A DNA stretch of 44,911 bases from an uncultured Deinococcota bacterium (GTDB lineage Bacteria > Deinococcota > Deinococci > Deinococcales > Trueperaceae): the NCBI GenBank assembly GCA_947311535.1, contig CAMZLP010000012.1, positions 1-44,911 on the forward strand, given 5' to 3'. Positions 1 to 44,911 of the stretch are shown one piece after another; the stretch's first letter is position 1, and each line of letters begins with the position of its first letter. Below the pieces are notes generated by a model. It was not told where the DNA came from. It searched no databases and saw only the letters and a program-made list of their open reading frames with translations. Made by a program: the position numbers and the translations under genes.

Positions 1-46
1 CGATATCTAGCTAGTTTAAGTTTTTACTGTAAAGCTGTCAAGCTAA

Positions 47-89
47 ACTAGCTAAAAAATATTCTAATTAAGCTAATTTCTTAATTAGC
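47..89 (-). terminator. Terminator after rplS
   Basis: A perfect 9-bp stem CTAATTAAG/CTTAATTAG (65-73 and 81-89) has a 7-nt loop. Read leftward it is followed by an AATATTTTTT run. It overlaps the rplS stop codon and fits a Rho-independent terminator for that gene. Confidence 0.75.
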
Positions 90-492
90 CCTTAGCCTCT
101 CTAGCTGCAGCGCGGTCTTGTTCTTGGCGCCTAACATCAGTTTTGATTTTAGCAGCTTTGCCGCGTAGCTCACGTAAGTAATACAGTTTTGCACGACGAG
201 TTCTACCACGGCGAACAATAGTGATTTTCTCGATTAGTGGTGAATGTAATGGGAAAACACGTTCAACACCTTCACCAAAACTAATTTTACGAACAATAAT
301 AGTAGTGCGTGCACTATTTTTACCATGCTTGCGGCTAATTACAACACCTTCAAAAGCTTGAATACGGCTACGCTCACCCTCAGTTACTCGGTAATCAATA
401 CGAATAGTATCACCCGTATCAAAAGTCGGTAAGTTATCTTTAATATATGCATTTTCAATAGAACGCATAATAGCGCCTTTATTGTATCTCAT
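85..492 (-). CDS. rplS: 50S ribosomal protein L19
   Basis: L19 of the large ribosomal subunit, at the subunit interface. The 135 residues match the family along their length: [26 protein letters not shown], then [24 protein letters not shown], then the basic [19 protein letters not shown] tail. The N-terminal NKGAI stretch and the [11 protein letters not shown] segment resemble Deinococcus/Thermus L19 in particular. The long C-terminal extension seen in some Deinococcus L19 proteins is absent. The ATG at 492 has a GGAG Shine-Dalgarno 7 nt upstream. It has its own promoter and terminator and no trmD or rimM beside it here, so it is probably monocistronic. Confidence 0.97.
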
Positions 493-564
493 TTTTAAAC
501 TCCTATAATTGCCTTAAAAAGGCACAGCCTTGTGATTTTAGCGTACTTTATACCTAAATTGCAA
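493..564 (-). promoter_or_regulatory. rplS promoter and leader hairpin
   Basis: On the minus strand TTGCAA (559-564), an 18-nt spacer and TAAAAT (535-540) form a good sigma-70-type promoter. The leader between it and the GGAG site holds a small perfect hairpin, TGCCTT/AAGGCA (about 510-524). Whether this hairpin regulates translation cannot be told from sequence. Confidence 0.6.
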
Positions 565-567
565 GAT

Positions 568-1152
568 TCATTCGAACAAGGCATGATAATTCACGTCTTT
601 ATTTTGGATAATTTCCAGTAATTCCTTTAAAACATTGCCAGTTAAGCCCCAAATTAAGCGATCTTGAAATTGGAAAAAATGCAAATATCGACGATATTCC
701 ATAAAAATTCGCTCCTCAGTGTAGGTCTCTATTTTCAATAAATCTTCTATAGGAGCTGTAAAGACCTCAGAAACTTCGTCAGAATTAATATTTAATTTTT
801 GTGGCCAATCTATAACTGCTACAACTGGGCGAACAATATATTTCCCTGGTGAAGGGTGCTCACTTAAGTAACCAATCGTTTTGGCTCGAGTCAAATTTAA
901 GCCAATCTCTTCACTAGTTTCTCGTAGGGCTGCTTCTGTATAAGTTTCATGCTCGTCCAAACGCCCCCCCGGAAAAGCAATCTGACCAGCATGTGATGAG
1001 AGTTGCTTTGAGCGCACTGTAAATAATATCTCTAAGCCTGTTGGAGTTTTTAATATAGGAACTAAAACAGCAGCTCTTCTAAAACCTTTAATGTTTAACT
1101 TGTTCTTTTTATGTTTTAAAATCTTCTTTTCTAAATCTTCTAACCTATCCAC
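568..1152 (-). CDS. Nudix hydrolase, CoA pyrophosphatase type
   Basis: The Nudix box GX5EX7REXXEEXG is complete (about residues 62-84: GGRLDEHETYTEAALRETSEEIGL). Just before it is LFTVRSKQLSSHAGQIAFPGG, the LLTxRSxxLxxHxGQxxFPGG signature of CoA-pyrophosphatase (NUDT7/8, YeaB) Nudix enzymes. These cleave CoA and acyl-CoAs to phosphopantetheine products and 3',5'-ADP. The length of 194 aa is usual for bacterial members. The start is GTG without a Shine-Dalgarno. TAGGCT lies 6 nt upstream, fitting leaderless initiation, although TTGACA (1175-1180) with TATGTT abutting the start codon is a competing promoter reading. Substrate is inferred from family motifs. Confidence 0.88.
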   Translation of the reverse strand: MDRLEDLEKKILKHKKNKLNIKGFRRAAVLVPILKTPTGLEILFTVRSKQLSSHAGQIAFPGGRLDEHETYTEAALRETSEEIGLNLTRAKTIGYLSEHPSPGKYIVRPVVAVIDWPQKLNINSDEVSEVFTAPIEDLLKIETYTEERIFMEYRRYLHFFQFQDRLIWGLTGNVLKELLEIIQNKDVNYHALFE

Positions 1153-1224
1153 AACATAAGCCTAACAGACAAATTGTCAAAAAGCATCTCGAAGAATTCA
1201 TATTTCTACACATTAAAAACATAA

Positions 1225-1830
1225 TTAAGCTTTAGTTTTTGCCAAAACTGCTTCTCGCAAAGCAATTTCTGGATTAATACCATTAGCTTTACTATAGCTA
1301 GAAATTGCCAAAAGCAATTCACCAATGTCTTTCTCATTAGCTAACAAAGCTTCAGTTCTAGCTAGCAAATCTGCCTTAGTTGGCAATTCCCAAGCTAATT
1401 TCTTAGTTAGCTCAGCTGCGCGCATTAGGCTAGTCAAAGATTTTGGTACAGAATCAAGTGGGCTTTTTTTAGCTTTTTCAGAGTTTTTTATCTCTTGCCA
1501 ATTAGCCACAACCTCGTCAGCATCAGCAACTGTAATATCTCCAAATACATGTGGATGCCTACGGATAAGTTTTGCAATAATAGCCTCTTCAATATCAGCA
1601 TAACTAAAGCTATTTTCTTGCTCGGCAATTACAGTATGAAAAGCAATTTGTAACAATACATCACCTAGCTCTTCGACAATCTCGTCATTATTACCCTCTG
1701 TTATTGCATCAACTGCTTCGGAGGCTTCTTCTAACAAATAAGGTCGTAAACTCTCATGGGTTTGTTTTATATCCCAAGGGCAGCCATCAGGCGCACGTAA
1801 TTTTCGCATTATTTTTAGTAATTCTTGCAT
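1225..1830 (-). CDS. mazG: MazG-type nucleoside triphosphate pyrophosphohydrolase
   Basis: All-alpha NTP pyrophosphohydrolase that hydrolyses (d)NTPs to monophosphates and pyrophosphate as a house-cleaning enzyme. The N-terminal domain has the diagnostic LRAPDGCPWDIKQTHESLRPYLLEEASEAVDAI start and the EExxE...EELGDVLLQ metal-binding helices, then RRHPHVFGD and VANWQEIK. The C-terminal half (from about residue 120: SVPKSLTSLMRAAELTKKLAW) is a shrunken version of the second MazG repeat. The total of 201 aa is shorter than the roughly 260 aa of E. coli MazG, and the second domain lacks an obvious EExxE motif. It lies about 70 bp downstream of pgeF in a leftward gene row. Confidence 0.92.
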   Translation of the reverse strand: MQELLKIMRKLRAPDGCPWDIKQTHESLRPYLLEEASEAVDAITEGNNDEIVEELGDVLLQIAFHTVIAEQENSFSYADIEEAIIAKLIRRHPHVFGDITVADADEVVANWQEIKNSEKAKKSPLDSVPKSLTSLMRAAELTKKLAWELPTKADLLARTEALLANEKDIGELLLAISSYSKANGINPEIALREAVLAKTKA

Positions 1831-1897
1831 TATAATTTTTCACCAAGCCAATAGTTTTCCAAAGAGTTAAAACCCCAAAGATAGACAAATTCTTGCA

Positions 1898-2653
1898 TTA
1901 GAGTCTTATACCTGCCCAATGACTGCCTCTTGCTCTGCCATCACGCCTATGCGAATAAAATAAATCTCTATCACAATGGGTACATAATTCTAAGCTAAGA
2001 ATATTTTCTGCTAAAACCCCAGCTTGCTCCAAAACAAATAAATTAGCTTTTAAGTTATCTAAAAGAAAGTGCCCACTACCGTCAGGGGTATAAACAGAAT
2101 CAGGGAAATCAGCATCTCTAAATTCTTGAATAGTCTTATCATCAACCTGATAACAGTCACCCGCAATTCCTGGGCCAATTACTGCTTTTATATCCTCTGG
2201 TTTTGAAGAATAATTATCTTTTAGGGCAGTAACTACATTCCTAGCAATACTTGCAACTGTACCTCGCCAACCAGCATGAGCAGCTCCAATTAGATTTTTT
2301 ACAGGGTCATAAAATAAAATTGGCAAGCAGTCAGCAGTATTAATAATCAAAAGCAAATCCCTTTTATTTGTAATCATGGCATCTGCTTCATAATTGAACC
2401 AAGTTGGTTTATCTAAAACAGCAACCCCTCCCCCATGCACTTGCTTAATTGTTGCCACCTTGTTTTGTCTTGTATCAAAATATTTGTAAAACAAATCTCG
2501 GTTTTTAGCTACAATTTCAGGCTCGTCAGCAGTACTTATTCCAAAGTTTAAACTACTATAAACTCCGCTACTAAAACCACCTTTACGAGTTGAAAAAGCA
2601 TGTGGGATTTCTAAGAAATCTGTCACAATTAAACCATTGCCATTACTAATCAT
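1898..2653 (-). CDS. pgeF: Multicopper-oxidase-like YfiH/YlmD family protein (peptidoglycan editing factor)
   Basis: Cu-oxidase_4 (DUF152) family. Visible motifs are KQVHGGGV (about 69-76), ADAMITN, NTADCLPILF with the metal/active-site Cys, AHAGWRGT (about 127-134), VIGPGIAGDCYQV and LCTHCDRDLFYSHRRDGRARGSHWAGI, which carries the His/Cys ligands. All conserved ligand positions appear present. Family members have been described as adenosine/purine-nucleoside phosphorylases or, in E. coli, as a factor that keeps L-Ala rather than L-Ser in peptidoglycan precursors. The sequence does not say which applies here. 251 aa is full length. Confidence 0.9.
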   Translation of the reverse strand: MISNGNGLIVTDFLEIPHAFSTRKGGFSSGVYSSLNFGISTADEPEIVAKNRDLFYKYFDTRQNKVATIKQVHGGGVAVLDKPTWFNYEADAMITNKRDLLLIINTADCLPILFYDPVKNLIGAAHAGWRGTVASIARNVVTALKDNYSSKPEDIKAVIGPGIAGDCYQVDDKTIQEFRDADFPDSVYTPDGSGHFLLDNLKANLFVLEQAGVLAENILSLELCTHCDRDLFYSHRRDGRARGSHWAGIRL

Positions 2654-2730
2654 TAGCTAATTATTATATGAATATTTAATTTCAGCAGTATTGGCAATTC
2701 TTAAAACCAAGTTTGATTAGCAATATAGGG

Positions 2731-3564
2731 TCACTCTTTTAGAACCGCTAAGAGTGATTTAAGCATTATCTCGCTTGGTGCATATTGCCCTGTCCACATT
2801 TCAAAAGCTTCTGCACCCTGATAAACGAGCATGGCCAAGCCATTTTGTACCCTAAGCCCTGCTGCTTCGGCATCATGCAGTAGTTTGGTTTTGGCAGGGC
2901 GATACACAATATCACTCACAAAAGCCGATTTTGGCAAAACCTCTACTGGTGAAATCTGGGGGTCTTTGCCATTATGCTCCATACCGACCGAGCTTGTGTT
3001 AACTAATAAATCACAGTTTTTTATTTTTTCATTTAGCTCTGTTTTAGCTATCGCTTTTATATTGCCAAAATCCGAGAACTCAGCGGCTAAATAATTAGCT
3101 TTTGAAAATGTTCGGTTATAAATATATAAATTACTAACGCCCTCACTAAGCAATGCATAAGCCACCGCTCTTGCAGCGCCCCCTGCACCCAGCATAAGAG
3201 CAATTTTCCCCTTCGGTTTAAAACCAGCATGTTCTTTTAAAGCCCTAATATAGCCGCTTGCATCGCTATTGTGACCCTGTAATTTAGCACTATTATTTAC
3301 AATAGTATTAACTGCTCCAATAGCTTTGGCAGCCTCGGACAAAGTATCCATATAAGGCATTACCGCTAGCTTATAAGGAATAGTCACATTAGCACCAAAA
3401 ACATCATTTTGGCGCAATAGTTCTATAGTTTTTGATAAGTCTTTTGGTAAAATATCTTTTTTAAGATATTTGGCATCAATGCCCAAATGCTTAAAAGCAG
3501 CATTATGCATAACTGGGCTAAGGCTATGCCCCAGCGGGTGACCTAAGATATAAGTTTTTTTCAA
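2731..3564 (-). CDS. aroE: Shikimate dehydrogenase
   Basis: NADP-dependent reduction of 3-dehydroshikimate to shikimate in aromatic amino acid synthesis. Motifs: shikimate-binding SLSPVMHNAAF (about 14-24), NVTIPYK with the catalytic Lys (about 59-65), GAVNTIV, HNSDASGY with the catalytic Asp, nucleotide-binding MLGAGGAARAVAYAL (about 124-138), NRT, LVNTSSVGM, and NGLAMLVYQGAEAFEMWTG near the end. 277 aa is normal. The start is TTG and overlaps the stop of the upstream threonine aldolase gene (TTGA, 4 nt), so the two are translationally coupled. Confidence 0.95.
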   Translation of the reverse strand: MKKTYILGHPLGHSLSPVMHNAAFKHLGIDAKYLKKDILPKDLSKTIELLRQNDVFGANVTIPYKLAVMPYMDTLSEAAKAIGAVNTIVNNSAKLQGHNSDASGYIRALKEHAGFKPKGKIALMLGAGGAARAVAYALLSEGVSNLYIYNRTFSKANYLAAEFSDFGNIKAIAKTELNEKIKNCDLLVNTSSVGMEHNGKDPQISPVEVLPKSAFVSDIVYRPAKTKLLHDAEAAGLRVQNGLAMLVYQGAEAFEMWTGQYAPSEIMLKSLLAVLKE

Positions 3565-4577
3565 TTTTGCAACTCTTTTATTATTTTTACTGTTTCTATT
3601 ATGTCATTATCAGTAATATGATAGTGGGTGACTAAGCGAATAGAATCACTGCTAAGAGCGTTTGATAAAACACCTTTTGCTCGCATTTTTTCGGCAAAAA
3701 CTGGGGCGTTTGGGATACTAAAGAAAACAATATTTGTATGCACTGAAGCTAAATTTATCGAAATACCATCAATATCATTTAGAGCAACTGCCAAGGTTTT
3801 TGCTCTTTTATGGTCATCAGCTAATCTATCAGTCATAGTTTCTATGGCTACTATACCGGCCGCTGCAATAACCCCAGCCTGGCGCATGCCGCCACCAAAC
3901 ATTTTGCGGTAACGATGGGCTTTGCTAATAAAATCTTGGCTGCCTAAAAGCACAGAACCAACAGGCGCAGCCAAGCCTTTAGATAAACAAATAGAAACTG
4001 AATCAAAAGGCTCGCAAAGCTCTTTTATTGATATATTTTGAGCAACTGCAGCATTAAATGCCCTAGCACCATCTAAATGAAGCGGCAAATTCTCTTCTTG
4101 GGCAAGTTCTGATATTTCTTGACATCTCTTTAGGGGTAGAACTGTTCCACTGAAAATATTATGAGTATTTTCCAAAGCAATTAAACCAGTAGGAGCTTGA
4201 TGAATACTACGGTTTATCGATGAACGGATTGACTCGACAGCTGGTACCCCCAAGGGGGCATCTATAAGCCTAGGTATAAGCCCGCTTAAAACACTAATAG
4301 AACCAATTTCATATTCGTAGATATGCGCTTTTTCTGGCATTATTACCTCATGCCCTCGCTCAGCATGAGTAGCTAACGCTACTTGGTTGGTCATAGTGCC
4401 AGTTGGCATGAAAAGCGCAGCTTCAAAAGCTGTCATATCGGCAAGCTTGTCTTGTAATTCTTTTACGCTTGGATCTTCGCCGTAAACATCGTCACCGAGC
4501 TTGGCATCAAACATTGCTTGCTTCATGGCTTGGGTGGGCAAAGTAACTGTATCTGAGCGTAGGTCAATTATTTTCAT
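3561..4577 (-). CDS. ltaE: Low-specificity L-threonine aldolase
   Basis: PLP-dependent cleavage of L-threonine/allo-threonine to glycine and acetaldehyde. The protein begins IIDLRSDTVTLPT, typical of the family. It has GDDVYGEDPSV, MPTGTMTNQVAL, LENTHNIFSGTV, HLDGARAFNAAV and SICLSKGLAAPVGS, which holds the PLP-binding Lys. About 338 aa. The start chosen is the ATG at 4577: TAATAT (4585-4590) sits exactly 7 nt before it and overlaps the alternative ATG at 4586, as in a leaderless transcript. First gene of the leftward group with aroE. Confidence 0.93.
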   Translation of the reverse strand: MKIIDLRSDTVTLPTQAMKQAMFDAKLGDDVYGEDPSVKELQDKLADMTAFEAALFMPTGTMTNQVALATHAERGHEVIMPEKAHIYEYEIGSISVLSGLIPRLIDAPLGVPAVESIRSSINRSIHQAPTGLIALENTHNIFSGTVLPLKRCQEISELAQEENLPLHLDGARAFNAAVAQNISIKELCEPFDSVSICLSKGLAAPVGSVLLGSQDFISKAHRYRKMFGGGMRQAGVIAAAGIVAIETMTDRLADDHKRAKTLAVALNDIDGISINLASVHTNIVFFSIPNAPVFAEKMRAKGVLSNALSSDSIRLVTHYHITDNDIIETVKIIKELQN

Positions 4578-4633
4578 AAGAACCATATTAACACGGCATA
4601 AGTCGTTAAATTATTGATAATTCACCTTGTTAG

Positions 4634-4745
4634 CTATAGCTAAAATACTTTGATTTGGCATAAGAATATTTGATTTGACATAAGAATAATAGTAACTCTA
4701 GCTTCGGTTTAGACCTAAGGCTTCAAGATTTCATGCTTGGTCTTA
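4634..4745 (+). repeat. Probable degenerate copy of the intergenic repeat, with a 20-bp tandem duplication
   Basis: The segment near 4700-4733 (CTTCGGTTTAGACC...TTCAAGATTTCAT) aligns by eye with the core of the repeat at 9470-9612. The flank GCTATAGCTAAAATA resembles the left end of the copy at 19068-19215. Inside it a 20-nt unit, TTTGATTTGRCATAAGAATA, is directly repeated at 4649-4668 and 4669-4688 with one mismatch. No coding potential is seen. Confidence 0.5.
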
Positions 4746-4763
4746 AAAAAACACTATTTTATG

Positions 4764-5147
4764 TTATCCCGAATTAGCTATATTTAAACTGGCTTCTAAT
4801 TCTGGCTCATCAACTACTAAAACCTCGGCTATTTCTTCACCCCAGACATGCAGCATTTTTAAAACTGGCCCTACTCCTCGACCGATTTCAGTTAGGCTGT
4901 ATTCAACCTTAGGTGGTACAACTGCATAAACCTCTCGGTGAATTAGGCCGTCTTTTTCTAGGGCTCGTAAAGTTTGAGTCAACATCTTTTGAGTAATACC
5001 CGGTAATAGTTTTTTTAACTCACCGTAACGCAGAGTATCATCTAGCAAGAACTTAAGTATAAGCCCTTTCCATTTACCACTAACCAAGTCTATGGCAAGT
5101 GTGAAAGAACATTGATAAAGTTTTTCATTGTATTTAAATTGTTTCAT
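4764..5147 (-). CDS. HxlR-family winged-helix regulator
   Basis: HxlR domain of about 95 residues: LVSGKWKGLILKFLLDDTLRYGELKKLLPGITQKMLTQTLRALEKDGLIHREVY, then PPKVEYSLTEIG. A single N-terminal Cys (C13, LYQCSFTLAIDL) sits where thiol-based redox or quinone sensors of this family (HypR, YodB) carry their sensing Cys. The ATG at 5147 is preferred over the GTG at 5156 because of AAAAGGTG upstream. It is divergent from a nitroreductase gene and two GTAT/ATAC inverted repeats lie between them. By analogy with HypR-HypO and YodB-regulated nitroreductases of Bacillus subtilis, it probably controls both genes in response to electrophiles or oxidants. Confidence 0.9.
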   Translation of the reverse strand: MKQFKYNEKLYQCSFTLAIDLVSGKWKGLILKFLLDDTLRYGELKKLLPGITQKMLTQTLRALEKDGLIHREVYAVVPPKVEYSLTEIGRGVGPVLKMLHVWGEEIAEVLVVDEPELEASLNIANSG

Positions 5148-5159
5148 AGTACGCACCTT

Positions 5160-5218
5160 TTGGTATGTATATACCTTTTAGTATAGTACTTGACTATACC
5201 ACATGCATAGCTTAAGCT
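5160..5218. promoter_or_regulatory. Two inverted-repeat operators and nitroreductase promoter
   Basis: IR1 is GGTAT-gtat-ATACC (5162-5175), next to the regulator's ribosome-binding site. IR2 is GTATAGT-acttg-ACTATAC (5181-5199). IR2 covers the presumed -35 TTGACT (5190-5195) of the rightward promoter, whose -10 would be TAAGCT (5213-5218, 17-nt spacer). Both repeats share GTAT/ATAC half sites, as expected for one dimeric HxlR protein binding twice. Confidence 0.65.
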
Positions 5219-5246
5219 TCAAGTAGTTTTTAAAAAGGAGCTAAAA

Positions 5247-5861
5247 ATGATTGATAAAAAAGAAATTCTACAAGCCCACCAAGATAGATTTGCTACTAAA
5301 GATTTTGACAGTAGCAAGAACATAACTGATGAAGATTTAAATTTTATTTTGGAAATAGCTAGGTTGTCACCATCTTCGTATGGGCTCGAGCCTTGGCAAT
5401 TTCTAGTTGTGGAAGATGCTAAGGTGCGCCAAAAACTACTCCCAGTTGCTTGGGGACAAGCTCAAATCACAGATGCCAGCCACTTAATTGTTTTGTTAGC
5501 CAGAAACGAAGATAGCTTATTTAAGCAGGGTTACTTACGTAATCATTTTGAAAGCCGTGGCATTAATTCGGACTTTTATGCCGAAAACATTGGCAATATT
5601 CCAAACTTAGATGAATGGACCAAAAGACAAACCTATATTGCCTTGGGCAATATCATGAGCACTGCCAAAATGATTAATATTGATAGCTGCCCTATGGAAG
5701 GCTTTAGTTCTGCAAAAGAAGTTGCTGAGGTCTTGGGCGTTGATAGAACTAAGTTTAATGTATCAGCCATAGTGGCTTTAGGCTACAGTAGCAGCGAGCC
5801 AAAGCGAGAAAAACAACGCCTAAGCCCTGATGAAGTTATCCAGTTTTATCAGGCTTCTTAA
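5247..5861 (+). CDS. NAD(P)H-dependent nitroreductase (NfsB/MhqN type)
   Basis: FMN-dependent nitroreductase-fold oxidoreductase for nitro compounds or quinones. FMN-binding RFATKDFD (about 14-21), ARLSPSSYGLEPWQFLVV (about 38-55), the central helix with YIALGNIMSTAKMINIDSCPMEGF, and C-terminal VSAIVALGYSSSEPKREKQR with the usual Arg-Lys FMN contacts. 204 aa is typical. The Shine-Dalgarno AAAAAGGAG precedes ATG. Its partner is the divergent HxlR regulator, suggesting a detoxification switch. Confidence 0.92.
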   Translation: MIDKKEILQAHQDRFATKDFDSSKNITDEDLNFILEIARLSPSSYGLEPWQFLVVEDAKVRQKLLPVAWGQAQITDASHLIVLLARNEDSLFKQGYLRNHFESRGINSDFYAENIGNIPNLDEWTKRQTYIALGNIMSTAKMINIDSCPMEGFSSAKEVAEVLGVDRTKFNVSAIVALGYSSSEPKREKQRLSPDEVIQFYQAS

Positions 5862-5888
5862 AATAAATTAAAACAGAAAAAGAATTAA

Positions 5889-5924
5889 AGAACCCTTACT
5901 AAAGCTTTAGTTCTTTTCTATTTT
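5889..5924 (+). terminator. Terminator after nitroreductase gene
   Basis: AAAGAAC/GTTCTTT outer arms enclose a perfect inner palindrome ACTAAAGCTTTAGT, followed by TTCTATTTTA. It lies about 25 nt after the nitroreductase stop codon and is a plausible intrinsic terminator. Confidence 0.55.
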
Positions 5925-6031
5925 AAACGCAGTTTTTCATCTTAGTCATCAATTTGACATCTTTCTTAAGAAAAGAAAACGTACACTAGCAAAATTCAGA
6001 CAATCTAATCTGACAGATTATTGGAGAAATT

Positions 6032-6229
6032 ATAAAGAAAATTATTGTATTATTATTAGTTTTAATTATGGCGATTAGTCTCGCCCAAACCAGCAACTAC
6101 AAATCTAATACAGCACATACTCATGTTTTATTTAAAGCAAAACATTTGGGTGTTGCTTATACCTTTGGCCGTTTTAATGACTTTTTAGCTATTAATCGCT
6201 TATCTCAATCAAAAAAATCAAAAAAATAA
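6032..6229 (+). pseudogene. yceI-like gene remnant (start codon lost, C-terminus missing)
   Basis: The open stretch reads a signal peptide, KKIIVLLLVLIMAISLAQ, followed by TSNYKSNTAHTHVLFKAKHLGVAYTFGRFNDF. This is the characteristic N-terminus of YceI lipocalin-fold secreted proteins (Y-x-x-D-xx-HS-x-V-x-F-x-x-KHLG...GRF). After about 50 residues it ends in a Lys/Ser-rich tail and TAA, whereas YceI proteins run to about 170-200 aa. A GGAG site is 5 nt before codon 1, but that codon is ATA instead of ATG. TTGACA (5954-5959) and a TTTCTTAAGAAA palindrome lie upstream. Read as a dead, truncated gene. The family assignment rests on about 35 residues. Confidence 0.7.
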
Positions 6230-6261
6230 GCTACTAAAAACTTGAAATAAAAATTACAATA

Positions 6262-6290
6262 TTGGTCATTAGCAAAAAATTGGTTAAAAT
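6262..6290 (+). promoter_or_regulatory. Promoter of acyl-CoA ligase gene
   Basis: TTGGTC (6262-6267), a 17-nt spacer and TAAAAT (6285-6290), 33 nt before the ATG. A GAAAGGA ribosome-binding site follows. Confidence 0.6.
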
Positions 6291-6323
6291 GAAGCAAATA
6301 AGTTTTTCTTTGAAAGGATTTAC

Positions 6324-7892
6324 ATGCTCAATTTAGCTCATTTTGTCCGCGAAAATAGTATTCACCATCCCAATAAAACAGCAATTCGTTTTGCTGATAA
6401 GTCTTATAGCTATGCTCAATTAGAGGCTTTATCTAACCAAATCGCAAATTATTTAGTATCAATAGATATAAAAGCCGGTGACAAAGTTGCTCTTTCTTGC
6501 CCAAACTTGCCTTATTTTGCTTTTGTTTATTATGGTATTTTAAAAGCTGGGGCAGTTGTTGTACCACTTAATGTGTTATTAAAGCCACGTGAAATTGCCT
6601 ATCACTTAGATGATAGTGATGCTAAAGCGCTTTTTGTTTTTGAAGGCACGGCTGAGTTGCCTATGGGGCAAATGGGCAAAGCAGCCTTTGATGAAACTGA
6701 AACTTGTAAAAATTTAATAGTTATGACGGCTAACCCAGCCGCTAAAAACCCAATAGAGGGCTCTACCCACCTGAGCAGTATTTTTGCTACAAACAGCACT
6801 AGCTTTGATATGCTTGCCACTCAAGAAAGTGATACTGCGGTAATTTTGTATACTTCAGGGACAACTGGAGTTGCCAAGGGGGCAGAACTAAGCCATTCTA
6901 ATATGGTATTTAATGCCATATACTCGAGCAAACTCTTTAACAAAAATATCCCAGTTAGCGAGCGAACTGCACTTGTAGTCTTACCTTTGTTTCATTCTTT
7001 TGGTCAAACCGTTTTAATGAATGCAATGTTCTATACTGCTGACACAATTAGCTTATTAGCAAGGTTTGACGCTGAACAAACTCTAGAAATTATCAAAGCT
7101 CATGATGTCAATATATTTGCGGGCGTACCAACTATGTATTGGGCACTATTAAATCAGGTCAAATCTGCCAATCTAGAAACAATTCAGGCTGTTAAAAATA
7201 ATCTAAAAGTCTGTGCTAGTGGTGGCTCTGCCCTGCCTGTTGAAATCTTAAGAGCTTTTGAAGAAGCTTTTGACGTACCAATTATGGAGGGCTACGGACT
7301 CTCAGAGACTAGCCCCGTTGCTAGTTTTAACCATTTAGAAAGAACCCGCAAACCCGGTAGCGTTGGCCAAGCAATTTATGGTATAGAAATGAAAATTGTC
7401 GATGAAAATGATAAAGAAGTTGCCATAGGTGAAACCGGTGAAATTATTATCCGTGGACACAATGTTATGAAAGGCTATTACAAACGCCCAGAAGCCACTG
7501 CTGAGGCTATGAAAAATGGCTGGTTCCACTCTGGCGATATTGGCAAAATAGATGAAGAGGGTTATTTCTTTATTGTAGATCGAGTAAAAGATATGATTTT
7601 ACGTGGTGGCTATAATGTTTATCCACGTGAAATTGAAGAAGTTTTAATAACTCATCCTGATGTTTCATTGGCGGCTGTAATTGGCATACCTAACGATGCT
7701 TTAGGCGAAGAAGTTTGTGCCTATTTAATACTGAATGATGGTGCCAAATCTACTGCCGAAGATATAACTAACTGGAGCAAAGAAACCATGGCCAATTACA
7801 AATATCCAAGAATCATTAGAATTAGAGAATCTCTACCTATGACCGCAACAGGCAAATTGTTAAAACGAGAGTTGAGAAATGAAGAGGCTTGA
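6324..7892 (+). CDS. Long-chain fatty-acid-CoA ligase (AMP-binding enzyme)
   Basis: ANL-superfamily ligase that activates a carboxylic acid with ATP and transfers it to CoA. P-loop-like ILYTSGTTGVAKGAELSH (about residues 174-191), VCASGGSALP, EGYGLSETSPVAS (A5), the GxWFHSGDIGKIDEEGYFFIVDRVKDMILRGGYNVYPREIEE block (A7-A8 hinge), and the C-terminal catalytic Lys in PMTATGKLLKREL. 522 aa is full length with no transmembrane segment. The chain length of the substrate cannot be told from sequence. It follows its own promoter and is apparently monocistronic. Confidence 0.92.
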   Translation: MLNLAHFVRENSIHHPNKTAIRFADKSYSYAQLEALSNQIANYLVSIDIKAGDKVALSCPNLPYFAFVYYGILKAGAVVVPLNVLLKPREIAYHLDDSDAKALFVFEGTAELPMGQMGKAAFDETETCKNLIVMTANPAAKNPIEGSTHLSSIFATNSTSFDMLATQESDTAVILYTSGTTGVAKGAELSHSNMVFNAIYSSKLFNKNIPVSERTALVVLPLFHSFGQTVLMNAMFYTADTISLLARFDAEQTLEIIKAHDVNIFAGVPTMYWALLNQVKSANLETIQAVKNNLKVCASGGSALPVEILRAFEEAFDVPIMEGYGLSETSPVASFNHLERTRKPGSVGQAIYGIEMKIVDENDKEVAIGETGEIIIRGHNVMKGYYKRPEATAEAMKNGWFHSGDIGKIDEEGYFFIVDRVKDMILRGGYNVYPREIEEVLITHPDVSLAAVIGIPNDALGEEVCAYLILNDGAKSTAEDITNWSKETMANYKYPRIIRIRESLPMTATGKLLKRELRNEEA

Positions 7893-7967
7893 TTATATCA
7901 ACTAAAAAATAAAGACTAGCAAATTCGTTGGCAGTAATTAACTTACTTCTTTTATATGCTGGCATTG

Positions 7968-8040
7968 TTGACATATAAATATTAATCCAAAAGTGATATG
8001 TCAATTTTATTATTGGATTTAAACAATTTTAGGCTAAACT
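7968..8040 (+). promoter_or_regulatory. deoC promoter with upstream inverted repeat
   Basis: TTGGAT (8013-8018), 16 nt and TAAACT (8035-8040) form a promoter ahead of deoC. Just upstream is a perfect 9-bp inverted repeat, TTGACATAT (7968-7976) and ATATGTCAA (7996-8004), separated by 19 nt. This is the size and symmetry of a repressor or activator site. No regulator gene is adjacent. Confidence 0.5.
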
Positions 8041-8057
8041 ATAGCTAGGAGAAAATA

Positions 8058-9035
8058 ATGAACCTAAAGAATTCAAATATTATTGGGCATAAGCGTAATA
8101 CTGGTATTCCGCTGGACTTAAGTCTAATTGAAGATGTAGCCGTAAACCGCAGTGCCATTGAAAGACGGGCAGCAACACTCACAACTAGACGAAGCGTAAA
8201 AAAAGAATGGCAGGCAGCTTGGCTACTAAAAGCCATCAGCTGCATGGATTTAACAACTTTGGCAGGTGACGATACTAGTGAACGGGTAAAACGTCTTTGT
8301 GCTAAGGCTAAGCAGCCAGTTAGACAAGATATTTTAGAAGAATTAGGTATGGCAAAAGAGAATATTACTGTAGCAGCTGTCTGTGTTTACCCGACTATGG
8401 TTGCTACTGCTGTAAAAGCCCTAGAGGGTACAAATATTCCTGTAGCTTCAGTGGCCACCGGCTTTCCATCGGGGCTTATGCCCCTAGAGCTAAGGTTAGC
8501 AGAAATAAAATATGCTGTTAAAGCGGGAGCCAAAGAAATAGATATTGTAATCACCCGTGAGCATGTTTTGACTCAGAACTGGCAAGCCCTCTATGACGAA
8601 ATTGCTGCTTTTAGAGAAGCCGTTGACGAAGCCCATTTAAAAACAATCTTGGCAACTGGTGAGCTGGGTACTTTGCGCAATGCTTACAAAGCCAGCATGG
8701 TTGCCATGATGGCAGGTGCAGACTTTATAAAAACTTCTACTGGCAAAGAAAAGCTAAATGCCACTTTGCCTGTTAGCTTGGTTATGGTTAGAGCCATTAA
8801 AGATTATTTAGAGCTAACTGGCTTTAAAATCGGCTACAAACCTGCTGGTGGTATAAGCACTGCCAAAGATGCCTTGGCTTGGCTAATATTAATCAAAGAA
8901 GAGCTTGCTAATGATTGGCTAACTAAGGACATGTTTAGGTTTGGAGCTAGCAGCCTATTAGGAGATATTGAACGTCAGCTCGAGCATTATTTAACAGCCC
9001 GTTATTCCGCCTCCTTCAGGCATCCAGTAGCTTAA
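8058..9035 (+). CDS. deoC: Deoxyribose-phosphate aldolase (long, DERA-like form)
   Basis: Class I aldolase splitting 2-deoxyribose-5-phosphate into glyceraldehyde-3-phosphate and acetaldehyde during deoxynucleoside catabolism. Visible: CMDLTTL start of the barrel, VCVYPTMV, VATGFPSG, KEIDIVITREH with the catalytic Asp, LKTILATGELGT with the first Lys, ADFIKTSTGKEK with the Schiff-base Lys, and YKPAGGIST with the third catalytic Lys. At 325 aa with a roughly 60-residue N-terminal extension it resembles the longer animal/DERA form rather than the roughly 220-260 aa bacterial one. Shine-Dalgarno AGGAG. No other deo gene is nearby. Confidence 0.93.
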   Translation: MNLKNSNIIGHKRNTGIPLDLSLIEDVAVNRSAIERRAATLTTRRSVKKEWQAAWLLKAISCMDLTTLAGDDTSERVKRLCAKAKQPVRQDILEELGMAKENITVAAVCVYPTMVATAVKALEGTNIPVASVATGFPSGLMPLELRLAEIKYAVKAGAKEIDIVITREHVLTQNWQALYDEIAAFREAVDEAHLKTILATGELGTLRNAYKASMVAMMAGADFIKTSTGKEKLNATLPVSLVMVRAIKDYLELTGFKIGYKPAGGISTAKDALAWLILIKEELANDWLTKDMFRFGASSLLGDIERQLEHYLTARYSASFRHPVA

Positions 9036-9141
9036 ACACTTAAAACCATGCCCCTATCACGTACACTTTCGGATAAGCTCGAGGCTTTGCGAACTTGGTC
9101 CAAAGATAAAACGGTATCCGCAAATTAAATTTGTAAGATTT

Positions 9142-9170
9142 TTGTATGAGAGAAAGCTGTAAACTATTCT
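9142..9170 (+). promoter_or_regulatory. Promoter of the small gene at 9175
   Basis: TTGTAT (9142-9147), 17 nt and TATTCT (9165-9170). Only 4 nt separate the -10 from ATG, so the transcript would be leaderless or nearly so. Confidence 0.5.
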
Positions 9171-9174
9171 TACT

Positions 9175-9417
9175 ATGTTATATCCACTATTACCAGCAGA
9201 TGCCAGACGTAAATCACGCAAAGAGTTAAGAGCTATTGTTGAGCAATGTGAACGAGTTCTATTAAATGGTACCTTCACTCACCAAGAGATGATTTCTTTA
9301 ATCGAAAGTGAAAAGGAGCTTCTCAGACGTGAAAGAATAGATATTAAGAAAACTATTAGCGAAGCACAAATGATGTATAGCTCTAGTTCTGGTTCTGGTA
9401 TAAAAGCAAAACCCTAG
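9175..9417 (+). CDS. Small hypothetical protein, 80 aa
   Basis: Not recognised. The 80-residue product is helical-looking and rich in Arg/Lys/Glu: RKSRKELRAIVEQCERVLLNGTFTHQEMISLIESEKELLRRERIDIKKTISEAQ, with a Ser/Gly-rich tail. It has one Cys and no signal peptide or membrane segment. Support for a real gene comes from the good promoter with leaderless spacing and codon use like its neighbours. No operon partner. A nucleic-acid-binding or regulatory role is possible but would be a guess. Confidence 0.55.
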   Translation: MLYPLLPADARRKSRKELRAIVEQCERVLLNGTFTHQEMISLIESEKELLRRERIDIKKTISEAQMMYSSSSGSGIKAKP

Positions 9418-9742
9418 CGATATGGCAAAACTAACCTAACTTGGCATAGGAGCTAGTAACAGCAGTAGATAAAAGCAACTTAATAAAATATTAAAAACCT
9501 TTAATTACTACTTAATAGGCAGGGCTAAAACCTCGGTTTCGACGTAGGTTTTCGAACTTTTATAATCATCTATAAAAGCACTATCTCAGCTTATTTCAAT
9601 TTGGATATATAAGCAGTAGCTAGATAGCAGGCCTACTAGACGCTTTAGCAATTAAAAAATAAAAACCCCCACAACTAAATGCAGAGGTTTTTTACTAATT
9701 AATATCATCAATAGCTTAAAAAGCTAGCTAACTTTTTGATTG
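9418..9742. repeat. Gene-free stretch with a copy of the intergenic repeat (about 9470-9612)
   Basis: The core AGGGCTAAAACCTCGG...GACGTAGGTTTTCGAAC and the following CTATCTCAGCTTATTTC match, base by base with scattered mismatches, the copy at 19068-19215. There the equivalents are AGGACCAAAGCCCTGG...AACGTAGGATTTCAAAC and CTATATCAGTTTATTTC. The remaining part of this stretch holds the bamA terminator and nothing else recognised. Confidence 0.7.
9656..9694 (-). terminator. Terminator after bamA
   Basis: Stem AAAAACCTC/GGGGTTTTT (9661-9669 with 9685-9693; two positions are G-U wobbles in one orientation), followed leftward by ATTTTTT. Also T-rich in the rightward direction, so possibly bidirectional. 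Confidence 0.65.
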
Positions 9743-12403
9743 TTAAAAAACTGGTCCAAATCTAAACCCAAACACGCCACTTGGGTTTTTTTCACTAAAA
9801 CTATAGTCCAAACGAACTGGTGGCAACGCAATACCACTAAAACCTAAATTAAGCTGAATCCCTAAACCTGCACCAGCCAAAAATGGAGTACTATAGGGCG
9901 TATATCCTGGCAGATGTGATGCCCAACCAAGGTCAAGATAAACAAAACCTATTACTGTTTCTGTGGCTAAGGTGTCCAACCCAAAATCATAGCGGTATTC
10001 AGCTGTACTAATAACATATGATTGTGACGGATTTATATCTTGTCTGGTAAATCCTCGTAGTAATCTCGAGCCGACTACACCACTACTCCCACTTACTGAA
10101 AAATACTTATCAGATGGATAATCTCCACCAAATTGATGACCCGCTGTAAACCTAACTGCAAATACATGGTTTGGATCTTCTTCACTTATTTGAAAATAGG
10201 TTCTCACCCCAAATTCAACCGGAACATAGGTATAAGATTGCACAGCTTTTGTAACACTATTACGATAATCATTACCAAAGCCTAATGCTATAGAAGCATC
10301 AGCATGGACGCCATTACGTGGAAAATTAGGGTTATCTCTATCATCATAAGTGATTGAACTACCAATACTACTAGCAAAGCCATCTTGCGGTAAAAACTCT
10401 AATGATTCATTTTCTGGTAAAGCACAATTCGCTGCATTGGTAAGTTTTCCATCAGCATCTAATTTACATTTTTCCCCTGGCTCTAAAATATAATCGTTGT
10501 AAGAAAACCTTGCTGATACTCCTACTGTAGTAAATGGAGCAACTCTTCTACCTAAGCCTATGCCAAAGCCTGTGTCACGCTGGGTATAATCACCAATTAG
10601 TACTTTTGTATCATCACTACAATCATTGTTTTCACGCTTATCAGGATCTAAACAAATTTTAGTGCCATCTTTAGCACTCATCGCCTGATTAGCATTAAAA
10701 TTACTAAATAGCGAAAAAGAAATTCTAGTAGGTGTTTCTTTAAAATCTAAGGCGTCAATATATAACCAAGGTATAGAATAATTTATACTACCACCTAGTA
10801 AAAAGCCTATATCAGAGGTTTTTGCGGCTAGTTGACCACCCATAGTATGCCCACGACCCAAAAAATTTGTATCTTCATAAGAAGCACTTGCTTCAAAACC
10901 AGTTTCAGCAGTGGTAGCTCCTGAGCCAATTGTATAAGCCAAACCTGGCGAAAATACTGCCGTAGATCTTTCTTTTAATTGGATAACTACAATTACTTCA
11001 TCTACCGCAGTTTGTCTAAACTCTGGTTGGCCTAAGAACTCAAAAGCACCCAAACGCAAAGAGTTTTGCACACCACGAGTAAAGCTATTACGATTAAAAA
11101 CACTGCCTACTTCTGGTAAATAACGCGTTAGTAAAAATTCTTCAGATTTAGGTTCTTCTTTATCAAAATTAACTTCATAACCTGCAATTTTTATCTCGGT
11201 AATTTTTTGAGTATAAACGCCATCAAGATAATTAAATTGTGGGCGCCTTACTACTATATAACCCTGTGCATCATAGATATCAAATATCTTAGTAAGATCT
11301 TCAGTTGCTATTGCAGAACTAAAGTTATCGCCCTCTTTTAAATCAAAGGCAGCTATTAAATCTTCAGTTGGAATTACTGTATTACCAACAATTTCAATCT
11401 TTTCTATTTTTCCTGCTTGCTCTGGTGGACCTGCAACAAAACGTAAGCGCACCGTATCGCCAATAATGATTGGCGATGAAAAATTAATGTTTTGATTTAA
11501 TTCGTTAGAAAACTTTTTAGCATCTGCTAAAAGCAAATCATAATTAAATAAATCACCAACTGCTAGGCTCAATTCATCACTATCTACAGCAATTGCTGAG
11601 CTATCAATACTAGAAATACGCAATTCGCGGCAAACAAGCTTTAAATTACCATCTATTAAGCTTGTTTTACCCGCATTATCTATGCCACTGCCTCTATAGC
11701 CAGCCTTATAGTACTGTTTAGCAACTTCACTTACCGAAGCTGTGTATAAATCAAAATTAAACTTCTTATTATCTAGCAATGGTCGAAAAATTGAGCTAAT
11801 CTTTTCATTTTCCAATACTGTGCAAGATTCAACTTCCAAATTATCGAGCTTTGCAGCTTCATCTATTGTATAAACAACATCTACCAGTTCTTCACCATCT
11901 GCCGTATCAATATCGCTTGGAGTAACGCTCAAATGAACTTCAACATTAAATGGATAACCACGCTGTCTGTAAAGAGTAGTAATGCTTTGAATTAGCTCAT
12001 CGGTTCTGGTGGTATTTAGGGTTGCACCAACTTCTATTAAATTACGCCGCAAAAACTCTTCTAATTGGCTTTCATTGAGTAGGCTCGAGCCTACCACAGC
12101 TGCACTGCCTATCTTAGGATTGGGCTCTACTTCTATTACCAATATTGGCCCAACATCTTGTTTTTCTAGGCTTACTACTACCTTCTTAAACAAGCCTACG
12201 CTCAATACTAGATTTCTCTCTGATTCCAGATTAACATCTGCAACATTATCGCCCTTACGAGACTTAATTAAGGCTTTAATTATAGTTGCATTATCACTGT
12301 CACCAACTATCTTAATCTCAACTAAATTTCCCTGAATCTCTTGGCTAAAGCCAATTCCAATAAGTAGTACTAAGAATAGGACTATAAATTTTCTAATGTT
12401 CAT
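9743..12403 (-). CDS. bamA: Omp85/BamA-family outer-membrane assembly protein
   Basis: Outer-membrane beta-barrel insertase. A signal peptide (IRKFIVLFLVLLIGIGFSQ, about 1-22) precedes about six POTRA-like repeats. The best are at about 25-92, 97-185 and 335-402 (IEKIEIVGNTVIPTEDLIAAFDLKEGDNF). A C-terminal 16-strand-type barrel runs from about residue 485 to 886, with alternating GxxY/GxGLGI strands, the loop-6 LLRGF equivalent of the (V/I)RG(F/Y) motif, and the terminal strand ending GFRFGPVF. Two Cys pairs in barrel loops (CLDPDKRENNDC and CKLDADGKLTNAANC) may form extracellular disulfides. 886 aa is longer than E. coli BamA. TAAGAT lies 5 nt before the ATG. It is 150 bp downstream of gpmI. 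Confidence 0.93.
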   Translation of the reverse strand: MNIRKFIVLFLVLLIGIGFSQEIQGNLVEIKIVGDSDNATIIKALIKSRKGDNVADVNLESERNLVLSVGLFKKVVVSLEKQDVGPILVIEVEPNPKIGSAAVVGSSLLNESQLEEFLRRNLIEVGATLNTTRTDELIQSITTLYRQRGYPFNVEVHLSVTPSDIDTADGEELVDVVYTIDEAAKLDNLEVESCTVLENEKISSIFRPLLDNKKFNFDLYTASVSEVAKQYYKAGYRGSGIDNAGKTSLIDGNLKLVCRELRISSIDSSAIAVDSDELSLAVGDLFNYDLLLADAKKFSNELNQNINFSSPIIIGDTVRLRFVAGPPEQAGKIEKIEIVGNTVIPTEDLIAAFDLKEGDNFSSAIATEDLTKIFDIYDAQGYIVVRRPQFNYLDGVYTQKITEIKIAGYEVNFDKEEPKSEEFLLTRYLPEVGSVFNRNSFTRGVQNSLRLGAFEFLGQPEFRQTAVDEVIVVIQLKERSTAVFSPGLAYTIGSGATTAETGFEASASYEDTNFLGRGHTMGGQLAAKTSDIGFLLGGSINYSIPWLYIDALDFKETPTRISFSLFSNFNANQAMSAKDGTKICLDPDKRENNDCSDDTKVLIGDYTQRDTGFGIGLGRRVAPFTTVGVSARFSYNDYILEPGEKCKLDADGKLTNAANCALPENESLEFLPQDGFASSIGSSITYDDRDNPNFPRNGVHADASIALGFGNDYRNSVTKAVQSYTYVPVEFGVRTYFQISEEDPNHVFAVRFTAGHQFGGDYPSDKYFSVSGSSGVVGSRLLRGFTRQDINPSQSYVISTAEYRYDFGLDTLATETVIGFVYLDLGWASHLPGYTPYSTPFLAGAGLGIQLNLGFSGIALPPVRLDYSFSEKNPSGVFGFRFGPVF

Positions 12404-12554
12404 AAGACATCTTAACTAATGTATTTGTGAGAATGTGAGAATCAAAAACAATCTTAAGGCAAAATATAAAATATTTCATAAAATATTAGGATTATTACAT
12501 ACTTTAGTATTGATAAAGCATGATTTTAAAAACCTACTTTTTTGTTTTTTATAG

Positions 12555-14069
12555 CTATTTAATTAAAGATTTACCCGTCATTTCCTTGGGCTTTTTAAGC
12601 CCCATAAGCTCGAGCACAATCACAGCTACATCTCCCAAAACCCCACCACTGGCAATTCTTATATCTTTTTTAGTAATAATAAAAGGCACAGGGTTAGTAG
12701 TATGAGCCGTATGCACCGAAGCATCTTCATTAAGCATTTTCTCGGCATTACCATGGTCAGCTAATATCAAACTAATACCGCCTTTGGCCTTAAAAGCTTC
12801 GACAATCTTACCCAAGCCCTCATCTGCTGCCTCACAAGCTTTTATAGCCGCTGGGATAATCCCAGTGTGGCCAACCATGTCAGGATTAGCATAATTGATT
12901 AAAATAAAATCATCATCATAGTTTTTTATACGCTCCAAGGTTGCAATAGTTAATTCTTTAGCACTCATTTCTGGTTTTAAATCATAAGTTGCTACGTCTT
13001 GGGGTGAGGGCACAATTTTACGGCTTTCACCCTGATACGGCTCTTCTCTTTTGGCATTAAAGAAAAAGGTGACATGTGGGTATTTTTCGGTCTCGGCAGT
13101 GTGGTATTGAGTTTTACCAGCATCACTTATTACTTCTGCTAATGGCTTAGCTATTTCTGGCAGTGCAAAGGCAAAGGGTTTGTGCATTTCTTTATCGTAT
13201 TCCATCATTGAAGCATAATGAATATTTTTTAAGTTTCTACATCTATCAAATTCACGCCAGTTTTCATCAGCTAAAAGAGCATAGCTAAGCTGTCTGGCCC
13301 GATCGGCTCTAAAGTTTGTAAAAAGAATAGAATCACCGTCTTCAATTGGAGCAGCATTTGCTATGGTGGTGGCTTTTATGAATTCATCGGTTTCGGCTCG
13401 AGCATAAGCCATTTCTACGGCTTCAGTTGCAGTTTTGGCATTATATTCTGCCTTGGCACAAACTACTGCGTCATAAGCTGTTTTTACCCTCTCCCAACGG
13501 TTATCTCTATCCATAGCATAATAACGACCTATTACAGTAGCAATTTTTATAGGGCTATCTAGTTCTTTGATCTTGGCATTTATTGCCTTTATATAGTTTA
13601 TAGAACTCTTTGGTGAAACATCACGACCATCGGTAAAAATATGAATATAGAGCTTTTTTAAATCTTTTCTTTTAGCTAGTTCTAAAAGAGCTAATAAATG
13701 TTTTAAATCACTGTGCACTCCCCCATCACTAACTAAACCCATAATATGCAAGGCTTTGTCCTTGGCATTGTCGTAGACATCGTTTAAAATTTTATTTTCA
13801 AAAAACTCGCCACTATCAATTTTATCTTGAATATAGCTTAGGCTTTGCATAACTATCCGCCCAGCTCCCAAATTCATATGGCCAACTTCCGAATTACCCA
13901 TTTGCCCAGCTGGCAAACCCACTGCCTTGCCAGAGGCTTCTAATTGACTATGCGGATAATTCTGCCAAAGCTTGTCAAAATTTGGGGTATTTGCCATAGC
14001 TACGGCATTGCCTTTGCTTTTTGGGGCAATACCAAAACCATCTAAAATTACTAGCATTACTGGTGGCAT
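12555..14069 (-). CDS. gpmI: 2,3-bisphosphoglycerate-independent phosphoglycerate mutase
   Basis: Glycolytic interconversion of 3- and 2-phosphoglycerate by the Mn-dependent, alkaline-phosphatase-like enzyme. LVILDGFGIAP with the metal-binding Asp, GNSEVGHMNLGAGRIVMQ with the phosphoserine Ser, SDGGVHSD, FTDGRDVSP, FTNFRADRARQL, YANPDMVGHTG, LADHGNAEKM and VHTAHTTNPVPFI are all present. With the ATG at 14069, which has AAGGAG upstream, the protein has 504 aa, the usual size. An upstream in-frame start at 14093 is less likely because it would include the ribosome-binding site. It follows dciA by 14 bp. Confidence 0.96.
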   Translation of the reverse strand: MPPVMLVILDGFGIAPKSKGNAVAMANTPNFDKLWQNYPHSQLEASGKAVGLPAGQMGNSEVGHMNLGAGRIVMQSLSYIQDKIDSGEFFENKILNDVYDNAKDKALHIMGLVSDGGVHSDLKHLLALLELAKRKDLKKLYIHIFTDGRDVSPKSSINYIKAINAKIKELDSPIKIATVIGRYYAMDRDNRWERVKTAYDAVVCAKAEYNAKTATEAVEMAYARAETDEFIKATTIANAAPIEDGDSILFTNFRADRARQLSYALLADENWREFDRCRNLKNIHYASMMEYDKEMHKPFAFALPEIAKPLAEVISDAGKTQYHTAETEKYPHVTFFFNAKREEPYQGESRKIVPSPQDVATYDLKPEMSAKELTIATLERIKNYDDDFILINYANPDMVGHTGIIPAAIKACEAADEGLGKIVEAFKAKGGISLILADHGNAEKMLNEDASVHTAHTTNPVPFIITKKDIRIASGGVLGDVAVIVLELMGLKKPKEMTGKSLIK

Positions 14070-14083
14070 ATTTTTTTCTCCTT

Positions 14084-14902
14084 TTAGCTCCAACGACCCA
14101 ATGCCCGTGTAACACGGTGGTCTAAGCTATCAAAATCTATTTCATTTATCTCTTCTATTGCTTTAGAGAGCTTATGTGCTAAGTAAGAAGCTGCAACTTG
14201 CTCGAGCTCGAGCCTATACTTAGCGTCAGTTAAAACTAAGGGCAATAATTCCTGCATCCGTTCTTGTAGTTTATTTTTAGCCAAATAAATCGCCACTTGG
14301 CGTTCTTCGTTGGTTAAAATTGATCTTTCTAAATTAGTTTGCACAGTTAGCTTAACAGCTTCACGCTCTACTTTTACGCTATTGGCATAGCGCTCACAAA
14401 CTGCACAAAGGTCTTTTTTATCTGTTAAAACCTCGCAAACCAAACATTCTTTCCAACCCTCTTCTTCACGTTTGGCTCTAACAAGCAATAATTTTTTGGC
14501 TGTTTCAATAGCTGGCTTGGCCAAATCATCAGGCAAATCTAAACTCGCTAAATCTTTCGCAATAGCTGCTAGCCTTTTGCTATCAACAACTAATTCGTTC
14601 TTTTCTTCTATTTCTTCTATTTCTGAGACCTTACCAACTACAAAATTAATATCTCGTAATTCTTTCACCTTGTACTTTGCTCGATAAACATCAACGAATT
14701 TTTGCCTTTGCATCATTAAATGCATAGAAGTCTCAGAATCACTAACATCAACATATAAAACACCATCACGTAAAACTTTGGCATTGGTAAATTTAGCAAC
14801 CTCTAAACCAACTACTTGTGGCCAAAGCAATACGGCATTAGCTCGCTTAACTGCTCGCTTCATACCACCGCGCCTAAAAACTTCAGCTAATAATGATGAC
14901 AT
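14084..14902 (-). CDS. dciA: DUF721/DciA-like protein with a C-terminal four-Cys cluster
   Basis: The N-terminal ~90 residues (LAEVFRRGGMKRAVKRANAVLLWPQVVGLEVAKFTNAKVLRDGVLYVDVSDSETSMHLMMQRQKFVDVY) match DUF721/DciA, the DnaB-helicase loader or operator found in most bacteria that lack DnaC. After an Asp/Glu-rich segment comes C153-x2-C156-x9-C166-x2-C169, a zinc-ribbon-like cluster, and then a helical tail of about 100 residues. With the ATG at 14902 the protein is 272 aa. It begins 4 nt after the recF stop, so it is in an operon with recF. The symbol is given by family. Loader function is inferred. Confidence 0.8.
   Translation of the reverse strand: MSSLLAEVFRRGGMKRAVKRANAVLLWPQVVGLEVAKFTNAKVLRDGVLYVDVSDSETSMHLMMQRQKFVDVYRAKYKVKELRDINFVVGKVSEIEEIEEKNELVVDSKRLAAIAKDLASLDLPDDLAKPAIETAKKLLLVRAKREEEGWKECLVCEVLTDKKDLCAVCERYANSVKVEREAVKLTVQTNLERSILTNEERQVAIYLAKNKLQERMQELLPLVLTDAKYRLELEQVAASYLAHKLSKAIEEINEIDFDSLDHRVTRALGRWS
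14201..14212. repeat. Tandem pair of CTCGAG inside dciA
   Basis: Two adjacent CTCGAG units flanked by G and CC. On the coding strand they encode Leu-Glu-Leu-Glu (YRLELEQ) in the helical tail of the protein. Confidence 0.9.
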
Positions 14903-14906
14903 ATCT

Positions 14907-15938
14907 TTAGTCACCCAAAACACCACCTGCGAGCTGATAGAATTGGTCATATTTTGGTGCTAGCTCCGTACCTGTAACTATGGCTTGAGGGATATTGCTA
15001 GCAAGGTCCAAAATAAATCCACGCCTATTAATATCTAACTCAGCACTAAAATCATCTAATAGTAAAAGTGGTGCATGGTTTTGCTTTTCTTTTAATAATT
15101 GATACTCAGCAACTTTTAAAGCCAAAGCTGTGGTTCTGGCTTCACCACGTGAGCCATAGCTTTGTACGCCATAATTATTTAAAAATATCTTAATATCATC
15201 ACGATGCGGGCCAACAACTGTAATAGCCCGCTGCTGCTCTTCTGCTTTTGATTCCAGATATAAATCTTCTAAACTTTTACCTTGAGACTGTAAACTAAGT
15301 GATAATTCTTTGCTGTCACTGGCTATTTCCGAATAAGTTTCTTGGGCAATTTCAGCAATTCTTTTTATAGCTCGCTCACGTAAAGACATTATTTCGCTGC
15401 CAAGTTCCAAAAATTTTTGCGTCCATATGGGCAAGCTCTGGTCAGTATGATTTTTTAGGGCGGCATTACGCTGTTCCACAACTCGATTATACTCTTTTAA
15501 AAGGAGCGCATAGCGCAATGACAAACGTGATAACAAACTATCTAAATAAGCTCGGCGTTTTGATGGTGAACCATGAACCAAGCTAGCATCTTCTGGACGA
15601 ATTAGTACTGCCGCAAATTCTTTAGCAAGATCAACAGCTCGCATATTCTGAGAATCTATCCGAATGCTTTTATAGCCAGACGATAGGCCAATCTCAATTT
15701 TTTGCTGAGCAAAACCACTATCTATTATTAAACTTACATAAGCCTCTGTTTCATCATGTTTTATTAAATTGTCAATTCTTCTTGCTAATACTTCGCCTGT
15801 ATAGGCTAGATAAATTGCCTCTAAAATATTTGTTTTGCCACTTGCATTTTGACCAACAATTGCAGTCAAACCTTTAGCAAAATCTAGTTTTGGCGTTTTT
15901 AAATTACGATAATTTATTTGTGAAAAGCTAAGCAGCAC
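14907..15938 (-). CDS. recF: DNA replication and repair protein RecF
   Basis: SMC-like ATPase that helps load RecA at gapped DNA with RecO/RecR. Walker A is GQNASGKTNILEAIYL (about 29-44). ABC-signature region is SYGSRGEARTTALALKVAEYQL (about 261-282). Walker B is PLLLLDDFSAELD (about 293-305), followed by the D-loop and TGTE. The N-terminal ISYRNL equivalent is INYRNLKTPKLDF. 343 aa is normal. Start is GTG at 15938 with TAGACT exactly 6 nt upstream and no Shine-Dalgarno, consistent with a leaderless message. dciA follows immediately. Confidence 0.96.
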   Translation of the reverse strand: MLLSFSQINYRNLKTPKLDFAKGLTAIVGQNASGKTNILEAIYLAYTGEVLARRIDNLIKHDETEAYVSLIIDSGFAQQKIEIGLSSGYKSIRIDSQNMRAVDLAKEFAAVLIRPEDASLVHGSPSKRRAYLDSLLSRLSLRYALLLKEYNRVVEQRNAALKNHTDQSLPIWTQKFLELGSEIMSLRERAIKRIAEIAQETYSEIASDSKELSLSLQSQGKSLEDLYLESKAEEQQRAITVVGPHRDDIKIFLNNYGVQSYGSRGEARTTALALKVAEYQLLKEKQNHAPLLLLDDFSAELDINRRGFILDLASNIPQAIVTGTELAPKYDQFYQLAGGVLGD

Positions 15939-15977
15939 GTTTATAGTCTACCGTAGCTAAGCCAATAAATGCTCATT

Positions 15978-16465
15978 CTAAATTTCTTCTACTGTTTCCC
16001 TAATTGTTTTTTTACTTGTATCAATCCGCAAGCCTATATCTCCGATTGCAGAAGCAGACTCAAGGATTTTGTTTAATTCTAAAAATCGCTCTAGCTCCCA
16101 AGCTAATTGGCTATTATTTCTGTCAACAATCCGTTTTCTTTACTCTTCTTCGTTACAGCTTAAATAAAGAGTTTTGATATTACTATCTAATTTAATTAGC
16201 TTAGTTTGCAAATTGTACAAACTAGCTGGGTTTTCAAAAACATAATTGATTACAAAATTTTCAATATCACTTTGCTTATGAAAGCTAATCAAATAAGCAA
16301 AAGTTTCATAGAGATATTCTGCCCAATTATTATCACCGTAATCACGGGGAAAAATAGCCCCGATATAGTCGCCATCTAACATGATAGATTTTTCAAATTT
16401 TTTGCCAAAGCCCAAGATATTGCTGTTTTACCTACACCCAATAAAGCATTGATTATTAGAATCAC
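15978..16465 (-). pseudogene. P-loop kinase-like gene, frameshifted and with an in-frame stop
   Basis: Reading leftward from GTG (16463-16465), the first frame gives ILIINALLGVGKTAISWALA, a clear Walker A. At a run of six A's near 16405 the homology continues in another frame as KKFEKSIMLDGDYIGAIFPRDYGDNNWAEYLYETFAYLISFHKQSDIENFVINYVFENP. One more A would restore the frame. At 16140-16142 a TAA interrupts it. The same frame then continues RKRIVDRNNSQLAWELERFLELNKILESA...IGLRIDTSKKTIRETVEEI to a stop at 15978. The reconstructed protein of about 160 aa resembles small AAA/nucleoside-kinase-like ATPases. TATTAT lies 6 nt before the GTG. The intact-looking ORF at 16140-16415 is only the middle fragment. 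Confidence 0.85.
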
Positions 16466-16488
16466 AAATCAATAATAATATTTATAAA

Positions 16489-16977
16489 TTAGATTAAAGA
16501 AACAGGGCTAACAATAACCCCATCAGCATCGCCATAAACATAGTGATTAGGCTGCCAATCAATATTGGCAAAATTCACTAATAAATCAGACTCACCTTTA
16601 CCAATAGTTGGAGCTTTTAAAGGGCAACTAGCCAAAGCCAAAACTGCTATATCAAGATTAGCCAGATGATCTACCGAACGAACTGCCCCATTTATAATAA
16701 CGCCAGCAATATGCTTAGTCATAGCTAGCCTAGCCAAACTATCATCCATAAGAGCATATTTTAAAGAGGCCCCGCCATCAACTACAATTACCGAAGCAGC
16801 TTGGGCAGTCTCGAGCATCGCTTTAAAGACCAGAATATCTTCATGGACTTTTACGGTGCTAATTGGGCCAGAAAATCTTTTGCGTCTGCCATAATTTTTA
16901 AATATAGGGCTAGCCACTACAAAACCCTGATTGCTACCGAATTTATCACATAAATCTGTGGTTTTAAAAATAGCCAT
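16489..16977 (-). CDS. rraA: RraA-like protein
   Basis: RraA/HMG-aldolase fold protein, 162 aa. Conserved pieces: VIVVDGGASLKYALMDDSLARLA, HIAGVIINGAVRSVDHLANLDIAVLALASCPLKAPTIGKGESDLLVNFANI and YVYGDADGVIVS. In E. coli RraA binds and inhibits RNase E. Other family members are 4-hydroxy-4-methyl-2-oxoglutarate aldolases, which need an Arg-Asp pair in the G-x20-R-D-x2-(E/D) motif. Here that Asp is Ser (VRSVD), so aldolase activity looks unlikely. Leaderless-type start: TAAAAT (16985-16990) lies 7 nt before the ATG. Monocistronic. Confidence 0.88.
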   Translation of the reverse strand: MAIFKTTDLCDKFGSNQGFVVASPIFKNYGRRKRFSGPISTVKVHEDILVFKAMLETAQAASVIVVDGGASLKYALMDDSLARLAMTKHIAGVIINGAVRSVDHLANLDIAVLALASCPLKAPTIGKGESDLLVNFANIDWQPNHYVYGDADGVIVSPVSLI

Positions 16978-17031
16978 TTGTTTTATTTTAGACTTATTTT
17001 AAGTACAATTCTGCGGTTTTATTCACAATAT

Positions 17032-18600
17032 TTAGGGGCTTGTTACCTTTAGATTGTATTTTATTTCTTGGTCAATATAGTTTAGGACATCAATATAAAT
17101 TATCCCAGATTCAACTTTTGATATTTTATGCTCGAGCCTAGTCCTAGTAGTTTTATCCAAAAAGTCTGCGTCATTATAAGATAAACTAGTCATTGCTTCT
17201 CCCTCACGGATAGCAATGTCAACATCCTTACCAAAACCATCTAAACTTACCGTTACAGGTTTATCCGTTGGTACTATTACTTTAAAACTATGATAAATAA
17301 CCGTACCGTCCCAAGCACTTAGTTTGCCACTGAAGCTTCTATCCAACGCAATAAAACCATAGTCATCACTGGGCATAGCATCAATCATATTAAGGGCATC
17401 ATCTTTTAAATCCGTGGTGGCAAACAAACTATAATAAGAATCAGCATTAAGGGCATTAATTACATCAACATAAATCACTTTGGCTTTTGGTTCAAAAATT
17501 GTAAATACGGGGTCATTGACTGTAGATAAATCTGAGTAGTCAGTTTTATCATAGTCAGTAATTTTTTGATCATATCTTATAGCTAAATCTAGGTCACGAT
17601 TATGCCCATCAACTTCAATAGAAATAACTTTAGTCCCTTCTGGGACAGCTATTTTGTAAAGATGATAAACATAATTATGCTCATCACCAGATATATAGCG
17701 GCTTATTTCTTGGTCAAATCTTAGCTCTGCATATTTACTGTCACTGCCTTCTATTTTACTAAAGTCAGTTCTCTTAGGCGTTTTGTAGCGTACGGCTTTT
17801 ATTTCTTGATCTGCTTTTTGCTCGAGCATAAGCAACTTAATTCCCTCATCTGCTAAGCTTACATCTTTTACATATGCAGCTATCAAACCCCAAATAAAAT
17901 TTATCGGCCTTATGTAACCTTGGCTCACTTGCTCAATATCATCAAAATAAAACTGAGTTGGTATACCAATAAATTCCCCTTCTGGGTTTAAGGCTGCCCC
18001 ACCAGAATTACCGCCCGAGATTTTTGTGTCTGTTTTAATCCAGCTATTACCTGCATTTAATTGGTCTTCACCAAGCCAGCCACTCATCTCTCCCGAGGTA
18101 ACGGAAATTGTATCACCAGAAACCGCTGGATAGCCCACAATTGTCAAATCATCTCCTGGTATAAGCTCGTTAGCATCAGCAATAGGAACCGTAGGAAATC
18201 CACCTTTAACAGCTACTCCATCAGCGGTTTCATATATCTTTAATAAAGCCAAATCATATTCAGGCAAGCCAGCTACAAATCTAGCCCAATATTTAAATAC
18301 TGGCAATTCCGAAGTTTTATTAGGGTCAGTCATATAAATTGCATGATAGTCATCATGCGTAGCAGCAATATCATCGCCCACAACATGATAATTGGTAAGC
18401 AAATAACCACTAGGGCTAATAATTACCCCTGAGCCAGACCATGGCTGAAAAAGACCTAAATCATTGTCATAAGGCACAATATAAACTGTGGCCGCAATAA
18501 TATTTTTTCTAGTCTCACGGGGTATTTCAGCCATGGCTAAAGAACTTAGCCAAAAAGTAATAGTAATTAGTATTAAATAATATCTTTTGTTTTGAGTCAT
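17032..18600 (-). CDS. Secreted trypsin-like serine protease with two PPC-like domains
   Basis: An N-terminal signal peptide (KRYYLILITITFWLSSLAMA) precedes a chymotrypsin-fold domain. The triad is visible: LLTNYHVVG (His), EYDLALLKI (Asp) and SGGNSGGAAL (Ser), as in DegP/trypsin-like proteases. There is no PDZ domain. Instead there are two tandem ~100-residue beta domains with the YxxxVPxGxxxxxVxxxGxxxDxDLxI pattern of bacterial pre-peptidase C-terminal (PPC) domains, from about residues 295-400 and 415-520. The start at 18600 is chosen because TATAGT lies 7 nt upstream and the signal peptide then begins normally. An in-frame start at 18684 would add 28 residues. Probably acts outside the cytoplasm. 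Target unknown. Confidence 0.88.
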   Translation of the reverse strand: MTQNKRYYLILITITFWLSSLAMAEIPRETRKNIIAATVYIVPYDNDLGLFQPWSGSGVIISPSGYLLTNYHVVGDDIAATHDDYHAIYMTDPNKTSELPVFKYWARFVAGLPEYDLALLKIYETADGVAVKGGFPTVPIADANELIPGDDLTIVGYPAVSGDTISVTSGEMSGWLGEDQLNAGNSWIKTDTKISGGNSGGAALNPEGEFIGIPTQFYFDDIEQVSQGYIRPINFIWGLIAAYVKDVSLADEGIKLLMLEQKADQEIKAVRYKTPKRTDFSKIEGSDSKYAELRFDQEISRYISGDEHNYVYHLYKIAVPEGTKVISIEVDGHNRDLDLAIRYDQKITDYDKTDYSDLSTVNDPVFTIFEPKAKVIYVDVINALNADSYYSLFATTDLKDDALNMIDAMPSDDYGFIALDRSFSGKLSAWDGTVIYHSFKVIVPTDKPVTVSLDGFGKDVDIAIREGEAMTSLSYNDADFLDKTTRTRLEHKISKVESGIIYIDVLNYIDQEIKYNLKVTSP

Positions 18601-19067
18601 AAAAGATACTATAAGGGATTTAACAGCTATTATCTGTAAAACTGCCCAATATTTCTTTAAGCTATAAGTACTTACTATCTTCATCAGTAAATCCCCTAAG
18701 TTAGGGTATTATTTCAAGATTGCCATCAACTTTTAAAATAATGATTCCAAGTACTATAAGCATATTAGTTGCAAATAAAATCCAATTGTGAGGAACATAG
18801 ATTCGAAGTTGAGTTTATTATGTTAAATAAGCTTAAAGTCCTGTTTGTTAGTTGTAAAAATCTTGTGATACATAGTTTAGGCTAATTGAGTTCAGGTACT
18901 TATCTCGATTTGCGAGACATTGTCTCAGTTTTTGAAAGAACTAGATAAAATTTACGCATATAGCTAAGTTTAAAATGGCTAAACCTCTTACTATATTTAG
19001 GAGTTTTGATAGATTAATTGGGGTATAGCTAAATCACCTTAATTTGTCATAAAAATTAGTGATGGCT
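18601..19067. other. Gene-free AT-rich stretch
   Basis: No ORF of credible length. It holds the protease promoter (TATAGT, 18608-18613 read leftward) and a small hairpin GAGAC-att-GTCTC (18914-18926) followed by AGTTTTT, possibly a weak rightward terminator. Nothing else is recognised. Confidence 0.5.
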
Positions 19068-19215
19068 CTAGCTAAAATAGACTGACCAAAACATTTAAAA
19101 CCCCTTAGTTATGTCTCAATGAGCAGGACCAAAGCCCTGGTTCCAACGTAGGATTTCAAACTTTTATGATTAATTGGATGAAAATACTATATCAGTTTAT
19201 TTCGATTTAGCTATA
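19068..19215 (+). repeat. Copy of the intergenic repeat family
   Basis: Begins GCTCTAGCTAAAATAGACT and runs through TTAAAACCCCTTAG, CTCAATGAGCAGG, AAAGCCCTGGTTCC and CTTTTATGATTAA to ATTTCGATTTAGCTATA. The left half matches the copy at 30838-30945 and the right half matches the copy at 9470-9612. It is therefore the most complete of the copies seen here. No ORF. Confidence 0.75.
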
Positions 19216-19274
19216 GCAAACTTGTAAAACTCGTTCCCAAACCTTATAAAGTAATCTTCATTGAAATAAAATAA

Positions 19275-19318
19275 AAAAGCCTAACTTGATAATGCATCAA
19301 GCAAGACTTTTTTATTTT
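19275..19318 (-). terminator. Terminator after pspC
   Basis: CTTGAT/ATCAAG stem around a 5-nt AT loop, extended by AAGYCT-type pairs, flanked by A-run and T-run (GGCTTTTTTATTTTATT read leftward). Intrinsic terminator for the leftward pspC gene. Confidence 0.7.
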
Positions 19319-19330
19319 AAAAAGTCAATT

Positions 19331-19612
19331 CTAAAATTCAGATGACTTGGGGAATACAACCCACATAATTATATAAGGTATCACACCTACACCAAAACCA
19401 AATAGGGCAATTGCAAATAGCACTCTTATTAAGGTTGGGTCCTGATTAAAGTATTCAGCTAAGCCATAACAAACCCCAGCTATAATCTTATTCTCTTTAC
19501 GAGATGCTCTTTCTAGTCTTTTCGAGGTTTTAGTTTCTACCTTAGGTTCTGCTTTGGCTTCTTTTTTTTGTGCTTTCTTAGCGGCTTTTTTAGTTTCTTT
19601 TTCGTTTTCCAT
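19331..19612 (-). CDS. PspC-domain membrane protein
   Basis: The first ~33 residues are a Lys/Glu/Ala-rich charged tail ([22 protein letters not shown]). Then comes the PspC domain, [57 protein letters not shown], with one membrane hairpin. Family members take part in phage-shock or envelope-stress signalling, but no pspA is nearby. 93 aa. TAAAGT lies 6 nt before the ATG, again a leaderless pattern. Monocistronic with its own terminator. Confidence 0.9.
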
Positions 19613-19707
19613 AGCTATACTTTAATAGCCTTCTAAAATAAATACATCCACCTTTAGTATTATTTTTAAAAACATGGCAAAATGTATTTAACACTTAGAA
19701 TTGAGCT

Positions 19708-20643
19708 ATGGCAAAACCACCTCTAGTTACTAATAACCTTGCTAATTTTATTGGCAATACCCCAATAGTAAAATTATCTAAAGTCGTTAATAAAGATATG
19801 GCTGATGTTTTTATAAAGCTAGAAGGGCAAAACCCAGCGGGCTCTATAAAAGATAGAACTGCAATGGGGCTAATTTTAGATGCAGAAGAACGCGGTATTT
19901 TAATTCCAGGTTCTGGGCAAACTATTATTGAGCCTACTAGCGGTAATACTGGTATTGGCTTGGCATTTTTGGCGGCTATGCGAGGCTATAAATGCATAAT
20001 AGTTTTACCTGATAGTATGAGTGAAGAACGCAAAAAAACCCTAAAGGCTTATGGTGCCAAGTTGGAATATACTCCAGGACATTTACGCATGCAGGCTGCA
20101 ATCCCAAGAGCTAAAGAACTAGCCCAAGAGCTAAATGCTTTTATGCCCAATCAATTTGAAAACCCAGCTAACCCCAATTATCATTACCGCATAACAGGTC
20201 CAGAAATTTGGCAACAAATGGAAGCTAGAATTGATGCTTTTGTTTGGGGTTCAGGGACTGGGGGTTCAATTTCTGGCATTGGCAGATATTTAAAAGAGCA
20301 AAACCCTAATATAAAGATTTATGCCGTAGAGCCTGCCCACAGTGCCGTTATTAATGGTCATAAAAAGGGTGAGCACAGGTTTCAGGGCATGGGGCCAGGC
20401 TTTATACCTAAAAACCTTGACCTAAATATTTTAGATGCCGCCAAAATGGTTTATGAAGAGGATGCCTTTCCATTAGCAAGACGCTTAGCAAGAGAAGAAG
20501 GAATCTTTGTAGGCATGTCTAGCGGTGCTGCTGCTTGGGCAGCCTTAGAAATAGCAAAAGAGCTTGGGCCTAACAAAAGGGTACTTACGCTAGCTGCTGA
20601 TAGTGCAGCAAGGTATATGTCTACTGAACTGTTCGAGGTTTAG
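19708..20643 (+). CDS. cysK: Cysteine synthase (O-acetylserine sulfhydrylase)
   Basis: PLP enzyme making L-cysteine from O-acetyl-L-serine and sulfide. NPAGSIKDRTAMG holds the PLP Lys, EPTSGNTGIGLAF binds substrate, and WGSGTGGSISGIGRYLKE is the phosphate-binding loop. AVEPAHSAV, QGMGPGFIPKNLD and GMSSGAAAWAA follow. 311 aa. CysK versus CysM cannot be settled by eye. TAGAAT (19696-19701) is 6 nt before ATG with no Shine-Dalgarno. The next gene starts 1 nt after its stop. Confidence 0.94.
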   Translation: MAKPPLVTNNLANFIGNTPIVKLSKVVNKDMADVFIKLEGQNPAGSIKDRTAMGLILDAEERGILIPGSGQTIIEPTSGNTGIGLAFLAAMRGYKCIIVLPDSMSEERKKTLKAYGAKLEYTPGHLRMQAAIPRAKELAQELNAFMPNQFENPANPNYHYRITGPEIWQQMEARIDAFVWGSGTGGSISGIGRYLKEQNPNIKIYAVEPAHSAVINGHKKGEHRFQGMGPGFIPKNLDLNILDAAKMVYEEDAFPLARRLAREEGIFVGMSSGAAAWAALEIAKELGPNKRVLTLAADSAARYMSTELFEV

Positions 20644-20644
20644 A

Positions 20645-21112
20645 ATGCAAAAAAATAGCTTGTTATTTATTATTTTAGCTATTCTTAGCACAATTATTTT
20701 ACTAATAATTTTCTACCCTACGCCCAAAACTGGCAACCAAACTACTGATACTTTAAGCAGTAGTTTTGCCAATACTCAAGAAAAAATAGCTTTTTTAAAA
20801 GAATATGTAAACTTACCCTCAGAAGTAGAAGCCAGCGAATATCATATTGTTTATTTTTCTGGCTCTGGTATTGGCATGGGGCCTAGCGAATGGGATTTTG
20901 AAATGGTGTTTAGCTTAAAACCAGAAAACCTAAAATACTGGACCAACAATATTCAAGAATCGTCCACAGCTTTTGATTTGGCTTGGGCAAAAGAATTGCT
21001 ACCAAAAGATTGGCAATTAAGTTCAAAACCTAGCTACTATGCTCGCTCCGGTGAATTAACTGTTTTTGAAACAGAAAGCATTATTTTATGGAAAATAAGT
21101 ACAATTGACTAA
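20645..21112 (+). CDS. Hypothetical membrane-anchored protein, 155 aa
   Basis: Not recognised. One N-terminal membrane anchor (LLFIILAILSTIILLIIFY) is followed by an exported domain of about 125 residues containing YHIVYFSGSGIGMGPSEWDFEMVFSLKPENLKYWTNN and WQLSSKPSYYARSGELTVFETESIILW. This is a mixed alpha/beta pattern with several Trp/Tyr. It starts 1 nt after the cysK stop codon and is probably cotranscribed with it, but nothing links it to cysteine metabolism. Confidence 0.75.
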   Translation: MQKNSLLFIILAILSTIILLIIFYPTPKTGNQTTDTLSSSFANTQEKIAFLKEYVNLPSEVEASEYHIVYFSGSGIGMGPSEWDFEMVFSLKPENLKYWTNNIQESSTAFDLAWAKELLPKDWQLSSKPSYYARSGELTVFETESIILWKISTID

Positions 21113-21213
21113 ATACTAGCTAGCTAAAAATTGCAAAGCCCTGTTAGAAGACCAACTTTTACAATTTGCTTAAATTTGACAATCTACTTTAAGGGATTGG
21201 TTAATGTTAATTT

Positions 21214-21243
21214 TTGGCAGTATTAGGATAGTACTGTTATAAT
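21214..21243 (+). promoter_or_regulatory. Promoter of the thiamine-binding protein gene
   Basis: TTGGCA (21214-21219), 18 nt and a consensus TATAAT (21238-21243), placing the start of transcription near 21250, just at the 5' edge of the TPP riboswitch. Confidence 0.8.
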
Positions 21244-21249
21244 TAGCTG

Positions 21250-21370
21250 TCACTAGGGGTGCCAACAATGGCTGAGACTAAACCCTTTGAACCTGAACCT
21301 GTTAATACGGGCGTAGGGATGTGCAACAAATGCAAAATGGTTGTCCTTTCTGGTGATAGAAAGGTTTTTT
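21250..21370 (+). promoter_or_regulatory. TPP riboswitch (THI element) with terminator
   Basis: All conserved blocks are present in order: GGGGTGCC (21256-21263), GCTGAGA (21271-21277), ACCCTTTGAACCTGA (21282-21296), GTTAATAC (21301-21308) and GCGTAGGGA (21311-21319). Downstream, CCTTTCT (21345-21351) and AGAAAGG (21358-21364) form a 7-bp hairpin followed by T6 (21365-21370), an intrinsic terminator. The P1 3' strand AGGGA (21315-21319) can instead pair with TCCTT (21344-21348), joined by GCAAC/GTTGT, giving an antiterminator. With TPP bound, P1 forms and the terminator is released. The terminator's 3' arm AGAAAGG is also the only ribosome-binding site, 6 nt before the ATG, so one hairpin can block both transcription and translation. 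Confidence 0.95.
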
Positions 21371-22498
21371 ATGAAAAACAAGAAGCAGAAAATAAAGAAA
21401 CTAGAAGCTGGAAGACAGAGGCTAGAATTTACGAATTTTAGTTCTTTTAAAACAATCTCAATCTTAGCGATAACTATCGTCTTTTCATTACTATCGATTG
21501 TGAGTGCCCAAAAGCTTACAGTTTTAGTACATGATTCTTTTAGTATTTCTGATGGGCTTATTGCTGAATTTACGGCAAATACTGGTATCGAACTTGAATT
21601 TTTAGCAGCGGGTGATGCTGGACAGGTATTAAATAAGGCTATTTTAACTCAAAAAAATCCGCTCGCTGACGTACTTTATGGCATAGATAATAGTTTATTG
21701 GCTCGAGCCCAATTATTTGATATCTTTAGAATCTATAAAAGCCCGAAGTTATCATTAGTTCCAGATAGTTATATTTTTGATTCTCAAAATACTGTAACCC
21801 CAATTGATATTGGCTATGTAAATTTCAATATGGATTTAGCATATTTCAAAAAAAATAATTTAGAATTACCAACTGATATTATGGACCTAAGCCAAGAAAA
21901 GTATAAGGGGTTAACTGTAATAGAACACCCAGCTACTAGCAGCCCTGGTTTAGCATTTATGCTAGCAACCATAGACCGTTTTGGCGAAACTGGTGATTAT
22001 ACTTGGTTGGACTATTGGTACGATTTAAAAAATAATGACTTATTAGTAAATGATGGCTGGAGCAATGCCTATTACAATGCTTTTAGCCGCTATGGTGGCG
22101 ACAGGGCAATTGTGCTTAGCTATTCTACCAGCCCAGCCGCCGAGGTCATATTTGCCGAGGAAGAATTATCATCAGCACCAACCGTAAATTTATTTTGCAC
22201 AAAATGTGCTTATGAGCAAATAGAAGCTGTAGGAATACTAAAAAGCAGTCAAAATCTAGAACAAGCCCAGCAATTTATTGACTTCATGCTTTCAAAAAGC
22301 TTTCAGGAAGATATACCCTTAAATATGTTTGTTTACCCTGCCAATAAAAATGCTGCTGTCCCTAAAGAATTTGAACTCTACAGCCAAAAACCAGCAGCCG
22401 AGCAAATTGCTAAATTAGATTCTGCCTTAATTGAAGAAAATTTGCGAACTTGGTTACGTGAATGGACTGCGGTAGTAGAGCAGGGTAAAAAACCATAA
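21371..22498 (+). CDS. thiB: Thiamine ABC transporter substrate-binding protein
   Basis: Periplasmic thiamine/TPP-binding protein of the ThiB/TbpA type. LTVLVHDSFSISDGLIAEFTANTGIELEFLAAGDAGQVLNKAILTQKNPLADVLYGIDNSLLARA matches the family N-terminal lobe. TPIDIGYVNFNMDLAYF, VIEHPATSSPGLAFMLATI and GWSNAYYNAFSRYGGDRAIVLSYSTSPAAE follow. The ATG at 21371 is dictated by the riboswitch terminator and its AGAAAGG site, giving 375 aa. The signal peptide core (TISILAITIVFSLLSIVSAQ) is preceded by an unusually long basic n-region of about 27 residues. No permease or ATPase gene follows, so its transporter partners must be elsewhere. Confidence 0.93.
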   Translation: MKNKKQKIKKLEAGRQRLEFTNFSSFKTISILAITIVFSLLSIVSAQKLTVLVHDSFSISDGLIAEFTANTGIELEFLAAGDAGQVLNKAILTQKNPLADVLYGIDNSLLARAQLFDIFRIYKSPKLSLVPDSYIFDSQNTVTPIDIGYVNFNMDLAYFKKNNLELPTDIMDLSQEKYKGLTVIEHPATSSPGLAFMLATIDRFGETGDYTWLDYWYDLKNNDLLVNDGWSNAYYNAFSRYGGDRAIVLSYSTSPAAEVIFAEEELSSAPTVNLFCTKCAYEQIEAVGILKSSQNLEQAQQFIDFMLSKSFQEDIPLNMFVYPANKNAAVPKEFELYSQKPAAEQIAKLDSALIEENLRTWLREWTAVVEQGKKP

Positions 22499-22553
22499 TT
22501 ATATTAATAACAAGCTTTTTTCTTTTCTAGACTGGAGTGTTATTATAAGCAGC

Positions 22554-23018
22554 ATGGAATTAAAAGAGCAATATAGCCCAAGGCAAATTAATCATTTAGG
22601 CATATTTGAAGAATCTGATTGGCAACTAAAGACTTATAGTATTTTACAAAAAGAAAGAGAATTAGATAATAAATTAATAAAAACCGCTCAGGGTCTGGCT
22701 ATCAAAACTTTACCCAGACCCGCCAAAAACCCAGACCGCTACGGGCTTGGGTTTATCAACGTGCATCAAGGTAAAAGCTATGATTTTGTAAGTATTGCTT
22801 ATTGGGCTTATAATACTGAATTAAAAATGCAAAGCTATATTAGAGGCTCGAGCACAAGCTACCAGTTAGAAGCTATCATCTCTAATGAAATTTCATCTGA
22901 TATTTGGGACATACAATTAATTTCTTTTGAAACAAAAGCTTGGATAAAACACATTTTAAAAGCAGAGCAAATAAATATAGAAGACTATTTAAATGATACC
23001 CTCAGTAAGTTAATTTAA
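22554..23018 (+). CDS. Conserved-looking hypothetical protein, 154 aa
   Basis: No named function recognised. It is soluble with no signal peptide. Segments such as SDWQLKTYSI, RYGLGFINVHQGKSYDFVSIAYWAYNTELKMQSYIR and IWDIQLISFETKAWIKHILKAEQINIEDYLNDTL have the look of a compact alpha/beta domain seen in uncharacterised bacterial proteins. Leaderless-type start: TATTAT (22541-22546) lies 7 nt before the ATG. Its 3' end overlaps the convergent deacetylase gene by 9 bp. Confidence 0.8.
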   Translation: MELKEQYSPRQINHLGIFEESDWQLKTYSILQKERELDNKLIKTAQGLAIKTLPRPAKNPDRYGLGFINVHQGKSYDFVSIAYWAYNTELKMQSYIRGSSTSYQLEAIISNEISSDIWDIQLISFETKAWIKHILKAEQINIEDYLNDTLSKLI

Positions 23019-24593
23019 GCCAATTTTAGCCAAGGCTTGACTAGCTGGTAAAATCTCTATTCCTCTATGGCAAATATAATCTAGTAATTGGTCAAGATTT
23101 TGTCTTTGCTCCCAGCCTAAGTCATAGCTACTATGCAATGCAAAAATTAGCCACTTGCCCTCTCTATCAGCTTTATCTACCAAGTTCTGATAAAAATTAT
23201 AAGATTGATTATTATTGATATTGTATCTGCCTAATGCATAAGCGTCAGAATAAGCAGAATTTAGATAATACCCACCCGTAAAGGCCGCAATATAACTTTC
23301 TTGAGAAACATTTTCTACCAAATCATTATAATTACCATATGGGTAGACCATGGTTTGAACATTAAAATTGTAAGAACTAAGTTGTTTTTGGCTAGCTATT
23401 AACTCGAGCTCGAGCTCGAGCCTATTCAAACTAGCTAAATCCTTGTGATAATAGCTATGTGATGAGACTTCCCAACCTATTGCTTCTAATTCATAAATTT
23501 CTTGTGAATTCATATATTGGCGCTTGCCCATAAAACCTGCCACAATCGCAATATTGCCAGTAACATTACGTGGCGCAAAAATTGTTGCTATTATTTCTTT
23601 ATCCATTCTTTCTCCGTCATCTAAAATAAAACTGACCGTAGCAGCGCTAGCAACGGGCTGCTGACATTCTTGATGGCTATCTAAATACCACGCCTTTAAA
23701 GACTTGCTGTCTAAGCCATATTTTTCTAATAATACTGCCAAATTTTCATCTAAGGTTGCTAATTTTAAAATGTCAATTTGCACATAGTCCAAAATAGCAC
23801 CATTATCAAGTAAGGTAGCTACCGCAGCAAGATTGCGTTTTAGAAGCGCAATTTCTAACGGATTAGTAGTTTGAGCTGCAAATACCGAGTTACCTTCGGT
23901 ACGCCAAATTCTCTCGTTAGGGTCAAGCCCAGAATCTATTAAAGCCTGAATCCTAGGCCTACCCGACATTGCTGCCGCAAAAGCTAGGGTTCTATATTTG
24001 AGATTTGCAACACTATAGCTATTTAAATATTCAGAAATAACAGCGGCAATGCCTGTACAATGCTGAACATTAAAAGCCGAGTAAATATCTTCTAAAATAC
24101 AAGGATAAGAGTCAACAATTAAACGATCATTAAATAAATCATAAAAATAAATGCCTTCATCTAAAAATGCTCCGTTTTCTAATAAAACTCGAGCGATTTC
24201 AGCAGAACCTTGATCTTGCCTATTAATATATGCCAAGGCATTTAGACTACCATTAACATCTCCACCATATTGGAGTAGGGTTTTTAATATTTCGATATCC
24301 GAGTATTTTACTGCTGTTTGAACAACACTACTACCTTCTTTAAGACCAGCTATTTGGTAATTTACATCTGCTCCAGAATCTAACAAAGCTACTACCATCT
24401 CAAGATTACTAGCGTTAACTGCCTCAATTAGTGGGCTAAGCCCTTCTTGGTTTATTTGGTTTACATCAAAACCTAAGCTTAGCAAGTACTCAAGCTCTTT
24501 TAAATCACCTGCTCTGACCGCCGAAAATAAATTTTGCTCGGCATTGGCAGATATAGAAAAAATAAAGAGAAAAACAATTAAAAATCTCAACAT
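23010..24593 (-). CDS. Secreted ankyrin-repeat / polysaccharide deacetylase fusion
   Basis: A signal peptide (LRFLIVFLFIFSISANA) precedes ankyrin repeats at about residues 20-290 (LEYLLSLGFDVNQINQEGLSPLIEAVNASNLEMVVALLDSGADVNYQ is canonical, later units are degenerate). A NodB-type deacetylase domain covers about 312-527. Deacetylase motifs: SFILDDGE (motif 1, two Asp), SSHSYYHKDL (H-S-x-x-x-H metal site, motif 2), and MVYPYGNYN (motif 3). It probably removes N-acetyl or O-acetyl groups from cell-wall or extracellular polysaccharide outside the cytoplasm. Ankyrin repeats on an exported deacetylase are unusual. A CTCGAG triplet expands a Leu-Glu stretch near residue 397. Confidence 0.85.
   Translation of the reverse strand: MLRFLIVFLFIFSISANAEQNLFSAVRAGDLKELEYLLSLGFDVNQINQEGLSPLIEAVNASNLEMVVALLDSGADVNYQIAGLKEGSSVVQTAVKYSDIEILKTLLQYGGDVNGSLNALAYINRQDQGSAEIARVLLENGAFLDEGIYFYDLFNDRLIVDSYPCILEDIYSAFNVQHCTGIAAVISEYLNSYSVANLKYRTLAFAAAMSGRPRIQALIDSGLDPNERIWRTEGNSVFAAQTTNPLEIALLKRNLAAVATLLDNGAILDYVQIDILKLATLDENLAVLLEKYGLDSKSLKAWYLDSHQECQQPVASAATVSFILDDGERMDKEIIATIFAPRNVTGNIAIVAGFMGKRQYMNSQEIYELEAIGWEVSSHSYYHKDLASLNRLELELELIASQKQLSSYNFNVQTMVYPYGNYNDLVENVSQESYIAAFTGGYYLNSAYSDAYALGRYNINNNQSYNFYQNLVDKADREGKWLIFALHSSYDLGWEQRQNLDQLLDYICHRGIEILPASQALAKIGLN
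23403..23420. repeat. Triple tandem CTCGAG inside the deacetylase gene
   Basis: Three contiguous CTCGAG hexamers followed by CC. On the coding strand they encode a Leu-Glu-Leu-Glu-Leu-Glu stretch in a helix between deacetylase motifs 2 and 3. Confidence 0.92.
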
Positions 24594-24793
24594 TAGCTAT
24601 CATCTTATAGTTAAATCGGTAAAGATAGGGTAAAAAATCGATAACTATTATAAAAGTTAGATTATCTACAAAACTATCCAAGCAAAATAAAAGACCACTT
24701 AATCCAAAAATAGAACCACATAAGCCTAATAAGGCCTAATTAATAAATATTTCGCCTAAACTCCAAATAATGAGATTATTTGAAAGGAGCTTT

Positions 24794-26272
24794 ATGTTAA
24801 ACCGAAGAGAATTTATTAAAAAAACAGCAATTCTGGGTTCAGCCATAGCTTTGGGCAAAGATTTAGCTAGTGCTAAAACTATTCAAAAAGCTGAACCTGC
24901 ATTATTATTTTTAAAACGTAGTAGCTATGGTGTAAAAAAGGAAGACTACGACCACATTAATAAAATTGGCATTAAGGACTATTTAGAAGAGCAATTAGCA
25001 GTAGATGAGATTGAAGATGAGATTGCCGATAAAAAACTAATAGCCCTTAATATCTTAAATATAAATCGTCATGACTTATTTGCAGTTAGAAACTTAGAGT
25101 CTCGAGCTTATAAAGCTTTGCTAAAAGCCTTTATTCTGAGAAGGGTCTATAGCCGTAAACAATTATATGAAAAAATGGTCGAATTCTGGTCTGACCACTT
25201 TAATATTCCTGTAGAGAGTTATCCTGAAGAGGTTCTTATTTTTCAAAGAGAAGTAATACGCAAAAACGCTTTAGGTAATTTTAAGACTATGCTCTTTGCA
25301 ACGGCAAAAAGCCCTGCCATGTTACGCTACTTAGACAATGAAAATAATATTGCCGAGCATCCTAACGAGAACTACGCTCGAGAATTACTTGAATTACACA
25401 GCTTAGGGGTTGATGGCGGTTACACCGAAACAGATGTTAAAGAAGTGGCTCGAGCCTTAAGTGGTTGGAGCATACATAATGGCACCGACGACGGTTTTAT
25501 CTTTAATGATGATAATCATGATAAAAACGAAAAGACTATTTTAGGGCATACCTTACCAGCTAATCGCGGTATTGAAGATGGCTTACATGTTTTAAATATT
25601 GTAGCAAATCACCCAAGCACTGCAAAATATATTGCCTATAAGCTCTGCCGTAGGTTTATTAGTGACAATCCGCCTAAATCAATTGTTAACAAATTAGCTG
25701 ATATTTATATAAAAGAAAAAGCTGAGATAAAGCCAATATTAAGAGCGCTTTTCAATTCTGAAGAATTTTATGCGTCTTCTGGTCAAAAGCTCCGCAGGCC
25801 TTTAGAATTTTTTATAGGCAGCCTAAGAGCCACTAATACCGAAATACTTGAATTTTGGCTACTCGAAGAAAGCCTGCTAGAGCTAGACCAATTACCCTAT
25901 GGTTGGCAACCGCCTGACGGCTACCCCGATGTTGCTAAAAAATGGGCATCGGCCAGTGGTTTATTAATCCGTTGGAATATTGCTAACCGCTTAAGCCACC
26001 AAGCCTCGAGCACAAGTGAATATGGCTATTATGGTGATTTAATGGCAAATCATGATAATCTAGCTGACTTAAAGACAGTCAAAGAACTAGTAGAAGAGGT
26101 CAGCAAACAAGTATTTGGAGCAGTTTTGACTGGGGATAGGCTCGAGCCTTTTATAAATTTTGCCTCTGATAATGCTGGTGGTAATGAAACTGTAAATAAA
26201 TTTTTAGTAGCCAGAAAACTAGCTAGCCTTTATGCTCTTATGCTTTCTAGTAAAGAATTTCAGTGGATTTAA
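24794..26272 (+). CDS. DUF1800 family Tat-exported protein
   Basis: Twin-arginine signal LNRREFIKKTAILGSAIALGKDLASA. The body is typical of DUF1800: LLFLKRSSYGVKKEDYDHINKIGIKDYLEEQL, LRRVYSRKQLYEKMVEFWSDHFNIP, MLRYLDNENNIAEHPNENYARELLELHSLGVDGGYTETDVKEVARALSGW, RPLEFFIGSLRA and QPPDGYPDVAKKWASASGLLIRWN. Biochemical function of the family is unknown. Genes of this family are commonly found directly before DUF1501, as here. The ATG at 24794 is chosen for GAAAGGAG upstream and the Tat signal. 492 aa. First gene of a three-gene operon. Confidence 0.93.
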   Translation: MLNRREFIKKTAILGSAIALGKDLASAKTIQKAEPALLFLKRSSYGVKKEDYDHINKIGIKDYLEEQLAVDEIEDEIADKKLIALNILNINRHDLFAVRNLESRAYKALLKAFILRRVYSRKQLYEKMVEFWSDHFNIPVESYPEEVLIFQREVIRKNALGNFKTMLFATAKSPAMLRYLDNENNIAEHPNENYARELLELHSLGVDGGYTETDVKEVARALSGWSIHNGTDDGFIFNDDNHDKNEKTILGHTLPANRGIEDGLHVLNIVANHPSTAKYIAYKLCRRFISDNPPKSIVNKLADIYIKEKAEIKPILRALFNSEEFYASSGQKLRRPLEFFIGSLRATNTEILEFWLLEESLLELDQLPYGWQPPDGYPDVAKKWASASGLLIRWNIANRLSHQASSTSEYGYYGDLMANHDNLADLKTVKELVEEVSKQVFGAVLTGDRLEPFINFASDNAGGNETVNKFLVARKLASLYALMLSSKEFQWI

Positions 26273-26283
26273 GGAGGGGTAAT

Positions 26284-27540
26284 ATGAAAATTTCTCGTAG
26301 AAATCTAATAAAATCAGCTACCGCGGTTGGGGTTATCGGTGCATCAAAAGCCTTGTTTCCAAATTGGATGCCAAATTTAGCATTTGCCAGTAATTTTGAA
26401 AAAAACCCAGGTGATATATTAATTACAATTTTTTTACGTGGCGGTATGGACGGTTTAAGTGTAGTTGCGCCTTATTTTGAAGCTTCAAACTACTATGACT
26501 TAAGACCTACTATAGCTCTTGCTGAGCCAGAATCTGGCGGTAGTATTGACCTTGATGGTCGCTTTTCTCTGCACCCAGCAATGGCAGCTTTAAAAGAGAT
26601 TTATGATGACAAAGCTTTAGCAATAATCCACGCCACGGGCTCAACCGATCCTAGCCGTTCACACTTTGATGCCATGCAATTTATGGAACACGGTACTCCG
26701 GGTAATAAATTAACTAGCTCGGGTTGGCTGGGTAGGCACTTAGAAACTGCAGCTTGGGAAAACAGGTCCCCTTTTAGAGCCGTAGGTATGGGAGCTATTG
26801 TTGCTCAATCTTTGCGGGGTTCAGTTGCACCATTGGCTCTAAAATCTATCAGTGATTTTCATTATAAAGGCAAAGAAAGTGAATTTTTGCGTTTGCAAGC
26901 TAGCCTTAATTCTCTTTACAATAGCTTTCAGCCCGAAGACATTTTAGATGAACAAGCCAAATTGGTTTTTGAAACAATAGAGCTTTTAGATGGCTTAAAT
27001 CAAGAAAATTATCAAACAAAAGCAAATTACCCCGATAGCGACTATGGTCGTGGCCTAAAGCAAGTAGCTCAGCTCATTAAAGCTGATTTAGGTTTAGAGG
27101 TTGCCAATATTGACCTAGGTGGCTGGGATACTCATGAAAGACAAGGCACCATAGATGGTGAATTTAACGACTTAGTAAGCGAGCTAGCAAACGGTTTGGC
27201 GGCTTTTTATAGCGATATGGCTGATAAAATGAAGAACATAACGCTTGTAGTTATGAGCGAGTTTGGGCGACGGGTTGAAGAAAATGCTAGCTTTGGCACA
27301 GACCACGGCCATGGTAACGCCATGTTTGTTTTAGGTGGCGGTATTAATGGTGGTAAAGTTTATGGTAACTGGCCAGGCCTTGCTAAGGCTGATTTAGATG
27401 ATGGCGACTTAGCCATAACAACCGATTACCGAGATATTTTAGCTGAAATAGTCCAAGCTCGATTATTGAACTCCAATATAAATAAGATTTTCCCAGATTA
27501 TAGCTACCAGAGCCTTGGTATTGCTCAGGCTCGAGCCTGA
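26284..27540 (+). CDS. DUF1501 family Tat-exported protein
   Basis: Tat signal KISRRNLIKSATAVGVIGASKALF, then ILITIFLRGGMDGLSVVAPY, SLHPAMAALKEIYDDKALAIIHATGSTDPSRSHFDAMQFMEHG, IDLGGWDTHERQG, LVVMSEFGRRVEENASFGTDHGHGNAMFVLGGGINGG and the C-terminal TDYRDILAEIV. These alkaline-phosphatase/sulfatase-like folds are uncharacterised but conserve metal-ligand-like Asp/His residues, visible here. The ATG at 26284 follows AAGGAGGGG and lies 11 nt after the DUF1800 stop. 418 aa. The stop codon is part of a 16-bp palindrome (27525-27540) that supplies the last residues Ala-Arg-Ala. Confidence 0.93.
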   Translation: MKISRRNLIKSATAVGVIGASKALFPNWMPNLAFASNFEKNPGDILITIFLRGGMDGLSVVAPYFEASNYYDLRPTIALAEPESGGSIDLDGRFSLHPAMAALKEIYDDKALAIIHATGSTDPSRSHFDAMQFMEHGTPGNKLTSSGWLGRHLETAAWENRSPFRAVGMGAIVAQSLRGSVAPLALKSISDFHYKGKESEFLRLQASLNSLYNSFQPEDILDEQAKLVFETIELLDGLNQENYQTKANYPDSDYGRGLKQVAQLIKADLGLEVANIDLGGWDTHERQGTIDGEFNDLVSELANGLAAFYSDMADKMKNITLVVMSEFGRRVEENASFGTDHGHGNAMFVLGGGINGGKVYGNWPGLAKADLDDGDLAITTDYRDILAEIVQARLLNSNINKIFPDYSYQSLGIAQARA

Positions 27541-27551
27541 AAGGATTAACT

Positions 27552-28307
27552 ATGAAAAAGATACTTATTAGCCTACTATTAATACTACTTAGTTTTAGCT
27601 TTGCCGACTTTTTAGACTCTGATCAGTTTAAAGATTACTCTGAAAAAGAACAAGAGATAATTAAAAAAGCAGTAGCAACAGACGAAGTTCAAGCTCTATT
27701 GCCCCAGCTTATTAATTGGTCCATTAGCATCGAGCTAGAGGGTTACTGGAATTTATCATTTTATGAGGCCGACGAATGGATTGGTTATGTTTTATATGAC
27801 GAGGCAAATGAGCAAATAAAAACTAATAAATTGCCCGAATTTTTAGCCGCAGATATAATTGCAGCTCATGAAGCGAATATAAATAAATATCTCTTTGATG
27901 ACCCTGCAGTAAAAGCAATCATAGAAAATGCCAATATTTTCAATGAAGAATTAGAATATAATAAGTACGGTAATTACTGGTCCTACTATCTCTACAATGG
28001 TATTGATGCTTATGAAATTACAATTTATCCTGATAAAGAAGACTATTTTGCCGTTGATGAGATTAGAGATTACCATGCTTTTAAAGAAGATGAACAGTTA
28101 GAAATAAACCGTAATATAGCAATTGACCTTGCTTATAGCTCGCCAAAAATTGACCAAGCCTTTGCAGATGTTGATGATTGGTTTGCTTATGCAGAGCATT
28201 ATGAAGATAGCACTTGGATTGTAGAATTTGCTGGCATGGGTCGAACCTTGCTTAGTGTGCTTGTTGATATTGATAATAAAACTGTGCTCGAGAGCAATCT
28301 CCCCTAA
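27552..28307 (+). CDS. Secreted hypothetical protein, third gene of the DUF1800/DUF1501 operon
   Basis: Not recognised. A signal peptide (KKILISLLLILLSFSFA) is followed by about 230 residues very rich in Asp/Glu/Tyr. The two halves look alike (EIIKKAVATDEVQALLPQLINWSISIE...GYWNLSFYEADEWIGYVLYDEANE and IIAAHEANINKYLFDDPAVKAIIENANIFNEELEYNKYGNYWSYYLYNGIDAYEITIYPD) and are followed by a third (LAYSSPKIDQAFADVDDWFAYAEHYEDSTWIVEFAGMGRTLLSVLVDIDN). This suggests three PepSY-like or other internal repeats. Shine-Dalgarno AAAGGA precedes the ATG. Probably exported together with its operon partners. Confidence 0.8.
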   Translation: MKKILISLLLILLSFSFADFLDSDQFKDYSEKEQEIIKKAVATDEVQALLPQLINWSISIELEGYWNLSFYEADEWIGYVLYDEANEQIKTNKLPEFLAADIIAAHEANINKYLFDDPAVKAIIENANIFNEELEYNKYGNYWSYYLYNGIDAYEITIYPDKEDYFAVDEIRDYHAFKEDEQLEINRNIAIDLAYSSPKIDQAFADVDDWFAYAEHYEDSTWIVEFAGMGRTLLSVLVDIDNKTVLESNLP

Positions 28308-28361
28308 ATAATTTCTTTATCCCCTAGTCTTCAATTTCACTCACTCCTTTTGAAGGCAATA

Positions 28362-28397
28362 AAAAAAGCTTTTGCCTAAAGCAGCAAAAGCTTTTTT
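28362..28397. terminator. Bidirectional terminator
   Basis: A perfect 14-bp stem, AAAAAAGCTTTTGC (28362-28375) and GCAAAAGCTTTTTT (28384-28397), with an 8-nt loop. It lies between converging genes and can end transcription in both directions. Confidence 0.9.
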
Positions 28398-28411
28398 ATT
28401 ATTAATTGAAA

Positions 28412-28861
28412 TTATTCACCAAAAACTAAAGCATTCCTTAATGCTAAAACATCGTCAAAGTTTAGTTCTTCAGCTCTTGCAGTAGCTACTTCTTCAGCAG
28501 TGAATTCGGCAAAATCTTCTGGAAGTTCTTGTTCCCAAGAACTAACAATATAGTTCAAAACGCCAGCAATGTCTTCATCACTTAGGCTACCCCAAGCAGG
28601 CATAGCACCATTAAAAGTGTTTTCAGCAATTGTAATTTCACCCATCATGCCAAATAAAACCGCTTTTATTAAATAATCACGGCCACCTTCAACAACAACT
28701 ATTTTAGAAACATTGCCATTTAAATTAGGAAACGCACCTGGTAAACCGTCACCAGTAGCTTGGTGACAAGCAACGCAGTTAGTACTATAAACAGCTTCGC
28801 CATCTTGGGCAAAACCAACTGCTAAAAATGTTAAAACCAGTATTGAAATCAAATAACGCAT
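28412..28861 (-). CDS. Class I c-type cytochrome
   Basis: Signal peptide RYLISILVLTFLAVGFAQ, then one haem site YSTNCVACHQATGDGLPGAFPNLNGN (CxxCH at about residues 29-33). The axial Met is in TFNGAMPAWGSLSDEDIAGVLNYIVSSW. A roughly 35-residue acidic C-terminal tail follows. 149 aa. Exported electron carrier, partner oxidase or dehydrogenase unknown. ATG preceded by GAGGAG. Monocistronic, ending at the shared bidirectional terminator. Confidence 0.94.
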   Translation of the reverse strand: MRYLISILVLTFLAVGFAQDGEAVYSTNCVACHQATGDGLPGAFPNLNGNVSKIVVVEGGRDYLIKAVLFGMMGEITIAENTFNGAMPAWGSLSDEDIAGVLNYIVSSWEQELPEDFAEFTAEEVATARAEELNFDDVLALRNALVFGE

Positions 28862-29237
28862 AATTAACTCCTCTTACATAGGTATAAAAACCTAGCTAGC
28901 AAACAGTCTAAACGAAAGTATATTATTTAGACAAGGATAAAAGTCCCTTGTTAAGGTAGGATTAAGAATTAATTAATAGATTTCTTTTGGGCCAGAAACC
29001 TATTCTTAGAGGGTTTTATCCTCATTATTAACATACTGCCAAATAACGAAAAAAGCAAATTCTTAGCATTAGATTAGAAACCAAAAAAAGCTCCATTATT
29101 AAAATAGTCAAATGTCCTTTTGTAAACTTGGTAAGAAATAGTAGTATATCCCTAGGGGTATTTGTAGTTTTGCCAACTTAGCAAAATACCTGCTTAGAAT
29201 ATAGTAATTTGATTTTGCTCGAGCATAAGGAGATAAA
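28862..29237. other. Divergent intergenic region between cytochrome c and tlpA-like genes
   Basis: No credible ORF. Beside the cytochrome ribosome-binding site is a small hairpin AGGT/ACCT (28880-28893). An inverted repeat GTCTAAA/TTTAGAC (28906-28912 and 28926-28932, 13-nt spacing) could be an operator. Near 29150 a near-palindrome TATCCCTAGGGGTA occurs. One GCTCGAGC palindrome lies at 29217-29224, directly before the ribosome-binding site of the next gene. Confidence 0.4.
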
Positions 29238-29744
29238 ATGTCAAAAACGCAAAAGAGTTCTAAAATTCTATGGATAATTACAGCAATAGCAGCAATAGCA
29301 ATAATTGCCATAATACTTATTGCCACTAAAAAAACCGTGCCTGCCGACTTTGAACACACGCAATTTGAAACAATCTCAGGCAAAAGCTTAAGCTTAAGCG
29401 ATTTTGCCGGTGAAGCAATGGTTATTAATCTTTGGGCCACTTGGTGCCCACCATGTAGACGTGAATTACCATTACTAGCTAAAACTGCTCAAGAAATACC
29501 TGATATTAATTTTATATTTGCAGAACAGCGTGATGCTGCCAATAACGTAAAAAGTTATATGAGCCGTAGTGGCTTAAAAATAGAAAATTTAGTTTTAGAT
29601 TTTGATGGTAAATTCGGTGATAAATACGGCGGCAACAGCTTACCAATGACAATTTTTATTGATAATACTGGTAAAATTGCTGCCATACATAATGGCCTAA
29701 TTAATGAAAGCCAGCTAATGGCTAACCTAGATAAAATCCGTTAA
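29238..29744 (+). CDS. TlpA/ResA-like membrane-anchored thioredoxin
   Basis: An N-terminal membrane anchor (ILWIITAIAAIAIIAIILIAT) holds a thioredoxin-fold domain outside the cytoplasm. Active site NLWATWCPPCRRELP (WCPPC at about 72-76) and cis-Pro loop SLPMTIFID are typical of ResA/CcmG/TlpA reductases that keep apocytochrome c or other thiols reduced. The neighbouring cytochrome c gene, divergent, fits a role in cytochrome maturation. 168 aa. Shine-Dalgarno AAGGAG. Confidence 0.92.
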   Translation: MSKTQKSSKILWIITAIAAIAIIAIILIATKKTVPADFEHTQFETISGKSLSLSDFAGEAMVINLWATWCPPCRRELPLLAKTAQEIPDINFIFAEQRDAANNVKSYMSRSGLKIENLVLDFDGKFGDKYGGNSLPMTIFIDNTGKIAAIHNGLINESQLMANLDKIR

Positions 29745-29756
29745 TAGACAAAACTA

Positions 29757-30069
29757 CTATTTTGCCCAGTTATCAATCTTTAGTGATTCTATTCTTCTAA
29801 AATGTTTTTCATTATTTGCTAGCAGGGTCAAATTGTAAACTAAAGTTGCAGCAGCAATCTGCAAATTCATATCAACTATTATTGAAGATATCTCGGCTAA
29901 TCTATAAACTCTAGTCGGTTTTTTTCTTGATTTTTTGATTTGCGTACCTCATAAATTAACCTACAATTACTAATAACAACATTGTTACGGAGCTTCTATA
30001 AATTATCAAATTTTCATAAACTGTTTAATTATTGTTCAAGCTATAAATCAAAATATCAGTATCAATCAA
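29757..30069 (-). pseudogene. Decayed VapC-type PIN toxin gene
   Basis: Leftward translation near 30069 gives LIDTDILIYSLNNN then TAA, the PIN N-terminus with its Asp (DTD). In another frame the C-terminal part is open: NNVVISNCRLIYEVRKSKKS...RVYRLAEISSIIVDMNLQIAAATLVYNLTLLANNEKHFRRIESLKIDNWAK and a stop at 29757. This is the normal VapC ending (D-xx-IAA-xx...TLVT-N-xx-HF-x-RIxxLxIxNW). The pieces are in different frames with a stop between them, and the total is short for a roughly 130-aa VapC, so there are also deletions. No antitoxin gene recognised upstream. It ends 13 bp after the tlpA-like gene and lies just before a live toxin-antitoxin pair. Confidence 0.8.
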
Positions 30070-30155
30070 CTGCTTGTGTCATAAATACAGTTCTTAAATT
30101 GCTACCCGAAGCAATACTTGTAGCAAAAGGGTAGCACTTGTTAAAGGCTGGAGTG

Positions 30156-30177
30156 TGTACACAAAATAGTGTATACT
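30156..30177 (+). promoter_or_regulatory. Probable operator and -10 of the toxin-antitoxin operon
   Basis: Inverted repeat TGTACAC-aaaata-GTGTATA (30156-30162 and 30169-30175; 6 of 7 bp). It overlaps TATACT (30172-30177), which lies 6 nt before the antitoxin ATG. This fits autorepression of a leaderless message by the Phd-type antitoxin. Confidence 0.65.
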
Positions 30178-30183
30178 ATTGAT

Positions 30184-30417
30184 ATGAAGGTAAGTGTCAG
30201 AGAAGCACGTAAAAATTTTAGCCAACTACTCAACTATGTTGAAGCTGGTGAAGAAATAACTATTACCAGAAATGGTAAGGAAATTGCTAAGCTTGTTTCG
30301 CAAGCAAAAACAAAAAAATACCTTCCTGACTTAACAGAATTTAGAAATTCTATTGATTTGAAGGGTGAGGATATGAGCCAAACTGTTATTAAAATGCGTA
30401 AAGAATCTCGCTACTGA
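30184..30417 (+). CDS. Phd/YefM-family antitoxin
   Basis: KVSVREARKNFSQLLNYVEAGEEITITRNGKEIAKLVSQ is the classic Phd/YefM DNA-binding and dimerisation domain. The C-terminal ~35 residues (PDLTEFRNSIDLKGEDMSQTVIKMRKESRY) are the toxin-neutralising tail. 77 aa from the ATG at 30184. A longer in-frame GTG start at 30169 would lie inside the operator. There is no Shine-Dalgarno. TATACT is 6 nt upstream. The toxin gene starts 2 nt after its stop codon. Confidence 0.93.
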   Translation: MKVSVREARKNFSQLLNYVEAGEEITITRNGKEIAKLVSQAKTKKYLPDLTEFRNSIDLKGEDMSQTVIKMRKESRY

Positions 30418-30419
30418 GT

Positions 30420-30836
30420 ATGTATCTTGATACCAGCGTAATAGTGGCCTATTACTTGCCCGAAGAAAAGTCTGAAAAGGTGCAAAATCTATTTACAACA
30501 AATTCTGAATTAACAATTTCTGAATTTGGTCAACTCGAGTTTTATTCGGCTTTGAGTATTAGAGTACGTACTAACAGTCTTTTAGAAACTGATGCCAGAA
30601 GAATAATAGACATTTTTAATAAACACTTGTATAACTCCTATTATTTGAATAAATCTCTAAATTCGAAGCATTATAATAGGGCAGCAAACTATATTATGGC
30701 TCTTAATTTGCCACTAAAAGCACCAGATGCATTGCATTTGGCTTTTGCTGCTAGTCAAGGTCTAAAAATCATAACAATAGATAAGCAGCTTGCTAATAAT
30801 GCTTCTAAACTTGGTATTGACTATGATTTATTCTGA
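30420..30836 (+). CDS. PIN-domain (VapC-like) toxin
   Basis: PIN ribonuclease fold. Acidic residues expected at the Mg site are visible: YLDTSVIVAYY (Asp3-4 region), SEFGQLEFYSAL (Glu), PDALHLAFA (Asp), ITIDKQLANNA (Asp). 138 aa. Its stop is 2 nt from the antitoxin context, so antitoxin-toxin order and coupling are normal. Likely an RNase held in check by the Phd-type partner. The combination of Phd-type antitoxin with PIN toxin is common. Confidence 0.92.
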   Translation: MYLDTSVIVAYYLPEEKSEKVQNLFTTNSELTISEFGQLEFYSALSIRVRTNSLLETDARRIIDIFNKHLYNSYYLNKSLNSKHYNRAANYIMALNLPLKAPDALHLAFAASQGLKIITIDKQLANNASKLGIDYDLF

Positions 30837-30837
30837 A

Positions 30838-30945
30838 CATCGCTAAAATAGACTCAAGAAAATATCAAAAAACCTTAGCCATTGCTCAATGAGCTGGGCT
30901 AAAGCCCCTGTTCATATAAGCTCGAACTTTTATTAGCACTTTAAT
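30838..30945 (+). repeat. Copy of the intergenic repeat family
   Basis: CGCTAAAATAGACTCAAG, AACCTTAGCCATTGCTCAATGAG, GGGCTAAAGCCCCTGTTC and GAACTTTTATTAG align with the left half and core of the copy at 19068-19215. GGGC-taaa-GCCC forms a perfect little hairpin at the core. Confidence 0.7.
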
Positions 30946-30955
30946 GATTAATCAA

Positions 30956-31723
30956 TCATGTCCAGAGTGTTATCTCTTTTAACTTAGCAGCATAACGCCT
31001 TGATAGTTTTAACTCACTGCGGTTTTCATCTTTCATACGTACCAAATAATTACCAGAAAACCAAGGCACCAATTCTGAAATATAGCTGATATTTACCAAA
31101 TAAGCTTTATGTACCCGAACAAACTTGTCATTAGACAAAATGCTTTCTAGCTCTTTTAAAGTATAACGAACTACAAATCTCTCGCTATTGCTATGAGCAT
31201 AAACCTTTTTGTCTTCGGCAGCAAACCAGTAAATATCTTTGTAATCTAATAGTAAAAGATTTTCATTTTCACGTTCTAACCAAATCTTTTTAAGGTCAGT
31301 AGTTTCATTTTTGATAAGATAGTTCTTTAAATCCTTGTTATTTTGTTCTCGCAAATCTTTTTTATCTAATCTTTCATTAATACGTTCTAAGGTTTTAGCT
31401 ACTCGCTTTTCTGAGAATGGCTTTAGCAAATAGTCCAGAGCTGCCATTTCAAAAGCACTGGCTGCATGCTCGTTGTAGGCAGTTGCAAAAACTATAATTG
31501 GTGGCTTCTTCATTTCTATTATGGTATTGGCAACTGCTAGGCCACTTAGCCCTGGCATATTTATATCTAAAAAAGCTACATCTATTTCCTGACTAGCTAT
31601 TAGCTTTAGAGCTTCACGACCATTTTTTGCCTCGTGTAGAATTGCCTTAGGCTCGAGCATATCCAAAATATAACTAAGCTCACCACGTGCTGGTGCTTCA
31701 TCATCTGCAATTAAGATATTCAT
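30956..31723 (-). CDS. LytTR-family response regulator
   Basis: Receiver domain (about 1-115): ILIADDEAPARGEL, phospho-acceptor in VAFLDINMPG, FATAYNEHA and LLKPFSEKRV. After a linker of about 40 residues comes the LytTR DNA-binding domain (about 150-255): KKVYAHSNSERFVVRYTLKELESILSNDKFVRVHKAYLVNISYISEL...GNYLVRMKDENRSELKLSRRYAAKLKE. 255 aa. It overlaps the histidine kinase gene by 1 nt and is its cognate regulator. The regulated genes are not evident here. Confidence 0.95.
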   Translation of the reverse strand: MNILIADDEAPARGELSYILDMLEPKAILHEAKNGREALKLIASQEIDVAFLDINMPGLSGLAVANTIIEMKKPPIIVFATAYNEHAASAFEMAALDYLLKPFSEKRVAKTLERINERLDKKDLREQNNKDLKNYLIKNETTDLKKIWLERENENLLLLDYKDIYWFAAEDKKVYAHSNSERFVVRYTLKELESILSNDKFVRVHKAYLVNISYISELVPWFSGNYLVRMKDENRSELKLSRRYAAKLKEITLWT

Positions 31724-33252
31724 TATTCACTCAATTCTGGTCTTTTAGGTTCAAGACTGTTAATTGATTTAATTACTTTTACTAACGGAATTCTAAGCTG
31801 CACTCTAGTGCCTTTATCTACTTCTGATTCTATTAACAATCTATATTTATCGCCATAAAGCATGCGCAAACGGTTATCAATATTACGCAAACCAATAGCT
31901 GGTTTGCCCTGCCTTGAAGAAGATTGTTTTTTATTAAGGCCCTGATTCATATCATGGCTATCAAAGCCCACGCCATTATCACGAACATGAATTAATAAGT
32001 CGCTACCCCAGGATTCTATAGAAATAGTGATTTTACCGCCCTCAGTTTTTTTAGAAACTCCATGAATGACCGCATTTTCTACCAAAGGCTGTAAAATCAA
32101 AGTTGGTACAGGCGTTTCTAATACAGTCTCATCTGGGATTATCCATGCCACTTCTAGGCGTTCATCTAACCTAGCTTTTTCTAATTCTAAATAAGCCTCT
32201 ACATAGCTTATTTCATCATTTAAACTCACAAAATCACCAGAGCCCAAAGCCCGCTGAAATACTTCTGACAAATCCAATAATAATCTTCTAGCGGTTTCTG
32301 GCTCGGTGCGCACAAAGTAGCGAATTGTATTTAAAGAATTAAATAAAAAGTGAGGATTTATTTGAGCCCGCAAGGCTCTTAGTTCACTTTGAGTGAGGGC
32401 AAGTTCAGCAATTTCGGCTTGCCTACGTGAAGCATCGGCCTGAACATTGCGAATTATTAGCACAAAAACCACCATTGCAAAACCCGTCATTAATACCACA
32501 GGTAATAATTCCTCAATACTTCCACTTGGGTCATTATTTAAAATTGCCACCAAATATCTTGCTAACAAAGTAATTACTAAACCCAAGCTAAAAGCAATAG
32601 CTGGCAAAAATCTTCGTTTGACAAACAATTTAGAACTCAAACCAGAAATCAAACCTACCCAAATTAAGGGTGTAGAAGATTCATCATATAAAAAATAGTT
32701 ATAAAAGACCCAACGGTCATAGGAATCCGGTGGCCATAAAATGATATTCCAAAAACCTTGTAGAATAGTAGTAACAATTGCAAGCCCCAAACCCACCTGC
32801 CAACCACCCATAAAACCAGCAACAATCACCAAAAAATAGACTAAAGTAATCTCGTCTATATTTAGTTGATAAAGCCCGTAACCATAGGCAAAAAATATTA
32901 TTTGAATTAGGCTAAACAATAAAAACAGCCATAGCCTATCTCGTTTACCCAATTTAGCCGAAACTACTCGACGAAAAAGGCTACTCCCGCTTATTAAGAA
33001 TATGATTGTCAAAGGAATTACTAAGCCTTGAAAAGCTAAGCCTATTTCGTAAACATCAAAGCCAAAACTAGTTAGAGAGTTTATAGGGATAGGCTCGAGC
33101 TCAAACTTTCTACGCAGATCCAAAGTATAAATCAGCTGCAATATACTCACAATTAGCATCAAAGTTATAATTCCTTTGGTAGAATTCAAAAAAGAAATTA
33201 AAGATCTTACCCAAAGAGGTATAAACATGGGGCCGGTAACAGTCTTATTCAC
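31723..33252 (-). CDS. LytS/YehU-type sensor histidine kinase
   Basis: About seven to eight transmembrane segments fill residues 10-270. Three of them form a block resembling 5TM-LYT sensors (TLVYFLVIVAGFMGGWQVGLGLAIVTTIL). Then His-kinase box ALRAQINPHFLFNSLNTIRYFV with the phospho-His, N box LILQPLVENAVIHGVSKK, and G box VRDNGVGFD...GIGLRNIDNRLRMLYG. 509 aa. GTG start at 33252 is supported by consensus TATAAT (33260-33265) 7 nt upstream. The signal sensed is unknown. LytS relatives respond to murein state or small metabolites. Confidence 0.94.
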   Translation of the reverse strand: MNKTVTGPMFIPLWVRSLISFLNSTKGIITLMLIVSILQLIYTLDLRRKFELEPIPINSLTSFGFDVYEIGLAFQGLVIPLTIIFLISGSSLFRRVVSAKLGKRDRLWLFLLFSLIQIIFFAYGYGLYQLNIDEITLVYFLVIVAGFMGGWQVGLGLAIVTTILQGFWNIILWPPDSYDRWVFYNYFLYDESSTPLIWVGLISGLSSKLFVKRRFLPAIAFSLGLVITLLARYLVAILNNDPSGSIEELLPVVLMTGFAMVVFVLIIRNVQADASRRQAEIAELALTQSELRALRAQINPHFLFNSLNTIRYFVRTEPETARRLLLDLSEVFQRALGSGDFVSLNDEISYVEAYLELEKARLDERLEVAWIIPDETVLETPVPTLILQPLVENAVIHGVSKKTEGGKITISIESWGSDLLIHVRDNGVGFDSHDMNQGLNKKQSSSRQGKPAIGLRNIDNRLRMLYGDKYRLLIESEVDKGTRVQLRIPLVKVIKSINSLEPKRPELSE

Positions 33253-33463
33253 TTAGTTGATTATAATCAATATTTTTTATCGAGTCTATGATTCACCCTT
33301 AAAAGCTCATAAATTGCTCATAAGTGGTAATTAGAGATTTATGAGAGGTCTTCCATTGCAAGAATATAGTAAATTTAGGATAATGAAAATAGTCCAAGAA
33401 TTTACACAAATCCCAAGCAATTCATTTTTTGAAACGCGTCCATTATGAACTACTAATAAATTT

Positions 33464-33604
33464 ATGCTAATCTCCTCTGAATGTAATAATGGCTATGGTA
33501 GCGGCTATGGCAACGAAAAAGCAAAAGCTACAAAGTCTAATAATAAATTTAATAAGCCTAAAAAGACTAGCTATGGACTCAAAAATACTAAAAATGTAAA
33601 TTAA
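33464..33604 (+). CDS. Possible small Gly/Tyr- and Lys/Asn-rich ORF, 46 aa
   Basis: Inside an otherwise gene-free 450-bp stretch (33253-33704). The ORF reads LISSECNNGYGSGYGN, then EKAKATKSNNKFNKPKKTSYGLKNTKNVN. No Shine-Dalgarno is evident. The low-complexity GYGSGYG motif and basic tail resemble the C-terminal parts of some secreted or RNA-binding proteins. It may be a remnant of a longer gene. Low confidence as a translated gene. Confidence 0.25.
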   Translation: MLISSECNNGYGSGYGNEKAKATKSNNKFNKPKKTSYGLKNTKNVN

Positions 33605-33648
33605 TCTTGCAGCAAATAAAAAACTTTGTTTTTAAAAACCAGTAACAC

Positions 33649-33685
33649 AATTTAGATTATCAAGTTTAATATGATAATCTAAATT
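33649..33685 (+). promoter_or_regulatory. Perfect 14-bp inverted repeat before ilvD
   Basis: AATTTAGATTATCA (33649-33662) and TGATAATCTAAATT (33672-33685) are exact complements separated by 9 nt, ending 19 nt before the ilvD ATG. It could be an operator or a leader hairpin. No T-run follows, so not a terminator. TAATAT inside it may be a -10. Confidence 0.6.
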
Positions 33686-33704
33686 TACTTTTATAGGAGA
33701 ACTC

Positions 33705-35384
33705 ATGGCAAAAGAATTAAATAAGCATAGTAAAGTTGTTACCACAGGTAGCCACCGAGCAGCAAATAGGGCAATGTTAAGAGCTGTTGGTTTTGAAACC
33801 GAGGACTTTAACAAGCCAATTATTGGTATTTCAAATGGACAGAGCAATATTACTCCTTGTAATGCTGGCTTGGGTGATTTAGCTAAAGTAGCTGAAATAT
33901 CCTTAAGGGTAGCAGGGGGCATGCCACAAACTTTTGGCACTATAACTATTAGCGATGGTATAAGCATGGGTACTGAAGGCATGAAGCTCAGCTTAGTTAG
34001 CCGAGAGGTAATTGCAGATTCTATAGAAACTGTTTGCCGCGGTCAAAGCATGGATGGTCTACTTGCAGTAGGTGGCTGTGACAAAAACATGCCTGGGGCT
34101 ATGATTGCTATGGCTCGAGTCAATATTCCTAGTATCTTTGTATATGGTGGCACAATTAAACCCGGACACTATAATGGTAAAGACTTAACAATTGTAAGTG
34201 CCTTTGAAGCAGTTGGTGAATACAATGCTGGCAAAATAGACGAAGAAGAATTAACTCAGATAGAAAAACACTCTTGCCCAGGCAAAGGTTCTTGTGGTGG
34301 CATGTATACTGCCAATACCATGTCTAGTGCTTTTGAGGCTATGGGCATGAGCTTACCCTATTCTTCTACAATGTCAGCAGAAGATGAAGATAAGAGGGAA
34401 AGCACTGCCGATTCGGCTCGAGCCTTGATGAATTTAATCAAAAAAGATATTAAGCCAAGAGATATTCTAACGAAAAAAGCTTTTGAAAATGCCATAAGTG
34501 TAATTATGGCACTAGGCGGTTCTACCAATGCAGTATTGCATTTACTAGCCATTGCTTATGCTACTGAAATAGATATAGATTTAAATGATTTTGAAAGAAT
34601 ACGTAAAATAACCCCCCACTTTACAGACTTAAAACCAAGTGGTAAATATGTAGCTACCGATTTGCATCAGGCTGGTGGCATACCTTTGGTTATGAAAATG
34701 CTTTTAGAAGCTGGTTTATTGCATGGCGACTGTATGACCGTAAGTGGCAAAACCATTGCCGAAAACTTGGCTGATATAGATTCCAAACCAAATCCAAATC
34801 AAGATGTAATCTTAGCATTTGATAAACCTAAATACGCTCAAGGGCATTTAGCAATTTTATATGGAAACTTAGCCCCTGAGGGTGCAGTTGCAAAAACCAG
34901 TGGTCTTAAATCTACTAAAATTACTGGCCCTGCAAGGATTTTTGAAAGTGAAGAAGAATCTATGGATGCTATTCTTGCTGATGAGATAAAAGCCGGCGAC
35001 GTTTTAGTAATACGTTATGAAGGTCCAAAAGGCGGCCCAGGTATGCGTGAAATGTTATCACCTACTAGTGCAATCATTGGCAAAGGCTTAGGTGACTCTG
35101 TAGGGCTTATAACCGATGGTAGATTCTCTGGGGGCACATACGGACTAGTAGTAGGCCATGTAGCTCCCGAAGCACAAGTAGGCGGTCCTATAGCTTTGTT
35201 AGAAGAGGGTGACAGCATTACTATTGATGCCGAGAAAAACCTGATACAAATAAATCTAAGTGATGAAGTCTTAGCTAAGCGCCGTAGCAATTGGACTGCT
35301 CCAGAAATAAAATACAAAACTGGTGTTTTATCAAAATATGCCAAGCTAGTTGGTACGGCCTCAAAAGGTGCTGTAACTGACTAG
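33705..35384 (+). CDS. ilvD: Dihydroxy-acid dehydratase
   Basis: Fe-S enzyme that dehydrates 2,3-dihydroxy acids to 2-keto acids in isoleucine/valine synthesis. Cluster Cys residues appear in [35 protein letters not shown] and [83 protein letters not shown] and [20 protein letters not shown] are canonical. 559 aa is full length. Shine-Dalgarno AGGAG. No other ilv gene is adjacent. A strong inverted repeat lies in its promoter region. Confidence 0.97.
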
Positions 35385-35415
35385 ATAATTAAACTAGGCT
35401 AATTGTCCCTGTCAT

Positions 35416-35491
35416 AATCCTTTCTATCAACTTAAAATACCTGTGTAGCATTTTTTAGGAACAGAGATTTAATCTCCTGATAGAAAGGATT
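35416..35491 (+). promoter_or_regulatory. Long-range 14-bp inverted repeat that includes a ribosome-binding site
   Basis: AATCCTTTCTATCA (35416-35429) and TGATAGAAAGGATT (35478-35491) are exact complements 48 nt apart. The second arm contains AAAGGA, the Shine-Dalgarno for the ATG at 35497. Between the arms, GAGAT-tta-ATCTC and a weaker CCT...AGG pairing could form two inner hairpins, giving a three-way junction. In RNA this would hide the ribosome-binding site. It could instead be a DNA operator pair around a promoter with TAAAAT at 35433-35438. Confidence 0.6.
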
Positions 35492-35496
35492 TCCCA

Positions 35497-35892
35497 ATGT
35501 ACAAGGATATCAGTTTAAATATAAGCATAGAGGACATGATTAAAGGATTAAAGCATTATAAGTCATTGGCAAAGCAAGATTTACTGCGTGCAGATCAAAC
35601 TGCTCAACCAGATTTATACAAAAGCCATGCTGAATCTAGAATAGCCATTTATAAGCTTTTGATAAATCATGCCAAAGATGAAACTCCTTCTGAGGTTGTA
35701 GAAAAAGCTCTTAAGCTTTATGAAAATGTACCCTTTATTAGCAAAGGCAAAGCCAATAGCCATATTAGAGATATAGCCCACGAGCATGCTTTAGAAAATT
35801 TCTTTTTGTTGGTTGGGCTCGAGCCTGATATCCAAAAACACTATTGGAGCCTAAGACCAAGAATCATTGACGAATCAGCAATATCTTCTTAG
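35497..35892 (+). CDS. Hypothetical protein, 131 aa
   Basis: Not recognised. Soluble, mostly helical: SIEDMIKGLKHYKSLAKQDLLRADQTAQPDLYKSHAESRIAIYKLLINHAKDETPSEVVEKALKLYENVP...SHIRDIAHEHALENFFLLVGLEPDIQKHYWSLRPR. No signal peptide, Cys cluster or membrane segment. It sits between ilvD and dus in the same direction, but its leader is set apart by a strong inverted repeat covering the ribosome-binding site, so its expression is probably specially controlled. Confidence 0.8.
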   Translation: MYKDISLNISIEDMIKGLKHYKSLAKQDLLRADQTAQPDLYKSHAESRIAIYKLLINHAKDETPSEVVEKALKLYENVPFISKGKANSHIRDIAHEHALENFFLLVGLEPDIQKHYWSLRPRIIDESAISS

Positions 35893-35928
35893 AGATTTAA
35901 AGCTAAAAAAAGTGTAAAATTAAAACTC

Positions 35929-36921
35929 GTGAACGAGGATAATTTTTACACAAAAAAACTAAAGCAAAAGCAGGCTATTTTGGCTCCGATGGCTGGCTAT
36001 ACTGATGCCCCATTTCGCTACTTAGCTAATAGCTATGGCAGCGCTTGGACAGTTACCGAAATGGTCAGTGCTAAGGCTTTAGTTAATGGCAATTTGCAAG
36101 GCGTAGAGATTGCTGCAGCCTATAAAAACGAAAAAGATTTGGTCATTCAAATTTATGGCCGTGAGCCCGAATTACTAACTGAAGCTGGGCAAATTTTATT
36201 TGAAAAATACCAGCCAAAAGCACTTGATCTTAATATGGGCTGCCCCGTAAAAAAAATTGTTTCTAAGGGCATGGGCTCGAGCCTAATGCAAGAGCCAGAA
36301 CTAGCCGCTAAAATTGTTAACAACTTAGTAAATAAAGTTAAAATCCCAATAAGCGTAAAAATGCGTCTTGCTTATAAAGATAAGACCGCTGCTGGCATTA
36401 TTCAAAAATTAGAAGATGCTGGGGCCAGCCTAATCGCAATTCATGCCAGAACTGCCGAGCAAAAATATACAGGAGAAGCCAATTGGCAAGAGATAGTCAA
36501 ATTATCCAAATTAGTCAAAATACCGATTGTCGGCTCTGGAGATATAACTAGCCAAGCAGAGTTTGAAAACTATAGTAAGCAAGGTTTAGGAATAATGATT
36601 GCTCGAGCCTCTTTGGGTAAACCGTGGATATTTGCAAGCTTGCGCGGAGCTGCTGAACCAAGTAAAAAAGAAATTGCTAAAATTTGCTTTAAGCACGCCG
36701 TATTACACTGTGCTTGGTATCAAAATATTGGCCTAAACGAAAAGCAATCAATGCAAAAATTCCGTTCAAAACTATTAGCTTATTTAGTTTTCTTAGAAGA
36801 CAAATCAGAATTTAGACATATGGATAGTTTAGATAATTTGAGGCAATTTATAAACTCTTATTTTAATTTAGAAATACAAGAATCCGATATAAATACCAAG
36901 CCAATGCAAAGAAAATTATAA
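35929..36921 (+). CDS. dus: tRNA-dihydrouridine synthase
   Basis: FMN enzyme reducing uridines in the tRNA D-loop. AILAPMAGYTDAPFRYLANSYGS (about 16-38), VTEMVSAKALV, VIQIYGREP, LDLNMGCPVKKIVSKGMGSSLM with the catalytic Cys (about 106), ISVKMRLAYKD, IAIHARTAEQKYTGEANW, IPIVGSGDI and GIMIARASLGKPWIF are present. 330 aa. GTG start with TAAAAT 8 nt upstream and no clear Shine-Dalgarno. Which Dus subfamily (A/B/C) is not decided here. Its stop codon directly abuts the stop of the convergent next gene. Confidence 0.94.
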   Translation: MNEDNFYTKKLKQKQAILAPMAGYTDAPFRYLANSYGSAWTVTEMVSAKALVNGNLQGVEIAAAYKNEKDLVIQIYGREPELLTEAGQILFEKYQPKALDLNMGCPVKKIVSKGMGSSLMQEPELAAKIVNNLVNKVKIPISVKMRLAYKDKTAAGIIQKLEDAGASLIAIHARTAEQKYTGEANWQEIVKLSKLVKIPIVGSGDITSQAEFENYSKQGLGIMIARASLGKPWIFASLRGAAEPSKKEIAKICFKHAVLHCAWYQNIGLNEKQSMQKFRSKLLAYLVFLEDKSEFRHMDSLDNLRQFINSYFNLEIQESDINTKPMQRKL

Positions 36922-38250
36922 TTAATCATCTTGGCTTGCCCACTCAAAAACCGTATCTATTGGCAAAGAATCAGCAATATAAGCATAATAATGGGCTTTG
37001 TAAATACTAAGATCAGGGTTAATTAAAAACTCGGCAGGCATGGTCAAAAATTCCTTATTTACTTTTATACCCGTACCTTCTAGTTTCATTCCACGCCTCA
37101 TCTCTGGCATATTTTTAGGGCTAATTAAACCAAAAAATGATTTACTCAATTTATAGCTATCATGCACCACCCCATCAGGGTCTGCCAATAGTGGAAACGG
37201 CGGTAAAAGTCTGCCCACTCGGTTTTGCAAATCACTGAGATCAGCATGAAATATAGCTATAACTTCAACCCCTTGTTTTTTTAAACGAGGATAAGCTTCA
37301 ATAAGGCTTTGAATATGGGTATTACAAATTGGGCAATCTGCACTACGATTAAGCGATAGTAAGATTTTCTTACCTCTATAAGAGCCTAAAGAAACCGTCT
37401 CAGAAGATAAGCTTGTTAGGCTAAATGGTGGAGCTGAAAAAGTAGCTTCTAATCGCCAATTTTTTTTAGGGCCAGTGGGATTTTCTAAACCGATTAAGCC
37501 TAAATTTTCTAATTTGTGAACGGATAACACTATTTCATTCCAAAGCAAATGGCTTTTTTTAGAGACTTCTGCTAAAGACATTTTTTGAGAAAAAATCGAA
37601 ATTAGCATCCAATCATTTTTATCTAAATCAGCTATTCTATCTGAAAAATCTCCGATTAAATTAGATAATTTAAAACTTTGGTTTGGGTTAAATTCAATGC
37701 CATTTATATTTTTTAATTCATCTAATCTACGGCTCAACTCTAAACTAAGGGCAGTAGCATGCATTCCTGGCTCTATATAGCCACTATCGACATTTTCTGG
37801 TGAAAAGCTAAATGAGCCTTTATTGCAATGGAAAATTGGCAATAGTGCCATTAGCATTCGGTGCTTTAATAATTCCTGAACTTGCTCTTGGTTTATCAAG
37901 CCTGCAGTTTTTAGTTCTTCAATTTTTTGTACAACATTAAATCCGTCATATTTTTGGGACGACAATTCTACCTCAGGAACACCTATATGCAATAATGATT
38001 TATACCAAGATGGCAAAAAAGCACTGCGAATCCTACCGATTTTACCATTTTTTATTGCTAAATAGGTTTTGGGAAGGGTTTCAGGAAATTCTATTTTTAA
38101 CAAGCCTGTCTTTCCACCAACTTCTAAAAGAGTTAAAATCTCAGGCAATTGCATTCCTGACAAATCGCCTCTAATGGTTGCTTGTGAATCAGCAAAATCT
38201 TCTTGAAGATGCAATTTTTCAGAATTATCTATAACGGCAGAACTTGGCAT
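36922..38250 (-). CDS. PATAN (DUF4388) domain fused to a peroxiredoxin/redoxin-like domain
   Basis: Residues about 25-135 are a PATAN/DUF4388 domain (IRGDLSGMQLPEILTLLEVGGKTGLLKIEF...TYLAIKNGKIGRIRSAF). About 215-265 look like a winged-helix segment (NDWMLISIFSQKMSLAEVSKKSHLLWNEIVLSVHKLENLGLIGLENP). About 275-442 form an AhpC/TSA-type thioredoxin fold: FSLTSLSSETVSLGSYRGKKILLSLNRSADCPICNTHIQSLIEAYPRLKKQGVEVIAIF, with a CPIC redox site. 442 aa, no signal peptide. PATAN proteins are common in Deinococcota and usually signal-related. The fusion suggests a cytosolic sensor or effector coupling redox state to signalling. Confidence 0.85.
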   Translation of the reverse strand: MPSSAVIDNSEKLHLQEDFADSQATIRGDLSGMQLPEILTLLEVGGKTGLLKIEFPETLPKTYLAIKNGKIGRIRSAFLPSWYKSLLHIGVPEVELSSQKYDGFNVVQKIEELKTAGLINQEQVQELLKHRMLMALLPIFHCNKGSFSFSPENVDSGYIEPGMHATALSLELSRRLDELKNINGIEFNPNQSFKLSNLIGDFSDRIADLDKNDWMLISIFSQKMSLAEVSKKSHLLWNEIVLSVHKLENLGLIGLENPTGPKKNWRLEATFSAPPFSLTSLSSETVSLGSYRGKKILLSLNRSADCPICNTHIQSLIEAYPRLKKQGVEVIAIFHADLSDLQNRVGRLLPPFPLLADPDGVVHDSYKLSKSFFGLISPKNMPEMRRGMKLEGTGIKVNKEFLTMPAEFLINPDLSIYKAHYYAYIADSLPIDTVFEWASQDD

Positions 38251-38330
38251 GCCTAATTTTATGTCAAATCTAAGAGCTCTATTACAAGAAATCTAACTTA
38301 TGCTATATTTTATTAGAAATATGCTTTTTC

Positions 38331-39149
38331 TTACAATGTTTCTACTGTTTTAAACCAGTACTTAGGGTAAATTTTTTCCAATTTGGCTCGAGCCAAATCA
38401 ATATCATTAGCAGAACCCAGCCCAAAACAAGTAGAACCAGAGCCAGACATCAAAACTCCAGATAAATTTTTATCTAGAATTTCAAGGAGTTCAGCTATTT
38501 TAGGCTCGAGCCTAAGCACACCAGGCTGCAAAGAATTATAGTATTCGGGTATCTCATAATTATTAAGTTGTTTTATGATTTTGTTTATTTTAAGTTTATT
38601 ATCTAAGCCTTCAAGATTTTGATAAGCATCTTTTGCACTAACCGCAATATTTGGGTTCACTAGCAATATATTTTGCTTCTTTAATTTTATTTCATCTAAG
38701 AGCTCTCCTCTTGCTCTAGCTCTGGCTGCTTTAAAAGTACTCAAAAAGAATGTCACATCAGAGCCTAATCCCAAAGCAATTTTATTTAAATCCAGATTGC
38801 TAGGATATATTTTTGACAAAGCTATAAGGGTCGCTGCTGCATCACTAGAACCACCCCCCAAACCTGCTGAAATGGGGATACTTTTCTCTAATTCTATAGT
38901 CACGCCCCTTATTTCATTAGTAGCTTCTAAATAACTTTGAGCAGCCTTATAAACTAAGTTATCTTCATTTGTTGCCAAATTAGCGCCTCTAACACTCAGA
39001 TATATCTTATTGCTAGGAAAGCGTTCAATTCTCAGCGTATCAAAAAGATCTATAAGTGCAAAAATTGTATCAATATCATGGAAGCCGTCAGCTCTTTTAT
39101 TAGTAACCGCCAAGCCCAAATTCACTTTGGCATAAGCCCTAATCCGCAT
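38331..39149 (-). CDS. ispE: 4-diphosphocytidyl-2-C-methyl-D-erythritol kinase
   Basis: GHMP-kinase step of the MEP isoprenoid pathway. AYAKVNLGLAVTNKRADGFHDIDTIFALIDL with the catalytic Lys, ATP-binding PISAGLGGGSSDAAATLIAL (about 89-108), LGSDVTFFL with the catalytic Asp, VLMSGSGSTCFGL near the end. 272 aa. It overlaps the upstream ispD gene by 11 nt, so it is in an operon ubiX-ispD-ispE and translationally coupled. Confidence 0.95.
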   Translation of the reverse strand: MRIRAYAKVNLGLAVTNKRADGFHDIDTIFALIDLFDTLRIERFPSNKIYLSVRGANLATNEDNLVYKAAQSYLEATNEIRGVTIELEKSIPISAGLGGGSSDAAATLIALSKIYPSNLDLNKIALGLGSDVTFFLSTFKAARARARGELLDEIKLKKQNILLVNPNIAVSAKDAYQNLEGLDNKLKINKIIKQLNNYEIPEYYNSLQPGVLRLEPKIAELLEILDKNLSGVLMSGSGSTCFGLGSANDIDLARAKLEKIYPKYWFKTVETL

Positions 39150-39795
39150 GCCAGACCTTTAGCAAGGCTTTTGCTCTTTCATAGTCTGCAAGGCTGGTAA
39201 TTTTATCTAACCAGCTATCTGCTTCTATCAAAGCAAGCTCATAACCCAAAAGCCTAACTAAAGAAGCGTCATCAGTTGCTTCAATATTATTTTTACGAGC
39301 ATGGTCATGCGCTTGTAAAATTATTTCTCTTTTAAAACTTTGCGGGGTTTGCACCGCCCAATAGTCTTCACGATTTATATTTTCACTATTTTCTTTGTCA
39401 ATTAAGCTATCAGCAATAGGTTTTACAAGCATAGCCGCTTGATTCTCATCTAAAATTTTAATAGATTTTCTTATAAGCTCTTTTGCTAAAAATGGCCTTG
39501 CTGCATCATGGATTAAAACAACATCAGCTTGGCTAGCTTTCAATAATTTATATACCGTTTCTTGCCTTGTTTCTCCACCAATTATCAATTTTACAAAGCT
39601 ATCTTCAAATTTTTTGGCTTTATCAAGCATATTTTCAGATACGGCAACTATTATTTCATCAACTTCACCTAAAAAGCAGGCTATTGTTTGCTCTAAGATA
39701 GTTTTAGAGCCTAGTTCCAAAAAGGCTTTTGGGCCCAAGCCCAAGCGTCTCCCCTCACCTGATGCTGGTATCAGTGCTACTGTTTTAAGCGTCAT
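39139..39795 (-). CDS. ispD: 2-C-methyl-D-erythritol 4-phosphate cytidylyltransferase
   Basis: CTP-dependent activation of MEP in the isoprenoid pathway. ALIPASGEGRRLGLGPKAFLELGSKTILEQTI is the CTP-binding loop with the usual Arg and Lys. VLIHDAARPFLAKELI, VKPIADSL, WAVQTPQSFKREII and ATDDASLVRLLGYELALIEADSWLDKITSLADYERAKALL follow. 218 aa is normal. It overlaps ubiX by 11 nt upstream and ispE by 11 nt downstream. Several copies of the iterated palindrome occur in the adjacent ispE but none here. Confidence 0.95.
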   Translation of the reverse strand: MTLKTVALIPASGEGRRLGLGPKAFLELGSKTILEQTIACFLGEVDEIIVAVSENMLDKAKKFEDSFVKLIIGGETRQETVYKLLKASQADVVLIHDAARPFLAKELIRKSIKILDENQAAMLVKPIADSLIDKENSENINREDYWAVQTPQSFKREIILQAHDHARKNNIEATDDASLVRLLGYELALIEADSWLDKITSLADYERAKALLKVWHAD

Positions 39796-40348
39796 TTTTC
39801 CAACGTTTGGCAGCTTTATTTTCTATTTTTAATAGGTCTATGATTCGCTCAGTAATTGTAGACAATAAATCGTCTATGTTTTTAGGATTATTATAAAAAC
39901 TTGGGCTTGCCGGCATTATAATTGCGCCAGCTTCTTTGGCCTCAAGCATATTTTTTAACATTGGTCGTGAATACGGTGCTTCACGAATTAATAGTATTAA
40001 AGGCCTATTTTCTTTTAAACAAACTGATGCTGCTCTAGTAATCAAATTATCACTGATTCCATGAGCGATTTTAGCCAAGCTACTACTACTGCAAGGAGCT
40101 ACAACCATTGCCGAAGCAAGATACGAGCCAGAAGCAATAGCAGCCCCCAAATCATTATTATTGTAAACCCTAGTTGCTAAATGTTCTAAATTTATATCAT
40201 TCTTTAATTCATAAACCATTACTGCTTTGGCACCTAAGCTAAGAACCAGTTCAGTTTCAATATCTAAAACTTTTAATTTTTCCAGCAAATTTTTGGCATA
40301 AATTGTGCCACTTGCACCACTGACAGCAATAATCAATCTATTTTTCAT
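39785..40348 (-). CDS. ubiX: UbiX-family flavin prenyltransferase
   Basis: Makes prenylated FMN, the cofactor of UbiD decarboxylases, from FMN and dimethylallyl (pyro)phosphate. LIIAVSGASGTIYAKNLLEKL (about 5-25), VVAPCSSSSLAKIAHGISDNLITRAASVCLKENRPLILLIREAPYS with the conserved Ser/Arg, and MLEAKEAGAIIMPASPSFYNNP. 187 aa from ATG 40348 (an in-frame GTG lies 6 nt earlier). No ubiD nearby. Neighbour ispD/ispE supply isoprenoid precursors, so the operon links isoprenoid supply to prenyl-FMN. Confidence 0.93.
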   Translation of the reverse strand: MKNRLIIAVSGASGTIYAKNLLEKLKVLDIETELVLSLGAKAVMVYELKNDINLEHLATRVYNNNDLGAAIASGSYLASAMVVAPCSSSSLAKIAHGISDNLITRAASVCLKENRPLILLIREAPYSRPMLKNMLEAKEAGAIIMPASPSFYNNPKNIDDLLSTITERIIDLLKIENKAAKRWKNDA

Positions 40349-40383
40349 TTTCACTCAAAACAATTCCATATGTTCATAATATA

Positions 40384-40417
40384 AAAAAGACCCAGTGATT
40401 ATCCACTAGGTCTTTAC
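40384..40417 (-). terminator. Terminator after the pseudo-E2 gene
   Basis: AAAGACC-c-AGTG / CACT-a-GGTCTTT stem (11 bp with one mismatch, about 40386-40397 and 40404-40415), with TTTTTTAT following when read leftward. It separates the E2-like gene from ubiX. Confidence 0.8.
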
Positions 40418-40433
40418 AAAATTTATTTTTCTT

Positions 40434-42491
40434 TTAAACTAATAAACGTATCGGTGATTTAATTAATTCTGAGAAAATAGCAATAAACTTAGCACCGCGT
40501 TCTATAGAAACATCACCAGAGATTGACAATATGCTCTTAGCTCTATCACCACTATAGTCAATTCTACCCAATGTCATTACAGGAACAGCCACGTTTAAAG
40601 CTGCATCATCTAAGTCTAAGGTAGAAATATCAGCAATAATCAAATCAATATTTCCTAAGTCATCAAGTACAGAATCAGAATCTGTTAAAATTTTAGAAAT
40701 TTTAGTGAATGAATCAGTTTTTGCTGAGTCAACTGCTCTAATTTTCATGCCATCACTCTCAAAACTAGCAAAGGCTAGCTTAGAAGCATCAGCTAAACCA
40801 GATTCTTGAGCGGCTTTAGCAGCTACTTTTAGTAAAAATACTGAATTTGCTAAAGTATTGACAAGTTCTTTAGAAACTTCGTCACTAGCTTCAAGTAAAT
40901 TATTTAAATCAACTTGGCGACGCAATAAAACACCATGAGACATTTGTGTTTGCGGTGCTATTAATGAAATTGGGCTTGGCAAGCTTACCACTTCTTCTTT
41001 TTTAGTGGTTTTTTCAAGCTCAACAACTTCTTCTGGCGTATCAGCTTCAATCTCTAAAATCTCTTCTTCTGGCGCGTCAGCTTCTATTTCAACAACTTCT
41101 TCAATAACTTCAGCATCAGCGGCTATTCCTGTAGTTTCTGCTTCGGCTTCTTTTTGACTTGCAATAGCAGCAGAGCCAGCTACTACGCCTGCGGCTATTA
41201 AGCCAGGCTCGAGCATATCCTCTTCAATAGTTTCAGTATCAGTTACATCATTGGCGTTTAAATCTTCTTCAGTATCTAAATTTAGCTCAGGCTCGAGCGT
41301 ATCTTCAGTTACTTCAGCAACAGCAATATCTTCATTTTCTAAGCCATCTTCAAAATCCTCTAAAATAGCTTCTAAAGATTCCATTTCAGAAATATCTGCA
41401 TCATCTAAAAATCCTTGATCAGACTCTAAGTTTAGAGTTTCTGTATCAAGCCCTAAATCTGCTTCTTCAAGAATATCAGCTTCAATCTCTAAAGATTCTT
41501 CACTTAATTCAGATAAAATATTGTCTACAGATTTTTCCAAACTCTCCTCTGGCTGCATATCTATAGTCTCATCTAAATCTTGACTAGTTGCTAACAATTC
41601 TTCAACATTTGAATCTAATCCAGGATTAAGCGTTAAATCTTCAGCTTCATCATCAATAAATAAAGAAGCCGAATCTTCGTCTACTTCCTCAACAGAGCTA
41701 GCAAATAAATCGCTAGCATCTAATTCTATATTATCTTCATCACTATCCATTGATAGATTTTGTTCAATTAACATATCTTCAGAAACAAGCTCTTCTTCAT
41801 TATCAGAAAATAGATTTGTAATCTCATCATCTTCAGCTTGAACAAGATCTTCAACAACCATATCAACTTCTGTAATATTAGTATCATCATCAAATAAAAA
41901 TACATCTTCAGTAATATCACCTTCAGCTATAGCTTCTTGAACATCAGCCTGATTAGCTGTTAGATCTTCAGTAATATTTTCATCAACTATCGAATCCATT
42001 TTTAAATCATCGCTAAAACTCTCTTCAGTTTCACTAGCAAATATATCGTCACCTAGTTTTAAACTAAAATCGTCCTCGACGGTATCTAGCAAATCATCTT
42101 CAGGGTTTAAAAATACTCCCGACTGTTTTAGCAAATCATCTGCTTCGGACTCAACTGTATCAATATTAAAACTAAGTTCTTCTTCTTCAATTTGATTTAA
42201 CACATCTTCATCGCTAGCTGATGCCCAGTTGGCACTTGAATCATTTACACTAGCATCTACTTGTGATTCAAAGAAACCTTTTGTATCTTCTTCTGGCCAA
42301 GCTTCCATACCTTCTGGCACTGGCTCAGAAGTAGGGTTAATATCTTCATCACCTGCCATAACTTTAGCTAGATACTCTAATACGTCTCTTTCAATAATAC
42401 GACCATCTGAACCTGTTCCAGACAGACCGCGCCAATTAACATTATTTTCCTCAGCTAAACGTTTCGCTAAAGGTGCAATATTTGGTTCCAC
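40434..42491 (-). CDS. E2-like protein of 2-oxo-acid dehydrogenase type: E3-binding domain, acidic linker, degenerate catalytic core
   Basis: Residues about 1-45 are a peripheral-subunit/E3-binding domain: EPNIAPLAKRLAEENNVNWRGLSGTGSDGRIIERDVLEYLAKV. Residues about 55-500 form an extremely acidic Asp/Glu/Ser-rich linker with few basic residues. The last ~160 residues resemble an E2 acyltransferase core (LLRRQVDLNNLLEAS, LANSVFLLKVAAKAAQESG, AVPVMTLGRIDYSGDR) and end SILSISGDVSIERGAKFIAIFSELIKSPIRLLV. That aligns with the E2 ending LS-x-DHRxxDGAxxAxFL, but the catalytic His and Asp of DHRxxDG are Val and Arg. No lipoyl domain exists. GTG at 42491 is preferred because GGGAGG is 6 nt upstream. 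ATG 42497 and 42518 are in frame. Probably structural, not catalytic. Confidence 0.8.
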   Translation of the reverse strand: MEPNIAPLAKRLAEENNVNWRGLSGTGSDGRIIERDVLEYLAKVMAGDEDINPTSEPVPEGMEAWPEEDTKGFFESQVDASVNDSSANWASASDEDVLNQIEEEELSFNIDTVESEADDLLKQSGVFLNPEDDLLDTVEDDFSLKLGDDIFASETEESFSDDLKMDSIVDENITEDLTANQADVQEAIAEGDITEDVFLFDDDTNITEVDMVVEDLVQAEDDEITNLFSDNEEELVSEDMLIEQNLSMDSDEDNIELDASDLFASSVEEVDEDSASLFIDDEAEDLTLNPGLDSNVEELLATSQDLDETIDMQPEESLEKSVDNILSELSEESLEIEADILEEADLGLDTETLNLESDQGFLDDADISEMESLEAILEDFEDGLENEDIAVAEVTEDTLEPELNLDTEEDLNANDVTDTETIEEDMLEPGLIAAGVVAGSAAIASQKEAEAETTGIAADAEVIEEVVEIEADAPEEEILEIEADTPEEVVELEKTTKKEEVVSLPSPISLIAPQTQMSHGVLLRRQVDLNNLLEASDEVSKELVNTLANSVFLLKVAAKAAQESGLADASKLAFASFESDGMKIRAVDSAKTDSFTKISKILTDSDSVLDDLGNIDLIIADISTLDLDDAALNVAVPVMTLGRIDYSGDRAKSILSISGDVSIERGAKFIAIFSELIKSPIRLLV

Positions 42492-42767
42492 TATCATCCT
42501 CCCAAAACTACTATACAAAAATAATAATCCATATCATCCACTAGTTTGACTGTCTCAAGCAAGCTTTGCAGCGATAATTCCCACTTTAAGCCCTAAAATA
42601 TAGGCTATTATTAAAAGCTTCATAGTATATTTGACATAATTAATGACTAAATGAAGCACTAATTAAGTTTATTTTATACAAAAACTTAGATAAAGTCACC
42701 CCCCCCAAACCTTGCTAATCCTTATTAATAAGATATTTGTAATAGTTTATATGCTCTTATCTAAAGA
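42492..42767. other. Intergenic stretch upstream of the pseudo-E2 gene
   Basis: Holds the upstream region of the leftward E2-like gene (TTGAGA and TATGGA on the minus strand, 19-nt spacing, weak). There is a C8 homopolymer near 42693-42701 and no ORF of note apart from the small one that begins at 42768. Confidence 0.4.
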
Positions 42768-42866
42768 ATGAAGTCTAAAGATTCAGCAGGATTTTGGCAA
42801 CTATTTAAAGTATTTATATCTGGCTTTATTCTATCTTATGGTTTTATTTTCCTCTTAAATATTTAA
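42768..42866 (+). CDS. Possible 32-aa single-span membrane peptide
   Basis: ATG-initiated ORF reading KSKDSAGFWQLFKVFISGF, then ILSYGFIFLLNI and stop. A short polar N-terminus is followed by a continuous hydrophobic helix of about 22 residues, typical of bacterial small membrane proteins. It ends 12 bp inside the convergent VUT gene. No strong Shine-Dalgarno (AAAGA only). TTATCT 5 nt before ATG could serve as a -10 in the leaderless mode common here. Needs expression or conservation evidence. Confidence 0.35.
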   Translation: MKSKDSAGFWQLFKVFISGFILSYGFIFLLNI

Positions 42867-43751
42867 GCTTGCTGCTGCTTGAAACTTATTTTTTAAATTA
42901 ATTATTCCCAAAGCCACCACAAAAGCCACCGCAGCTTTTACAATAATATCAGTAATTATCACTTCTCTCATCCAAGCAAAATTAGCAAAATCTTGACCAT
43001 AAAAAGCAAAAACTGTAAATATAATTGTATCAATAGGAATACTAATAGCATTAGAAGCTATTACTCGGCTTAGCCAATTACGCTTTACTAAGCGCTGATA
43101 AACTTCTGTATCAGCAAATTCTGAAACGACAATAGCTGTAAAACCAACAACTACATAACGCAAGGGCGTTTGAATTGATAAAGCAGTAATGACATTTGCC
43201 ATAGCTGCTATAAAAATTGCCCACAAAGCATATTTGCGAGCATATTGATGAATCTTATCTCTTTGTGTAAAAGTAATAGCAAAAAATAGTGTACCTACAT
43301 TTACCAAACCAAATTTTGGCAAAGGCAAAAAACTGTCAAAAGTAAAATTGGCTAGTAAAGTAGCCATAACATAAACACTAATATCAGCAAAAAGCTGAGC
43401 ACGTTCTTTAAATACTTTTGGATATAATTCCAATAAACTTAGAGCTATAAAAGGCGAAAGTAGATATTCAAAAGCAGCTGGGTTATTAAAATTTACTAGA
43501 GCGAGTATAATATTCAAACTAATACTAGCAAATAAAACTATTCCCATTGAGCTAGGTTTTATCTTAGTTTTCAGCATCATAATTAGACCTAAAAATAAAG
43601 CGCCCAAAAAAGCTATAACTGCCCAAGGCAATTCTTGAAAGGGGCTTTGCCCAAATTGAGATAGCTTAAGTAATAATATATTAGCTAATTGAATAGCTAG
43701 ACTAGTCAATACAAACAATGAACTATAAAGCAAGTTTTGATATTTTTCCAC
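42855..43751 (-). CDS. VUT family (YhhQ-like) queuosine precursor transporter
   Basis: Polytopic membrane protein with about eight to nine hydrophobic helices. The conserved C-terminal VUT region is clear: RYVVVGFTAIVVSEFADTEVYQRLVKRNWLSRVIASNAISIPIDTIIFTVFAFYG, where the Ser-Glu-Asp...DxxxF pattern is diagnostic. Family members import the queuosine precursors preQ0/preQ1 or queuine. GTG at 43751 is chosen because GGAG lies 6 nt upstream. The in-frame TTG at 43763 would include the ribosome-binding site. 298 aa is longer than YhhQ (about 220) because of an extra N-terminal bundle. No preQ1 riboswitch was recognised upstream. Confidence 0.87.
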   Translation of the reverse strand: MEKYQNLLYSSLFVLTSLAIQLANILLLKLSQFGQSPFQELPWAVIAFLGALFLGLIMMLKTKIKPSSMGIVLFASISLNIILALVNFNNPAAFEYLLSPFIALSLLELYPKVFKERAQLFADISVYVMATLLANFTFDSFLPLPKFGLVNVGTLFFAITFTQRDKIHQYARKYALWAIFIAAMANVITALSIQTPLRYVVVGFTAIVVSEFADTEVYQRLVKRNWLSRVIASNAISIPIDTIIFTVFAFYGQDFANFAWMREVIITDIIVKAAVAFVVALGIINLKNKFQAAASLNI

Positions 43752-44167
43752 GAGAGGCTCCAAAAAGTTTTAGGGTTAAATCAAAAAACAAAATGCCACA
43801 ATGCCAAATGGGCTCGGACAAAAAATTTACTCTAGACAATAATTAAGATATTAAAAACTCTTTTGAATTCCTAATCAGCTTAAAGTGATTCAACGCTAGC
43901 AGTAATGTCACCTCCTGCTTCAGCTCGAGTATATCACCATAAAACTGATTTTATTTATGCAGCAAACTACAGTTTTATTAATGAATTTAGATTTTAAACT
44001 GTGAAATATTTCCCATTGTTATAGTAGAACTTAGCCTATAATGAGTTAAGGGGAAAGTTCTCAAGCAAAACACTCTTATTCCTCTGAATTTTTTCATACC
44101 TCCCTTCTTTACTTAGAGGCTCGAGCCAAACCCCTAGTTATTATAGGAAATTCGGGCCTTTTATTTT
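43752..44167. other. Gene-free stretch between VUT and channel genes
   Basis: Contains two iterated palindromes (43924, 44120) and a 9-bp inverted repeat ATAAAACTG/CAGTTTTAT (43939-43947 and 43970-43978). On the minus strand a GGAGGTGA-like sequence is present with no suitable start codon after it. A minus-strand 36-aa ORF beginning near 44096 has its AUG abutting GGGAGGT and is not convincing. No terminator was clearly recognised. Confidence 0.4.
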
Positions 44168-44911
44168 TTATTCTCCTAAATATTTTGTCAGTAAATCTTT
44201 CCAACGTTCTTGACTAGTAAATTTTAATATAGCTCGATTTATCTCTTCTCGGTGAAGGCTGCCACTTGGCAACGCAAAAGCATAATTTTGAGGTTCAAAA
44301 ATAACACTAATAACAGTCAAGTCATTTGGAAAATTGTTTTTCACCGAGTATCTAAGCAAAGGTCTATCATAAACAAAGCCATCAGCCTTAGAATCAGCCA
44401 CTGCTTGCAAAGCTTCTTCTATAGAAGCATATTCTGCAAATGGGATATTTCTTTTTATAAGATATTCGGCACTGCTCGAGCCAGCAATAGTTGCAGTAGG
44501 CCCCTGTGTAGCTTTTAAATCCTCGGGTCCTTTAATACTGCTCTCTAGGCTGTTAACTGTTAAAGTTGTTGTTAAAACTGCTGTAAGAATAGAAATACCA
44601 ATAACTGATGCAATCATCCAGATAACCGCAATTATACGTCCACCCATACTAACTGGTTGGGCATCATCATATCCAATTAGGGTAATTACTGCCCACCAAA
44701 AACTCCAGCCCATACCGTGCACGTCGCTGTGGTTTGTTCTTGGATTGTTATTGTGACGCTTTTCAAAAAACCAAACCATCGTAGTCATTAGTATCAAACC
44801 CAATAATAAATAAGCTATTACTTTTATAAATTCTGGATCCCACAAGCTTTTTAGAATGCCTAAAAACCCTTTACCTTCTTTACGCACAGCAATAGACAAG
44901 CCAGTATTATA
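44168..44911 (-). CDS. Ionotropic glutamate receptor-type ligand-gated channel (5' end outside the window)
   Basis: The fragment (about 247 aa) begins at the end of the first solute-binding lobe (YNTGLSIAVRKE), so the gene continues past the right edge. Then membrane helix M1 (FIKVIAYLLLGLILMTTMVWFFEKR), pore loop with selectivity filter (GMGWSFWWAVITLIGYDDAQPVSMGGRI), and M3 (IIAVIWMIASVIGISILTAVLTTTLTV). The second part of the periplasmic binding domain follows (TATIAGSSSAEYLIKRNIPFAEYASIEEALQAVADSKADGFVYDRPLLRYSVKNNF...YAFALPSGSLHREEINRAILKF). This is the GluR0-like architecture: a binding protein with an inserted potassium-channel-like pore. The filter lacks two residues compared with TTVGYGD. 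Confidence 0.9.
   Translation of the reverse strand, partial: YNTGLSIAVRKEGKGFLGILKSLWDPEFIKVIAYLLLGLILMTTMVWFFEKRHNNNPRTNHSDVHGMGWSFWWAVITLIGYDDAQPVSMGGRIIAVIWMIASVIGISILTAVLTTTLTVNSLESSIKGPEDLKATQGPTATIAGSSSAEYLIKRNIPFAEYASIEEALQAVADSKADGFVYDRPLLRYSVKNNFPNDLTVISVIFEPQNYAFALPSGSLHREEINRAILKFTSQERWKDLLTKYLGE

Follow-up and report, generated by a model that had tools for sequence, protein, structure and literature searches.

What does a bacterial protein do that resembles the acyltransferase (E2) of 2-oxoacid dehydrogenase complexes at both of its ends and yet appears unable to catalyse? The question is raised by a gene on the minus strand of the window, which is the whole stretch of 44,911 nucleotides analysed here, from an uncultured member of the Trueperaceae (Deinococcota). 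In the textbook view, a bacterial 2-oxoacid dehydrogenase complex is built from three components, with a single peripheral-subunit-binding domain (PSBD) that E1 and E3 share. The gene is called pseudo-E2 below, and its features are as follows.

40434..42491, minus strand: pseudo-E2 gene (PSBD, acidic linker and non-catalytic E2-like core), 685 aa with a GTG start, from the reading of the ORF and the family.
42498..42503, minus strand: ribosome-binding site GGGAGG, 6 nt before the GTG, from the sequence.
42378..42479, minus strand: PSBD (Pfam E3_binding, PF02817), from Pfam, with a conserved extension to about 42345 that holds the helix-2 Leu/Leu/Met and the terminating Gly.
40944..42245, minus strand: acidic linker, predicted to be disordered, from composition and the full-length AF2 model.
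41892..41909, minus strand: EDVFLF, a short linear motif of the linker, from motif counts against shuffles.
40437..40937, minus strand: C-terminal E2-core-like domain without catalytic residues, from profiles, AF2, Foldseek, hhalign and column conservation.
40494..40514, minus strand: DVSIERG in the place of the catalytic DHRxxDG loop of E2, from the sequence and the profile alignment.
40386..40415, minus strand: intrinsic-terminator-like hairpin after the gene, one of 2 such sites in the region, where 1.0 would be expected.

The limits of the ORF given in a preliminary description of this DNA were correct. The stop codon lies at 40434-40436, and translation most likely starts at the GTG at 42491, which follows the GGGAGG site; an ATG at 42497 was rejected as a start because it was too near this site. 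The terminator that the description assigned to the gene may correspond to the terminator-like hairpin at 40415-40386. The N-terminal PSBD is followed by a linker of about 435 residues and a C-terminal domain of 167 residues. Pfam recognised E3_binding alone (residues 5-38, E 4.6e-11) and no lipoyl domain, in agreement with the earlier view that the protein starts with a PSBD and has no lipoyl swinging arm. The matches in NCBIfam were weak E2 matches only, made via the PSBD. PF00198 (2-oxoacid_dh) was not listed for the protein even at E 10 and did not reach its gathering score; across the host genome, its profile matched three other loci and none at the pseudo-E2 locus. The core domain matched no model in Pfam or NCBIfam, and the current annotation therefore reads only "E3 binding domain".

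The linker had been called extraordinarily acidic, which its composition bore out: 34% of the residues were D/E and 2% were K/R, with a net charge of -145 over 450 residues. In the full-length AF2 model, the pLDDT was about 91 for the PSBD, mostly below 50 for the linker (residues 83-516) and about 93 for the core. The linker is thus predicted to be disordered. A motif of the EDVFLF type (EDxFLF) occurred in 19 of the 22 Trueperaceae-type members, and about 0.5 was expected in shuffled linkers. The full-length model gave no sign of the motif docking onto the core, and the pLDDT of the motif was below 55. Thermaceae-type linkers (e.g., L065 and L070) carried a conserved, helix-like "AQxxLxxEGVDLxDLVP" about 25 residues past the PSBD, which was similar to the first helix and turn of the PSBD itself.

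The structure of the C-terminal domain was predicted from 42 family sequences, none of which was a true E2. The model had a mean pLDDT of 93.4 and a pTM of 0.85. When it was compared with the PDB by Foldseek, every rank shown was an E2 core or an E2-containing model, with a best E of 1.7e-10 and a TM on the query of 0.67-0.76 for the matches shown; no significant match was found among viral models. A phmmer search of the PDB with the C-terminus alone gave no match, so the kinship with E2 was seen only with profiles and structure. An iterated HMM search seeded by the C-terminus of the window protein alone reached true E2s once the first family profile was used. With hhalign, the pseudo-core and E2-core profiles aligned along the whole core at 97% (156 columns, E 1e-10). 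In this alignment, a middle segment was missing from the pseudo-core and the catalytic loop was shortened. According to the model and these alignments, the fold of the C-terminal domain is that of E2 cores and not another, and the relation to E2 enzymes that the preliminary description had proposed was upheld.

The catalytic motif of E2 was lost from this fold. All five specified residues of DHRxxDG were invariant in 51/51 true E2 cores compared, whereas the catalytic His, Arg and Asp were missing from the window protein and from all 65 aligned family members. The DVSIERG that had been read in place of DHRxxDG lies at 40494-40514; according to the profile alignment, the loop was not merely substituted there but was also about 3 residues shorter. 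Among the 65 pseudo-cores, no column had more than 18% His or more than 18% Cys, and the conserved positions were mostly hydrophobic residues, Gly, Pro, Ser and Arg. The orthologue check on the loss of His and Asp had the same outcome: HRxxDG was kept by none of the tails of about 65 family members. The sole E2 in the list of tails, L183 with NHQVLDG, was a divergent true E2. Neither of the two outcomes that the preliminary description had named as refuting its view, a non-E2 fold or close homologues with an intact motif, was seen. Pseudo-E2 thus appears to be a pseudoenzyme, as judged from the missing catalytic residues.

The family was found throughout much of the phylum. A strong match to the PSBD profile (E <= about 3e-26) was present in 88 of the 100 Deinococcota genomes, one per genome and in five families; the tool counted 89 genomes because it included G024, whose sole match was weak. 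The carriers included Thermus, Meiothermus, Calidithermus and many Trueperaceae MAGs. The genus Deinococcus did not turn up in the scan and was apparently outside the searchable set. Several genomes had no pseudo-E2 and still kept E2s (G006 and G045), and pseudo-E2 is lost in some lineages. Matches in other phyla were ordinary E2s except on two contigs labelled Bipolaricaulota and Roseiflexus (L112 and L132), which carried Thermus/Meiothermus-like copies and were probably misbinned. The host genome itself held three complete E2s, each with a lipoyl domain, a PSBD and a catalytic core.

The architecture varied in a few members. In two genomes (L059:8001-8996 and L060:8372-9226), the PSBD and linker were followed by a predicted coiled coil that replaced the E2-like core. 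This variant suggests that the lasting contribution of the core may be oligomerisation and that the PSBD may be the working end. In one family, a paralogue with the pseudo-E2 core had no PSBD and a different N-terminus (L079:6947-8185, L080:6457-7731 and L081:3452-4849), and an HD_5-domain gene followed directly after it. One member with an unusually long linker had 1435 residues (L054:4741-9045 / L100).

The residues of the PSBD were examined at the positions of the B. stearothermophilus PSBD, in which Arg135, Arg139 and Arg156 are important. Nineteen PSBD positions were invariant in the family. The Arg135 position was Arg or Lys in 53/53 members, and the Arg139 position was Glu in all 53. 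At the Arg156 position, Arg or Lys occurred in 25/53, and Thermaceae-type members mostly had Thr or Glu. Where the helical turn begins, all members had a Trp in place of Ile, Leu or Tyr. The mean net charge of the PSBD was -0.1 in the family vs. +1.3 in true E2s. Canonical PSBDs have many positively charged surface residues that are required for binding (PMC6270654), and the lower basic charge of the family therefore counts against simple E3 binding.

Helix 2 of the PSBD was compared with that of the eukaryotic E3-binding protein (E3BP). In fungi and animals, E3BP differs from E2 in having no EKG motif, a Leu at D+2 and a hydrophobic residue at D+5 after a conserved Asp (PMC10156792). Counted from the positions in the same paper, its helix 2 is ended by a Gly at D+6 in fungi and at D+11 in animals. 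In the pseudo-E2 family, the EKG motif was absent. Leu was found at D+2 in 55/56 members vs. 3/28 Deinococcota E2s, and at D+5 in 56/56 vs. 8/28. The Met at D+9 and the Gly at D+11 were each present in 56/56 members; the Met was not among the listed residues of the 28 Deinococcota E2s, and the Gly occurred 0 times among them. This signature played no part in choosing the family members. The D+2 Leu was also found in 14/21 E2s of other phyla, a biased sample, and E2s of some other phyla have both the D+2 and the D+5 features. On the residues compared, the helix-2 signature would be the strongest sequence argument for an E3BP-like function.

The gene neighbourhood was evaluated across the family. 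Downstream of pseudo-E2, on the same strand, are genes for a ubiX-like flavin prenyltransferase, ispD and ispE, all named from their sequences, and the position beside ubiX-ispD-ispE in the preliminary description was confirmed. A Vut_1 family transporter gene lies upstream (42855-43763, minus strand), and it occupies the slot that a PASTA-domain protein takes directly upstream in most Trueperaceae relatives. Near the contig end, 44168-44899 (minus strand) was read from its translation as encoding a putative channel similar to ionotropic glutamate receptors, with TLIGYDD as pore motif and a part like a substrate-binding protein. In the Trueperaceae, pseudo-E2 usually stands between the PASTA-domain protein and ubiX-ispD-ispE; in the Thermaceae, it adjoins an aminopeptidase gene and uvrB, and in another family a YfiH-like gene. 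The conserved neighbours that were examined included no recognisable gene for E1, E2 or E3, and pseudo-E2 was inside a dehydrogenase operon in no lineage examined.

The most economical reading is that pseudo-E2 is a catalytically dead paralogue of E2 that works like eukaryotic E3BP, as a non-catalytic adaptor, and we give this about an even chance. The PSBD, on its long, disordered, acidic tether, would hold dihydrolipoamide dehydrogenase (E3) or possibly E1, and the tether would give reach. The degenerate core would oligomerise, in that it would form a trimer by itself or enter the core of a real E2, of which the host has three. The adaptor could then alter the number of E3 (or E1) per 2-oxoacid dehydrogenase complex, or it could link complexes. 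This reading is based on the E2 fold, the loss of the catalytic residues, the residue kept at the Arg135 position in 53/53 members, the helix-2 signature, the E3BP precedents and the conservation in 88/100 genomes; the coiled coil that replaces the core is consistent with a role in oligomerisation. The absence of E1, E2 and E3 neighbours, the genomes lacking the gene, the reduced basic surface of the PSBD, the D+2 Leu in E2s of other phyla and the lack of the lipoyl domain that animal E3BP carries count against it. Furthermore, an extra E3 anchor would not be strictly needed, since each of the three host E2s already brings its own lipoyl domain and PSBD.

The main rival is a scaffold outside dehydrogenase complexes, in which the PSBD and the core, joined by the acidic spacer, would have been co-opted as two modules for binding other proteins, e.g., cell-envelope or signalling proteins. 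We regard it as possible, although somewhat doubtful. The Trueperaceae location between the PASTA-domain protein and ubiX-ispD-ispE, the PSBD-less paralogue before an HD_5 gene in one other family, the coiled coil in two genomes, the conserved acidic-hydrophobic linker motif and the losses in some lineages would all suit such a scaffold, and the invariant Trp and the changed basic surface could be signs of a new partner. However, the neighbours vary by family (uvrB and aminopeptidase in Thermus), so that no fixed partner is indicated, and the PSBD retains both the residue at the Arg135 position and the helix-2 motif of E3BP type.

A competitor or regulator is improbable. The free PSBD would act here as a decoy that titrates E3 (or E1) off real E2s and lowers flux under some condition. 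Since the protein lacks a lipoyl domain and appears not to catalyse, any E3 that it held could be productive only if the core docked on a real E2, and the gene stands apart from the dehydrogenase operons; but a simple decoy would not need an E2-fold core conserved in five families, and no sequence of a regulatory kind was seen. An acyltransferase that is still active by means of relocated catalytic residues is very improbable: the E2 fold is retained, but across the 65 sequences neither His nor Cys is conserved and an E2-type catalytic set is absent, the loop of the active site is shorter, and the core has lost a segment. Such an enzyme and an artefact were both rejected on the conservation and motif data. 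A decaying E2 pseudogene, which the loss of catalytic residues and lipoyl domain might suggest, has a negligible chance and is already refuted by conservation, given the open ORF, one strong match per genome in 88/100 and the 19 invariant PSBD positions.

If the adaptor reading is true, Deinococcota, including Thermus, would hold an independent or parallel bacterial solution, and the question of why E3 recruitment is split from catalysis would become testable in a culturable thermophile. More generally, the PSBD and the dead E2 core, with the acidic spacer between them, may form a multivalent hub throughout the phylum. Such a hub would be a bacterial E3BP that arose by convergence and fixes the stoichiometry of E3 without regard to E2, or else a scaffold connecting the dehydrogenase complexes with some other system of the cell; we hold this tentatively, at slightly less than an even chance. 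A literature search on bacterial E3BP or the Thermus orthologue found nothing specific. E3BP appears to have been described so far only in eukaryotes, and by its sequence the pseudo-E2 family would be a conserved bacterial protein that resembles E3BP.

Pseudo-E2 shares with bacterial E2 (E2p, E2o and E2b) the PSBD and the C-terminal core fold, with homology detected by profile. It differs in having no lipoyl domain and no HRxxDG, in its place outside the operon, in a core of about 167-185 residues vs. about 230 in E2, and in a linker that is acidic rather than Ala/Pro. MRPS36 (KGD4) is a small protein without a PSBD or an E2-like core. As an adaptor, it recruits E3 to the 2-oxoglutarate dehydrogenase complex of eukaryotes (PMC9974300), and the role proposed for pseudo-E2, a non-catalytic adaptor linking E3 to an E2 core, would be similar; no homology is claimed. 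E3BP (protein X; human PDHX, N. crassa PX) has been characterised as a gene of eukaryotes broadly (PMC10156792), and in N. crassa and human it combines a PSBD, a linker and an inactive core (PMC10156792, PMC7494870). The shared features are an inactive core derived from E2, inactivity being presumed in pseudo-E2, a PSBD and a long flexible linker. Both also have the helix-2 Leu, the hydrophobic residue and the terminating Gly, and a reduced core fold (PMC10156792, PMC7494870). Each has a conserved motif in a part that is disordered, but the EDxFLF of Trueperaceae linkers is placed elsewhere than M3 of E3BP, and no kinship of the two motifs is claimed. In contrast to E3BP, pseudo-E2 is bacterial, its linker is very acidic and reaches about 490 residues, and it sits in genomes whose E2s carry their own PSBD; animal E3BP has a lipoyl domain, and the bacterial family has none. 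Pseudo-E2 is not classed as a confirmed E3BP, since its binding of E3 and its docking on E2 are proposals and it has no lipoyl domain like that of animal E3BP. Overall, the comparison with eukaryotic E3BP favours an adaptor or scaffold role for pseudo-E2.
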